A DNA stretch of 64,000 nt from positions 744,001-808,000 of the forward strand of contig JALRME010000010.1 in assembly GCA_026120035.1 (NCBI GenBank). Reading direction: 5' to 3'. A program made the position numbers and the translations under genes. The notes beneath the pieces are model-generated. The model saw only the letters and a list, made by a program, of their open reading frames with translations, did not search any database and was not told the origin of the DNA. How positions within the stretch are numbered: position 1 is the stretch's first letter; each line of letters begins with the position of its first letter. The stretch comes from Coleophoma eucalyptorum. Taxonomy: Eukaryota; Ascomycota; Leotiomycetes; Helotiales; Dermateaceae. This document shows positions 1 to 64,000 of this stretch, in pieces.

Positions 1-25
1 GGAGAACGAGTGCGAGATCTAGCTT

Positions 26-39
26 GGGGGGGGGGGGGG
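26..39. repeat. poly-G tract (14 G)
   Basis: An uninterrupted run of 14 guanines lies near the window edge. Homopolymers of this length are unstable and prone to sequencing length error. Confidence 0.9.
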
Positions 40-450
40 TACGTGGGTACGTAAATAAGGGTAAGTGTTAAGATGCAGCCCAGTGCACAACTTAGTGCAC
101 TGACATTGGCGGTAGTGTATAGCACAGTGCTGTACTGTGCTGTACTGTACATTCATCCATCTATCCATACACACATACACAATATTGTACATAGAAACAC
201 ACGCACCATGGTTAGACCGACGCTCGACTTCAGTTGAGGCTGCTGACGCGGAAACTCAGTTGCGACGAGCGGGTGTGGATTACAGTGGACGACGGCACCA
301 GTAACCCTAAACAGCCTACCGGACGCACTAACTCGTGAGGCGCTGTCTGTAGATAGGTGCCGTGGTAACAGTGGTACAACACTGTACTGTCCCTAAGATA
401 CACACTACCTCATTCACTGTCCCGTCCCGCCCCGCCGGCATACCACTAGA

Positions 451-478
451 TACCATACCATACCATACCATACCATAC
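451..478. repeat. (TACCA)n microsatellite
   Basis: About five tandem copies of the pentamer TACCA are followed by a degenerate copy. They lie in non-coding sequence. Confidence 0.85.
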
Positions 479-3400
479 AATCCAATTCAGTCCTGCGCTG
501 CACTGGCGCCATGCTGGCACCGTACTTACTGTCGTCATGCGCCCTCCTAACATACTGCTCCATGCTGCATGCTGCACTCAATACACCATGCTATGCTGTC
601 CACTACTGCAGAAACAAATGCCGCCACCTTCTAGCCACGCATTCGACCGTTCCATGTTGCTGATGTCGCCGGTATAGGAAGCCCTGGATTCTGTTGCAAA
701 CAACAGAGGCTTATTTTGGGATCGTCGCTAAGCGGCTATAGATGGACGGCGAAGCTCCCGCACCATGAGAGGTCGGGAATAGTCTCTGAAATGCTATGCC
801 TGGCTTTCGGTACGGAGTAATGCAGGCACTACCAGTATGGCACCTCTCTCTCGGCTGTTGCAACTGTCACCGGTGTCTAGCTACTATTCACGGCGGTCCA
901 AACTTGCACAAAGGCTTCGGAGCATACGCGTTATCGTATCGTGTCAAGCGCCGGTTGCTTCTAGCAAACCACAACTCGGCAAAAGCTGCTATGGTAATGG
1001 TAATGGATGAGAAGGGTAATTTTCTCAACCAACTCATGACGATACCCATTCGCACCGCCACACGCAGAAATCTCTGAATTGGAGCCCGCTACCCCGTTCT
1101 CGCCCTCTTCCGAATCCGAGAATTCATCCCATCCGTCGCTTGGCTCATCACTCTGCAACTCACCAGTGACCAAAGTCATCTAAGCAGAAACGGGGGTAAA
1201 TGAAGCCTTGATTGCACACCACGGAGAATTCTTTCATGAATAGAGTAGCGGGATGAATGAGCAGGTGCGCCATTGGCACTGAGCGCGGGACCCAAGGACT
1301 CCAGCAGCGCTGTGAGCGGCGTGATTCGGCGACGCTTGTGCTTGCTTTTCCCAGCGGGGAGACGCAGTTTCACAACGACAGATCCGTCGTCGCGAAACAA
1401 ATTGCCTCCCCACAGATGGCAGGGACGCCACTCCCGTGACAAACGGCTTGGCCCAAAGACCGATCCAAACCCGTCTCCCACCTCATGGCCTGTCTAGAAA
1501 GGGGAATACGATAACCTCCGCTGAGTCCTTCATCTCGGCCAGCCAACGTCCTCGGCTTGGCTCATATATCTTGCCTCTGCTGGATATATTACTTCTGACC
1601 TGTCTCGATATTGGAGCTGCGAGCCAAGCCGAGCCGCCCGAAGAGCCTCGCCAGTGGTCCTCCATTGCACACCAAGCTCTTGGAAAACCCTTGGCCGCTT
1701 CTTGGTCAGCAGAGAAGCTCTCCAAGGCAAACATGCTGTAGATCCCACCGCCATTGGACGTGTGGAAATGGTGTTACTCGTTTCCGACAGCAGATGTTTG
1801 TGATGATCGTTTTCAACGGCCGTGCTACGGGCAGACTGACCTGTTCGCGACACATTCTACCGGTAGACGACCTTCACGCCAACTGAGCTGAATTTAGCCT
1901 CATCATCTGTAGGCGACTCTGTAGGCGAGTCGGAGATTCGTGACCGAAACGACAGAGCCAGCACAGGGAGCCAGTCGCAAGTAGGTCCCTCAGATTCGTC
2001 CCTTCTCGCTCTGTTCGGTTTCTGTCTGGGGCGGTGGAGGCGTCGTCAATCGGCTGACCACCGGTTTAGCGACCATGAGTGGACCATTCATGAAACCGCA
2101 ACTCAAAACTTCTGAAACGTCAAGCCATCTAGAACTACAGACCAATCAAGCATCCTTCAAACCATTCCATGCTGGGCCAGAGAAACCCAGTCCAGTCTTC
2201 TTCCAACTCGGCTCGCCCAACCAGCATGGCCCTTACGGCGTACCGTGCTGTACTGTAGTATACCGTCCAGTGCTATATTGTATCACTATCACAAACAAGT
2301 TGACATGGAATGACATCTTTGACTTCAGCTTAACCCCTGCCCACCCTCAGACCAGCACCAGCAAGACAAGGAACAGGTTCATTGCTCGTGTCGGCTCGTG
2401 CATAAGCAGAGCCAAAAGCCTGTTTGGTCCGAACTGCTTCAATTAATGCCATTTTCGGGAACTCGATACTGCCATGCTGCGGCTCCCTCACAGCTAATCT
2501 CTATGCCCTTCGAGCTCTCCAAGCTGCGAACCTGCATGAACCCCCCAACCTGCCATCATTGTCAATCCTGCCAAGCCACAATCGAGGAAACACACAGCAA
2601 CCAAGCGGGTGAACGATCCAGCTGGTACGAGGTATCAAATCTTTCTTTTGTTTTTCATCCATCAACAGAGCGAAGGTTATGCTTCCACACCAGTTACTTG
2701 CATGAACCTAGCCACTTTCGGCCGTTTAAACTTGTGTCAAGTTTCCAGGTATATTTATTCACCTTATCCAAACTTGCTCTACGCTCTCCACCCTCGAATT
2801 GTCCAATGACGCCCTGGCTACCTGCAGGTAATGTGCTAGCTAGCCACTTACGTGGTTTGAAGTCGATGGGGAAGTATTTCACGTTCGATGAAAAAAGAAC
2901 AGTTCAAAACAGACTGATACCAAGCTTTTTTCGTTCCGCGTTCCGAGACGAACACATGAGATGAAGATGTGCCGTATGATGTGATGTGCTGTGATGTGCT
3001 GTGATGTGATCTCTTGCTATTCCATTTTCGACGTAAGGCTGTTTTCTCTCTTGCCTGAACACCGAATCTGTGCTTTGCTTTCATGGACTGGAATGGATGA
3101 AGAATGGTGAGAGCCTACTCTGGTTTCAAGCACGCTTCGTCGACGTTTTCCCTTCCTTCGTACTCGCACTCTCTCGCTTTCCAACCCATTGACCAAAAAT
3201 CAAGAAACCCACGACCAAAACCCCCCTTACTGAGGTAGCCACCTACTCCTCACCCGTGTTTTGTTTGATTTTTAATTTAATCATACTTACCACGGGCTCT
3301 GTATTGTCGAAGTCAGCGCAACGTTAGAGAATCCACGAAGAGACTCGTATGCTGGATGTCACTTGCGCCGACGAGGCAAGGGCCAGCACAGCGGCAGAGG

Positions 3401-5200
3401 TAAGGTGCCTCGGGCCTAGGATCCCGAGCAGCGCACGCAGTAGAGTGCAGACGATCAGACATGTCTCCGAACCCGATATAACCATTCCACGTCCTCCAGC
3501 ATTCTCCATCCTCCCTCAGCTCCTCACGGGGTCCCGTCTGCCGCCAAGCCTGCGTTACAAACGAGGGCAGCCTGTTTTAAGGGAATGCAAGCAGTGACCA
3601 CGGGAGTTGGGTCGTTGGTGGTGGTTGTGTGTGTGTGCAAGACGATGGAAATAGATGATTCGTGCCTGGGTTGTGCTGATCTTACACAAATCACTGGAGC
3701 ACGGGAGGCGCGCAACAGGTGGGCGTCCATCCTTAGTGATGAGACAAGACTTCGGACGACGATATACGTATGCTGTGCCCTCGCTTGCCTATTCAAAGTG
3801 CGCCCTTTACATTCCTGTGTGCAGCCATGGAGTCATTCTTTGGCGTACGGAGTACCTGTATGAGCATGGGGTTACGCATGCTGTAGCAGAGATTAAGGAT
3901 CTGCGTGGTAAACGAGCGAATAGTCTGGTTGGGGGCTTCACTGCAAGCGATATAAAGTTCGGTCTGTTGTGAAGGACGATCAAACCCCGCGAAATCCTGC
4001 CTCTATGCTTGTGATGCTTGCTTTCTCTTGTCCTGGAACTTTGGACCGATGGAAAGAACATGCACCTTGGAAGATGAGTCTCACAGGGTCGGTGGATATC
4101 CTGTCTCTCATGAGAGTTCTAAGGGGCCGTCTTGGTGTCGCTGGGAAATACGTACCATCGTACCATTACATTGCAGGCCCTTAGCGACTAAGTGATCTCG
4201 TCCCTTCCCCGGCCGCGCCTTCTTTGCTTGGCCGTAGAATCTAGCCCTGGAGCTCTTCCCTGTCTGACCTGATCGATTTGAGATTCTCTTGAACATCCAA
4301 TTTCCCATGCTTTCCTCTTTCAGATTCGTATCTTTCCCTGCCAATCTATTTCTAACCGCCAGCTCGCTTGCGGCCTCTTCCTCCGTCGGGAGCCCTGGCT
4401 TCCGTCACGTGTACCCACTGTCCACGTCTGTTTGATATAAAGTGTTTTTATTTTTCTCTCTTTCTACCCTTCCATCCTTCCTTCTTTTCTTCTTCCCATT
4501 TTTCCTGAACATGGTGGATCGACAGGCACAGGGGGGGAAGTGATCTTGGGATGTTTGAGATAAGGTTGTGCCTTTTTGAAATTCTCCTTCACAATCTGTC
4601 ACTACTGGAAGGGAGGATTGCGTGGCTAGGTTGGGATGAGGATTAGTCTTTTAAGTTCGTCCGTTATGGCGTCGGAGAGAGACTTCCTGCCTGAGCTTGA
4701 TGCTCCGTGATATTGTCTCTCGAGCTGACGGTTCCGCTTCAACGTCCTGGGGTTTTTTTTCTCCCGTGGATGAACTCTCTGCCCGCGATATTGCCATGCG
4801 GGCTGTGCAAATATACTAATTGCTCTACATGCCACGCCGGTTCCTCATCTCAGTAATGTCCTTAGCCTGCAGAGATTTTGTACAGCTGGGGGGCTGTGTG
4901 TAATGCTGCCCTTGATGCTTGTTGCTGGTTGAATTTGTGCACAATACTACCAAGCTATGCACCAAGGTCAGGCGCTGTAAAACTACCATTGTCACCATTC
5001 TCATCTGAAGTGGTAGCTGCTTAAAAAGGTTTGGAGTAGAGCTCTCTATGCTCTTTCCCTTACCGAACCGGTGAATCCCTGTTGTTGCTGGCAACCTCCT
5101 AGACTTTGGATGAAGGATTGCTCTTGGTTGGCAATCTATCTCTATCTTGCGGCTTCTGGGACAGGTCCCCGAATCTAGCAACATGATCTCTGCGCGACTT

Positions 5201-7678
5201 TTTAGTCCTCATCTAAAGCTTTCAGGGAAAGGCGTGGGGTTTTCGGAGAGATATGCGTGGTTATTATGCCTTGATATCATGATGGACTTGTAATTTAGGC
5301 TTCTATGCATATCATTGCTGCCTCGGTGAAACTAAATACAGTGAGGTATGGGACTACCTTGAGATAGGTAGACAGATAAACAGGTAGGTAGATTGGGTCT
5401 ACCCTAGGGGTCAATAATGCTTTGAGTCATGTTCGCTATATATCAATCCATAGTGTGGCGTAATGGCTATCAAGAGCATGTCTCATTTGCAGTGTCTACC
5501 ATTGTAATCCGTAGGCGTCATGGTGAATGACGCTCTAGTTTGATATGCAATCGGCAAGCCGAAAGAGACCATCGTAGTTATCCTACTTAATTGTGTCCTT
5601 GAAGTCTTGTCAAGTCATGGATTTCTCTATATTTCTATTTGTCAACTGAATAAACTATACTTCCATAATTCAAATAGGATTCTCACACTGGTAACAGAGA
5701 TCTTAGTGAATAGTTAATTCAGTTGAGATATTACATTACTAGTGTCGTTCACTGAACTGCAAACTCAGTTTCTAGTAATTAAGTTATCTACATTTGAGTT
5801 TGAAACCGAATCATATCCTACTAATACCTAAGAATAATTTCTATTTACAAGGGGATCAATAACTTTGGAAAAAATCCTCAAACTATACTACATTCCCGAG
5901 AAGAAGAGTCTGACATAGTCTATAAAGTTTACTTCCGACATCTATACTAAAGCTCCTCTTATACTTAAAAGGATCCAAAGAGAAAAAATGCATACATACC
6001 TTAGCTGGATGATTTCTTCCATAGAATTAATACCAAAGATAGCATAACTAATTGAGTAAAAAAGGCAGCCGCCCGTTGCCTTTGATATTATCAGGACACA
6101 AAACGGAATAATAAAATCTCAAGCTCAAAATGAAATTTCTTAAAATTCCTGAGCACAGCGGAGCGAAACTCTCTAAAGTCTAGCCAACAGTATTTTTTAG
6201 TCATCTAACGAGCTCATGGCACTTCTAAAAGAGAGTAGCACAGCTGTTTCGTTGTCAAGTTTGGCCTGGTTGTCGTTCACCTCTAGAAGTCGGTTTGTGG
6301 GGGGGAGGGGGGGGTTCGTAACTGACATGGCGACAAAAACCGAGAAAGTGAAATACTTAGCGGGGCGCGCAGCAGTGAATGAAAATTCTAGTATAGATAT
6401 TTGCTTTGAAGAAAAAGTTATTCATAAACATAGTACTCAATAGCCCAAACCGAAAATGGGAATTTCCTTCCGTACGACTTGCGTTACGCAGTACTTTCCA
6501 GTATGAAGGAATAGCAAAAATATCCATACTCACCCAGACTTTCCGTCATAATAATTGACTTTCAAAAGAGCACCGTGACCTTGTAGCATTCTAATTGGAA
6601 ATATGCCACAAGCTCTGGCTCGAATAGCCCCAAAAAGGTAACTGCTGAACGTATTCAGAGCTGCGTCACATTCATCTTGATGCTTCACGAACGTTGCACA
6701 GTACTTACTTGATGTTACATTCGGGCAGTGGAACACCGAATGGTAAACAAACTAGCATGTTTCCTTGCCCACGGCCTTCATAAAATAGTGCCTACAAGCT
6801 TCGAGTATTTTCATATCGAAATACGAGATGGAGATGGATATGCCTGGGTGATATATTTGTATGACTTTGGTCGTTGGAATTTCAAACTGTTTTCATATTG
6901 GTTTGGTAGCTATGATTTAACACCAAGATGCATGTCTATGTCTAAAGAAATGACACCGGTCGTTTTGTAAAGGGGAAAGGATAGGAGAAGAGGTACATTA
7001 GCTATCGATCAGGGCAGGCATAACAGCTGGCATTATTCAATAAGGCGTGCAATTTCAAACCATGGAGGAGCAAAGGCACATTTTGTGTAGTAACGGGAAT
7101 TTGGTATTTCTAGGATTACTCTAATGGATCTAAGGGTCTTCAGTAGCTTGCTCAGCACCATTGTATGACACTGCTAAGCTTCGCGTCTGCTATGTCAGCT
7201 GTGCCTCTGCACGACTGCTTCTTGCGCCATACTTCAGATAAACATCAGAGCCGTCGTCCTCTCGACTCTCCTCTCATACTTTCAAAGCTGACTTTCAAGT
7301 GAGTCAGTGTCGAAGTAGGAAACTTCTGCATTCTGTGACAGTATCCATGGATAGTTTCCGTGTCAATCACTCTATATTTATCAATTAAATGTTGTCGCCA
7401 AGCTCAAATCTTCACTATTTTCAGGAATTAAAAAAGGCCCTTGGCCAAGACGTCCATCTGAATAGATGGCAGCAATATAGGAACTACCTCCTTCCGATAC
7501 GGTGTCCGATGAACAATATCCTCTGATGAATTGGTCACAGTTGAGTTACCAGATATTGATGATATCAAGCCCGACCGAGGACGAAGATTCCCGGCCCAGA
7601 TATTTTGTTCCGGATCCACGAATATGTCAATCAAGCTAGCCTTGAAGTAACCTCAGCTCGGGCTGGTGAAATCTGTTA
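5201..7678. other. AT-rich region without supported genes
   Basis: From about 5.2 kb the base composition shifts to AT-rich with many TpA steps, especially 5600-6200. Short frames exist (for example 6728-6970, an aromatic-rich 80 codons) but end quickly and match no family I know. The composition is compatible with an old transposon degraded by C-to-T mutation (RIP-like), but no terminal repeats or target duplications could be recognised. Confidence 0.4.
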
Positions 7679-8727
7679 TCAAAGATGTACGCGATGCTTT
7701 TGGGGTGGAGTTATCTCACTATCGGTAGCAGTAGTTGCAAGAGGAGAAGGGCTTCTGAGAGAGATCGTGAATAGAACGTCATTGGTCGTCTCAATTGAAA
7801 CCCATTCTTCTTTGACATGGTTGCTGGTACTCATTTGACCTCCAAAAGAAGTTTCCCAATCTGTAACATCCCACTCCAATCCGTCTGTGGTAATCTTCGA
7901 GGGGCCATTGATCGGAATGATGCCGATATACTTACCCAGCCAAGGGTCCTTAACTTGTATTCTGTGCTTTCCTTTTTTCAGCACAAAGGTCATACCTTCT
8001 TGAGAGACGAGGAACATTCGCCCTTTTTCGTACTTGGGGTCAGTCTGGAATAAGTAGAGGTGATGAAGCTGAGATAATCCTTGATCGACTCGTCCGCCAA
8101 TTCCACCGATACACACAACATCTTTGGGAGGCATGTCATGTGCAACGGGTTGGACTTTAGCTGCGCGAATTGCGACATGGCGATCGAGTTTGGTCTTGTC
8201 CCAATCTCGCAGGTACTTGACCGCTTTGGTGAAATCGGTAGAGTATTGGTCATCGTCTTTCTCGATATGAGCAGACATTCCAAGCCAGTAAGACTGCACA
8301 TCTTCATCTAATGAATCCAAATCACCAATGATGACATCAAGATCCTGCAATAATTAGACAAAGAACGTGACTTTGAGAACATACTGACCAAAAAAAGTGG
8401 CTTGTTTGGATCAGCTTTGTGTTGTTCAATAGCATTGTTCTTTTCATGAACACGATTTGCACCTCCATCTGCAGCGATTACGATAGTGGCTATGCAGTGT
8501 TAGCTTGGCGTCGAGTATCAGAAGCAAGACTTACAGTTGTCCCAGAGACGCTTGTAGTCGCAATTCGGCAGACCCAACTCCTGATTGAGAACCACAATAC
8601 CAAAATCCTTGTATAATTTGTCCTTGTCATCTTCCGAAGCAAAGATGTGAGCGGGACGCCATTCTATACTTTCGGGAGACGAGATAGCAATGTTGGCAGA
8701 GTTTGATGCATGGTTATCTGCAGCCAT
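7679..8727 (-). CDS. THI80: thiamine pyrophosphokinase
   Basis: This enzyme transfers pyrophosphate from ATP to thiamine, making the cofactor thiamine diphosphate in the cytosol. The model is three exons, complement(7679..8344, 8389..8489, 8535..8727), about 319 aa. Introns have GTAAGT/GTCAGT donors and CAG/TAG acceptors, and frame is kept at both joins. The N-terminal catalytic half shows ADGGANR and then IGDLDSL, the family's Asp-rich nucleotide and metal-binding signatures. DDQYSTDF follows, then GGRVDQGL. The C-terminal half has the thiamine-binding beta-sandwich ending near VLFTI. Length is close to other fungal enzymes, with a short Ser/Thr-rich tail. It is divergent from MIA40 across 419 bp. 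Identification is from family motifs. Confidence 0.93.
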
Positions 8728-9146
8728 CGCGGAGGTTGTCCGGAGAGCTGATGCGAGATGATAGTCTTGTCGGCCTGGTACGATTGTAGGTTATTACGCC
8801 AACTTGATATGTTTTCTACTCAATTGTAACTTGCAATAGTGAAGGGGAAAAATCGTGACGTCGAAGATAGAGCTCAAATAATAGGCACGGCGTCCGAAAT
8901 GGGAAACTCTAAACGTGCTCCGGACATCAACGCGATTCCGCGAAATCACATGATGCTAACGTAATCCAAACCAGAAAATAATCTCGAAGCTCAGGGCAAG
9001 TGCAAGCTCGAATTAGGCGCTGACAAAACATTGCCGACAGACCACCAGGACAGACCGGCATTGAGTGACTGTCCTCCATTTCTTTTGTACATTATCCATC
9101 TTGTTCCTTTAGGCCCCTCGTTCTTCGCGCACGCATAGATTTCAAT
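8728..9146. promoter_or_regulatory. divergent promoter THI80/MIA40
   Basis: A 419-bp gap separates the two start codons, so promoters and 5' UTRs of both genes must lie here. No TATA-like box or thiamine-responsive motif could be recognised with confidence. Confidence 0.5.
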
Positions 9147-10102
9147 ATGTTCAAATCGGTCATCCGCGCTGCTCCCCGGCGCATCAATACCTCCAGAGCT
9201 CTCCGTTCGCCACAAAGATTTATCAGCACCGCACCACCGACCCAGAAATCAAGGAGTTGGAAAAATAGTGCTGTGAGATGGGGAATCGCTATTGGGGGAG
9301 TCTACTACTACAACACCAGCAATGTCTTTGCAGAGGAACCAGAAGGCGAGAGTCCAATTACTGCTTTGGTATGAATTTGTCTAACCGTTTGTAGTTGCCA
9401 TACAACAACTCAGTGATTCAATACAATCCGCAGCTGAATCAAGTTTACCAACCGTAGAGGCTATTGTGGAGGAGAAGCGCCGGCGACAGGCAGAGCAATC
9501 GGCACTGGCACAGGTACAAAAGGAACAAGAATCCACTGAAGCTCCAATGGAGCAAGCGGAAGGAGAACAGGGTGGATTGGATGGATTAGAAGAGGAGGCA
9601 GGTCAGCAAGGAGCCTTCAACCCCGAGACTGGTGAGATCAATTGGGATTGTCCATGTCTGGGAGGTATGGCGCATGGGCCATGCGGACCAGAGTTCCGAG
9701 AAGCGTTCAGCTGCTTCGTGTACTCGAAAGAGGAGCCTAAGGGTGTGGAGTGCATAGAGAAGTTCAAGTCCGTCTTTGAATGCTACTGGGAAGGCGAGGA
9801 AGGTCGCTAATGTGGGATTCTATAGGGGCATGCAAGACTGTTTCCGCGAACATCCTGAGATGTATGGCTCCGAGCTCGAGGACGACGAGGATGAGGTCGA
9901 GGAGGAGTTGCGTGCGAGGGAGCAAGCAAAGACCGAGAGCGAAGCTCCAGCACCAAAAGCGATAGCTTCCGAGGCTTCAGAGAAGGCCGAGGAACCACAC
10001 CGCGACAACAAGACTGCACCAGCAGCTAGTAGCGTAGCACCAAGTGACGAGGAAGCAGAGGAGTTGGTCCCCAGAGCTGCCCATGATGCTTCCCCAAAGT
10101 AA
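9147..10102 (+). CDS. MIA40: mitochondrial intermembrane space import receptor Mia40
   Basis: This is the oxidoreductase receptor that imports and oxidises cysteine-rich proteins in the mitochondrial intermembrane space. Exon 1 encodes an Arg/Ser-rich presequence followed by a hydrophobic anchor ([14 protein letters not shown]). Later exons give the redox CPC motif in WDCPCLGG and the twin CX9C pair, [11 protein letters not shown] and CIEKFKGMQDC. The second CX9C is assembled by splicing intron 9768..9825 (GTCCGT..CTATAG). The last exon, 9826..10102, has an acidic, Ala/Glu-rich tail. The first intron ends at 9433. Its donor is uncertain: the good site at 9369 leaves a phase mismatch, whereas a weaker GTCCAA at 9352 keeps frame. 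The exact residues around 68-76 are therefore unsure, while the identity is firm. Confidence 0.9.
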
Positions 10103-10787
10103 GCTCGGAAGGCAAGAGTAGTTGATGGAGGGATATACCAACAATTACAAAATCCCCATAACAGGAGATTAGTATATCGTAATGTAGTAACAACTGTATA
10201 TGTACAACATATGGAAATGAACATCTCTCCCTCCCTCAATTTCGGGTCCAAATTCGACCGAATTGATAAAAGATGAGTCTCAAAGCTTACCTATATTGGA
10301 GTTAACAATGTCCATGTTCCTGGTGCTGCGAATACAGCCTTGATCAGTGTCGATGTCAGATCTTTGTTCTCCGCCCAGAACCCTGAAAGCTGACGGTGAG
10401 CGAAGCGGATGTTTGCCAAATTCGGTGCCGGCGAGCCAATGCACTTCAAGCTCCCCACAACTTACAGTCATACCGCAAGGATGGATACCAACCCTTGGCG
10501 AATTCTTGTCATTCCGGAAGGCTGTTGGTCTCCTTCAACTCCTGGAACTACGTGCAATCTGCAAGTAATATTGATTTACCCGTCAGAAGGTCAATAGAAG
10601 GTGTCACTCATCGAGTAGTTTTGAATGGCTAAACTATTGACGTAAGGTTGACCGGTCATGATTTACGTAGGTAGTTCATGGATTAGCATGGGTCAGCATA
10701 AGGAAATAAATATATAGAGGAAGAAAGGGATGGCGTTCATCTGATGTTAGGTCGGCATCAACTTGCTATGATTTCTTCAACCACGCG
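10103..10787. other. intergenic region
   Basis: About 685 bp between the MIA40 stop and the next start. Three overlapping short frames near 10350-10630 look like chance. The last 110 bp hold a TATA-like box for the downstream gene. Confidence 0.5.
10711..10717 (+). promoter_or_regulatory. TATA-like box
   Basis: TATATAG lies 71 bp upstream of the next start codon, a plausible position for a core promoter element in a fungal secreted-protein gene. Confidence 0.4.
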
Positions 10788-11798
10788 ATGTTATTCTTCA
10801 ATCCACTTATCCAGCTACTTCTCACCTCGGTGACAATAGCTTACTATATCCCCTCACCCAGGATCGTTCACCAGTTCCCAAACTTAACATGGATAGAAAA
10901 TGTGCATATCCGCTCCAGTAACGAGATTCTCTTGACGAGTATCCTCCCGGGTCCGACGTTGTATTCAATCAACCCGCTCAATGCATCCGCACCGGCTGTT
11001 GCCGTGTACGACTTCACCGCGCAGTCGAAGATTGCTTTAACAGGAATCACAGAAGTTGCGAAGGATGAATTCTACGTGATTGGAATGAACTTCTCCATAA
11101 GCCCGTACAGTCTGGGAGAAGGCACCGACTCAATCTTTGGGGTTGATCTACGGGGTTGGACTGCCGCAGATGGACCCGTGGGCAACGAGCGGATCAACAA
11201 CATTGCAAACATCACGACCTCTGGTCTGCTGAATGGATTGGCGACCCTGTCAGCTGAGAAGGGTCTTATCGTAGCTGGGGATTCGTCAAAAGGACTGCTC
11301 TGGATCTTGAACGTGCACACGGGAAATTTCAGCATCTTGCTCCAGGATGATGCCTTAACCGCGCCTGCCAACGCGACAAGTCCTGTAGGAGTCAACGGAG
11401 TAAGGGTCTGGCCAGTTTCTGCAAGCGAGGTGTATATCTATTTTTCTAACACGGCGCGGGCAACTTTCAATCGTGTGCTCTTCTCGCTCAAAACCACGGC
11501 CATAGTTGGGGACGTGGAAGTCTTAATCAACGATACGGGTGCTGGAATCGATGACTTCGGGCTCGATGCTAAGCGTGGGGTCGCTTATTTGGCGATCAGT
11601 GGTGAGAACACCATCAAAAGAGTTGGGCTGGATGGCAAAGGCCTTGTCGCGGTCCTTGGAGGCCAGAATGAGACCATCGTTGAGGGTCCGACCAGCGCTG
11701 CTGTCAGTGCCGATGGGGGTGTGTATGTCACAACAGATGGAGGCTTAGGCGGTTCGATTGATGGCTTTATTGAGGGAGCTAGAGTGGTCGCTTTTTAG
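10788..11798 (+). CDS. secreted SMP-30/NHL-type beta-propeller protein
   Basis: Single-exon, 336 aa. Residues 1-18 form a signal peptide ending near TIA. The rest is built of repeating beta-blade segments (for example LLNGLATLSAEKGLIVAGDS, then DDFGLDAKRGVAYLAIS, then GPTSAAVSADGGVYVTTDGG) typical of six-bladed propellers of the SMP-30/gluconolactonase-like class. Several N-glycosylation sequons (NLT, NAS, NIT, NAT, NET) fit a secreted protein. In fungi this fold covers lactonases, strictosidine-synthase-like proteins and pericyclase-type enzymes of tropolone meroterpenoid pathways (AsR5/EupF-like). The sequence does not tell me which. No biosynthetic core enzyme lies next to it here. Confidence 0.75.
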   Translation: MLFFNPLIQLLLTSVTIAYYIPSPRIVHQFPNLTWIENVHIRSSNEILLTSILPGPTLYSINPLNASAPAVAVYDFTAQSKIALTGITEVAKDEFYVIGMNFSISPYSLGEGTDSIFGVDLRGWTAADGPVGNERINNIANITTSGLLNGLATLSAEKGLIVAGDSSKGLLWILNVHTGNFSILLQDDALTAPANATSPVGVNGVRVWPVSASEVYIYFSNTARATFNRVLFSLKTTAIVGDVEVLINDTGAGIDDFGLDAKRGVAYLAISGENTIKRVGLDGKGLVAVLGGQNETIVEGPTSAAVSADGGVYVTTDGGLGGSIDGFIEGARVVAF

Positions 11799-12287
11799 CG
11801 GTGGGAGTTTGGGAGATGGATAGATGGGAGCATGTGAAAGGTGTCCGGGCTATTATACGGCAAAACCAATTGAGGGTCACAAAAGACACGACAGTCAAAA
11901 CAAAGGCTATTATTAGCATCAAAACAATGTTGTGTATATAGTAAATAGATGAATAAGGTGGTAGAAGTTTGAATGCCTTCATCTCCCTTCTCAGCATTTC
12001 TCTCCTTTAGCCTGTCGGTCGCATAATGGGGCCCCACTATGTGTTATGCTATGAGACATACGTCATAAGATCATCTCGCGCTCTAGCCGGATCCATCCAG
12101 CTCCAAGCCACAGCTTCCCCTTCCTTGCTTGATGCTTGTGACTTCGAGCAAAAGCACACGACTTCTCCCGTTCCTATCCGTCCAGCCTTAAATCTCTTCA
12201 TCATAATACCCAAAAGTCCACCGAACTCTTTCTTTGTCCGAACTCATCACTTCCTCTCCTCAATCCGCACCACTTACTCAAACCATC
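11799..12287. other. intergenic region
   Basis: 489 bp hold the 3' end of the propeller gene and a C/T-rich promoter and 5' UTR ahead of the next gene. No other feature seen. Confidence 0.5.
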
Positions 12288-12997
12288 ATGTCGTACGCAG
12301 CAGCAGCAGCAAAGGGTCCTAAGCAAACCCCAGAGGAGGTACGTAACCGCCCAATCTTTGCAATGAGTGTGGTATTGCATCACCCGATGTTTTACTCACT
12401 GCTCTGCATCAAAGACATTGGTCCCCAAAACACAACAGAACATGGACATAACTAACCAGACAATAGAAGCGAGCTCCTGCACCACCAGAGGTCATCCACT
12501 CCGAAGCAGCTTCCACGTCGTCTCTGATCGATGTTGACTCTGATTCCGTACACACTGTCCCCTCCAACTTTAACTCGCAAACCATCAAGACCGAGTCACA
12601 AAAGGAGCGCATCGAGCGTGAGGCTGCAGCCTTCGAGGCAAAAGCCAAAGCCGAGATAGAGCGTGCTGAGAAGGAGTTCTCCAAAAAGGAGAAGGAAGCT
12701 AAGGCCAAGGGAAAGAAGGTCGCTGCCCGTATCGAGGCCAACAGTGATAACCCAGTCTTTATTGGCAATGCAATCGCTATTGTTGGACTGAGTGCCGGTC
12801 TCGGATTCGGTGCCTACCGAAAGTACGCCGCAGGAGAGCTGACCTGGAAGGTTGTTGGCGCTTGGACTGGTTTGGTTGGCTTGTTTGCTGCTGGAGACTA
12901 CTACTTGAGCCAGTAAGTTACATCACTCGCTTTGATCTCGTTGATGCTAATCTTGCATAGATACCTTTTCAAGAACAAGTATCCACCAAAGAAGTAA
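12288..12997 (+). CDS. Om14-like mitochondrial outer membrane protein
   Basis: Three exons, join(12288..12338, 12467..12912, 12961..12997), 177 aa. The start follows a pyrimidine-rich leader, and the short first exon reads MSYAAAAAKGPKQTPEE. A Ser-rich segment (STSSLIDVDSDSVHTVPS) leads into a long Lys/Glu/Ala helix. Two hydrophobic segments follow, PVFIGNAIAIVGLSAGLGFG and TWKVVGAWTGLVGLFAAG, before a basic tail (FKNKYPPKK). This layout matches the fungal Om14 C-terminal-domain family; yeast OM14 is an outer-membrane protein linked to ribosome docking. Family assignment is from overall pattern and not from a catalytic motif. Confidence 0.72.
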
Positions 12998-13895
12998 AGC
13001 GATGGCTTTGGGGATATGATACGATATTTTGTTTCTACTATCTGGCGCCGGTGTGATGGATCGGTTCTTTGTTTTTGAGGTCTTTTCTCTTTTTACAGCA
13101 GACTCTCAGCTCCATTGTTTCCAGCTCTCTCAGCGTTCATGGTCCTGATTTTGATGTCAGCGGGGAATGGTGTTCTTCTTGCCTTTGTAGATATGGATTA
13201 TGATGGCCGAATGGATATCTTATGAACACTTTTGAATGCCAAGACTATGTATAGTTGTGATTCGAGAGGACTAATTCCATTACACATCAAGATAAGATAA
13301 ACATATTACTGGAGCTCGTGCTTAACTCGACTTCACAGAGAGCAAATCAGGAACAGGCACAAGGAGCAGCACAAGGAGCTGGACAAGGAGGTTAGTGGCT
13401 GGAGCAAGGAAGATGCAAATGCCTGAACCAGGCTAGTCCCACTCGCTCAGGTACAGACGAGAGTCCTGACGACATCAACATAACTTGTCCATAGCAGTTT
13501 GGCATATCGAGTAAGAGTACACATCAGCACAGTAGAGTTTTTATTTGCTTTTTCCCAGCCTCGCGCCAAACCCAATGGCTACCATTGGGTTACACCAAGT
13601 ACATACATAAACTGGACAACTGGGTTGCATTCCTGCCTTTTTGCTGATCTACCTTACCTTGACTTTTGCTTTGCTTTCTGTTCCCCACGCTTCTTCTTTA
13701 TCGCTTACGTCTCGCTCTGCTCTCCCCGCAATTATCCATTTGAGGTGTTGACGTCGTGTACTTGATATAAGACACCTACCTACCTTAAAAGCAAATCAAG
13801 AGATTTTTCATTCTATATTTACGGTTGAAGAGAGAGCCAAATACAGAAAAAATATAAACTCAGATTCCCTGGTGATAGCGCAAAGACCACACAGC
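12998..13895. other. intergenic region
   Basis: About 0.9 kb of 3' UTR and upstream sequence, including an imperfect reiteration of CACAAGGAG units at about 13354-13390. No gene supported. Confidence 0.5.
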
Positions 13896-14755
13896 ATGCC
13901 CTCTGCGAAAGGAAAGCCAACAGATCCGAAATTGAAGGAGAAGGTGACTGAGAGTATGTTGATATCTTCATTTGATTGTCTAGCGCATTATCTCAATGTA
14001 GTTGCTTTCTCTGACTCTGTATCTGAACCTTACGGACTTCGTAGTAATGAGTTTATCAATTGTATCAAGAATTTTGGACTAATCGGTTCATTGAACTCTA
14101 CAGAAGTTAAGAACGAAACAAATAAAGATGGCAGTGGAAAGGGGCAGATGGCAGCCTGGAAGGTAATTGATAACGTTCCCTCCCCTCAACCCAACAAAGC
14201 CAGCTCAATTGAGCCATATTGCCAGAGACAGAGACAGAGACAGAGACAGAGAAGACTTGGGACTGACATCCATAATCCGTGAACTTGCAGGCGAACAAGA
14301 TAGCCAAGGAATATGAGGCTAAAGGCGGCGACTACGAGAACGAAGCCGGCTCGAAAGATAAGCCCAAGAAAGGACCCCCTGAGAAAAAGTCTGAGGAGAC
14401 AAAGAAGCAGGAGTTGGAAGAAGCTGAGGTGAAAAAGACGAAGGAGGAGGAGGAGAAGGAGAAGGAAGAGGAGGAAGAGACAAAGAAAGACGAAGACAAG
14501 AACGAAAAAGAAGTAGAAGCAGAACAGGAAGAAGAAAAACCCAAGGCGAATCAAGGAAAGAAAGCGGGGCGGCCAAAGAAGAGCGAAGCTGCAAAGAAGG
14601 AGAAGAAGGAACCGGCAAAGGGGACCAGAAGTAGTGCCAGGCAGAGGGCGGGGGCGAAGAGGAAGGGTAGTGAAGAGGAAGAGGAGGTCGAAGAAGAGGA
14701 TGAAGAAGAGCCTGCGAAGAAGAAGAACAAGAAGACTGCCAAAGCGAAGAATTAA
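13896..14755 (+). CDS. highly charged Lys/Glu-rich protein, AT-hook-like motif
   Basis: Three exons, join(13896..13953, 14104..14162, 14291..14755), 193 aa. Frames join cleanly at GTATGT..CAG and GTAATT..CAG. The N-terminus reads MPSAKGKPTDPKLKEKVTEK, followed by a Gly/Lys segment (GSGKGQMAAWKANKIAKEYE). The rest is alternating Lys and Glu with one KKAGRPKKSE segment resembling an AT-hook core (GRP flanked by basic residues), and the C-terminus ends in basic KKKNKKTAKAKN. Small fungal proteins with this N-terminus are common but uncharacterised. A nuclear, DNA-associated role is an inference from composition. The second intron carries a CAGAGA microsatellite. Confidence 0.75.
14223..14252. 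repeat. (CAGAGA)5 microsatellite within an intron
   Basis: Five perfect CAGAGA hexamers lie 38 bp before the acceptor of the second intron of the charged-protein gene. Confidence 0.9.
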
Positions 14756-16496
14756 GGCTGTGATGATGGCGATTCTGGAGAGTGGAGGCAGATCTATAAA
14801 AGGGAGTATGGTATGGCAATGCGAGTGTCTTCTGGTTTTCTTCCACTTCCTATATCTGTATGCTGATTTAATGCTATGTTGTATAACACCACCTGCAATC
14901 TTACGAATATGATCTTGCACTTTGCATAAACCAACCCGATACTGAACTTCATACTTGTTTGAGAAGCATGGCATGAAGGCAAGCGACTAAGTGAAGCGAC
15001 AGGTGCCTTACTCAGTTCCAGAAGGTACTGCAATATTATGGCATACAACTTACCTATAAAGATATTCATGACGGACTGTTTACTTCTTGAATCATTCCTC
15101 TACTTCACTGCTTATTTGATTCGATATGTATTGTCTTCATTCTGCAGGATGGATCATTCTTACCCACTGGCTCCATTGAAGTATTTCATTCTGAAGAAAC
15201 AAACTCGATTCAATTGCAACAACTTTCAGTCTTTCTTTTTGCTAGTGAGTTAGTTTTCGGATGCTCTTTTTTTTCCCCTTAAATCTCTGTTCCCATCCGC
15301 TAATATCGTCGTGATTTCTGCAAATGCTTGGTACTACAGTCAGCAAACAGAGTGACCAAAGCATGAAGACTTCAGGAATACGGGAAAATAGGGAAACATG
15401 TTCGTTAAATACAGCCCCTAGCTGCTTTACTACTTCGACATTACTAACTGTCTATAATCCATGGACAGGACTAGCAGCAGTCATGGACAGCACATTTTCG
15501 GCAGTCTCAGAGCAAGTGTCTTACATGGATCCTTTGAAAACTAGTCGATTGAAGGGGCTGATTACTTCCTTTCTGTAACTTGAGTTGAAGCGTAGCTGAG
15601 CTATTCTGGATTCCTAATGGCATTGGGATAATGGTCACACTCATGACAAAGACCCATTTAAAGGTTCAACAACCACCCATTCATCGCTCACGTCTCCCAG
15701 GAATGATAAATCACCACACTGGGATGTTTAGTCTGCTCAAAAACTTACTGCTGAAAGAGAGGGAAAACACACTAATGAAAATGAGGAGATTGAGGAGGCA
15801 CACAAGGAGTAAGATAAATTCCTTACAAATTTTTACTGAGGTGGAGAACAAGACAACCCAGCTATGTAGCGAACATTTTTGGAGATGACCAGAGAGCTAG
15901 TGAAATCCCTTGCACCAACTTCTATGGCTGCATTGGAAATGGACATTTGACTCAGAAAGTAAATTGAATGTGGCACTCGTGAGGAGGCTGAGGGCGACTT
16001 GAGCAGCGGATGGGAAACACAGCTTCAAAGCAGATTTTAATGCTGGGGCTTGCGTCTCCTTTTTCTTTTTATGAAACTGGATGAAATACAAAATCAAACC
16101 TGTGATTATTTGATACTTGCCGTTACCGATCCCATTTTACTGCATCAAATTAACCATACCGTTGTTGCTCTTGATCCCAAACCCAGCCTCCTGATGCCAG
16201 GTGCTGGTCTAAAGAACAGACGCCTAGGAACTAGATGCAAACTATTCTATCAATAATTCGACACTGTTCCAAAGTAAGTATAGCATTTTGCTCCATCCAC
16301 TCGGGACACTTCGAGTATAGGGAACGCGTCTTATATGGCCTTAATTGTAATACATTACGCCCTTCACCAACCCATCGAAGTCACTCTACTACTAGACTAA
16401 GTTATTGAGAAAACGACTACTAAATTGAACCAAGTTGGACCGTTGGATGAATACCACTTTACCAACAGCTACCTCGTACCCTACTTCCTAAGTCAC
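14756..16496. other. intergenic region with a possible degenerate coding remnant
   Basis: About 1.74 kb without an intact gene. Around 15720-16060 short coding-like pieces alternate between frames. One reads MTRELVKSLAPTSMAALEMD, then TGA, LRK, TAA, then IECGTREEAEGDLSSGWE. Such stops could come from CGA and CAA by C-to-T change, so a decayed, possibly RIP-mutated element is conceivable. No family could be named. Confidence 0.35.
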
Positions 16497-16519
16497 CTAG
16501 AGTGTATTACCTAGTAGTT

Positions 16520-17636
16520 CACTTTGGGTGTTAACATCGGCTTGCTTGTCAAGCAAGAGCTTGACGATTGCCTCGTGCCCTTCTAATGAAGGTGCTTGGA
16601 GTGCGGTACCGTAGTCACCGCCTTGGACGTTGACGTCGGCTTGCTTGTCAAGCAAGAGCTTAACGATTGCCTCGTACCCTCCATATGAAGCTGCTTGGAG
16701 TGCGGTACCGTAGTCTCCACCTTGGACGTTGACGTCGGCTTGCTTGTCAAGCAAGAGCTTAACGATTGCCTCGTACCCTCCGTCTGAAGCTGCTTGGAGT
16801 GCGGTATTGTACTCTCCACCTTGGACCCTCCGTCTGAAGCTGCTTGGAGTGCGGTATTGTACTCACCACCTTGGACGTTAACGTCGGCTTGCTTGTCAAG
16901 CAAGAGCTTAACGACTGCCTCGTGCCCTCCGTCTGAAGCTGCTTGGAGTGCGGTATTGTACTCTCCACCTTGGACGTTAACGTCGGCTTGCTTGTCAAGC
17001 AAGAGCTTAACGACTGCCTCGTGCCCTCCGTCTGAAGCTGCTTGGAGTGCGGTAACGTAGTCTCCACCTTGGACGTTGACGTCGGCTTGCTTGTCAAGCA
17101 AGAGCTTAACGATTGGCTCGTGCCCTCTTATTGAAGCTGCTTGGAGTGCGGTACCGTATCTTCCACCTTGGATGTTGACGTCGGCTTGCTTGTCAAGCAA
17201 GAGCTTAACGATTGCCTCGTGCCCTCTTATTGAAGCTGCTTGGAGTGCGGTACCGTATCTTCCATCTTGGACGTTGACGTCGGCTTGCTTGTCAAGCAAG
17301 AGCTTAACGACTGCCTCGTGCCCTTCTAATGAAGCTGCTTGGAGTGCGGTACCGTAGTCTCCACCTTGGACGTTGACGTCGGCTTGCTTGTCAAGCAAGA
17401 GCTTAACGATTGCTTCGTACCCTCCATATGAAGCTGCTTGGAGTGCGGTACCGTATCTTCCACCTTGGACGTTGACGTCGGCTTGCTTGTCAAGCAAGAG
17501 CTTAACGATTGCCTCGTGCCCTCCGTCTGAAGCTGCTTGGAGTGCGGTACCGTATCTTCCACCTTGGACATTGACGTCGGCTTGCTTGTCAAGCAAGAGC
17601 TTGACGATTGCCTCGTATCCTCCATATGCTGCCGCT
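16520..17636 (-). repeat. array of near-identical 99-bp ankyrin units
   Basis: Eleven copies of a 99-bp (33-residue) unit encode GHEAIVKLLLDKQADVNVQG followed by G.YGTALQAAS. Units differ by only a few bases. Each contains the inverted repeat CTTGCTTG-t-CAAGCAAG. Spacing is constant at 99 bp except between 16786 and 16836, where one unit is only 50 bp long, so 49 bp are missing and the reading frame breaks. Confidence 0.95.
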
Positions 17637-20454
17637 ATAAGTAAACTGCGGTATGACCCGCTACTAAGCTCATTTATATTAGATACGTACTTGAGGAGGA
17701 TATTGAAAATGTGTTCCTGTCGCCCTGCTGCTGCTACTTGGACTGCATTTCCTACTAATTGATAACTATTTCTTATCATAACATTTTCTCTAATCAATCT
17801 TTTAACAATCTTGTTTCTGACTTGGCCATCTCTATAATGGTCGGCCCAATAGAATACAGCATATGGAGATAATATAGGCATATCTCCGTAGTCTTTTAAT
17901 GAAGTACGATCATAAACTTCTAACATAGATTTGTAGACATTGATCGATTTAGCAACAATTTCCGGCAGCAGAAGTAATCGTATGCAAGCTATAGCCATCC
18001 GTTCGTGGGATCCTTCTAACGTAAAGGAGCCTTTCCAGATTTGATCTTTTAGTACCTTAAGCTCCCTCTTACGTATCAAGAACTCTTTGACGGTCTGATG
18101 AATAAAATAGACCTTAGAATCTATAACAGAAATGATAAGACCACAACGTCCAGGAAGCGTCTCTTCTAAGCTTTTCGGGTCTTCCAAATCGATATCGGCA
18201 TATGACGTTGTCTTATCGGAGATACAGAGAGCAGTCGTAATTTCTTCGGGTGAAAGCGGTTGATATGCTATTAACACAATCTCCAAAATTCTCCTTGTAC
18301 GTTCCTGGTTTTTGCACTTTGCAAGTAGCGATTCATATGCTGCATCTATTCCTTGGGGAAGTGTAGTTATAATCTCCTTCATGGTTGTTACTGTCCTTGG
18401 CCATTCTTCTGGAAGAGATTGTAGCACCAAGCGTAGCCATAGATAAGTACGTTGTTCCATTTCGAGTAAGGTTTTTTGAAGGTAGTCACGCACTTCTGGA
18501 GGGAACTCGATCTGATCGTCGAGCTCAGCGACACGATATTTTATTACTTCGTCGATCTCCCTTTTGATTTCGGCTGATTCTGATGCTCCATCTAGCTGTA
18601 TACCTACGCTAGTACGAAGTATACCTTTAAAAGCTGCTTTAAGATCAAGGTAGGGTCGACTTGTTAATAGAAAACGAAGGTCGTACAACAAAGACTGCTC
18701 TTTAATAGCATAAAATCTTTCAACTGACGATATAAGTTCTCTACGCTCATCTTCCTGGCATTCGTCAAGAGCATCGAGAAGACAGAGAACCCGTCCAGTA
18801 TTAGGGTCTTTGACTGAATTAATCAAGATTGTCCATAGATTAGAGAACGATGCTTCGGATATTTTGGATCCTTGATCTCGAAACAGTGGTAAAACATACT
18901 TGATTAAGCTAGGTCGTTGCTTAATCAGTTGATGTAACAAGGAGAGGAGAGCTTTACGAGCGCTCCGTTGGTCACTACTAGTATCTTTGAAGAAGAAGTA
19001 GAGAATACAGGCTCCGGTTCCGATCGAGGTCTTTGGTAGATCTTCATCGATAATACATCTAGATAGCACCGACTTACCGCAGCCAGCGTCCGCCGAAATC
19101 CAAAGCAACCTTTGCTTATTACTATCTCGCCATTGGAGATAATGTGAATGTTTAAGAGCCCACCAGCATGTATTTGGTACACGTTCTGGGTTCTGATCTT
19201 TCTGATGACTGTAATCCATCCCAGACGGAAGGAGAGCTTGATAACACTCCCTCTCTTCCTTCGCTAGCTCGTATTGTTCGTGGTCATCTTTTGATATAAA
19301 ACGAGTTTGTAGGTCCTTTACACCCTCTTGAATATAGGATATTCGAGTAGGTATGTCTTCAAGCTTCTTTAAAAACTCGCCAAAGGTTAGACTTCTTAAA
19401 TCTTCGTCCAGCTTTTGGTAGACTTCTTGATAGAATGTTTCGGATATACGAAGTTTATAAGTTTCTGGCTCTTTATTCGGAATTTCCTTACACTTCTGAT
19501 ATGCGATTTTGACTCTCCTTATAATAGAGTCTTTATTTTCGAAAATATGGGGTAGTAGCTTAAGAAAAAACTCGTGTAGGTCGACTTGCGATTTCTCTCC
19601 GGTAAGCTTGGCTCTGACCGTGGTTTGAAGAAAGAGGTTAGGCGGAAATGTCTTATTGAAATCGCCATTGAGTACAACTGGAATGATCTTAGCACTCGTC
19701 GCCGGATTCTGTCTCTGTGATTCTAGCAGGGCAATTTCAGTCATTACGTGATGGAAGTCTGGGTCGTTCAAACTGCCTTCAACAACTTGACGCAGCCTTT
19801 CCTTGACCATATCCTCTGCGGGCTTTCCTGTGTTGTCAACTGCACCTCGAATACCTTCTCGGTATGTTTTATAAAAATCTGAATTTATGTACTCTCCTAG
19901 TAGTTCGGACCCGCAGAGAATCACCTTTTCAACAGACTGTGGGTGGATGGGACGAGGGAGTAAGCATATCTGGTTGTCTAAAATGTCGTGAATGGCGCCA
20001 TTACTGACAGAATGGCAGAAGAAGACGCCCTTGTCCGAGCCTTTAGGTAGCTTATCGGATTGAAGATTGGTCCCAATGCGATTAAGCCATGTTATGAGTT
20101 GCTTTGAAATTTCTTCTGACGACTCGTTCTGCGTCTCCTTATTTTTGTGGGCATAGACTAAAAATATGCTTGATGATTCGTATTCCATTATTATCCTCAG
20201 CGTATTTAACGCTCCATCGAAAATCATCTCTGGGTTGGCATCTCGGTACTCCTGCTCTTGCTTAGGGTTCTTCGGCAGGGCTGGTTGCCAAAAGGGCTTA
20301 TACGTGCTGGACTACTATTAGCATGTAGTTATTAGATACAAATGTTAACTCACATCACTATCCAAAGGGGAAGGCTGGCTAGTACGAAAGTGAACATCAA
20401 CAGCCACAAGCTGTTGGATAAAGCTTCCTCAAGAATTGTCACTATCTCGCTCAT
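16583..20454 (-). CDS. membrane-anchored TIR-like/NACHT/ankyrin NLR
   Basis: Two exons, complement(16583..20306, 20354..20454), 1274 aa. The GTGAGT..CAG intron joins frames exactly. Exon 1 adds a hydrophobic segment (about residues 16-34, LWLLMFTFVLASLPLWIV), a likely membrane anchor. Residues about 78-250 look TIR/SEFIR-like: strand IFLVYAH, helix SKQLITWLNRIG, strand TNLQSDK, later KVILCGSELLGEYI, then a Glu-containing helix before KIIPVVLNG. The NACHT domain has Walker A SADAGCGKS (about 439-447) and Walker B LCLLDALDEC (about 541-550). Eight in-frame ankyrin repeats follow (about 930-1195). A 49-bp loss at about 16821-16836 throws the last 80 codons out of frame. In the original frame, three more repeats would run to a stop at 16497. 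Such fungal NLRs act in non-self recognition and cell death; this role is by family. Confidence 0.88.
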
Positions 20455-22444
20455 TTTGGATTATGCAACGGCGTCTCGTTGCTTTCGAGGCGGCGAATAG
20501 GTGCCAGTGATGGAAGAGATTGAGGCAGTAACATAGGTCAAGATGAAGAAGTTTTTGTTAAGCTCGCAAGTGCAATCATAGGCCCTCCTCATGCCCCTTA
20601 TGAGTTGCTTCGGCTGAGCCTTTTTGCATTGCGGCTATGTCAGATCGGTGCGCGCGAATAAGCAAGTACAATTAGCTATGAACATATGCTGCAGGCCAAT
20701 CATTTATCAGGTGGGTAAATTTGTTATCACAAGGCTGCCCCCAATAGAGAAAATGCATGGAAATTACCACGCCACAATCTGAAGCTCAGCCTTCGCCCAA
20801 TTGCCACATTCGGCCGCTGTGCAGTAGTGGTGTGGTAAGCTTGGCTAGTGATAGCTGATATACTTTAATTTAATCGCTAGCAATGGATATTGTCGGAATG
20901 TCATTACAAGTCAATCACGAGACCTAATCACATGTATACAGTATCAATAGCGAGGGAGGTACTTATACCTCTCTGCCTCACCCTCTCTTCAATCAACATC
21001 TATGAACAAAAGTACTTATGAACCTATTCTGAACCTGATTTGACTTGAGAGTCACTTATTACCTTACTTCACGCAAACCAACAGATATAAACACTACAAG
21101 ATATCTGCGCTACTTAAACCTCAACAGGAAAAACTCATGTGCTCGGCGTCCTGTGCTACTCATAGATTTAGTTGTTAGCATGTGTCAGAATATTTCATTG
21201 AGAGCCTCTTTCCCAGATTGAACATGGTATCAACTCGCACGAGGAAACCAAAGAGTGAGTTCAAAACCCCTTTCGCAATAGGTGGTATTTTGTCGCAGCC
21301 TTGTCACAGAGGAAATAATGCCTGATAAAGCAACTGGCGAACTTCAAAGCCAGTAGAACCATCTAGGAGATGCCCTAGGTTTGCTCCTTATCGGCTGTAA
21401 TATTGTGCAGAAAGCTATAGCACAACTCGTTGGATATATGTACCATCAGGTCATTTGGGAAGGACAGCAGTAGGATCGGGATCGTGCCAGTCGCATTTTC
21501 TTTTAGGTAAGTAGGCTATGGATTAATAATTTTCCATTTGCTGTTGGGAAAAAGTGCTTAGTGTCGCTAGCTACTATCTCTCGTGTCCATCTCCACAGAT
21601 TAGACAAGTAACATTATCTGAGTCTCCGGTGCTGCCTGCCCATTTTCCCCATCTCGATTGTGACAGGAAAATCATAAGAAGCGGTCGGAAGTCCCCACAA
21701 AGTACAAAGAGCATATTCATATGCTACTATAATGGGGGTTGATGCACAGATCACTTCTCAGCACACTTGATTTAATCAAAACCTAACATAGGTCTATGAC
21801 TTGGAGTTGTAGTAAAGTCGAGCAAAGAATAAGTACACAAGGCAGCATTGGATTGCTTAAGAAGCATTGGCTACTGTCTCCTGTGATATAAGAGAAATCA
21901 AAACTCTCAAGAAGTCTTGACTACAACTGTTCCGCCGAATACAGAAGTAACCCAGTGAGCGTTATCTCAAGGCAACGACAAGAAGTTGTACCTACCATAA
22001 GATTTTCCTAAGGAGTGGTCTGTGAGAATATCTGGACCGAACTTTATTACCTGGAATGGAGATACTGGAGACTTGTCAGATCCACCAGTACCACCATCGG
22101 AAGATAACTTGGCAGCGTCCATATAATACTTTCATGACTGCAACCAGAACCATGCCGCTATTTGTAGTAGCAGTACTACGTTAAAAAGAGATCTGGCTGT
22201 GCCCGTGGTATCAAAAACTAAGGAAGTATCAGACAGAGACCTTGCAACTGCTCGCAATACCCGATATGATAGACTATTAGCCCTAAAATCCTGATGTAGT
22301 CCAGATATGTTGATACCGCTTAGCTGTGCCACATGACTCATACCTGACCGGAATGGGTCGGCGCAACGTTGGTGATCCAGTGAAGAAGTAAGTAGAAATA
22401 CTTTGAACTGTCAATCCCTATAATAAGATTGGCATGTCAAAAAT
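20455..22444. other. intergenic region
   Basis: About 2 kb of AT-leaning sequence upstream of the NLR and of the GNAT gene. Short frames only; nothing recognised. Confidence 0.5.
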
Positions 22445-23011
22445 ATGGAAAATCATCCATTTCTTGAAAGTCGCTTCATCATCAACCCGGCAATCTCGGC
22501 CGAGGACTTGACAGCTGTCGAAGGCCTCCTAAAAGTTTACTGCGAAACCAGCATCCCACCACTCCCACTCACAGAGATCGGCAACCTCCCAGGTGTCTAC
22601 CAAGCGCCCAGCGGCGCCTTACTTCTCGCACGCTCCACAGCGCCTGATGCCCTTCCCCTCGGCATCATCGGCCTCAAGTGCCCATCATATCTCCCGCCTA
22701 AAGCGTGTGAGATGAGCAGACTGTACGTCTCACCCGCGGCTCGGGGCACTGGTCTGGGTAAAGCTTTGGTGAAGGCGGTGTTTGAAGAGGCGAGGAGGCT
22801 GGGCTATGATGAGATGCGGTTGGGGGCATTTGAGATTAATGGTCCCGCGCTGCGGTTGTATGAGTCTTGTGGCTTTAGGCGGAGGGAGAGGTATAAGCCT
22901 AAGGTATTTGAGGGGCTGGTATTTTTTGAGATTGATTTGAGAGATAGAGAAGCGGCTGAGACTGTAAAGGAGATGGTTGAGCGGGAGGTGGTTGCGGTTG
23001 CAGATAGTTAG
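22445..23011 (+). CDS. GNAT family N-acetyltransferase
   Basis: Intronless, 188 aa. This is a single GNAT domain that transfers acetyl from acetyl-CoA to an unknown amine. Motif A is clear: MSRLYVSPAARGTGLGKAL, where RGTGLG is the pyrophosphate-binding loop, followed by helix VKAVFEEARRLGY. Motif B is ALRLYESCGFRRRERY. The layout (substrate-lid N-terminus, GIIGLKC strand before motif A) is that of small fungal stand-alone GNATs resembling bacterial RimI/PhnO-type enzymes. The substrate cannot be deduced. It stands alone between large intergenic gaps. Confidence 0.9.
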   Translation: MENHPFLESRFIINPAISAEDLTAVEGLLKVYCETSIPPLPLTEIGNLPGVYQAPSGALLLARSTAPDALPLGIIGLKCPSYLPPKACEMSRLYVSPAARGTGLGKALVKAVFEEARRLGYDEMRLGAFEINGPALRLYESCGFRRRERYKPKVFEGLVFFEIDLRDREAAETVKEMVEREVVAVADS

Positions 23012-24093
23012 CGAATGGAATACCGCTTTTAGAGCGGCAGGTGTGAGCGCGATCTACTGCTCAATATTGGATTTCCTCTGTTATATTCTTACAATATATG
23101 CTACATCAGTCTTAATTAGGAAGGTAGACAGATTTGGCACCGCAAATGGCAATTCTCGACCTTGCAATAAGCTTCAGGTCGAGCGGATTATAAAGCTCAA
23201 CAGTGGGACAAGGTATGAGGTTAGGCAAAGTAGACTTCGATTTCTTCATACATAAGTTTATCATAGCCAATCTGACGAGTACTTCACACCAAAGGAAACA
23301 TCAAACCTGATACCTGCCGTAGTTTGACTAGTTTCAATGACAGTGTTTCACTTCATACGTACTTGATGACTTAAGCTTGGATGAGGCCATCAAATAGGTA
23401 GAGTCTGATCATCAGACATTCGAATATCGCCAACGAAGAGTTAACCAACCCCCGATATTACAACCAAAGAAAAAAAAAACCAATAGTCACCGAAGATCTA
23501 AATGAATAGCTCTGCCCAGAAAAATACGTTGCACAGAGACTCCCAAACTAAAGAAGTTACGACGGTGCAAAGCAAACAAGCCAATCACGAACGCCCAAAT
23601 CTCAACCGATCGCTTCCATTCAACGCGACACAAGCGAGAAAATCTTTATTTGACCTCGTCTGTCCAGCTCTACTGGGAAGTGTCACAACCGCTGAAGATC
23701 TAACAATATCTTGACTATTCTACTTCTTTTGAATATCATCTTGATAGAGTGAGGATAAATCACGTGATTATTCTATCTAGGCTCTTCGACGGAGTTCGAT
23801 CTTTACCGGGGGCAAGTTCTAGATTTGGATATATAGAGAAGAGATACTGGACGTCATTTGAAAGTGTGATATAGCCTCTTAGACCTGACCTGGCAATATA
23901 CTTGTCGGATAGTCCATTAACCATACCTTACTTGGCTGGTTATCCCCACCTGCACTCCTCACCCATCAACTATCTACGTTCACGCATCCAGCAACTGCTA
24001 GAGAATCGAGCACAACTTCTGCTCGATCATACGCCACTCAATCCTTGCCGACTCACAACCCCGAAAAGAGGAGACAGGAAATAGAAGAACAAG
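23012..24093. other. intergenic region
   Basis: About 1.1 kb with an A-tract near 23470 and a pyrimidine-rich leader before the next gene. No supported gene. Confidence 0.5.
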
Positions 24094-25456
24094 ATGTCTC
24101 GCACAAGAGCTCGCATCGAGACCATAACCGGACTGGCCCTCCTCCAACGGACCTATCCTATAGCACCCACCGAGGCAAGCATAACACCGGAGCCAGAAGA
24201 ACTCCACGAGCTCCAAACCGCCCTCTCCAAAATCCACTCGCACCTCCTCGCCGGTCTCGTCACCCCTTCAACCCTAGACACAGCAGCTAAAAAGCTCTTC
24301 CCATCCTCCCCATCATCCTCCGCCTCCTCAATCCCAGAATTCCTAGAAGCCACCCTCGCCGCTCTCTCCTCACCAGCAAGCGAGCACGAGAGCGACGCGA
24401 CGAGAGAAGAGATCAAGAGCGAGATCTCCAACATCAAGACGCTATGTCAGAAAGTGATTGAGAAGGAAGAAGCCAAGGAGGAGGAGTGGAAGAAGCAGAA
24501 CCCGAAAGAGGCTGAGTGGGAAGAGGAGTTGCGGGCGCTTGGGAAGGTCCTAGACGGCATCTTTGAGGTGCAGATGACGACGTCTTCGTCTACTTCCGCT
24601 CCTTCCTTGGATGGCGAAGGAGGTGTTAAACCTGCTACTGAAGGTGCGGGAGTTGCAGACGGGCAGCCGGACCATGCTTCTCAAGAAGAGGAAAACATCC
24701 ATTGGGCGGCTATTGAGCATGCCTCGAAGGCCCTCCTCTCGTTGCTACGCACATACCCCATACCAACTTCCATTGTCAGCAAAAGTGGAATCGAAAAGTC
24801 GGTGCATAATGTCGTGGATGCTTTCCAGAGGATTGACCGGAATGGGGTCACGAGACGCTGGCCAGGGGATTGGGAGGCTGCTGAGAGATGTTGGGGTCTG
24901 TTGGATATGGTGGGCAGTGGGTTGCAGTTTTTAAAGGTTTTGGAGAAGAGGGCTGCTGGGACGGGTGGAGAAGTGAGTTATTGTTTTTTTTGATTTTTGT
25001 CTCGTCTTTGCTTCTACATAATAGCTAACCCACCCCCAGAAACCGACGACAAAATCTGTCTTCTTCCTGAAATCTGCACCTCCAGCAATATTCATCTTTG
25101 CCTCCTCGAATCAAGAATGGATCTCGCGAAGGCTTCGAGAGATGAAGAACTCTCTCGAAGATCTCGCCCTCCACGAAAATGACCTCATTAATCGCTCTGA
25201 TGAGAGTAGGTGGAACAGCGTGTTCCGGAAATTAGAGAGTTTGGAGCAATTCCTCGATGAAGAAGGACGAGCAGCATCCGCGAAGACGATCCGGGAGTCT
25301 GGGATCAATGTGGTAATAAAGCAGCTTTGTGAGCGGTTAGAGGCGTTGCATCATAAGAGTAGTCCGGATGAGGATCAGACACAGTATGCGCTCATGCACG
25401 TATCATGGGAGCTGGCGATGCGGATTCGAAGTAGTATTGATGCAATGAAAGAGTAG
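24094..25456 (+). CDS. unrecognised helical protein
   Basis: Two exons, join(24094..24972, 25040..25456), 431 aa, spliced GTGAGT..CCCAG in phase 0. I do not recognise the family. The N-terminus (MSRTRARIETITGLALLQRT) is followed by a Ser/Ala-rich linker and a long Glu/Lys helix (about residues 105-150, with EKEEAKEEEWKKQNPKEAEW). A second helical domain (HWAAIEHASKALLSLLRTYP, about 205-300) ends at the intron. After it come the strand-like segment SVFFLKSAPPAIFIFASSN and more helices. No signal peptide or membrane segment. It ends only 26 bp from the converging stop of the next gene, so the 3' UTRs must overlap. Confidence 0.8.
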
Positions 25457-25482
25457 GAATAAACTCTTTGCACATTATTATC

Positions 25483-27231
25483 TCAACGATTAAGCTGGCT
25501 TAGTTGCGTGGTTGATGTGTGGGCACCCTGAAAAGTCATTGGGCCTTCGAAACCCCTAACATTGCCTGATTCGGGCCAACTCTCTATAAGAGCAATGGTT
25601 TTGGGGAAGTACGTGTGAATGTTGTAGCTAGCGAGATACTGGTGAGAGTTCTTGAGTTGCACCAACTCATTTGTGGGTCTGAAATTCGGATTTTGGTCTT
25701 TAATCTTCATCGCAATCCCAGCGAGAAGATCATCTGCTACAAGATCAAAATTTCGTGGACACCACCATTCAGGTGCCTTTTCTCCCCAGCCATAGAATGG
25801 TCCTAGCTTAACATCCCTCAAATAGGAATGCTCGGCAGTTAGCACGAGAAGCTCAAATGCAAGAACGACCCCACCAGGAAGTTCATTCAGACGCTTAATC
25901 TCCGGGATAAAGGCTTCAGATCTAATACTATGCCAATCCGAACTAGCACGCTTATGTTGGGATAAAGGATCGTGTAACTGTTTCTCTGATTTTTCGTAGG
26001 ATTTAATGATGCGCTTCTTGATATCTTCGTGGAACTTGGCAGCTGCTCCTGGAAGCCATGGCCACATGAGGTTGATAGACTTTGGAAAGCAGGTCTTAAT
26101 GCCAACCTTTTTCAGTCTTCGATCCCTCTTCTCGAGTTCTTCCACTTCTGCTACAGGTGCAAAATCTGGCTCCTCATCCTTAATCTTTGTGGCAATTTCC
26201 ACCAGGAGCTCATCTACTACGTTGTCGAAAGGTCGAACTTGCTTACCATAACCTTTATGGTAGGATTTGGAGCCTAACGAGCCGTAATACTGTAGCCCAA
26301 GGAAAATTGCAAGATCAAAGGCCAGACGCAACCCTCCGCCTGCCACATATGCAAGTGATCTTACATCTGGAATGAATTGTTCCATCTTGCTCGCCAAAAC
26401 ATATGATGGTGATCCATAGCACTCGGAGCCAGGGGTGTCTATTTCATTTAGTGTCTCTTGATGCGCATTAGTGATTTGAGTCTTTAATGAATTATAGGTC
26501 CGGTCTGCAGCCTCTGGGCCCTTAACCCAAGCCGACAACATATTGTACGACCTCAAAAAGAAAGACTCAATTCCACGTTCCCGAAGATATGTGATCTGTT
26601 TGCCCAATTTTTCCACGGCTGGCAAAGGATTGTAATCCGGCTGCGTGTCCTTCCTCCTCTTGGCCAGAGAGTATAGCAAGTCATCCGCAGGCCTGTCCGA
26701 CGGCCTAGATCCATAACCAAATGAGGTACCGGCAACTCTGGCATACGAGTGTTCACCAAGGTAGAGGAGCACATCGTAGGCTAGGCTTAACCCTCCATTC
26801 ATCTCAGCCAATTTCTGAATCTGAGGAATAAAGTCCACCATGGCCCTACTCATATCATCCGAGGTGATGGAGATGTCTAGCTCCCAAATCTTCGCCTCCA
26901 ATGCATAGTAGACCTTGTTTATGCCTGCGCGTATACTCTTGTCAATCGCCTCGGCTGCGATGGGCGAGTTTTCGAGCTGTGTTCGAATCTCGGGAGGGGT
27001 TTCTGCGATGGTTAGCTAGGCCAATATCTCCTGCACCATACCCATACTTGTCAAGAGTCCTTGCCATGTGCTCGTCTGCAGCCCTTGCTCTATAATGAAT
27101 CGCTGCAGGATAGCAATCTGAGTCCTGAGTTCCTGGACCTCGGCCTCTTGGGAGAGCTTCACAGTCTTAGCCGATCGACTGTCACCGGATCCCCCCGTGC
27201 CACCCATGTGAGGTCTTTTGAGGGAAGACAT
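25483..27231 (-). CDS. protein with three tandem ~145-aa repeats, unknown family
   Basis: Two exons, complement(25483..27002, 27048..27231), 567 aa. The 45-bp intron (GTATGG..GCTAAC..CAG) removes an in-frame TAG at 27016-27018. The N-terminus is Gly/Ser-rich with a short coiled coil (EVQELRTQIAILQRFIIEQG). The rest is three diverged copies of one domain. Each begins FIP-[QDE]-[IV]..L, then GG..LAF[DE]L/AYDV, H/Q-[SY]-Y, a Gly-Trp/Tyr segment, then VADDLL..IA.KIKD..P[DN]F.P and GI.[ST]-[CYF]-F[PL][KR]. I know no named family with this signature. No signal peptide or transmembrane segment. It converges with the preceding gene (26-bp gap). Confidence 0.82.
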
Positions 27232-27845
27232 GGCAAGGATTGGATCGCGCAAGGAATCGGAGTCATAGGGCTCTGCAAGCTAGGACGATGGATTCGCGGA
27301 GTGCCCATTCGTGTCGAGCCGGAGTTTTGGCGTCTGAGAGTGACACGAGCTGAAGTTAGATTCATCGAGCCTGGGATAGTCTGAAAGCCGTGCAAATAGC
27401 CATGGCCCCTTCTGACGAACGAGCTAGAAGGTTGATTGAGATTCTGCATTTAAAGACAGAAGCTCTCGAGACCTGTCAGGGATGCTTACTTTTCCTTATT
27501 GGTGCAAAATGCGGGATGTCTTATTAAGCCTACAGATGTCGGATCTTCCGGTCATTTTCACGAGCACTATTTTCACGAGCACTTCGTTCACTTCACTCTT
27601 TTGTGACTGAACTCCCTTCAAATACCATACCCAGTGTGCGCATTGTCCCCTGGACCAGAGAAGATTAAGGAAATTTTGGTAATGTGGCAGCAATACTCTA
27701 GCACCTTGGCTATCTTTGATTCTCCCGTCTATCAGGTAAAAACACCAGTGTTCGTGTACTAACCAGTCAGACTCCTAACTCCATCCTTTTGCTCGACCGA
27801 TCATTCTAAACCACGCCAACGCCGATCCCAAGTGACTGCAAAAAC
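27232..27845. other. intergenic region
   Basis: About 0.6 kb upstream of the repeat-domain gene and downstream of the small membrane protein gene. Nothing recognised. Confidence 0.5.
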
Positions 27846-28400
27846 TCATGCCATTATCTCCTCTTCACTTGTCTCGGTCATGCTTCCGTCGCTCTCAAGG
27901 GTAGGAACGGACCCGCTACATTGACAAGTGATCTCGGACAAAGGCCTCCTCGTCTTATTTGCATTCAGCTCCATTCCTGGTTCGGTATCACTACCAGCAC
28001 CATCGAATCCGGTTACATGCCCATTCATCTTCATCTTCAAAACCGCACCCAACACCTCTTCCTCGCTCTGCTTCTCCTTCCTTAATTTTTCTCGTTCTGC
28101 TCTGGCTGCTCTGGCACTCCTCCTTTGCACTCGGTTATCTTGAACTCTTCCAAAAGCTAAGCATTGTACAAGGACCATGATTGCAGTATAGCTCCAGCAT
28201 AATTGCTCGTTCGCATGAACATCGAGCGCAATCTTAGTGCCTGGAAGAGGGCCAAGACTTTCCATGAACGGATGGGGAGATACTGAGGTCGTGTACGGCG
28301 GAGGCGAGAGGTGTGAAATAAAGGTATTGAACAGGTGGAGGATGAAGGCTGGGTTCAACAGAATGGCGGGAACGAGGTAGGAGGTATGGAAGGAAGGCAT
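27846..28400 (-). CDS. small putative membrane protein
   Basis: Intronless, 184 aa. The N-terminal third is hydrophobic (YLVPAILLNPAFILHLFNTF), followed after a Pro-rich loop by a second hydrophobic stretch (NEQLCWSYTAIMVLVQCLAF). A strongly basic-acidic helix then follows (RSARAARAEREKLRKEKQSE), and the tail is acidic Ser/Thr-rich (SMTETSEEEIM). The arrangement suggests a two-segment membrane protein with a cytosolic charged tail. Proteins of this layout are seen in other ascomycetes without known function. The start was chosen because no in-frame upstream ATG precedes the hydrophobic segment. Confidence 0.7.
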   Translation of the reverse strand: MPSFHTSYLVPAILLNPAFILHLFNTFISHLSPPPYTTSVSPHPFMESLGPLPGTKIALDVHANEQLCWSYTAIMVLVQCLAFGRVQDNRVQRRSARAARAEREKLRKEKQSEEEVLGAVLKMKMNGHVTGFDGAGSDTEPGMELNANKTRRPLSEITCQCSGSVPTLESDGSMTETSEEEIMA

Positions 28401-29921
28401 CTTCGAGGAAGGCAGTGGTCTTAAGATTACTAGAAGAGTGAGCTAGAGCATCATTTCCACAAGAATTTTGGCGGAACGTACTGAGGCTGGATTACACAAG
28501 CATTACGGTTGAGGTATGGATGATGTGGCTCTTGGAGGCTGTAGGATGTGTAGAGGCGCAATCAAGCCTAACAGTACGGTTGCGCGAAGATGCTGATCAA
28601 GGTACTCGCGAGCTCTTGGGGTGGCACAGACAGGTGGGATGCGGCTTTTGGGAATGCAAACTCTCGCGATGTTTGTTGTACCTCGGAGTGGTTTGCGATT
28701 AGAACCGGAATCTCAACCAGGGTCCATGAATCCCACCCGCCGTAGAGAAAAGCGTTGGCGTTGGTAGCGGAGTGCGAATGCGCGTCCGGATGATTGAACG
28801 AACAAAGGCGGTAAGTGGTAGTTGTAGGTAGGGATGGATTTATGGGGTCGTTCCAAGAGACAAACCGGGGTTCAGATCAGGTCAAGTGGTGTCGATGGCG
28901 AGAGGGAGAGCCAAGGATGCTTCATGTGCGGACAAGACCTAAAGTACTGAAGGGGAAGGCGGGTTTGTGATAAGTCGTGTCTTGATGATTTGATGAGCGA
29001 GCTTGGAAGGTAGCGCAAAGCTTGGAGATGTAGTAGCTTGTACGTGGAAGTAGTCCCTCCTGTCAGTTTGCCCGGTTTCTGCGAACAAGTCCAAGTTCTT
29101 CGCATCACATCATTGATGACATCTTCTATCTTTACCACTACTAGTACTGAGGGTTGCAACACCAACGCCAGGATTCCCCGTTATGCCTTGAGCATTGTTT
29201 CCTCTGTTTTCCTGCTCTTTCTCTTTGACATGTGCACCGGCAACATCCTCGCATGCGACATTGCAGGAGAATCCACTCAGCCACATTCAGCCGAGGCCGG
29301 TCTGAAGTACAGAGGGAGGTAACAGAAAAGAGTCGCCCTGCTGCAGCAATCCTTCATCTAATACGAGGGCAATACGACGTGAATACGGTGGTCTGTACTG
29401 GATACCTTTCTCCCACGACGACATGGACGTCTCGTGGAACCGGGTCGACCCCCGCGCAGCTGGAGTAGAGAAAATGTGTCGTTGAGGTGCACTCTTTACG
29501 TCAACGTGGACGGGGGGGGGACCAGTCAAGATGGCAGAATTGTAATCCATGCTCAGGTGAATTCGCCCGAAGCGCTACGGTACCTCACATCTATCAAATC
29601 TGCCATCTTGATTGATCTTCAGGGTCTCGCTTACACTGCGCTAGCATCGGAGCGGATCAAGTATAATACGAAACACGCCCCGAGCGTCATTCTCTTCCTC
29701 AAGGTCAAGCCACATTTACCCTGCCACACCCGCCACACCTGTCACATACATATCCATGTCATTTCAATCTCGATGCTCCCCTCCAGCCTCAAGCCACGTT
29801 TTTGTTTGGTGACGACAAGCTGTCTTTCTTTGTCCTGACCACATATGTGCATATGGGATAGTGGCAGACTACAACTCTCCTATCTTTTCTCTCACATTCT
29901 TATTTCTGAACCGCATCCAAG
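28401..29921. other. long divergent intergenic region
   Basis: About 1.5 kb between the small membrane protein gene and BOS1. Several 60-135-codon frames (for example 29434-29838) show no recognisable domain, and I treat them as chance. A C-rich leader precedes BOS1. Confidence 0.45.
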
Positions 29922-30690
29922 ATGGTGAGTATCTTACATAACCGTGCGTGCACCATACTGACATTCTAAGAATTCTCAATTCAATGCTGCCCTTAAGCAA
30001 TCCACCTCGCTCGCGCGCGACCTGTCCACCGCGTCATCCGCTCCCATAACACCCTCACTACTGGGCCAAATCTCCGCCTCACTAACCTCCTTCACTCGCA
30101 CGCTGGAAACATACGACAATCTCGCCAAAGCCGAGCTGATCCCTAGCAAACAAGAGAAAGCTTTCGAGCGGCTGAAATCCTTCCGCACCGAGCTCGCCAA
30201 TTACCGTACGCAGTTCGCTGCTTTGAAGAGCGAGGCCGCCGAGGTGCAGACGAGTATTGATCGCACTGAATTGCTGGGGAGGAGACCGCACAATACCGCG
30301 ACGCCCGAAAATCCTTATAGCAATGCAAGTATGGCTGCCAAAAGTCCGTGGGCACCACAAGGAGCGAGGAAGGAAGGGCTGGGGATGCAGAGTGGTGATT
30401 ATACAAGGGAGACGCATGCACTGAGGGAACAGAACTTCTTTGCAAATACGCATACCGCACTGGACGAGTATCTGGCAAGGGGCCAAGCAGTGTTGGGTGA
30501 TTTAGGCCAGCAGAGGGAGATACTGAAGGGCACGCAGAAGCGGTTGTATAGTGTTGCCAATACTCTCGGGGTGAGTGGTGACACGATACGCATGATTGAA
30601 CGCCGAGCGAAACAGGACAAGTGGATCTTCTGGGCTGGAGTGATTGTGTTCTTCCTGTTTTGCTGGCTTGTCTTGCACTTCTTACGGTAA
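29922..30690 (+). CDS. BOS1: ER-Golgi Qb-SNARE Bos1
   Basis: This SNARE drives fusion of COPII vesicles with the early Golgi. The model is join(29922..29924, 29971..30690), 240 aa: exon 1 is only the ATG, followed by GTGAGT..CTAAG. The N-terminal helical region (NSQFNAALKQSTSLARDL) leads to the family hallmark ELLGRRPHNTATPENPY, then RETHALREQNFFANT, and the SNARE helix ending VANTLGVSGDTIRMIERRAK. The C-terminal anchor is WIFWAGVIVFFLFCWLVLHF. Length and motif order match other filamentous-fungal Bos1 proteins. Start choice follows the splice junction and not an internal Met. Confidence 0.93.
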
Positions 30691-32973
30691 TCATGCGATT
30701 TTTTGTGGCTGCCGTGATGACCAATAGACGCAAAAAAGAAACGCCCAATATCCACACGGATTTGATTGCTTTATTCTCAAGCAAGAGGCAAATGGATTGC
30801 ATATTCAAGCAAGCGGCGGGGATACAAGTCTTCCGATCTGTATAGAGTATTCAAGCAAGCGAGGCGTTCTGGAGTTTGGAATTCGTTGCGAAAGACTGCA
30901 TCTTCGCGAGAGATAAATCATTATGAGCCAAGGCATCTCGTTAGTGATGTGGTTGTGTATTTGTATGTAGTAGTACAAACATCCTAAGATACGCTGATTT
31001 CATATCTGCTCTGGCCTTGTGCCCACTTTAAAATTGTAAAGTTGTTTCCTTAACCAAGAAAATCAGTAAGGAAAATCTCTCATGGAAGACTCGTATGAAG
31101 GGCTTCCGCAAACTGTAGGCCCATGTCTGAGAACCGATATGCATAATGCATTCAGATCTCAAAATCAGTTTTGTGCAAAACTGTAAAGCACATGCTAACC
31201 GTTAAAATATCACAATAAACAAAGTTTCAAGAGTGGAACTTCTTAAAAAAAAGGCAATCCCCCGCCATCGAACGGATGGAGAAATATCGGCGGATCCGTA
31301 CCGCAGGTGTTGTGTCAAATCATTGTTTTCTCTCAGCTTGCTACATACATGGTCACCAGTGCAATATTGAATCCTTTCTTCTCCTTTCTGGAGGCTTCAG
31401 TATCTGGGTATGTACAAACAAAGGAACTAGGAAGCATCTTATTTATAAGCCTCATTCGTCAAATTGATCACTAACCCAATTTTGCTTGCAACATACCTAG
31501 CATTTCTCCTATCGGCCACCTTCCAGCTCGCTTAATTGTTGATACTTACCTATAAAGCAACGCACTATCACATCAAAGTAGCTTACCTAGACATATCATT
31601 AATGTTTGTTTAAGTTAAGTTATAAGAGATGAAGATAAGGATTTATCAGTTGTAAATACATAGCCAAACCGGTATTCAAAACATAGCACTCTTAATACAT
31701 CCTTCATAACTGAATGGTAAGTAACGTTCGAAGGATGTGTCCCACAGTTCTTTTGATGACCCCTCTATCAATATTGAGTAATTTGTACTACTTGTTCTTC
31801 TTTTCAAAGTACTTACCAAATGCCCAATATCAATGCTGCATAAATCGTAGGGTCTTCCTTAGCAAAACTTTTCAACTAATATATAATCCCAATTTCAACC
31901 TATTAGGATATAATGTCGAATGAAAAGTGCATAGAGTTGGAGGTTTACTTAGAACTTGAAAAGTTTCTTGATTGAGAAAGACTATAATATTCCTATCTAA
32001 AGTACCTGATTGACGCGTGAAGTGCAAAGTCTATCACATGATTATTTGACTTCTGACATATAAGTCTCAAAGTCAAAATCGCTCTTATCGAATCATTCTT
32101 TCTTATGCCACGACGCCTCCCATTTGTGTAGGAGCTTCCCCGCTTTTCTTCTCTTATTCGAAACCACTTTTGTAGTCAATTTAGGTAGTTTAGAAAGCGC
32201 AAGTTTCTCGGTGATTGTTGGGGGATTGGCGAGGTATTTCTCCAGCATCACCGAGGGGGTTCTTCTGTGGATTCTGGTTCTATATATGTTAACTGATTAA
32301 GCCTTGCTATTTATAGAGAGTTTGCCTACTTTTCCACCATCATCGCTAATGGATGTTGAAGGATGTGGTCCGTAGGCATGACCAGTATTTGGTGTTTTGA
32401 ATACTGTCGTAACTGACTCTGTATCTTGAATTTATTGAGGAATGAATTGTTATGTTATTTACAGTCCATTAAGTAGATGGCCGGCTTTCAAAGTTCTTAT
32501 GGTAAATTATCGCTCTCTATTCACAACCGTTCTATGATTATTATTTGAAGTGAGCAGCTGGTTATGAAACGATCACCACATTGTAATATTGATACCCCTC
32601 TAGCTAGGATTTAACATAACACAAATTTCCTGAATAAGGAATCACCACAGTTGTGCTGTTTTGATGTTACACGCTCATTTATAGCACTAGGTGAGATGCA
32701 CTTTGGACCAATGAGATACTACAGCACAGTTGTGCTGTCAGAAACTTTACCCCAACCTCACTACAGCCTTGATCTGCGCAACAGTGCAATTCTGAGAATC
32801 AAACCAATATCCTACAATCATAATGCAGATCACCTCAACTACACCGAGCTACCTCGGCAGTGTCTCGAGTTCCTGAATAGCCTCACAGTTGACCATCGGC
32901 TAAAGAGCATTTAAGCTTCAGTTCCGCTGCCACACCGAGCCGGACGACTATCAGGCCATGCAAGATTCTGACG
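30691..32973. other. AT-rich intergenic region
   Basis: About 2.3 kb, markedly AT-rich from 31.0 kb. Only short frames (for example 32651-32914, 31714-31923) with no known motif. It marks the border between the conserved BOS1 block and the following accessory block. Confidence 0.45.
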
Positions 32974-35900
32974 ATGCCACCAAAAGCTTTCAACTTTGCC
33001 GAGCCTTCCCTGCAGTCCAGTCCACGTCGCGATCGATCTATACCTGCAGAACCATTAAGCCGAGGAAACACTGTTCAGACCATGTGGCTGCAAAGAAAGA
33101 AACCTTGCTGGCCTAACCCTGAGATTTCAGCTGGGTTGTTTTATGAAAATATAGGAGATCATTCCTGCTGGCAAGCAGTAGGACTGGCTCGAGAAATGTT
33201 CAATATCCAACTCGCGCCCGAAATCAAAGATCACCTACAGAAGAACGTTGATTTAGTCTCGACAACGGTAACGTGGAATATGTACATGGTAGGCCGTACG
33301 AAAGAAACTGCGAAGCCCATAATCATATTCTCCGGCGAAGACTCCAAAGATTGTAAACATTTAGTGAAGATAGTTAAAAAAAGTAGAATTCTTGACAAGT
33401 ATCCCGGAGTGGGAGTCGGAGGCAGCTCCCACCCCCCTGGCATTGGGACCCTGCCGCCGGAAACTGGTACTAATGCATCGATTAGGCTGTCCTGGATAAC
33501 AGACGAGTGGGATAAGGGCGATGATAGCCGCAGCAAAGCATGGCCCGGTATGGACGACTATGCAATCCCTGTGAGACAAATACTCTTGGGGAGTTTCCCT
33601 GCGACAAATCAAACTCCCGACGTGAATAATTTATTCGGAGCAGCTTACTCACTTCCCTCAAGAATGCTGGACTTAGATCTGGCACCCCAGGAATCCGACT
33701 TAGAGATGAACCCGCTGGATTCGGAGGAGTACTATCAATCCTACGATACTCTCCAAGAGCCAGTATTAGCTATTGGAGAGGAAGTGCCGTTCACTGATTC
33801 AGGATACGCATCTATTACCAACCATGAGAAATCTGCAGATGTTCAAAGCTCTCTTGCGGAACCACTAAGCCCAGCCAACACTGTACCTTTGAGTAAAAGG
33901 AACGACACAGACAGAGAAGATGCAAAAACCTTGTACTCAGCCGCGACCACCATTCCCCCGGCTTGTGCTCAAATATATATCACCGAGCTATGTAGCGATA
34001 TCTACGATAAACTTGGACAGCACTTCAGCACCGAAAGTTGGGGCACTGTATCTGATGTTCTCCCTTCGCTCATCAAGGCCTTTGCAGTCAGAATTGGCTA
34101 CGATTCTTCTGCCCAAGACAACCGGAAAATAATGTACTTCATCCACAAGCGCCATACGTAAGTGGTCATATTTAACAGAACATTGGGACAAGCTGGACTA
34201 ATAACGTCCTTCAGAGGAATCATTGCGAAACTTGAAGCCATGTTCCGTTCTGAAGATGACAATAAACCGACTATTTTCCAGGATGACCACAAAGAGATGT
34301 CTATACTGGAAAAGATGAAAATGTGGGACAGCAAAGTTGGAGAAGTTGATTCCGTGATTGAGTATGATGATCTATTTAAAGGAGTAAAGGATGATGAAGA
34401 CGAAATTATCAACCAGGTCGATTTATCTATTTACAAAAAGATCATACTCGAGAGTGCAGCCTACAAGTGGTTCCTTACAAGTCTGAAGAAGGAATGGTTC
34501 CTCCAGTGGAGTGCGATGCAGCCCCGCGTTATGCTTGAGGGTGTCCGCCACAGGATACTAGACAAACTACCAACAGGAACCATTAGCAAGCGACGACCTC
34601 TTTGCACTTATGAGGTCAGATTTGACCTTCAGTGGGGGTATGATATAGAAGGAAAGCTTAAGGATAGACTCCTTAGGCTGATCGAAACCGAAGGGCTGCT
34701 GTCGGAAGTTGTAATTGTGACAGGTTCTCCAAAGGAAGCTCAAGCACTGACCATCAGGCAATATATAAGCCAGACTTGGCCAGAGAGTGGTACACAACTC
34801 ATCAATACATTCCATGATGCAATAAACTATCCTGATCACCTTCAATCTGGTAAGTTCGCCAACTGTGTACAGAACTGATATAACTGATGCGTATGCAATG
34901 ACAGTCACCTTAGGAAACAATATAAAGCTTGAAACCAGAACCCATGGCTCCCACCTAGCAATCACAGCGATCGGGCCAGCAAATTTTGTCGCAGAGTGTG
35001 GAGAGCAATTGGCTTGGTTACGAGCTGCTCTACTCAACGCCAGTAGAGATTCTGTTAGTATATGCACGCCATCGATCATAAATTATAATGTTGAAAGTGT
35101 ACCAACTTCAGGGTTAAAGTACAAGGGCCATTGTGATATTGGTTTTGGAATTACGGATTTGGTGAGCCCAGTTGATTCTGCGCCATGTATACAGAATTCT
35201 TGGCAAGAGATAGTTGGAGAAGTTATCATCATCCTAGGGTACCCGATATCTCGTCGACCAGATGCATATCCAGGACTGGAGCTCTCCTTTGACGCGCTCT
35301 TATGTTTCCTACAGGCAGACAACGCGACCATCGTTAGTGGAACAATTTTTATCAGAGGGGCCAAGAAAACACTACGATTGATTAAATATACTGGCAACGT
35401 CTTTCTTTGGCATCCATCTCACACCCTAGAGTTTTGTTCGTGTTGTGAGGACCATCAGGCCCAAATGAAGATTGGAATATCAGAAGGAACTGCTGGCCTT
35501 CGTATTCTTCAGGGTGGTCGCCACATTCTTGGACAGTGCGCTGCTATTCAAGCTACTGTCGCCGAAAGTGAGTATCCTGCACTATTTATTGAATACGGTC
35601 ACTGATTGTAAATGGTTATAGATGGCGAAGGTACCTTTGAGAAATCAGACCTGGCTGCATTTAGCCAAGAGGAAACTCTTCCCATTTCTCCTAAATTTCG
35701 AGACGACAAGAGCGTTTCAAGGTTGTCAAACACCGGTAGCAATATTTACCCAGTTTCAGAGGATGATCTATCGGATTTCCCCATAAGCCACCGGATGTAT
35801 GATCAACTGGAGCTATTACCAGATGACAAGTCTACTGCTACGACAGCATCTCCAGAGGAATCCCTCGATTCCGACCTGTTATCGTTATCTGACTCTTCGG

Positions 35901-37204
35901 ATAAAATCGAATTACTTGATAGCAACAAGCCGGAATATCCGCTCCTGAGTGCTGTGCTTCTGAAAGTTCTCTCGAGATTTCAAAGCTTAGCCCAAAACCA
36001 GTTGACTGCCAACAGAGATGGAGAAGAGTCTATTTCGCACACAGAAACGACTGAATTTTCCACAACTACGGAGACTTCAAGACTATGTCAAAGAAGAGCA
36101 AGAAGCACAGAAGACCACAATGACACTGATAAAGATATAGACGGGTTTACAAGGCCGCCACGTAAGAGACTCAATATTGGCCAGGTTAAGGAGCCTCAGA
36201 AGTCACTTGCCTGTCCATACTTGAAGTTCGACCCGATTAAACATAGGAAATGTTGTACGAAGCAACTTAGCAGAATTCGGGACGTGAAGCAACATCTCGT
36301 TAGAAGTCATACGCCACAGCGATATTGCCAGCGTTGTTTGAGAACAGACTTCTGGGATGCGCAGACCCTTCAAAGACACGTGGATCTTGGAGCATGTCCC
36401 AGGAATGATCCAGTAAATCTGGAGGGGATATCGTATGAACAAAGAGGACAACTCTCCCAAAAGTCTAAGAGGAGTCTCAGTGAACAGGACCAATGGTTTG
36501 TGATTTGGGACATCATATTCCCAGAAAATTCACGACCAGATTCTGCTTACATGGATAGTAGCCTGTCCGTAGATATGCGTTTGTTCCGTGAGTACTGCTC
36601 TATCTATGGACCAGCCACCTTGAGAGAGCAGTTTGAGGCCGACCCGGTATTATCCAGACTAATAGGCGCTGAGGTGCAACAACTTTTGGACAGAGTAATT
36701 GCTCAAGGGATCATCAATTTATTCGAGAACTATGGGCGCTCCCGTCCCCCATCGGAGGATATTTCAGAGGATCGAGGCACGTCATCCTCCGGACGACAGG
36801 GTAGTTATCTGCAACCAATGGAGTCCGACACTACGATGTCGAGTGCAGATAGTGGAGTAGGCTTGGGAAGTCAAAGTTCACTCAATAATACTAACCAACA
36901 AGGAATATCCCGTTCGACCACTGATATATCGTCGGAGTTGAGTTGCCAACCAGAAGCAGCCGAGGGTCAAGTGCATGACGCTTGGCTAATGCCAGAACGC
37001 GAAGTGGTATTTCCTCAGAGTGAAGTCCAGGATAGTTTTGGTTGTCCCTATAGGTCATTCATCAATGATGAGATTCATAATAACCCTGAAGGATCCATCT
37101 TCGACTTACATCAAAATGTTGGAGCTGAAAACATCCTTAGCTGTTTCGCTATAAATGATCCATACTATGGGACTGAGGAACAGTTGCAAAGAGACGTCCC
37201 CTAA
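32974..37204 (+). CDS. fungus-specific multidomain protein with C2H2-type zinc-finger region
   Basis: Four exons, join(32974..34157, 34215..34849, 34905..35567, 35622..37204), 1354 aa. All introns have GTAAGT or GTGAGT donors and join frames. The first intron removes an in-frame TAA. Residues about 40-145 contain an alpha/beta-like segment (ETAKPIIIFSGEDSKDCKHL..) ending in the Gly/Pro run VGVGGSSHPPGIG. A helical middle follows (VLPSLIKAFAVRIGYDSS..). Around residue 700-760 is the conserved EVIIILGYPISRRPDAYPGL segment. About 1025-1085 form the zinc-binding region with CPYLKFDPIKHRKCC, RDVKQHLVRSH and YCQRC, then DQWFVIWDIIFPE. The linkers are acidic and Ser-rich. This architecture recurs in ascomycete accessory genes of unknown function, and nuclear action is inferred only from the finger. 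The neighbour on the other strand converges on it. Confidence 0.83.
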
Positions 37205-37644
37205 ACCTGGCTTCTCATTGTAAAAATTTAGAGAATATCAAAATTGTAAAGCATGATGAAAGCATCTCTATTTCTAAGAATGGCCAAGTAAGTGGCATAT
37301 GATATCGCAGTGGAAATTAGTGAAGATTCGATCATGAAACTACAATGAACCAGTCTTCTTATTGGAACCATGGATTGTTTGACTGTTCTCCGTATTTGAG
37401 TCCAGATATAGCAATAACAAACCGCAGATATCATAATGGTTAACCTTAAAATAACATATGTTCCGAAAATCCTATCCCACATGAACAAAAAGACACACGT
37501 CGAAGAAGAAAACCTTTCCCCCTTCTCACCTATCATAACAAACCGGTCAGTCGTTGAAGCAGACGCTGTTACCATAAATCTTAGCTCTGTTACCATACAG
37601 CCTCCGGCCTTTCTTTGCTGGATTACCCAGACTGAAGATATTTC
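37205..37644. other. convergent intergenic region
   Basis: 440 bp between two converging genes, holding both 3' UTRs. The open frame at 37436-37861 on the + strand mostly shadows the opposite gene. Confidence 0.5.
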
Positions 37645-39215
37645 TCAATCTAAAAAAGTTGCATTTTCATTATCCCGTTTGACTCCCTCTGAATTTCCGG
37701 AGATGGACGCCCTATTGGGTCCTCGAACCCTTTTTGAGATCGTTCGCTCAGGAATACCGTTTGACGATCTTTCCTTCTCTACTTCATCGGCCGCCAGTTT
37801 TGTTTGTGATGCTGATAAAACAACTCCGGGAAAGACTGACTCGTACCCGACTTGGTCATAAGTGTATAGACTCGGAAACACAACCAAAATACCATCACTA
37901 TTCATTGAGTCTTCCTTACTTGTATTCTGATCAATTGGAAGAATGTTCTCAGAAAAGTTTACTTCTCGCCATCGGCAGTCCTCCAGAGCTTTTAGACTAA
38001 TATTTGACTCAAATCTCTCCTTGTGTCGTTGAATTTCTGACCACTCTCGCAGCGTATTCTCCACTAACGGTCTAAGGTCATCACGGAACGTTTCGAAGGT
38101 AGCAGGTTCAACTAGGGCTTGGACAACCAAGCTGACCTCTCTTACCACTGTGTTAATCCTCTGCTCTCCAGCTTGGAAGAGTTTCGGCTCAGCCATCGAA
38201 AGCAACAACCCACGGCATAGGCTTTCCCGCTCAGCGTTGGCCCCAGCTTCTTGAAGAAGAACCTCACGCAACTCTGTATCTTCCTTAAGAACATATGTGG
38301 GAGTAAAGATGTACTGATTTAACGACCGGGCCAGTACAGCTAGAACGGCTGCTATACGCATCTGCTTTGCCGGTTTGCTGTTAGAGCGTGGAATAGGCAT
38401 TTCTTGAGGAAGTTTAGCCCGCTCCCTGAAGTCCTTCCAATCTTCTGGTGTCTTCTAGAATATTAGCTCATTCCAGTGCTGCAGAAATGACTATACCTGG
38501 AGTGTAGATTCATGGAGATCTTTCATGAAACAGGCTGCAACTACTTTGCTCGCAGATTCCCAAAGATTTTCAAACTGTTTGGCACTTTAAGGCCTCAGTA
38601 CGGCTTTCTATCGGCATCTGCTTTGAAAACTCACTATGTGTTCGCATCAGTGGAGTGCAGATGCTTTGTATAACTTCGGAAAAGCGCAAGCTCCTGATTT
38701 TTCTTTTGAAGCTCAAGACTGAGAGTACCTTTCTCTACTTCCACCTTGTTCAGCGATTCTTTCAAGTCCCCGATGGCTTTATTGGCCTGGATTTCCGCTT
38801 TCTTCTTGTTAGTTTCTTCTTTCTTTCGACCTTCGTTCGCTTTATAGAGTTCCTCCTTCAAGGCAAGAAGTTGTTTATCCAAAACCCCTTTCTCACTCTC
38901 GGTCTTTACTAGCGATTTGCCATATTTTGCGGCCAAGTCGCAGTAATTTTTATCGTATTTGTTTTGCGCGTCGTCAAACTGGGTTTGGAGTTCATTGTTC
39001 TCATATCGTAGTTTTTCGACTTCACGTTGCAGAGTTGAGACGCTTGTGATCAATCCTAGGAGATCCTGGAAGCTGTTGGACGCAGCGAGCTCCTGTACAG
39101 ACCCGATAAATTTCTCTACAAGCTGCATAGAAACATATGATTTATGGCCATTGGTGGTTGGTTTCGCGGGAGAGGCGTCGCTATTCGGAACGGCAACTCT
39201 ATCTTGGGACGGCAT
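37645..39215 (-). CDS. coiled-coil protein of fungal accessory type
   Basis: Three exons, complement(37645..38454, 38497..38584, 38635..39215), 492 aa. Donors are GTGAGT and GTATAG, with a CTAAT branch in the second intron, and frames join in phase. After a flexible N-terminus comes a helical start (YVSMQLVEKFIGSVQELAAS), then a long coiled coil (about residues 60-185, with LQREVEKLRYENNELQTQ). The middle exon encodes AKQFENLWESASKVVAACFM. The C-terminal half contains a helical domain with RIAAVLAVLARSLNQYIF and a disordered Ser/Lys tail. It lies tail-to-tail with the zinc-finger protein. I do not recognise a function; a scaffold or regulator is possible. Confidence 0.8.
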
Positions 39216-41221
39216 TGTGTAGACAGAAGGCTTAAGATTTCACAAAGATGATAATTTTACCTAAGAGCATCGCCGAGATTGATTCATCTTTATATCCCCA
39301 TAAACTTGATAGAGTGAAGCAAAATCATACACAGTGATTGCGGATATCTAGGAAACCCGCGCGAGGTTTGCAAAGAAGCGTCCGCAAGCCTTGAGCACTC
39401 CTCCAATATCTAGCAATAGCAATACACCCTCTCCGGCTATCGTATACCTTTGGATGAGACGTGGGACATGGCTGTTCGCCAGCCTTCTCATGTAGAGTGT
39501 TACCATCGTAGAAATCCAACATCCAGCTCATCGTACATATATGATAAAATCACTCAATTTGAACTGCGATGCATGGTAATGCGGATGCCTGCTCCTTGGA
39601 TTTTATTTCCACCAACTAATCCGCGCTCTTCCTTGATCTGCAGTCGCCGAGATATGGAAGTGGTCCAACAATGTTGGTTATTAGCACGTGCCCCATGTCG
39701 TTCTACCACACTCTCGCCCTAAATTATATGCAGCTCTGTCCATATTCGTCAACCAACTTTCGCCTTACGCTGAAATCGAATTTCAGCCTATTAATCTGCA
39801 GCTCATCCCCGCATGAACTGGAGCCTCACAGCTAGGAGCACTTTTTATTGTTGGAATATGTCATCATCGACCGATAAGTGGTTCTATGTTGGCTGGAGCC
39901 TTATTTGTTGGATTGAAGACTACATTACCGCTACAAACTCTATTGCATTGCGGTAGGTATTCACCCTTTTACATTAATATAAATGGTCGGATGAATAACG
40001 TGCATAGGCTTGCTACAATACTAAAATATCACGAGGATAAACCAGAAGGGCTGCTCTTGAAAGGAGAGGCTGGACGTCCTCTTGGATCAGAACCCGGTAT
40101 GCACCATTCATGTGAAAAGTCCACGCAGTAGCAGCGAGCAAATGATCGCACAGGTAGGTACCTTTGGCACATAGTCTCTGTCTCTTTGTCATTTGCATTA
40201 GTGAAGAATCAATGTTCAACATCTATCCAATGATCCAATTTTCGTTCACCAGGACAAATATCTGAGACGATATAATGGCTTGCTAGAAACTCCCAACATA
40301 TAAAACTGTTAGTACAAGGTGATTATACGATTGAAAGTGAAGTGAAGTTCTAATGAACATAGCCAGAATAGCCTCGCTAAATTTTGATAGTCTTGAGTTA
40401 CCTAGAAGTTTAAGATAATAGTATCGTAATGCACTTGTAACTGCTACTAATACAGATAACCTAAAGCATATGGGATAATAACTTGAATAGAGTATTTAGA
40501 CAAGGAAATAATATTACTAAGTAGTAGAACTATACGTAAGAACGAAGAACATATTACAGGTAGCGTGCTTACTAGCGCCTGGCCCTATAGCGGAGCAGAT
40601 ATAGAAGCTGCTTGTATCCAGTCATTCTAGTTCGAAAGTTTTACGAAACACATGATACACCAAACCTACTCTAGCCCAGCTTCTTGGAAGTAAGGTACAA
40701 ATAGTCATCAGAAGGAAGAGTCATGCAGGGAGTTTTATGGTTTCTACACTGAAACAGCAACTGTTCTGTCTCTATATCACATGATACCCCCCTTGACTGC
40801 CTACTTTGTCGAATAGCATTTGAAACTTTTTCGCATTTTATCTAACTTGATTGAGTACCTCTTGTCTTCACAATCGTAACTTTTCTTAAAAAGACGTCAT
40901 TTGTACTTCGTAGTGTGCGAGAGCAACAGTTTCGAAGACTTACCGGTATTGGGAAATCATTTCAAATACATCACGTAAGATTGTTCCATTCGGAATAGTC
41001 GAGTCTGGTATTGTTTATTCTGCTATTTATGGATAGGTTTGTTCTGCTGTCAGTGCTTTTCTGATCAGAATGATCTGCATCAGTTGTAAAAACGAAAAGA
41101 ACGGAAGCAAGTAAACAAGGGCATCTTGTTACACTTCCCGCCATTCCACACACTCCAAAACACCTTCCAAGATCCCTTTGCTTAAACGAATCGCTAACGC
41201 CCGCAATGCATCCATCAACCT
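39216..41221. other. AT-rich intergenic region
   Basis: About 2 kb, AT-rich especially 40.3-41.1 kb. No frame longer than about 90 codons and none with a known motif. Confidence 0.5.
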
Positions 41222-43327
41222 CTATCTACCCATGACACCATTCTGAGCATAAGCGCCCGCGAAATCCAACTGAGAAAGCATGCCATTAACTTGGTCAATT
41301 TCTTTGCTCAAATCAGCCACATTACTACTCAAACTGCTCACTTCGTCGAATTTCCGCCGCTTATTTGCATCAGCAATCATCTCACTGACGAAAAACTTTT
41401 GTTCCTCCAAGACGATAAGACGTTCGCGTAATTCTTTCTCCTCTGCTTCCATGGCCGACACAGCACTGCTGCTACTAACCTGACTTGCTGTATCAAGGTC
41501 ATTGATTCGAATCGCAGCAAGAGCCCCACCATTTCCATTGCTGGTGATGTTATTCCGGAGACTATTGGAACCGTGAGGGGTAGCATGCTTCAAGATCTTA
41601 GGAAGAGTCTTGAGTGGAAGCATATGTATATGGAGGAAATTTGACGATTGTTGGTATATGGATCTCTGTAACTTCATTTGAGTGGGTGACTTTGTAGGCA
41701 GATCTCGTATTCTCTTCGCGGCAAGGTCGTATTTACCGAACGAATCAATAAGCCGTTTTCGGACCTTTGAGGCCTCCGCCAATTGAGCTTGTGATGGCGG
41801 CTTGATCGGGTCCTGCAAAGCAAATAGCAATCGTTGAAAGTTTGGTAACAGCAGCCGAATGCCCTTCTCGAACTGAATGAGGTTTTCGTATGATCTCTGA
41901 TCTGGAGGCTTATGCATAAGCTCTTCCGCAAAGTCCTTCTTGCTGAACACTGTTGCTTTGCAATCTTTACACATCCTAATATCAAGGCTTAAACCCCCTG
42001 AAGATTTTTCTGACAGTACATCAGTCGCTGAGTTTTGTCAACAAGAGAAAAGGGCGTTATGATGCCGCGACTTACTTGCTGCCACGTTCAATCCGATTTC
42101 AGACGAACAGCCTGTCTTCGGATCTGCACAAACCACGCGCCCACATAATCGACAGTGATGCCGCCTGAATGACCATGATCCGAACTCTTGGCGACAGAAT
42201 GGGCATTTCAGGACGTTCGCATCGTCCTCCCACGTTACTATTGACTGTTCCAGCAACTTCCGCTGGGTCTTCTGACCAGGCAAAGACATTAAAGATCCAC
42301 CTCCACCATTCAAATCTTCTGGGGCATTAGCTAGCAGCTGCGTAAGCTTCGTCAATCTTTTCTCCAGGCGGGATATCTCCAGGTATTGTTTATCGACAGT
42401 TTTCCTCCGCATGGCCATGAAATCATTCGTATGGTCCTTCACAAGACCGTTGTGATCGTTGTATCCTTCCCTTGACTTGAAACATGTCTCACAAACTCGG
42501 CACCAAAATCCCCGAACCGGTTCATGTTGTGCTGAGCGAGACAGCTTCATCTGATACATGGTATGATCCTCGCAGAACAGGCGTCCACACTTCCTACAAT
42601 TCACACTCCCATTCACCGCCCCCAATCGTTTCCCGCATGCTGGCTCCGTACACACATCACTGTAGCCAGCCTTTTGCCAATGTGTTCTTGTTACGACCTC
42701 GTCTGGGTCCGGTCGGTATTCTGGAGTGGAGACACGATTTCCAGATATCAAGCTTGGTGGGGCGGAAGATGTCGCTACATCATTGGACTCAAAAACGTCA
42801 AGCCCTTTCAGCTTCTGATTTATTACAGCCAGTGGTTGGAATTTCTTTGCCTTGACAACTTGCTTGTCGAACCAATTCTTGACCTCGTCTTGCTCGACCT
42901 CTGGGAGTTCCTGGTGGTTGTCGTCAAGATGTCTGCTATTTGTTAGAAACTATTAGTGGATAGGTATGCTAATGCAAACCTGTTGAGCTGCAGCAATGTC
43001 ATCTAGAAGGTATCAGTATGTCATCCTAGACGTGCGGGTGTGTCCTACCATCTCCTCGTTACAGATTGGACAGACAAGCTTCGAGCTCGCAGCAGCCACC
43101 GCGCCAACCGCGCCATTCTCTACTGAAACCCTAGAGGCCAGGTCCTGTATATTATCCGGCAAAGGCGATGTTGCTAGCGGTGAAGTAGACGTATGCGACT
43201 CGAGGGACAGCGTACTCTCTGAAGGCGATACCAGACTGGAGCTTCGTTGATGCGCTGGAGGGGCAGGAGGAGCCAGGGACTTCCCACTTCCCAATATCCT
43301 CCCACCTCCCAGCCTTCGACCAGACAT
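41222..43327 (-). CDS. PEP7: FYVE-domain endosomal tether Pep7/Vac1 (rabenosyn-like)
   Basis: This is an effector of endosomal Rab5 and PI3P in Golgi-to-endosome/vacuole transport. Four exons, complement(41222..42027, 42076..42932, 42980..43002, 43049..43327), 654 aa, including a 23-nt exon. The N-terminal C2H2 finger is assembled across exons 1-3: C86-C89 in LVCPICNEEM, with H102 and H107 in NRHLDDNH. A first FYVE-type region has CRKCGRLFCEDH. A second, canonical FYVE has the PI3P-binding FRRHHCRLCGRVVC patch. The final Cys pair, MCKDCK, comes from the last exon. The C-terminus is a helical Rab-binding segment (EEQKFFVSEMIADANKRRKF). Order of domains matches the family. It is divergent from MET8 with a 277-bp gap. 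Confidence 0.92.
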
Positions 43328-43604
43328 ATCGCAAGGTGGGAATGTGAACTGTGTCCTCAGAGCTTCATCCAGCCCGAGATGTTTGTCGTGTCAACCTCTC
43401 CAGGAAGTTGTCGAAGAGCGAGGAGACATGCGAAAGGGAACGGACTAGGCGAGGTTCGATGTGCCTCAGCAAGCGAGGCGCAAGGCTTATCGATGACCGT
43501 CAGAGTGGGGCGTGGCAGAATTCCTGCTCTTATCGGAGGGATGGTGATGTCGTGCTTGCGAAATATTTTGGTCAGCTCCAACTTTTCACCTCCTTGCTCT
43601 CAAC
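43328..43604. promoter_or_regulatory. divergent promoter PEP7/MET8
   Basis: 277 bp between opposite start codons must serve both genes. No specific binding site could be assigned. Confidence 0.5.
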
Positions 43605-44459
43605 ATGGACGACCAAAACTATCCCGAGGTGCAAGGCGGTGGTTCTCTTATATTGGCTTGGCAGATCAGGAATAAAAGAGTTTTAGTGGTTGGCGGAGGA
43701 GAAGTAAGCTCAATTGCTTGTTGCGCTTCATTGCGACTAACATTGTCTAGGTTGCTGCCGGTCGAATCCTGAACGTGCTCAATGCGGATGCGAAAGTCAC
43801 TGTGGTCTCCCCACGAGAAGGATTGAACCCCGAGGTTGCCTATCGAATAGAAAATGGACAGGTTGATTATGTCGATAGGAAGTTTGAACCGTCAGATCTG
43901 GATGATGTGGATATGGTCTTAACCGCTGTGGACGACCCGGAAGCATCAACACAAATATGGAAACTATGCAAGGAAAGGAGGATAGCAGCAAATATTGCAG
44001 ATGTACCGCCGGAATGCGATTTCTATTTTGGTAGTGTACATCGCGACGGGCCTCTGCAAATAATGGTCAGTACGAATGGCAAAGGACCACGACTAGCAAA
44101 TATTATACGGAGACAAATTGCGGGGAATCTTCCGCCAAGACTCGGTGATGCCATAACCAAGGTTGGAAAGCTACGGCAAAAACTGAGAAAGGTTGCGCCA
44201 GGTCCCGAAGAAGGCCCAAAAAGAATGGCCTGGTGAGTAAAAGCACTCTACCAGTCCCGCGGAGATACTGACTAGAGCTAGGATGATCAAAGTGAGCGAT
44301 ACCTACAGCTTGGACGACTTCTGTGAGATGGACGATGAAGATATGGAAGCTCTTCTGGGCTTCTATGGTCCAGATGTAGTACCGAAATTAGATTACTTAC
44401 GAGATATGAGGGGGTTGGGGGCCTTCGATGGTTCTTTTGGGTTTTGTGTCGGCTGTTAG
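43605..44459 (+). CDS. MET8: bifunctional precorrin-2 dehydrogenase/sirohydrochlorin ferrochelatase (Met8)
   Basis: Last two steps of siroheme synthesis: NAD-dependent oxidation of precorrin-2 and iron insertion. Siroheme is needed by sulfite and nitrite reductases. Three exons, join(43605..43703, 43751..44232, 44282..44459), 252 aa. The Rossmann loop spans the first intron: RVLVVGGGE then VAAGRILNVL. VLTAVDDPE closes the NAD fold. IAANIADVPPECDFYFGS holds the conserved Asp region used for both activities. VSTNGKGPRLANIIRRQI is the family's dimerisation and substrate segment. The C-terminus is short, with the helical SLDDFCEMDDEDMEALLGFY. Length is close to yeast Met8. Confidence 0.93.
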
Positions 44460-44966
44460 GCCGTATAGCTAGCTGTACGTTATAAGGAAATGGAGGCGCA
44501 AATTGGAGGTGGGACACTCTTCAACGGAGTATCATAAGATACTGAGGCTGCAAAAGAAATGGAGACAACCATATGTATTATGATGGGCTGTTGACAATAT
44601 GCGGACGCATGATTACTGAGGCAAAGGAATGGAAACTTCAAACTGGACCAGATGATGTTACTTCATAAAAGTCAGTGCTTGAAGGACCGGATCGTCTTCT
44701 TAACCTGTAAGCCCAGTTAGGATTTTAATTTCTAGCATCAAGCAGAATTGTACTCTGCGTCACTTTCAACTGACTTGTACGGCTCTGTACTTTAATTCTC
44801 TCTAACTATTTCCGTGAATTAGATCGCTATTCTAATAGTACGTGGTGTTAAATTGTCTATGATTGTCTAAAGTTTGTTTATAGAGTGGAGATATATGCAG
44901 CTGAATTAAGTTTAGACAATGGACTGAGTGAGTTACTTGGACTAATTTACTTACCTGGAGTGGAAC
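44460..44966. other. intergenic region
   Basis: About 0.5 kb AT-rich convergent spacer containing two 3' UTRs. Nothing else seen. Confidence 0.5.
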
Positions 44967-45755
44967 TTAGAGGTTTGGTGCACCAGGTTCCCTTTTTAAC
45001 AGGAATATATCCGTCTTCCCATCGCCTCTCTCACTATTCTTGGCAATGTCTACATGCAGAACATCTAAAGTACGAAAACCTAATTTTTGGAAGAGCCCGG
45101 CAGAATGTGGTCTTGCTTTTACATATGTAGGCACACCGGCTTCATCAGCGATGCAATTGAAGTGCTCGGTGATCAAAGTCCCTAAGCCCTTTCGCTGATA
45201 TGATGGCAGAACATGTGTTTTATGACGCACTACGAAATCAGCTTGTTGCATGTCTATAGACAGTGGAAAAGAAGGTATTATGCCACAAGAAACTTACTGA
45301 AATGTTTCTCCGGATCATACCCATTCCTCGTTGGCAGATCTATCATGTCACTCGGCCTCGTGGCGAGTGCTTCGGTATTCCATCCAGGTCCAGGTGGTAC
45401 TAGTTTTGACTGATCTTTCTGAGCCGGAATCTCACGGCTGCTATCCACGGACTTTTGAAGTGGTTTCAGCAAAAATCCTAGTGCAACAGTCTTTCTATAG
45501 TTCTGATCAGTCGGTACGTTGTGCAACAGCTCCTACCATTCCATACCCGGTGTCAAGGTCGACAACTTTACGACTTATGAGATTTTCTTTGGTAAAATCG
45601 GCCCTAAACCACTCTGTGACATAAGCCCTCTCGTCCTTATCTGCTGCCGTTCCAACAAGGTTTTTCCAGTACGCATCCTTGTGCATAGCGAGAACGAAAA
45701 TGTCGGCCAAGTCATCTACATCCTCGACCGTAGCAACCTGAACTTCGAACGACAT
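44967..45755 (-). CDS. GNAT family N-acetyltransferase
   Basis: Three exons, complement(44967..45253, 45298..45494, 45547..45755), 230 aa. Introns of 52 and 44 bp (GTATGG..CTATAG, GTAAGT..CTATAG) keep frame. The N-terminal lid (VQVATVEDVDDLADIFVLAM) is followed by DTGKTVALGFLL, a long insertion rich in Pro, and motif A THVLPSYQRKGLGTLITEHF with acetyl-CoA loop QRKGLG. Motif B is ARPHSAGLFQKLGFRTLDVL. The arrangement is that of fungal small-molecule acetyltransferases; the acceptor is unknown. Without both splices only fragments appear, which explains why it could be missed. Confidence 0.85.
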
Positions 45756-47838
45756 TGTAGTTGCTAGATGGCAGAAATTTCGACACCAACTTCTTAGATG
45801 AATCAGAATGGAGAGGTTTCCTTATACCTTAGGACCAGATGCTGACGCCCCACTTGGCAGGCAATTAAGGCATATCTCCGTAGAGGTATAAGAGTCTAAT
45901 CGTCAGCACTAGTTTCATTCCCCTTATCCGATCAATATCAGACGGACACTGTAGCCGAGACAAAAAGCTTGAGTGGGATGCCTCTTGAATGTAGAAGCGT
46001 TGAACCAATTTTCCAAGTATCGTATTTCAAAGACTAGCTAGAGAGATAGAGGAGCGCAGCTAGAAAGCAACATGTACTCGAATGCCATGGTGTTGAGACG
46101 TCCAAACCACTAAAACCCCACGGTGTTATTATATGGAGGTTATCTTTAGGTTGACTGAAAAGAGTGGGAAACCGTATGGTGCCTCAGAAGACGAGGATTA
46201 ATCAAGGTTTCCGTAAGAAGGTCGCAGGCCCAACTCGACAAATCTCACACTCAGTTAGGTAAGAGGTGTTTGGAACGAATCTCATCTTGAAAACCCCACT
46301 TGCGAACTGTGCTTTTGGGTCATAAGCAGGCAACTTGTCGGCTTGGCGATGGTCTTGGCCTCTGGCTTGCACTGCTGCTATTCTAAGTATTGCGCCCTTT
46401 CTTCCATATCGCAGTCACTTGACCTCGGAGGCGCAGAGAAATATTCTAGAAAATAATGAGAAAATGGAATTGCACTGGGACTTGGACACAGTAATAAATA
46501 TCAAAAGCCTGTCTCAAAGAATTAATCGCATCGGCTAAGGTTCATAACGACGATGTATTCGATTGAGAGCTCGGAGTATATCTTGAGAAAGGTCGATGAG
46601 CTGGATTACTGTATCTATATAGCTTATGCCACAAAGGCGTAGCGTTTACAGCCATGTGTCTTTGCCAGGGTAGCATTGACCCAACTGCGCCCACATCCCG
46701 CCAGCCAATCCACGCGCATATGATCCTCCTGTTTGGTAGCTGATTGCAGGTCGAAGCAATACTTGCATTGGCGGGATGGTAATTCCTTCTTCCCGAAGAT
46801 AAGCGGACAAAGTGTCTCCGATATACAGCACGACACACCCTAGCTGTCTGGATTCCAACAGCAGGCTTGAGTAAAGCGATGGGATTTACCAGAAATTAGG
46901 ATCATAAGAGAAGGCGGACAACCTGTTCGACATGTTGTGTCATTTAAAAGACTCACAGCTCTTGCGCCATCGCAATCTCCTCCGCATCCTTCCTCTATCA
47001 TAAGAAACCCAGCAGATCAGCAGCCAGCGGAGCCAATCCCCACGGAAGAGCACCCCACAAAGCTTGATTGTCATAGCGCCACTGTCAAGACCAACAAGCA
47101 TTTAAGCGACCACGCCGATAAGCTTGGTCGAGAGCATTGGACAGCTACACCATGCCACCGTACACCATCGCCTGGAAAAGACGAATTGGTCTCAATATTT
47201 TCTGGTGCGACGATAAGCATTGCTTACTTGATAGGTTCCTAAAAGATTCGTTGCAAGTCCCCTTTCTATGGCGTGTCCCCGGTGGCCTGAACGACTTCCA
47301 TTTACGTTGTACCATGACGCCATACTTGTTACGAGGCCGCTTGGGCATCTCTTTGAACTTCAGTGTAAATAAAGTGAGGGAGCTTGTGAGTGTGCCTTTA
47401 CCTGTGTATTGGAAGTCGAGAACCTGGAGGAGGTATGGAAGAATGAGGCATGTAGGTAGCACGTTGCGTTGTACCCCAGCTGAGGGACTAGCTTTATGTC
47501 ATTCCATGGACATGGGAGGTAATTTGCTTGTGCCCTTGCATATCAATCAACCATGTGTGTGTACAGGCCGGCGCCCAGAGTGTTAGCCTCCGTCATTACT
47601 CAAGGATTGCATGGCTTTTCAGCTCGAGATAAGAATCCCATGAGCTCTTATCTTTCCTCCTTATAAGCTGCCTCGGTACCTCCCTCGTTGCAGTCCCCAA
47701 TCTCAGTTCAGTAGAAATTGATTGAGCTTCGTCGCAGTGTCACTAGAACTGGAAGCTCTCTAAGCCATAGATCGGGTTCTCCAGCTGAGTTCTTGTGATC
47801 GAATCTTCGTACCGACTCACTGAGTTTGAGCAGCGAGT
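45756..47838. other. intergenic region
   Basis: About 2.1 kb. A minus-strand frame at 46646-46858 (GGSYARGLAGGMWAQLGQ) looks protein-like but is short, lacks a family match and has no joining exons, so it may be a relic. A plus-strand frame at 47137-47586 has no recognisable motif. The last 210 bp are the promoter of the ammonium transporter. Confidence 0.4.
47628..47652. promoter_or_regulatory. paired inverted GATA sites
   Basis: GATAAG (47628-47633) and CTTATC (47647-47652), separated by 13 bp, lie about 190-210 bp upstream of the ammonium transporter start. Paired GATA sites of this kind bind AreA/NIT2-type regulators at nitrogen-controlled fungal genes. The sites are seen; their use here is inferred. 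Confidence 0.55.
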
Positions 47839-49457
47839 ATGGGTTCCTACAATGCCTCCGCCGAGGCTGAATGGCTTGACACCGGCGACAATGCCTGGCA
47901 GATGACAGCTGCAACACTGGTGGGGCTACAGAGTATACCAGGACTCATGGTGATGTAAGTGTTCTTTCACCCCCCAATTCTTCAGTGCTGACGGTGTGTA
48001 GGTATGCCGGTATTGTCAAGAGCAAATGGGCCATTAACAGTGCCTTTATGGCCTTCTACGGCTTCTCCGCAACGCTGATAGTATGGGTGTTATGGGCGTA
48101 CAAAACAGCCTTCGGGGTATATATGTTACCATTTGCCGGTCGGCCGGGGCAAGTGGTGACAATCATGCAAGAACTCGGCCAATCCACCCTCCCCAGTGCG
48201 TCACTTTCGCAGAACTTCCCACTCGCCACGATGGTTTATTTCCAGTTTGTTTTCGCTGCCATTACCGTGGTTCTCTTGGCTGGCGCCGTGCTTGGTCGGA
48301 TGAACTTCCTCGCTTGGATGATTTTCGTTCCGCTCTGGATCACCTTCTCATATACCATTGGCGCCTATAGCATTTGGGGCGGTGGGTTCCTCTTTAATTT
48401 GGGCGTTCTTGATTATTCGGGCGGATATGTCATCCATCTTTCTAGTGGTACGGCTGGTTTCGTCGCAGCTCACTGGGTTGGACCCCGACTTGCCGCAGAC
48501 CGCCAAGATTCGAGACCGAACAATATTCTTTGTGTTCTGATCGGCGCTGGTATTCTTTGGATTGGCTGGAACGGATTCAATGGTGGCGACCCATATAGTG
48601 CCTCTGCAGATGCGGGAGTCGCCGTTTTGAACACCAACTTATGTACCGCCATGAGTCTGTTGACATGGACAGCTTGGGACTACCTCTATTACAAGAAGCC
48701 CTCTGTCCTTGGTGCGGTAAATGGCATGGTCACCGGTCTTGTTGGGATCACTCCCGCGGCTGGATTTGTTGCAGGTATGTTCCGATTTATGGATAGAGAG
48801 GAGATAGTAGTCACTGTGCTAACGAGTAAACTACAGGCTGGGGAGCTATCATAATCGGATTCTCAACCGGCACGATTCCATGGCTAACGATGAACATTGC
48901 GGGCAAGAAACTTGCGTACTTCCGCAAAATTGACGACACGCTTGGCATTTTCCATACACATGCCGTTGCAGGCTTTGTTGGGGGCTTCAGCACTGGTCTC
49001 TGGGCAACCATTGAAGGATGTGCGGCCTTTGAAGTCACCAACCCAGGCGGTGCAATTGATGGCAATGGGAGACAAGTATGGTTACAGTAGGTCTCCTCAA
49101 TTTATTTCTTAACAATAACCTTGACATTGGCTAAATTCCCAAAGAATTGTAGGGGCTCTGTTCATCATCGGATGGAACATGGTCTGGACATCGCTTATTC
49201 TGTGCTTCATCAAATACGTCCTGCGAATACCGCTACGCATGTCGGAAGAGGAATTGATCGCTGGCGATTCTATGGTCCACGGCGAAGCAGCATATGTCTT
49301 CGGACCCTGCGAAGCGCATGAACATCTGATGGCAGGACACTACTTGAAAAGGTCCGAGACTGGCCCCCAGGAGCTGAGTGCGGGCGGTGTTACAATAGGG
49401 CAGAATCCTCTGGCCGATAGGGAAAAGAGCAGCCAGGAGATTACAAAGACTGACTGA
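47839..49457 (+). CDS. ammonium transporter, MEP/AMT family
   Basis: Plasma-membrane ammonium uptake. Four exons, join(47839..47954, 48002..48774, 48837..49086, 49145..49457), 483 aa; all junctions are in frame. The N-terminus is extracellular ([20 protein letters not shown]). Eleven hydrophobic segments are expected. Family signatures include [20 protein letters not shown] with the first pore His, and [20 protein letters not shown] with the second. [17 protein letters not shown] lies between. The cytosolic tail [19 protein letters not shown] is the conserved gating segment, and a sequon (NAS) near the N-terminus resembles that of Mep2-type proteins. Upstream GATA sites fit nitrogen regulation. 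Whether it is the sensor-type paralogue cannot be said. Confidence 0.93.
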
Positions 49458-50972
49458 TTAGGCTCTCGTTATGTACATGTGGGTTTGCGGGGCTATTGAA
49501 TTTATGGGAGGACTTTTCGCTCTTGCTGCAAGATTGGTTCCATTGTATTGCGAGAATTTGTAGGTAATTGGTAATATTTTGAGTCTAGTTCATGAGCACA
49601 TAGTTCAACTACGACTGTAAGATTACGTACTGCTTAGAGACTATGCGATGCAATAGTGGTGGTACTATATCGTCTCATGATTGTTTGCTGTCGTCAGAAC
49701 TGTATTGACATTGTCAAAAGTCAATGGGCTTAGGCATTCCCTCTCTTGGTTTACATCCGAACTGTAAGCAGACGTCACCATACTGCGACCTCACGTCGCG
49801 TAAGGTTGTAAAAAAGCTGCGCCAACGACACACAGGTCAACCATTCGACCACGTTGTAAGACAGAACATCAGATGCATTCATTTACCTAAACTCCTCTAG
49901 GGAGTTGTTTCTATTGGGGCCTTTTTGGGATGTACTCGCATCTACATGTGCACCACACATGAGACGATTGCCGTCTTCGGATGCCTGACTGTCGACTCAC
50001 TGTTTCCCGCTCTCTAGATCTCGATTACCAGAACCTGAGATGAGATGAAGTCTGACAAAGTGCTCAGAACAGTGTTTACAGTTGAAACAAGAATAAAACA
50101 AGGAGGTCATCTCAGCCATTCGCACAGAGTATAAGGTAGGCATGAAATCCCAGCGGGCCGAACCTAGAGAGGCGGTGTCAAAGTCTCGGCGAACCCATTT
50201 CCGCATGCTTTAGCATACAGTTCAGCGTAGGCAGGGCATTGTCAGAAACATCTACGGCTACTTTGACAAAGAGCAAAGGGAACCTATGACAGCTATTTTA
50301 AGCCGAAGTTCAATGATTAGAAGAGCCTGCGGTCAAGTCGAGCTCAGGGGTCCAGGGGTCTGGTGGGGCAAGGGGGCAGAGCACACAGCCCAAATAGCAA
50401 CAGGCAAAACAGCCCGGCTCGCTAAGGGACACGTACTTACTGTCCCATCTCGCCGGTTGCGGGGAACGGCACACGGGCATGCACGAGATGCAAGGAAGGA
50501 CGACAGCTTCATTGATCTCGCAAGGCTCGTAAATTCTACCAGATTGGAACATAGAAACGACGCAGACTGTTGTCATTTGTTCATGATGGACACCTGCCGC
50601 AGTGCTGACGGCATAAGCGGTGGTGACCATGATGTCAAGACACACCATAAGTCACAACCACATGGTGAGGTCTTACGTGAAACAGCATGGGAAAACAAGG
50701 GATGAGCGAGGCTGTTCGAGATGCTGAACCCACATTCTCACCTATGCTGCTCTACTGGAATAAAATGCTTTCTTTGCGTAAGTTTCTTGGCTGGGCAGAA
50801 CTCAAAGGTGCTCGTTGTATAAGAGAACTCGACTATAACCTGACAGAGAAGCTGCAATGCATCAGTAATACAGACTACAATATACTTACCTTGAGTGTCT
50901 CCGTCTCATCCGATTCCAGCTTTCCAGAGCAGAATATTTACACTGCTACTACCGTTTTAATACCGCTTCAAG
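49458..50972. other. intergenic region
   Basis: About 1.5 kb between the transporter and the GH43 gene. A 139-codon frame at 50286-50705 and its antisense shadow carry no known motif. No gene supported. Confidence 0.45.
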
Positions 50973-51938
50973 ATGGCAGCCCGTCTCGCCATCCTCGGTC
51001 TGTTTGCGACCTTAATCACCGCAAGTCCTCTCGCACATACTCTTTCACGGCGACAAGACGAAGCTGCACTCATCACCAAAAACTTCCCAGACCCAGGTCT
51101 CGTGATCGGAAAGGACGGGAAATATCACGCCTACGCAACCAACAATGGGACCGCCAATGTTCCCATGGCCATAGCTAACTCGGTGAGCGGGCCATGGTCG
51201 CAAACCGGAAACGCACTGCCAAGCACCGGTGCGTGGTCGAATGGTGCGAATGTCTGGGCACCTGACGTGCTGCAGGTCGCGGATGGGAGTTTTGTGCTGT
51301 ACTATACCGCTGAAGTCGTCAATGGGAATGGCCATCACTGCGTGGGTACAGCCACGAGCAGTGTGGCCGTAGGACCTTTCACTCCACAGGACAGCGTGCT
51401 GGCATGCCCACTGAGTCAAGGAGGAGCAATTGATCCCGCCGGATTTATTGACTCGGATGGCACGAATTGGGTCGTGTATAAGGTTGATGGGAATTCCATT
51501 GGTAATGGAGGAAATTGCAACAATGGGGTGGCACCGATTGTGAGCACTCCGATTATGCTGCAGCAGATGGCCGCGGATGGGATTACAGCGATAGGCGACC
51601 CGGTGCAGATCTTGGACCGGGGCGATGCCGACGGACCCTTGGTCGAGGCGCCAAGTCTGGTGCGCACGAGTGAGGGGATCTACGTCCTGTTTTTCTCAAG
51701 TAATTGTTTTACATCCACGCTTTATGATGTTAGCTATGCCACGGCGTCGAGCGTGAAGGGCCCGTATACAAAGAGCAGTCAACCGTTGCTGGTCACGGGC
51801 GATTATGGGCTTGAGTCTCCAGGTGGCGCGACGGTAACCAAGGATGCCACCGCGATTCTCTTCCATGCTAACTGCCCAGCTGGGAGGTGTCTGTTTGAAA
51901 GGGCAATTACCATCAGTGGCACAACTGTGTCTACTTGA
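50973..51938 (+). CDS. secreted glycoside hydrolase family 43 (arabinanase/arabinofuranosidase-type)
   Basis: Intronless, 321 aa. Signal peptide at residues 1-18 (ILGLFATLITASPL), then a dibasic site (SRR) suited to Kex2-type processing. The five-bladed propeller of GH43 shows NFPDPGLVIGKDGKYHAYAT with the catalytic-base Asp, VWAPDVLQVADGSFVLYYTA, GAIDPAGFIDSDGTNWVVYK with the pKa-modulating Asp, and GPLVEAPSLVRTSEGIYVLF with the acid Glu. A single catalytic domain without a binding module fits enzymes acting on arabinan or arabinoxylan side chains. The exact linkage specificity is not visible. Confidence 0.9.
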   Translation: MAARLAILGLFATLITASPLAHTLSRRQDEAALITKNFPDPGLVIGKDGKYHAYATNNGTANVPMAIANSVSGPWSQTGNALPSTGAWSNGANVWAPDVLQVADGSFVLYYTAEVVNGNGHHCVGTATSSVAVGPFTPQDSVLACPLSQGGAIDPAGFIDSDGTNWVVYKVDGNSIGNGGNCNNGVAPIVSTPIMLQQMAADGITAIGDPVQILDRGDADGPLVEAPSLVRTSEGIYVLFFSSNCFTSTLYDVSYATASSVKGPYTKSSQPLLVTGDYGLESPGGATVTKDATAILFHANCPAGRCLFERAITISGTTVST

Positions 51939-52138
51939 AATTGAATTGTGTAATGTTTAACACCACCTGTATCTATAGTTAATGAAATGAAATGCAAAGA
52001 TGAAAGCTTTAAGCTAAGTGATTCGTGTTTTCAAATGAGACGATAACTTTTTGAGATTGAGTGAACACTAGCTATCTATTGATCTTCTTGACCTCGAGAC
52101 CCAGTTTATTCAAAGCCTCTTTACTCATTATTCCCATA

Positions 52139-53301
52139 TTACTTTCTTGCGAAGGCCTCATTCAAAGCCTTAATGACCAGCTTGTTGAACAATTTTCCTC
52201 CCTCAAGAAAATCTGCAACGCACATTAGTTGGTTTCTCCCATGGCGATGAAGAGACTTACCGTCCATCTGCATGAAAACATGCGGCACACCTGGAACACG
52301 GACGATCTCCGCCTTGGAACCAGCCTCGTTCATCTTCTTCCCATAAGCTTCGCCTTCGTCCCGTAAAGGATCCATCTCAGCAGTAATGACAATCGCCGGC
52401 GCAAGGTCTTTGAAATTCGGGGCTTTGATTGGAGACACCTTCCAATCATTGTCCAGAGAAGCGGGTCGAGGATCTCCAAGAAATTTCTTGTGGAAATATG
52501 CCATTCGTTCTGCCGGGAGTGGTTGAGTGTGATACATCTCTCGGTACGACTCATATGGCTGATCAGGTCGCAATTCTCCTTCAGGAGTGAAAACGTGCAT
52601 ATCACAAACAGGGACGGCTAGAACTTGAAATGCAAGAGAAATTCCTGCATCCCTGCAAAAATGGGCCACCACAGCGCTGAGATGACCTCCGGCAGAAGCA
52701 CCTCCTATAGCAATACGATTCAAATCGATATTGAACTCATCTTTGTGGTGCTGGACCTAATTTAATCATCAGAATGTTTTCCTCGCTCAATAATTGACAA
52801 ACCTACCCATTGAAATCCAGCCCAGCAGTCATCAAGCGGAATGGGGAACTTATATTCAGGAGCCAAACGATAGTCAACATCAAAACACACACATCCAGTT
52901 TCATGGGATAGTCTTTTGCAGAAGTCAAAGTCTGTTGCCAATCCTCCAAACACCCAACCACCTCCATGGAAATTAATATATACTGGTCGTGGGCCCGTCG
53001 CTTTCTCTGCTGCTTCTGGCTGGAATATCCTGATTTTGATACTTCCACCTTCTACAGGACATTCTTGTTCAGTGATGATGAGTTTTCCTTGGTCTATACG
53101 CTGACGGCCATAAACAGTTGTGTATTTTGCAGGATCGGCTCGGTAGGACTCAATTGGTATTTGGTGTGTGGCAAGACGCCCTGCACTGTATTTATTATAG
53201 TATTCCAAATAGGCTGGATCAAATCTGGCTTCAAGCTCAGGTGGGATACTATTGATAGGTGGATGCGAGACAATAATTGCCTTCTCGGATGATGTTGCCA
53301 T
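52139..53301 (-). CDS. alpha/beta hydrolase, hormone-sensitive-lipase-like
   Basis: Three exons, complement(52139..52212, 52261..52756, 52807..53301), 354 aa. The oxyanion-hole motif HGGGW lies near residue 110 (YINFHGGGWVFGG). DYRLAPEYKFP and GGASAGGHLSAV (nucleophile Ser186 in G-A-S-A-G) follow, then AEMDPLRDEGEAYG (Asp294) and PGVPHVF (His324), completing the triad. No signal peptide, so probably cytosolic. The family hydrolyses short-chain esters, lactones or carbamates, and substrate cannot be read. It lies 284 bp downstream of the Zn2Cys6 regulator on the same strand. Confidence 0.9.
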
Positions 53302-53585
53302 ATTTTCAGTGAGAGCGATAAAGGATTGACAGACAAAGTCCTTAACTAATTAATGATTTTGGTTGTAAGGCCAATGGATATTGATCAAAGTGTCAAGTTG
53401 AACAAAGCTTTAGTTATCCATATCGACTGATACCTGCTTGCGCGGGGAGCCACCCTTAGAACGAACCTTATCGCAGCCTTAAGTGGGATGGCTCGGATGG
53501 GTGAGATTCATCCGGCACAAAGCCGTCGCATCATTATTCCCGGTCGGATGTGCCCGATCCAACAACGGCGGGGCCGAATCTCTTT

Positions 53586-55927
53586 TCAACCAAAGAATGA
53601 AGGATCCCAATTATCAATATCCCAACTCTCCCACCATCCATTATCAAACATCGACTCTGTACCTATATTACGAATATCTCCACCATATAGTGCACTATTA
53701 GTTGGTCTACTGGTCATCGTCCCGTGGTTCAATGACCCTGATTGAGAAGCCTCTTGGCTTTCTCGTTGAAATACCTCAGCAGCGTCAAGTAATTGTGCTA
53801 TTCCATTATGTGGTGCTGTTGAAGCTGGGCGCGAATTTTCAACGCCAGAATTTTCAAGTATTGCGATCCAAGAATCGAAATCAAACTTGGAGTCAAGATC
53901 AGGGCCATCCTGAGTACTGGAATCGTCTCGATTCATCTGGCGAACGTAGTTCATGATCCCGTCTTTGATTTCGGAAATATTCATGCTTTGACTGGGATCA
54001 ATACCGCTATCCCACGACCTACGTGCGATACTATTGAGCTTGTAATAGAGAGAGAGATGCCGGATCTGATTAGGTCAGAAAGTAAGTCTGTTTGTGCAAA
54101 GGATCACTTACCCAGTGTCTTGCTAAGTACCAATGTCGTCCCAAGCTGTGAAAAGCTTCCATTGTTCTCTGAAGGTAAAGTCGACTAGCTGAAGGAGTAA
54201 CTACGAAATCAATACTTCTCCATTGGAAAATCGTACACTGAACAAAGATACTTCCAGCAGTGAGCAAACACAATCCTGGAAATGGATATGCTGTGGCCGA
54301 CATGTTACGATTTTCCATTGTTGTGTAGATCTCGAGGATACTCTTGGCACTCTCAATCATGACCGCAGTATCATGTCGCCAGAAGTCCGGTGGAGCTTCC
54401 GAGTTCGGAGGTCGCAGTGGTAGTCCATCACAAGGTCCTACAACATACCGGTTAGTTGGGCCAGAAAAGAGAATACAATATGCTTACCAGAGCAGGGATC
54501 ATATCCATTCAGTGGCGTAAAAGGGAGGTATTCTCTATGAAGATATGCTCGAGCTTGAAAATAGTAAAGAAACATCTGAAGCCAGAGTCGGCCATGGCCT
54601 GTTGCAATTACAAGAGACATATTCCTTGGGGTGTAGTCTAGATGCATTGGTAAGCTTCTCCTCCACTGCTGGAGTTGATCATCGAGAACACTGTATGGCA
54701 TATTTTGAAGCCAAGGTGCAGTGTCGTCAATATGACGTCCACCTTGACCATGCCACTGGAGAACATTCCCGAGAATCTGGACAACTCGAACGGTGTGGGC
54801 CAACATGCTGTCTCCTCCACGGTCATGCTGACTATGCTGCTCTGGGAGGCAGCTCAGACGGCACATATTATTAGGTCTTCCATAGATAAAATCTTCATCC
54901 GACATGGGAAGTCGGGTACATATATCTTCGGGGGATGAGAGTACCGCAATCCGATCACGACCATTTGCAAGCAGCTTGTCCAGACAGAAGCAACACCAGA
55001 ATGTCCGCCGTCGTGACTCAATCATTGAGAGTGAAGCAGGTGGAGATGAATTTCCCCATAGGAATTGTCGCTGATCAGCGTCCTGCTTGTGTAGGTGTAA
55101 GAGCTGAGCCAGCCGTATAGCATGGCCTAGTCGTAGCCAGCCCTGGTGCTCTGCCCCACGTCCAATCTCATAAATGCATAGAATCAGGCAGCTTTGGATT
55201 GTAGAAAGCGAAGGCTCATACTCAATAGGACGGAGTTCCTGTCTAGCAAACTCTGCATACCGTTCACCAACTTCTTGGTCACGGTTACTGGCCGACGAAA
55301 ATTCAGGGATGAACCTATATTTGTTAACACTGCAATGAAGTTACGGGATCAACCTCATACTTTGATACCAGTGCTATGACACTTAATAGGAGAGTTAATG
55401 GCATCCGCTCTCCTGCATCATCATCGATAAGTTCCTCGGGGGGAATGAAGCACAACAAAGTCGGAGCATAATTTTCACGGAAGTACACGATAGCTTTTCG
55501 TCTGAGGTCTTCCGAGAGAAGGCTGAACGGGATAGTTAGCAGATTACAACGCAACCTGTACCATTTTGTATGAAAACGTTGTCCAAAATAAAGAAATTTA
55601 GGTGAAAGCTCCAGTTTAATTGGCGACCTTTCTCAAAACAATACCAAGTAAATCAACTCACCTCTGCGCCTGAGGACCAAAGCCTACGAGCTGGTTTTCG
55701 GGAGTCAATGGCAATTGTCTTTGGCCGGGATACTCGCAAGCGCGACTTCGACTTCGACAGGCCTCGCAGGCCGGCCAGTCTCCAGAACATCTGACCTTGC
55801 GCTGTCTACAGAACAAACACGCAAGGGCTGTTCTCGTAGCCGTCCGGCGACGCTTGGCATTGTTGGCTGTGAGATCGGTACTGCCAACGCCATTATCATC
55901 GGTGGCCGCTACCCCCTCGTCAGACAT
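53586..55927 (-). CDS. Zn2Cys6 fungal transcription factor with MHR domain
   Basis: Five exons, complement(53586..54065, 54112..54437, 54488..55314, 55361..55522, 55662..55927), 686 aa. Exon 1 encodes an NLS-like KRRR and the binuclear cluster C37, C40, C47, C54, C57, C64 (CLFCRQRKVRC, then CEACRSRSRAC; spacing 2-6-6-2-6). The fungal-specific middle homology region follows, including GAEHQGWLRLGHAIRLAQLL and ESRRRTFWCCFCLDKLLANG. The C-terminus is acidic and Asn/Asp/Trp-rich (DNGWWESWDIDNWDPSFFG), a likely activation tail. Acceptor 55523 was chosen for the CTAAC branch just upstream. It is divergent from the aminomutase-like gene and may regulate its neighbours; that is inference. Confidence 0.9.
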
Positions 55928-56403
55928 CGGATATAGCTGTGCTGGGTTATGCTAAGGTTGAAGCGTGGTATTCTTTGTGGTCCGATCCGTGCGAAAGACT
56001 CTCAACGTCGGAAAAACCGTTCGGGTAGGCGGGCAATGGCCGTCGAAGAATATGCCCCATTCTTTTTATCGTTTAGTATATCAATTTTGGGAGTGCATTT
56101 AATATGTTAATTCACTTTCAAAGCGGACCTGATCTATCATTATCAAATATCCGTGAGATTCTATTAGATATAGTATCGGCGTAAATCCGGCACGTCGGGT
56201 AAGTCGCAATCTCACGCAAACCATCTACCCCATCTACCACCTCTGGGGCAGGAGAGTGCTACCTGTATTATGCCATTATTCAAGCGCGCCGCTCAGAAGG
56301 TAGCGTTTTAGAAGGTAAGTCCTCGGTATGCTGTCGGTATTTCCATGTTCTTGCTATAAGTAACTTCCCCTTTCCTTATCTCTGCTGAAATAACCCTCAC
56401 GAG
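55928..56403. promoter_or_regulatory. divergent promoter, Zn2Cys6 gene / aminotransferase gene
   Basis: 476 bp between the opposite starts. CGG-type triplets typical of Zn2Cys6 targets occur singly (for example TCGG near 55976-56010), but no clear inverted CGG pair could be chosen. Confidence 0.4.
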
Positions 56404-57820
56404 ATGGCTACACTACACGACCAGGCTTTGGTCACATCAAAGGAGACGTTTCTTACTTCCACAACACCTGTCCGCGTGGTGAAGGATGCAGTCGAGGCTG
56501 CTCAGACCCGTTATATTCAACGCCTTCCAATTTCCAGAGAGCTTCATCTGAAGGCACTGAAATGCATGCCCGGGGGGAACACAAGATCTGTCTTACACTC
56601 CGACCCATTTCCTATCTGCCAGAAACGGGGCCGGGATAATATACTATGGGATCACGATGATCACCAGTAGGTATTATCTACGTTTAGGCATATTTGTACT
56701 AACTCAGTAGTTCAGATATCTCGATCTCGTTGGCGAACTTACCGCTGGATTATATGGTCACTCGAATCCCAAATTGCGAGAAACACTAGTCACAACCTTT
56801 GACAATGTGGGGATGAACCTCGGGGGAACAACTCAGGAAGAAACTCGGCTAGCAGGGCTACTCTGCGAACGCTTCCCCAATATCCAGCAATTACGTTTCT
56901 GCAATTCTGGCACAGAAGCCAATATATACGCTCTCAGTGTAGCAAGGCATATCACCGGGAAGAGAAAGATTATTGCGTTCGAAGGAGGGTACCATGGTGG
57001 TGTGCTGAGCTTTGGCCATGGAATTGGAGAGAATAATGTTGATCAAAATGACTGGGTGCTGGGAACATTCAACAATTTAGAGAGTGCTACAGCTCTGATC
57101 AAGAACTCGTCTGGCGTCGCCGCTGTTATTGTCGAAGCTATGCAAGGAGCAGGAGGTTGTATTCCAGCTACGTTGGAATTCTTGCAAGGGATACAAGCTA
57201 CTGCAAAAGAAGCCGGCATTCTTTTCATCCTTGATGAGGTAATGACCAGTAGGCTGTATCCAGGTGGTATGGCCGCAAAGCTTCAGATCTCACCAGATTT
57301 AACGACACTGGGAAAATATATCGGGGGCGGTATGGCATTCGGCGCATTTGGAGGTAGTGAAGCATTACTGTCATGCTACGATCCACGGCTTACACGAAGT
57401 CTTGCGCACTCGGGCACGTTCAATAATAATACTCTGGCAATGAACCTTGGATTCGTGGGCCTGAGTGAGATTTACACCCCAGCTGTAAATCTCGAGCTGA
57501 ACGAGCTAGGGGATTGGTTCAGAGGTGCGTTGCAGCAGGTCGCAGAAGGTACAAGAATGGTAGTCATTGGTGTTGGCGCAGCACTTACAGTCCACTTTCT
57601 GGAGAATGGCAAAGTCCCAACAAATGCGCATGAAATAGAGGAGAATAATATCCCACAGCTGAAAAGGCTCTTCTGGTTCTGGTGTCTAGAAAAGGGCTTC
57701 TGGGTCACGGAACGGGGTATGCTAAGTCTCATTTTGGGAACTACGAAGGAGGAACTTATTGGGTTCGTTGGTATTGTCAAGGAATTTGCAGAGGAATACT
57801 CTGATTTCCTTACTTTGTAG
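56404..57820 (+). CDS. class-III PLP aminotransferase, glutamate-1-semialdehyde aminomutase-like
   Basis: Two exons, join(56404..56666, 56716..57820), 455 aa (GTAGGT..TTCAG). Fold-type I features in order: YLDLVGELTAGLYGHSNP, RFCNSGTEANIYALSVAR (phosphate-binding SGTEA), IIAFEGGYHGG, ILFILDEVMTSR (PLP-binding Asp) and TTLGKYIGGGMAFGAFGG, whose Lys forms the Schiff base, then SGTFNNNTLAMN. Ascomycetes do not make tetrapyrroles by the glutamate route, so this homologue probably acts on another amino acid or amino sugar. Fungal relatives are often beside catabolic or secondary-metabolism genes. It is divergent from the Zn2Cys6 regulator. Confidence 0.9.
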
Positions 57821-57858
57821 TCAGAGAAAGTGAATGAATGTAATCTCTTATTCAGTGC

Positions 57859-58435
57859 TCAACGTCTGACTTCAAAGGTCTTCTCCCCTTCAAGAATCTC
57901 TTTGTCCTCCTTCTCTACCTTGACTACATGCGCCATTCTAGGTCCGTTATCCAGGTCCTTCAACAGGCTCTGAATACTATCCTTATCACCTTGTGCTTCC
58001 CCTTCAACCTAGGCAGCATAACATGTCAGTTATCCACGACTGCCATGTTTGGATACAGAACCGTGGCCATTAAGGCATGTAACACGAAACAAGACATAAC
58101 TCTGACAAGGGGGTAGGCTAAAAATTCAAATAGCTATCTCACCTTGCTATTCGGTGTATTGCGTACCCATCCAGTCAGATTGTACTCTTGAGCCTTCTTC
58201 TGGGTGAAGTAGCGAAACGACACACCTGTCTCATACATTAGCGACTGGGTGGTATCGCGAACGCAAGCAAGAGCCGTCCTCTCGAATCATTTTAAATTGA
58301 ACCATCGCATAAGTTACTAAAATGAAAGAGCACTTACCCTGGACGTCGCCATGGACGAGAAATGATATCTGAGGTATAAGCGTTAGCCTGCTGTCCTTCC
58401 ATTGCCAAGAAAAGGGAAAGTACTCTTTGGCTCAT
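57859..58435 (-). CDS. acylphosphatase
   Basis: This small enzyme hydrolyses acyl phosphates. Four exons, complement(57859..58008, 58143..58225, 58338..58368, 58424..58435), 91 aa. The first exon is only 12 nt (MSQR) and the second 31 nt. Joined, they give RISFLVHGDVQGVSFRYFT with the phosphate-binding loop GDVQGVSFR (catalytic Arg) and LTGWVRNTPNSKVEGEAQGD with the catalytic Asn in GWVRNT. The rest, KVEKEDKEILEGEKTFEVRR, is the final strand. Length is typical (about 90-100 aa). Its stop is 38 bp from that of the aminotransferase, so the 3' UTRs overlap. Because of the tiny exons it would be missed by simple frame scanning. Confidence 0.9.
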
Positions 58436-59874
58436 GATGGGAATTATCGAGAGTAGTCTATCTTTCAGGTCTTTGTATTCATTCAATGTTCAGTTGACTG
58501 GACCGGGGTATTCAAGTGATGATGTTGATCTCAACCACGTCCCTCAAGCTATGTAAAAAGACAACAGTTATGTCATACCTCGTTTCATTGGTCCACGACA
58601 ATGTCTCCCCAACCCCTTTCCAGCTCTCTCGATTTGGTAAAATCAAACCAACCAAACGACTGAAAAAGTAAACTGAATCAAGCAAATCAAACTTGAACAC
58701 AAAAATGGATAGGCGGTCACAGCCTGTAGTAAACCGGAAAGTTAAAAGTGGTGCGCGGCTTTGAACCGGAATTGGCTGGACTCCGGAGACAAAGGAAAAC
58801 ACGGAGTGAGTGAGATCGTTGGATTATCTCGGATTTTCTGCCAGACGTGCAACAAAACTCTCAAACTTGTTGCTTCACGTGACGCGTCATGTGAACTTCT
58901 ACGATAGCAATAGAATGATGTGTGAACTCTTGTGACATAAGTAAAAATTAACAAAATTCCTATGTGAGAAGAATGGTTACTTTTTATAGAACAAGATAGT
59001 TCCCTGATTTCTTGTTGGAAATGAAATCTCAGTTGTGCAATCGGTTCTACCGTAGTCCGGAAAGCCTGATATAATGTTCACGGAGTCCGTTTTTAGGCGA
59101 GCAACACACTTGGCTTCTTATTTCCGACAAAGTTGTCACGGGAAAGTACGTTCATATTCGAGGTTTTTATGCATATCACGTAATAATTTGGAGCTTAATA
59201 TGGCAATACGGTACCATAAGCACTAAGCACTATCCACTCTCTACGATCTCCTTACGGCCTTCTGGATGTTTGTCTCTACAATGCAGGACTAAGTCCATAT
59301 CCAGCGGCGTACATGTGTAGCATAATACCATTGAAATCTTGGAATCCGAAGGTTTGCTTTTTCTTCCGTGTAGGCAGCCAATCTTTTAACAAAATCACGG
59401 AAGTACGATTGGCAGGGTTACTACCCTTGTCACGGTTAGGAAGCTGATTAAGGGTCGGCCGACAGAGAGAGCGGCGGATATGCCATAAGCTACACGACAC
59501 CGATCTAAATGTAGTCTATCAACCGGTCGTCATGCATCACAATGGGATAAGTGTAAAAGTTAAAAGCTAAAAGCTGAATCGAAGCAAGATATTGGTTCCC
59601 TTTGGTGATCGAGATGTGTATTATGTGTGCCACGTTGCATATCTGAATGTAACTGCATGTATACGCGTACTAATGTAAGGTTGCTTTGCCATCACCTGAA
59701 GCGTTGATTGGAAGCATATTCTAAATCGAGTGACAGCCCTGTATACATTTGCAGCTGAAAAGTACTAGCTAGTCTCCACCAACGTGCTGAATAAAGAATG
59801 TTGCATCGCAATGCTAGATACTTCAAACATATAAATGCAGGCTGAGAATCTTGTTCGCAACGACGATTGCAATA
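58436..59874. other. intergenic region
   Basis: About 1.4 kb between divergent genes. Only short chance frames. A palindromic ACGTGACGCGTCATGTGA-like stretch near 58877-58894 could be a CRE/bHLH-type site but is unproven. Confidence 0.4.
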
Positions 59875-60810
59875 ATGGCACATACCATCGAGTTTTTCTG
59901 GAAGCCTGGACACACATGGTCACCAACAGAGCGACAACAGGTTTCGGATGAACTCCGCTCCATTGCACAAGAGTGCTTTGGCAGTGTTCCAGAGTACCAG
60001 TGCTTGGCAAAAACTGAGACAGCATTCAATGACAAGCTTCTGGTGATCGCCCGAGAAAAGACGACCAAAAAAGCCGTCGCGTTCACATCAGCTATTCTTC
60101 TTCCTGTGGACGGCGTCGAAGGTCAAACAGTTGTTCATACAGGCCTCACGTGTATCTTACCACAGAATCAAGGCCAAGGGATAACACATCTGCTTTTTGG
60201 AGAGCTTGCGCTCCATCTCTTCGACGAGTTCAAGTATGGAATCTGGTTCTCGAATCTGGGAGCTGTGCCCAGCAGCCTAGTCAATGTGGGAAACTCGGCT
60301 CGAGATCCGTTTCCTTTCCACAAGGCTCTAGCACCTCATCCTGTACATCTCCACATCGCCCGAACGATCTCGGAGAACTATCGATCAGATATGAATGTTT
60401 CTGAAGAGGGTGTTTTCGATTATAAGACATTTGTAATAAGAGATGCTAAAAATGCCGAATCACCAATGCTCAAAGACCCTAAGGATCCAAAGATACAACA
60501 TAGAAATCCTGCTATGAATGGCTTCTATCATAAGTTGCTTGAGGACAGGGGAAGTGAAGTTTTGCAGATTGGATTCTGGGACCCAATTTATGTCCATCTG
60601 GCCTTGGGGTGGAAGACAAAAGATTGGAGACATATTAAGGTGTGCTCGCAGTGGCCACGTGGAATTCTCATACTAACATAAATTCACTAGGTTCTCTTGA
60701 AGAATAGACCTGCATACCTGGTTCATACATATGGTCTGCGATCGCTTACTTTCACTTTCATGTTGTCGCTATTTGGTATTCTGTACCTGCTTCGGTCAAA
60801 CCTTAGTTGA
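59875..60810 (+). CDS. GNAT-fold-like protein with C-terminal membrane anchor
   Basis: Two exons, join(59875..60639, 60691..60810), 294 aa, spliced GTGTGC..CTAAC..CTAG in frame. The first half has the acetyltransferase-like pattern VVHTGLTCILPQNQGQGITH, where QNQGQG could be the acetyl-CoA loop, followed by helix LLFGELALHLF. Two Asp/Phe-rich motifs after it (NSARDPFPFHKALAPHP) are not standard GNAT. The last exon adds a hydrophobic tail SLTFTFMLSLFGILYLL, suggesting a tail-anchored membrane protein. Start is the ATG of MAHTIEFFWKPG; upstream in-frame codons lack ATG. Enzyme activity is unproven. Confidence 0.72.
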
Positions 60811-62216
60811 GACATCTTAAGACTGTTAAGGTCTCTCAAGAATTGAATATAGCCTTTACGTTTTGTTTTCTGATATTGCTTCTGAGTACGAGGAACTTAT
60901 ATCACCTTACAGTGTGTCAGCTGACCTGCTTGACGGATCCGCAAATTGTCCGTTGATAACAGTTCATATCATGGATGCCTAGTTTCAAAATCAATAGATT
61001 ACTTTCTCAACGCTCTGTTTTAGGAAGTTATCGCTTAAATAGACGTCACCCTTTCTAATTCATTCTTTGCATTCTATATGACTCCATGGAAGTTAGTTGA
61101 CGGCACAGCCGGTTTTCTGATATCTCTGCAGCAAGTCTTGTTTACTCAGTCTGGAATGACTCACAATTGAGACATTAGAAGTGCAGATCATAAGCATCCA
61201 AGTCTGTGGCTTTCACCGTGCATAATGATTGGCAAGCGGAGATATTCACCTTGCGGATCAGAACTGCATAGATCTCTAAGCGAGCTTTGATATCGCCCAT
61301 TAGTTTTGGTGCTTCAGACTCCAACGGGTTTCCATATCATCTTATTTGAAGCTGGCGTGGGTTATATGAGAAATTCGTAATTGGGTTGCGCCTGGGAATT
61401 TACTGATGTATTTCTAAAGTCCAGAATAGTGGAATCCATTCCATCAATTGCACAGCCTCACGCGCACCTAATTCTTCTTCCGGAATGACGACCTCTTAAC
61501 CGTCAATTCTTTCTAAAAGCTGCATAATTACTCTCATATTCTTAACCAGAACTCTAAGGGGTTCCATTACAGCTGCAGTTTAATTATCAGTTGTCTAATG
61601 CCTTTCATGGCCTGGACTGAAGTGAGGTCATCCTCGCTTGGAGGAGGGAAACTACAATCACGTGATATAACAGCCGCACCTAGTTTCTGGTCAAGCGGAG
61701 TACAAATTCACAGCCCCAATCCGAGAAGATCTTTCTTCCCTCTTCCTCTGGCATCTCAATACAATTTGTGGCTTCCTATACACTGTTGGAAGTGAGTATC
61801 GATGGTTAAGAAACCGTAAGTGGTGATTGCAGACATCTGATATCAAGGTGACCCGTTTCCGGAGACCGAGCTAACTCGTTTGAAGGCTGCCTACACTCCT
61901 CTTCCATCCTATGCACAGCGGCATAACTGTGACTCATCTATTCAAAGGCCGGTAGACTTGAGTTACAACCCCTGCATCTGAGATCGGACACGAGTATAAA
62001 AGGACGCCTCCGTCCTCGCTAGATACCTCACTTGACTTGGACCTCATCCGAGTACCATCCACCCAGAGCCTCACCACTTCTTGGAGCCGTTCCCACTCCA
62101 TACCCCATACCCATTTCCCCATATTATCCCACATACGTCTCTCTCTATCTCACATACATTGCAGTGGAGCTTCCACAACATCCTACCCCTACGTCAGATG
62201 GTAATATCATATCATC
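60811..62216. other. intergenic region
   Basis: About 1.4 kb, AT-rich to 61.6 kb and then CT-rich toward the next start. The last part holds a TATA-like box and a C-rich leader. No gene supported. Confidence 0.45.
61995..62002 (+). promoter_or_regulatory. TATA box candidate
   Basis: TATAAAAG lies 215 bp upstream of the start codon of the RT-like gene, before a pyrimidine-rich probable 5' UTR. Confidence 0.5.
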
Positions 62217-64000
62217 ATGTCTTCCACCGGCGGTGTCTTCTCCGAGACCCTTCAGTCCATCACTACTACCAAACTGACGGAGCTGTCCAAGAAACGTGCC
62301 ATCTTTGAGAACCAAAAGCGGGCCACCCTTAGGTCCTTGGAACTTGAGACAGACCAAAAGGCCAGGATTTACAAACTCATCGATGGCATCAAGAAATGCT
62401 TTGCCATTAAGGTCAACGCTGGGCGGATTCTTGATCCCCCAATCAACGATGCAAACATAGTTATCAAGCTCAAGAATATAGTCCGCTTCCTTGAGCAGGC
62501 TCGTTATGATCCTTCCATCTCATCAAAGCTGATGCAAGACTGGGAGGATACTATGATTCAGCAATTGAATGTCCAGTCGCTCAAATATCAGTACGCCAGT
62601 CTCTACGGCGAACTCGTCACTGAGTGGCTGTCTGAGGAGAAGGCAGTATCACCTGATACTGACTCTGGTGCAGATATGATGGAAGGTTATGAGTCGATTA
62701 GTAAGCAGGAGAACGTAGAGCGCGATGAGTCGAGAGCTACATGGGAGGCGCTGGTCTTCTCGCCTTTGGAGACAAACCAGATGGCCATTACAACATATCT
62801 GCGGAATCTGTTTGGGAGAAATGGGGCCAACAAAGAAATCCACGGGGCACTCGAAAAGATTCGCACAAGTGTGCGGCATGCTGAAATGTCAATTACCAAT
62901 CCAAATCAGTTCAACGAAACCACACTGAGGTGGACAATCGGCGGATTGCTCTCGTCTGATCTTCTCACAGATGAGAAGAGAGGAGTATTGAAAGACTTCC
63001 TCAAAAATCCGGTCATCTTAAATGAAGTTGCAGATGTCTTGAACATGCGCATGGCTGCTATTGATACATGGTCTTGGGATAGTGAGGTTGCCATTGAACA
63101 AAGAAGACACGTCAACGGCAACTACCACATCTACATGCACGAAGATCTCCTACAAGCTATCTTCCTGCAATATATAGGAGTTCAGTGGTCTGTCTCGTTC
63201 AAGGGGATCTTCAACTCATTCGCAGACAGCGAAGGTGCATGGAAATCACCTCGAAAGAGCATTTCAAAACTTGAAAAGCAAAGACGTGAATACTTCCTCG
63301 GTCATCAACGGAAGATTCCGAGTCTGCAGAGCAAACGCCAAGGGATTTATCGCTCTATCTATTTTATGTCACTGCTGATGGAAAATGTGACTGAGAGCGT
63401 TGAATCACAAGATGGAGAAGAAGAAGCTGAATATGAGAGCTACACAGTTAACAATAAACGCCATCGAGGCCGCATGGCTCTGCAGACTGCAAGAAAATCT
63501 ACTGGTGGCAAGGCACCACGAATGCAATTAGCTTCGAAGGCTGCACGAAAGTCGGCACCTTACTCCGCAGCAGCAGTTAGGGACTGTGAGGAAGAAGACG
63601 ACTTTGAATCTGAACCTGAATCAACAAAACCAAAAACTCGGATGGAAAAGAAACAATTTCTCCTGCATCTTCTGTCATCGGAAATTATTGTCAACACTAA
63701 TCTGTACGGCGAGCTAACCTGTACAAGAGCAGAGTTCGATCATTGGGGACCTTCCCTGCCACATTCAACCATCTTTGCAGTTCTGGGATTCTTTGGTTTC
63801 TCGGGCAGGTGGCTGAGCTTCTTTAAGAGGTTCCTTGAAGCGCCGTTGAAATTCATGCAAGATGGGTCAGATGGGCAGACCCGAAGCCGCAAGAGAGGTG
63901 TCCCCCAGTCACATGTCTTGAGTGAGGTTTTTGGAGAAGTTGTGCTCTTCGCGCTGGATTATGCTGTCAATCAAGCCGCGGATGGAGCTCAGCTACATCG
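62217..64000 (+). CDS. reverse-transcriptase-like cellular protein with embedded histone H3 tail, 3' end outside window
   Basis: One continuous open frame from ATG 62217 to the window edge (594 full codons, no stop). The N-terminus is helical and basic (SETLQSITTTKLTELSKKRA), then a long helical region with IHGALEKIRTSVRHAEMS, WTIGGLLSSDLLTDEKRG, ADVLNMRMAAIDTWSWDSEV and YMHEDLLQAIFLQYIGVQWS. Residues 423-448 copy the histone H3 tail (see findings), flanked by basic KRHRGR and acidic segments. From about residue 476 the sequence is RT-palm-like: LPHSTIFAVLGFFG, FFKRFLEAPLKF, then RGVPQSHVLSEVFGEVVLF, which resembles RT motif 4/B (G-x-P-Q). The catalytic DD motif would lie beyond the edge. No retrotransposon context, so a domesticated, rvt-like gene is the best guess. 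The RT assignment is moderately sure. Confidence 0.72.
   Translation, partial: MSSTGGVFSETLQSITTTKLTELSKKRAIFENQKRATLRSLELETDQKARIYKLIDGIKKCFAIKVNAGRILDPPINDANIVIKLKNIVRFLEQARYDPSISSKLMQDWEDTMIQQLNVQSLKYQYASLYGELVTEWLSEEKAVSPDTDSGADMMEGYESISKQENVERDESRATWEALVFSPLETNQMAITTYLRNLFGRNGANKEIHGALEKIRTSVRHAEMSITNPNQFNETTLRWTIGGLLSSDLLTDEKRGVLKDFLKNPVILNEVADVLNMRMAAIDTWSWDSEVAIEQRRHVNGNYHIYMHEDLLQAIFLQYIGVQWSVSFKGIFNSFADSEGAWKSPRKSISKLEKQRREYFLGHQRKIPSLQSKRQGIYRSIYFMSLLMENVTESVESQDGEEEAEYESYTVNNKRHRGRMALQTARKSTGGKAPRMQLASKAARKSAPYSAAAVRDCEEEDDFESEPESTKPKTRMEKKQFLLHLLSSEIIVNTNLYGELTCTRAEFDHWGPSLPHSTIFAVLGFFGFSGRWLSFFKRFLEAPLKFMQDGSDGQTRSRKRGVPQSHVLSEVFGEVVLFALDYAVNQAADGAQLH

What the first reader, a model, noticed from the sequence alone, without database searches (positions are those of the whole stretch)
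63483..63560. Histone H3 N-terminal tail embedded in a reverse-transcriptase-like protein
Residues 423-448 consist of QTARKSTGGKAPR, then Met, then QLASKAARKSAP. This equals the fungal histone H3 tail from Q5 to P30 with a single change (K18 to Met). Both ARKS motifs (K9 and K27, here K427 and K445) and K14 and K23 are kept, while the K4 context is lost. The segment sits in the middle of a ~600+ aa protein, between basic and acidic linkers and just before the RT-palm-like part, so it is not a histone gene or fusion of a whole histone fold. A 25/26 match cannot be chance. It suggests a histone mimic that could be methylated by K9/K27 methyltransferases and bound by chromodomain (HP1/Polycomb) proteins, tying an RT-like protein to heterochromatin. 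I know of no description of this combination.
Basis: partly seen in the sequence, partly recalled or inferred. Interest (0 to 1): 0.95.

Follow-up and report, generated by a model that had tools for sequence, protein, structure and literature searches.

The report
Histone-tail mimic in fungal reverse transcriptase
A cellular reverse-transcriptase-like protein of a fungus carries a near-perfect copy of the histone H3 tail in a floppy loop, and relatives show copies of other essential protein tails at the same place, possibly as bait or decoy.

Summary
Confirmed. The window's last ORF opens an intronless 960-aa gene of a 45-Mb fungal genome; residues 423-448 match H3 5-30 in 25 of 26 letters. 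It is no recent capture: 16 of the 25 shared residues use another codon than the genome's own H3 gene. The protein has a reverse-transcriptase fold, fits the RVT class, and is a near-full-length homologue of prokaryotic UG37 RTs, listed among defence RTs. The block lies in the disordered loop between RT motifs 2 and 3. Of 287 loops tested, 171 resemble the H3 tail (26 for the reversed control), 72 the H4 tail (17) and 70 the ribosomal P-stalk C-terminus (24); 63 show none of these. Modifiable lysines are lost (H3 453 of 908 kept, H4 94 of 265) while arginines stay (497 of 568, 159 of 188). Best guess: an exchangeable display of self-protein tails, partly stripped of modifiable lysines, acting as bait or pseudo-substrate. 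That mechanism is inferred. My paper searches found no description; the primary RVT papers were not readable.

The parts
62217..64000 (+). 5' part of an intronless 960-aa RVT-like gene; it runs on beyond the window to L011 position 5099
   Evidence: ORF; own-genome search
62217..63086 (+). N-terminal, mainly helical region (residues 1-290)
   Evidence: AF2 secondary structure
63087..63188 (+). finger hairpin and following helix (residues 291-324), assigned by me to RT motif 2
   Evidence: AF2 strands 291-297 and 303-308, helix 311-337; motif assignment is inference
63399..63644 (+). large loop between RT motifs 2 and 3 (residues 395-476), hypervariable in the family
   Evidence: loop 2a as an RVT hallmark in PMC5718144 (passages)
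63483..63560 (+). H3-tail mimic, residues 423-448, equal to H3 5-30 except K18M
63711..63764 (+). motif A-like palm strand and helix (residues 499-516; E or D at 508 in 259 of 295 rows)

Best explanation
The gene encodes a cellular, non-mobile reverse-transcriptase-like protein of the RVT/UG37 kind. Its large disordered loop between RT motifs 2 and 3 is a display site. In this species it holds the H3 tail; in relatives it holds H3 and/or H4 tails, the C-terminus of the ribosomal P-stalk, or a Sub2 N-terminus-like piece, or none of these. The histone copies keep the arginines and small residues but tend to lose the lysines that writers modify. Shown here: fold, place, protein-level likeness, recurrence, lysine loss. 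Inferred: the loop is a bait or pseudo-substrate. A protein that grips or attacks these tails binds or alters the loop and thereby recruits or switches the polymerase. Losing lysines would make the bait less visible to the cell's own acetyltransferases and methyltransferases and weaken import by Kap123. I put bait for foreign attack slightly ahead of regulation by own factors.
For: 25 of 26 identity with diverged codons. Of 287 loops, beyond all 200 shuffles: H3 171, H4 72, P-stalk 70, Sub2 32; reversed controls 26, 17, 24, 8; H2A and H2B 2 each. An unguided six-letter word count in 295 loops is headed by H3 and H4 pieces. Exact H3 runs of 10 or more in 79 of 171 loops, longest 31. PDB matches name the H4 tail (E 3.8e-4) and P0/P1/P2 C-termini (26 of 26 matches, best E 0.26). 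Lysine kept 453/908 against arginine 497/568 (H3) and 94/265 against 159/188 (H4), also after thinning to 29 and 13 loops. Loop disordered. The scaffold is homologous to prokaryotic UG37, filed by PADLOC under DRT (E 2e-68, residues 11-785). N. [quoted passage not shown]
Against: No binding, modification, expression or phenotype data. 63 of 287 loops show none of H3, H4 and P-stalk, among them Botrytis and Sclerotinia rows, so the function is not needed everywhere. P-stalk likeness is partly acidic composition (24 of 287 in the reversed control); only 27 of 295 loops hold the specific GF-type motif. The window's copy has S where 286 of 295 rows have the motif C aspartate, so a bait that switches the polymerase may not work in this species. 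UG37 membership shows kinship, not defence.
Confidence: 0.4

Rival explanations
1. Pseudo-substrate inhibitor of the cell's own histone writers: tails with Lys changed to Met, Arg or Gln occupy acetyltransferases or SET methyltransferases, as Lys-to-Met oncohistones do (recalled), and so couple RVT level to chromatin state.
For: Lysine loss with arginines kept; lysine changes go to Met in 80 of 455 against 59 of 770 for other non-aliphatic letters; H4 K16 is Met in 38 of 72.
Against: P-stalk and Sub2-like tails have no place in this reading; 76 of 140 keep K9 and 66 of 139 keep K27; the loop is Met-rich in general.
Confidence: 0.22
2. One reading: the K9/K27 mimics are methylated and bound by HP1/Polycomb-type chromodomains, tying the protein to heterochromatin.
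For: Both ARKS motifs intact in this copy; chromodomain and pre-SET genes in the genome.
Against: 23 of 110 loops keep both K9 and K27 and 29 neither; two ARK[ST] in 12 of 171; relatives show quite different tails.
Confidence: 0.12
3. Nuclear import signal: H3 and H4 tails are karyopherin Kap123 signals and the loop uses them to enter the nucleus.
For: H3 1-28 and H4 1-34 bind Kap123 (PMC5677370, passages).
Against: The residues in the Kap123 pockets, H3 K14 and K23 and H4 K16, are kept in 64 of 151, 91 of 149 and 22 of 72. P-stalk tails are not import signals (recalled).
Confidence: 0.1
4. By-product of capture: pieces of abundant mRNAs (histones, ribosomal P proteins) were copied into the loop by the enzyme itself or by recombination, with little function.
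For: Tails come from proteins thought to be highly expressed (recalled); loop is hypervariable.
Against: In the one genome whose DNA I had, 12 of 17 fourfold sites differ from the H3 gene while 25 of 26 residues agree; loss of lysines but not arginines.
Confidence: 0.08
5. Chance or composition: basic, alanine-rich loops look like histone tails.
For: Loops are rich in charged, Ala, Gln and Met residues.
Against: Shuffles keep composition; H2A and H2B tails do not ring (2 of 287 each); exact H3 runs of 15 or more in 21 and 20 or more in 9 of 171 loops.
Confidence: 0.02

Closest known systems
RVT (rvt) reverse-transcriptase-related cellular genes of fungi, rotifers and bacteria (PMC5718144, PMC10680173, PMC3520738, passages only; Gladyshev and Arkhipova 2011 not readable)
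   Same: RT fold, big loop between RT motifs 2 and 3, no endonuclease found, fungal cellular gene, prokaryotic kin
   Different: Those passages mention no histone or other tails in the loop; this genome has three diverged copies, not one
Prokaryotic UG37 reverse transcriptases (PADLOC RT_UG37, filed under DRT)
   Same: Homology over residues 11-785 (profile 5-657 of 778), E 2e-68; the paralogue and three tested relatives match too
   Different: Prokaryotic; whether UG37 is the bacterial branch of RVT is my inference, and its loop content was not seen
DRT9 and other DRT reverse transcriptases
   Same: Palm similarity: best PDB sequence match of the family profile, 9ioa, E 1.3e-8 over 555-647
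   Different: Shorter and more distant than UG37; R2 and group II intron RTs match the fold better
Histone mimics such as viral ARKS-type mimics (PMC10833455, abstract and listing) and cellular H3K9 mimicry candidates (PMC10611923, listing)
   Same: H3-like ARKS context outside a histone
   Different: Those are short motifs; here up to 31 exact residues, H4 and other tails at the same site, and modifiable lysines often lost
Integrated decoys of plant immune receptors (recalled)
   Same: Works-like comparison only: variable display of host target pieces in a conserved scaffold
   Different: No homology; no sensing shown here

Membership tests
RVT (rvt) genes | Reverse-transcriptase fold | tested here: met
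RVT (rvt) genes | Big insertion loop between RT motifs 2 and 3 | tested here: met
   Loop 395-476 lies between finger hairpin and first palm strand; feature from PMC5718144; motif numbering is mine
RVT (rvt) genes | Representation in bacteria as well as eukaryotes | tested here: met
   Near-full-length match to the prokaryotic RT_UG37 model. Two pattern scans of prokaryote genomes confirmed no relative (104 and 79 stretches), which are less sensitive
RVT (rvt) genes | Single-copy, non-mobile cellular gene | tested here: inconclusive
   Three diverged loci in the genome, 39-45% identical, not a repeated element; so low copy but not strictly single
RVT (rvt) genes | Intact catalytic residues | tested here: inconclusive
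   Family: D598 in 286 and E/D508 in 259 of 295 rows; the window's copy has S598
RVT (rvt) genes | Direct homology to the N. crassa RVT protein | not tested
   Sequence not at hand; primary papers not held
UG37 (PADLOC RT_UG37) | Match to the family profile over most of its length | tested here: met
   E 2e-68, profile 5-657 of 778
UG37 (PADLOC RT_UG37) | Anti-phage or defence activity | not testable with these tools
   needs experiment; the paper on UG RTs that I asked for is not held
Histone H3 | Histone fold domain | tested here: not met
   No histone domain by Pfam; block is disordered and followed by RT palm
Histone mimic (functional) | Modified or bound by histone writers or readers | not testable with these tools
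   needs mass spectrometry or pull-down
R2/LINE retrotransposon | Endonuclease domain | tested here: inconclusive
   Pfam shows only a weak RVT_1; fold match covers the RT part only

The most novel reading that the evidence does not exclude
Fungi of several classes carry a reverse-transcriptase-based sensor, kin of prokaryotic UG37 RTs, whose loop displays exchangeable copies of the tails of core cell machines (H3, H4, ribosomal P-stalk, Sub2, perhaps Pol II CTD), with modifiable lysines partly stripped. Foreign effectors or viruses that seize these tails are caught or trigger the polymerase: a eukaryotic decoy-type, RT-based defence.
Probability: 0.28. Interest if true: 0.97.

Novelty: new variant of a known kind. 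Interest (0 to 1): 0.9.

Why it matters
RVT genes are described as widespread and tied to stress, with an obscure origin (passages), and no molecular target is named there. The loop gives a direct lead to what these proteins touch: binders of histone tails and of the ribosomal stalk. If it is a decoy display, it would be a new way for a eukaryotic cell to sense attack on its core machinery, built on a kin of bacterial defence-listed RTs. If it is a pseudo-substrate, it would be a natural collection of histone tails with lysines removed, showing which letters a binder needs. It also explains why some of these proteins bear the names 'Histone' or 'histone H3' in public records (P0004, P0015, P0042).

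Tried and rejected
Recent capture from the H3 gene: rejected for this genome, codons differ. Chance or composition: rejected. Histone gene or whole-histone fusion: rejected. Kap123 import signal: disfavoured. Methyl-lysine mimic as the conserved function: disfavoured. Pol II CTD likeness: 4 of 287 loops beyond shuffles, reversed control 3; P0263 looks most like it, but its RPB1 match is weak (E 0.78). H2A and H2B: 2 of 287 each. Viral contigs: 127 stretches, no relative. Prokaryote genomes: 104 and 79 stretches, no relative. Plasmids: none. The P-stalk gene was not found in the own genome with a 27-aa query, which by the tool's warning shows nothing. preSET_CXC rang nowhere, controls included, so PRC2 is open. 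The UG37 model could not be run on the own genome: the tool did not complete, twice. NCBIfam gives only sub-cut-off group II RT matches. PMC4920403 (passages) uses RVT1/RVT2 for transposon genes and is another matter; PMC12632851 (passages) does not mention UG37 and names rvt only in its references. Literature: ten searches (one search was for Kap123). In the rows listed I saw no paper on histone tails in RVT or RT proteins.

Full report
Observation. The ORF beginning at 62217 (+) encodes QTARKSTGGKAPRMQLASKAARKSAP at 63483-63560, residues 423-448. The next bases of the contig complete an intact intronless ORF of 960 aa. The genome has 45.3 Mb in 101 contigs. The closest listed protein is from Coleophoma crateriformis, 84% identical, so the genome is from a relative of that fungus. 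A 42-aa query around the block matches two places in the genome: itself and the H3 gene on contig C57.

Not a recent capture. Against the own H3 gene, 25 of 26 residues agree; 9 codons are the same, 16 differ synonymously and one differs in sense. Of 17 fourfold sites 12 differ, and 59 of 78 bases agree. The likeness is therefore old or kept at the protein level. Only this genome's DNA was at hand.

Catalysis. Of 295 rows (query and 294 relatives), 286 have D at 598 and 259 have E or D at 508. The window's copy has S at 598 (MDSD, where its closest relative has MEDD). It may be weak or inactive as a polymerase, while the ORF and the mimic stay intact.

The loop across the family. Three searches, each listing its best 120, gave 294 different proteins (657, 658 and 714 passed E 0.001, the rest were not seen). 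I cut out the loop (query residues 403-476) from all 295 rows. Eight loops under 50 aa were dropped, leaving 287. Beyond all of 200 shuffles of the same loop score: H3 171, H4 72, P-stalk 70, Sub2 32, CTD 4, H2A 2, H2B 2. The reversed sequences score 26, 17, 24, 8, 3, 6 and 2. H3 and H4 occur together in 45 loops, and 63 show none of H3, H4 and P-stalk. An unguided count of six-letter words in the 295 loops (words with at least four different letters and fewer than five acidic ones) is headed by H3 pieces (QLASKA 58, ASKAAR 57, QTARKS 53). The H4 piece GAMRHR (33), the P-stalk piece DEDMGF (22) and IDYSDE (18) follow further down. Exact runs with H3 reach 31 residues (P0149); 79 of 171 have 10 or more. 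PDB searches name pieces: H4 tail (P0208, E 3.8e-4) and P0/P1/P2 C-terminus (P0237, all 26 matches, best E 0.26). A piece of P0149 with DLIDYSDEE had no PDB match, but the genome's own Sub2-like gene begins MSAEEDLIDYSDEELQ (locus, read). Seven of 295 loops hold [DN]LIDYSDE[ED], and 27 of 295 the P-stalk GF-type motif.

What is kept. Aligned to H3, the likeness runs from R2 to S31 and then falls off. R2, R8, R17 and R26 are kept in 85-90%; K4 in 91/125, K9 76/140, K14 64/151, K18 57/159, K23 91/149, K27 66/139. In H4, R17 is kept in 71/72 and R19 in 72/72, K16 in 22/72 (38 are Met), K12 in 5/60, K20 in 45/71. Over all H3 positions lysines are kept in 453/908 and arginines in 497/568; 151 loops keep arginine better and 3 lysine. 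After thinning to rows under 60% identical (29 loops) it is 84/157 against 92/101; for H4 (13 loops) 16/46 against 30/38. In the rest of the protein, 41 lysine columns average 0.60 conservation with 0.5% Met, and 45 arginine columns 0.71. Lysine changes go to Met in 80 of 455 against 59 of 770 for other non-aliphatic letters. Where both align, K9 and K27 are both kept in 23 of 110; of 85 loops with all six tail lysines aligned 4 keep all six. So the tails are kept in shape with the modifiable lysines partly removed.

History. On a FastTree of 232 of the 287 rows (thinned at 90% identity, loop left out), H3 likeness (138 rows) needs 43 changes against 73 in shuffles, H4 (49 rows) 27 against 45, P-stalk (39 rows, score 45 or more as well) 21 against 37. 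The traits follow descent but turn over often. H3 likeness occurs on both sides of the midpoint root; gain and loss cannot be told apart. Examples with H3 likeness by source names: Clonostachys (P0149), Periconia (P0112), Aspergillus granulosus (P0231), Lecanora helva (P0272); their classes (Sordario-, Dothideo-, Eurotio-, Lecanoromycetes) are recalled.

Reading. A conserved scaffold with a hypervariable disordered loop that repeatedly holds tails of core machines, with modifiable lysines avoided, looks like a display site. The HP1/Polycomb reading needs K9/K27, which the family does not keep. An import signal needs H3 K14, K23 and H4 K16, the residues in the Kap123 pockets (PMC5677370, passages), often lost here. 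Left are bait for foreign attack and pseudo-substrate or competitor of own writers. The P-stalk and Sub2-like tails and the kinship with UG37 favour the bait; the lysine-to-Met bias favours the pseudo-substrate. I give 0.4 and 0.22. The genome has a pre-SET gene and chromodomain genes, so own binders may exist.

Novelty. RVT proteins and histone mimics are known kinds. Their joining, the exchange of tails and the lysine loss are not described in any paper that my searches listed. That library holds open-licence papers only, so a description elsewhere is possible.

Noticed in passing
P0228-P0292 loops, e.g. P0292 (A. nidulans AN6430.2): Internal copies of the ribosomal P-stalk C-terminus (EESDDDMGFGLFD) in the same loop, mainly in Aspergillus and Penicillium rows; 27 of 295 loops by motif.
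   Followed up: partly
P0129, P0176, P0201, P0208, P0216 loops and others: H4-tail copies, often with K16 changed to Met (GKGLGKGGAMRHRRI); 72 of 287 loops.
   Followed up: yes
P0108, P0115, P0121, P0126 loops: In-register chimeras of H3 and H4 tails (for example TTGAKRHRKILASKACRKSAPSTGG), as if the H4 basic patch replaced H3 13-19.
   Followed up: no
P0149, P0161, P0166, P0233 loops and others: LIDYSDEE, equal to the N-terminus of this genome's own Sub2-like helicase.
   Followed up: partly
P0023, P0024, P0025, P0030, P0033, P0073, P0218 loops: A Gln/Met-rich piece YQMQLM or LEQQNK recurs in 7 of 295 loops; origin unknown.
   Followed up: no
L020 and L021 (G000 contigs C58 and C34): Two diverged paralogues with short loops and no histone likeness; the C34 copy lies in two reading frames, by intron or break.
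   Followed up: partly
L011 residues 594-605 of the ORF (just beyond the window): Motif C reads MDSD in this copy; 286 of 295 rows have D at the position of S598.
   Followed up: partly
P0227, P0231, P0237, P0238, P0262, P0292 and P0196, P0201: Gene models fused to a fungal transcription-factor domain or a GST domain by precomputed Pfam; probably joined neighbours.
   Followed up: no
L011:5174-6437 (-) and L011:7194-8666 (-), beyond the window: Downstream neighbours: a GH28 family gene and a C2H2 zinc-finger gene.
   Followed up: partly
window 59851-60681 (+): Upstream ORF of 276 aa without Pfam match at E 0.1.
   Followed up: no
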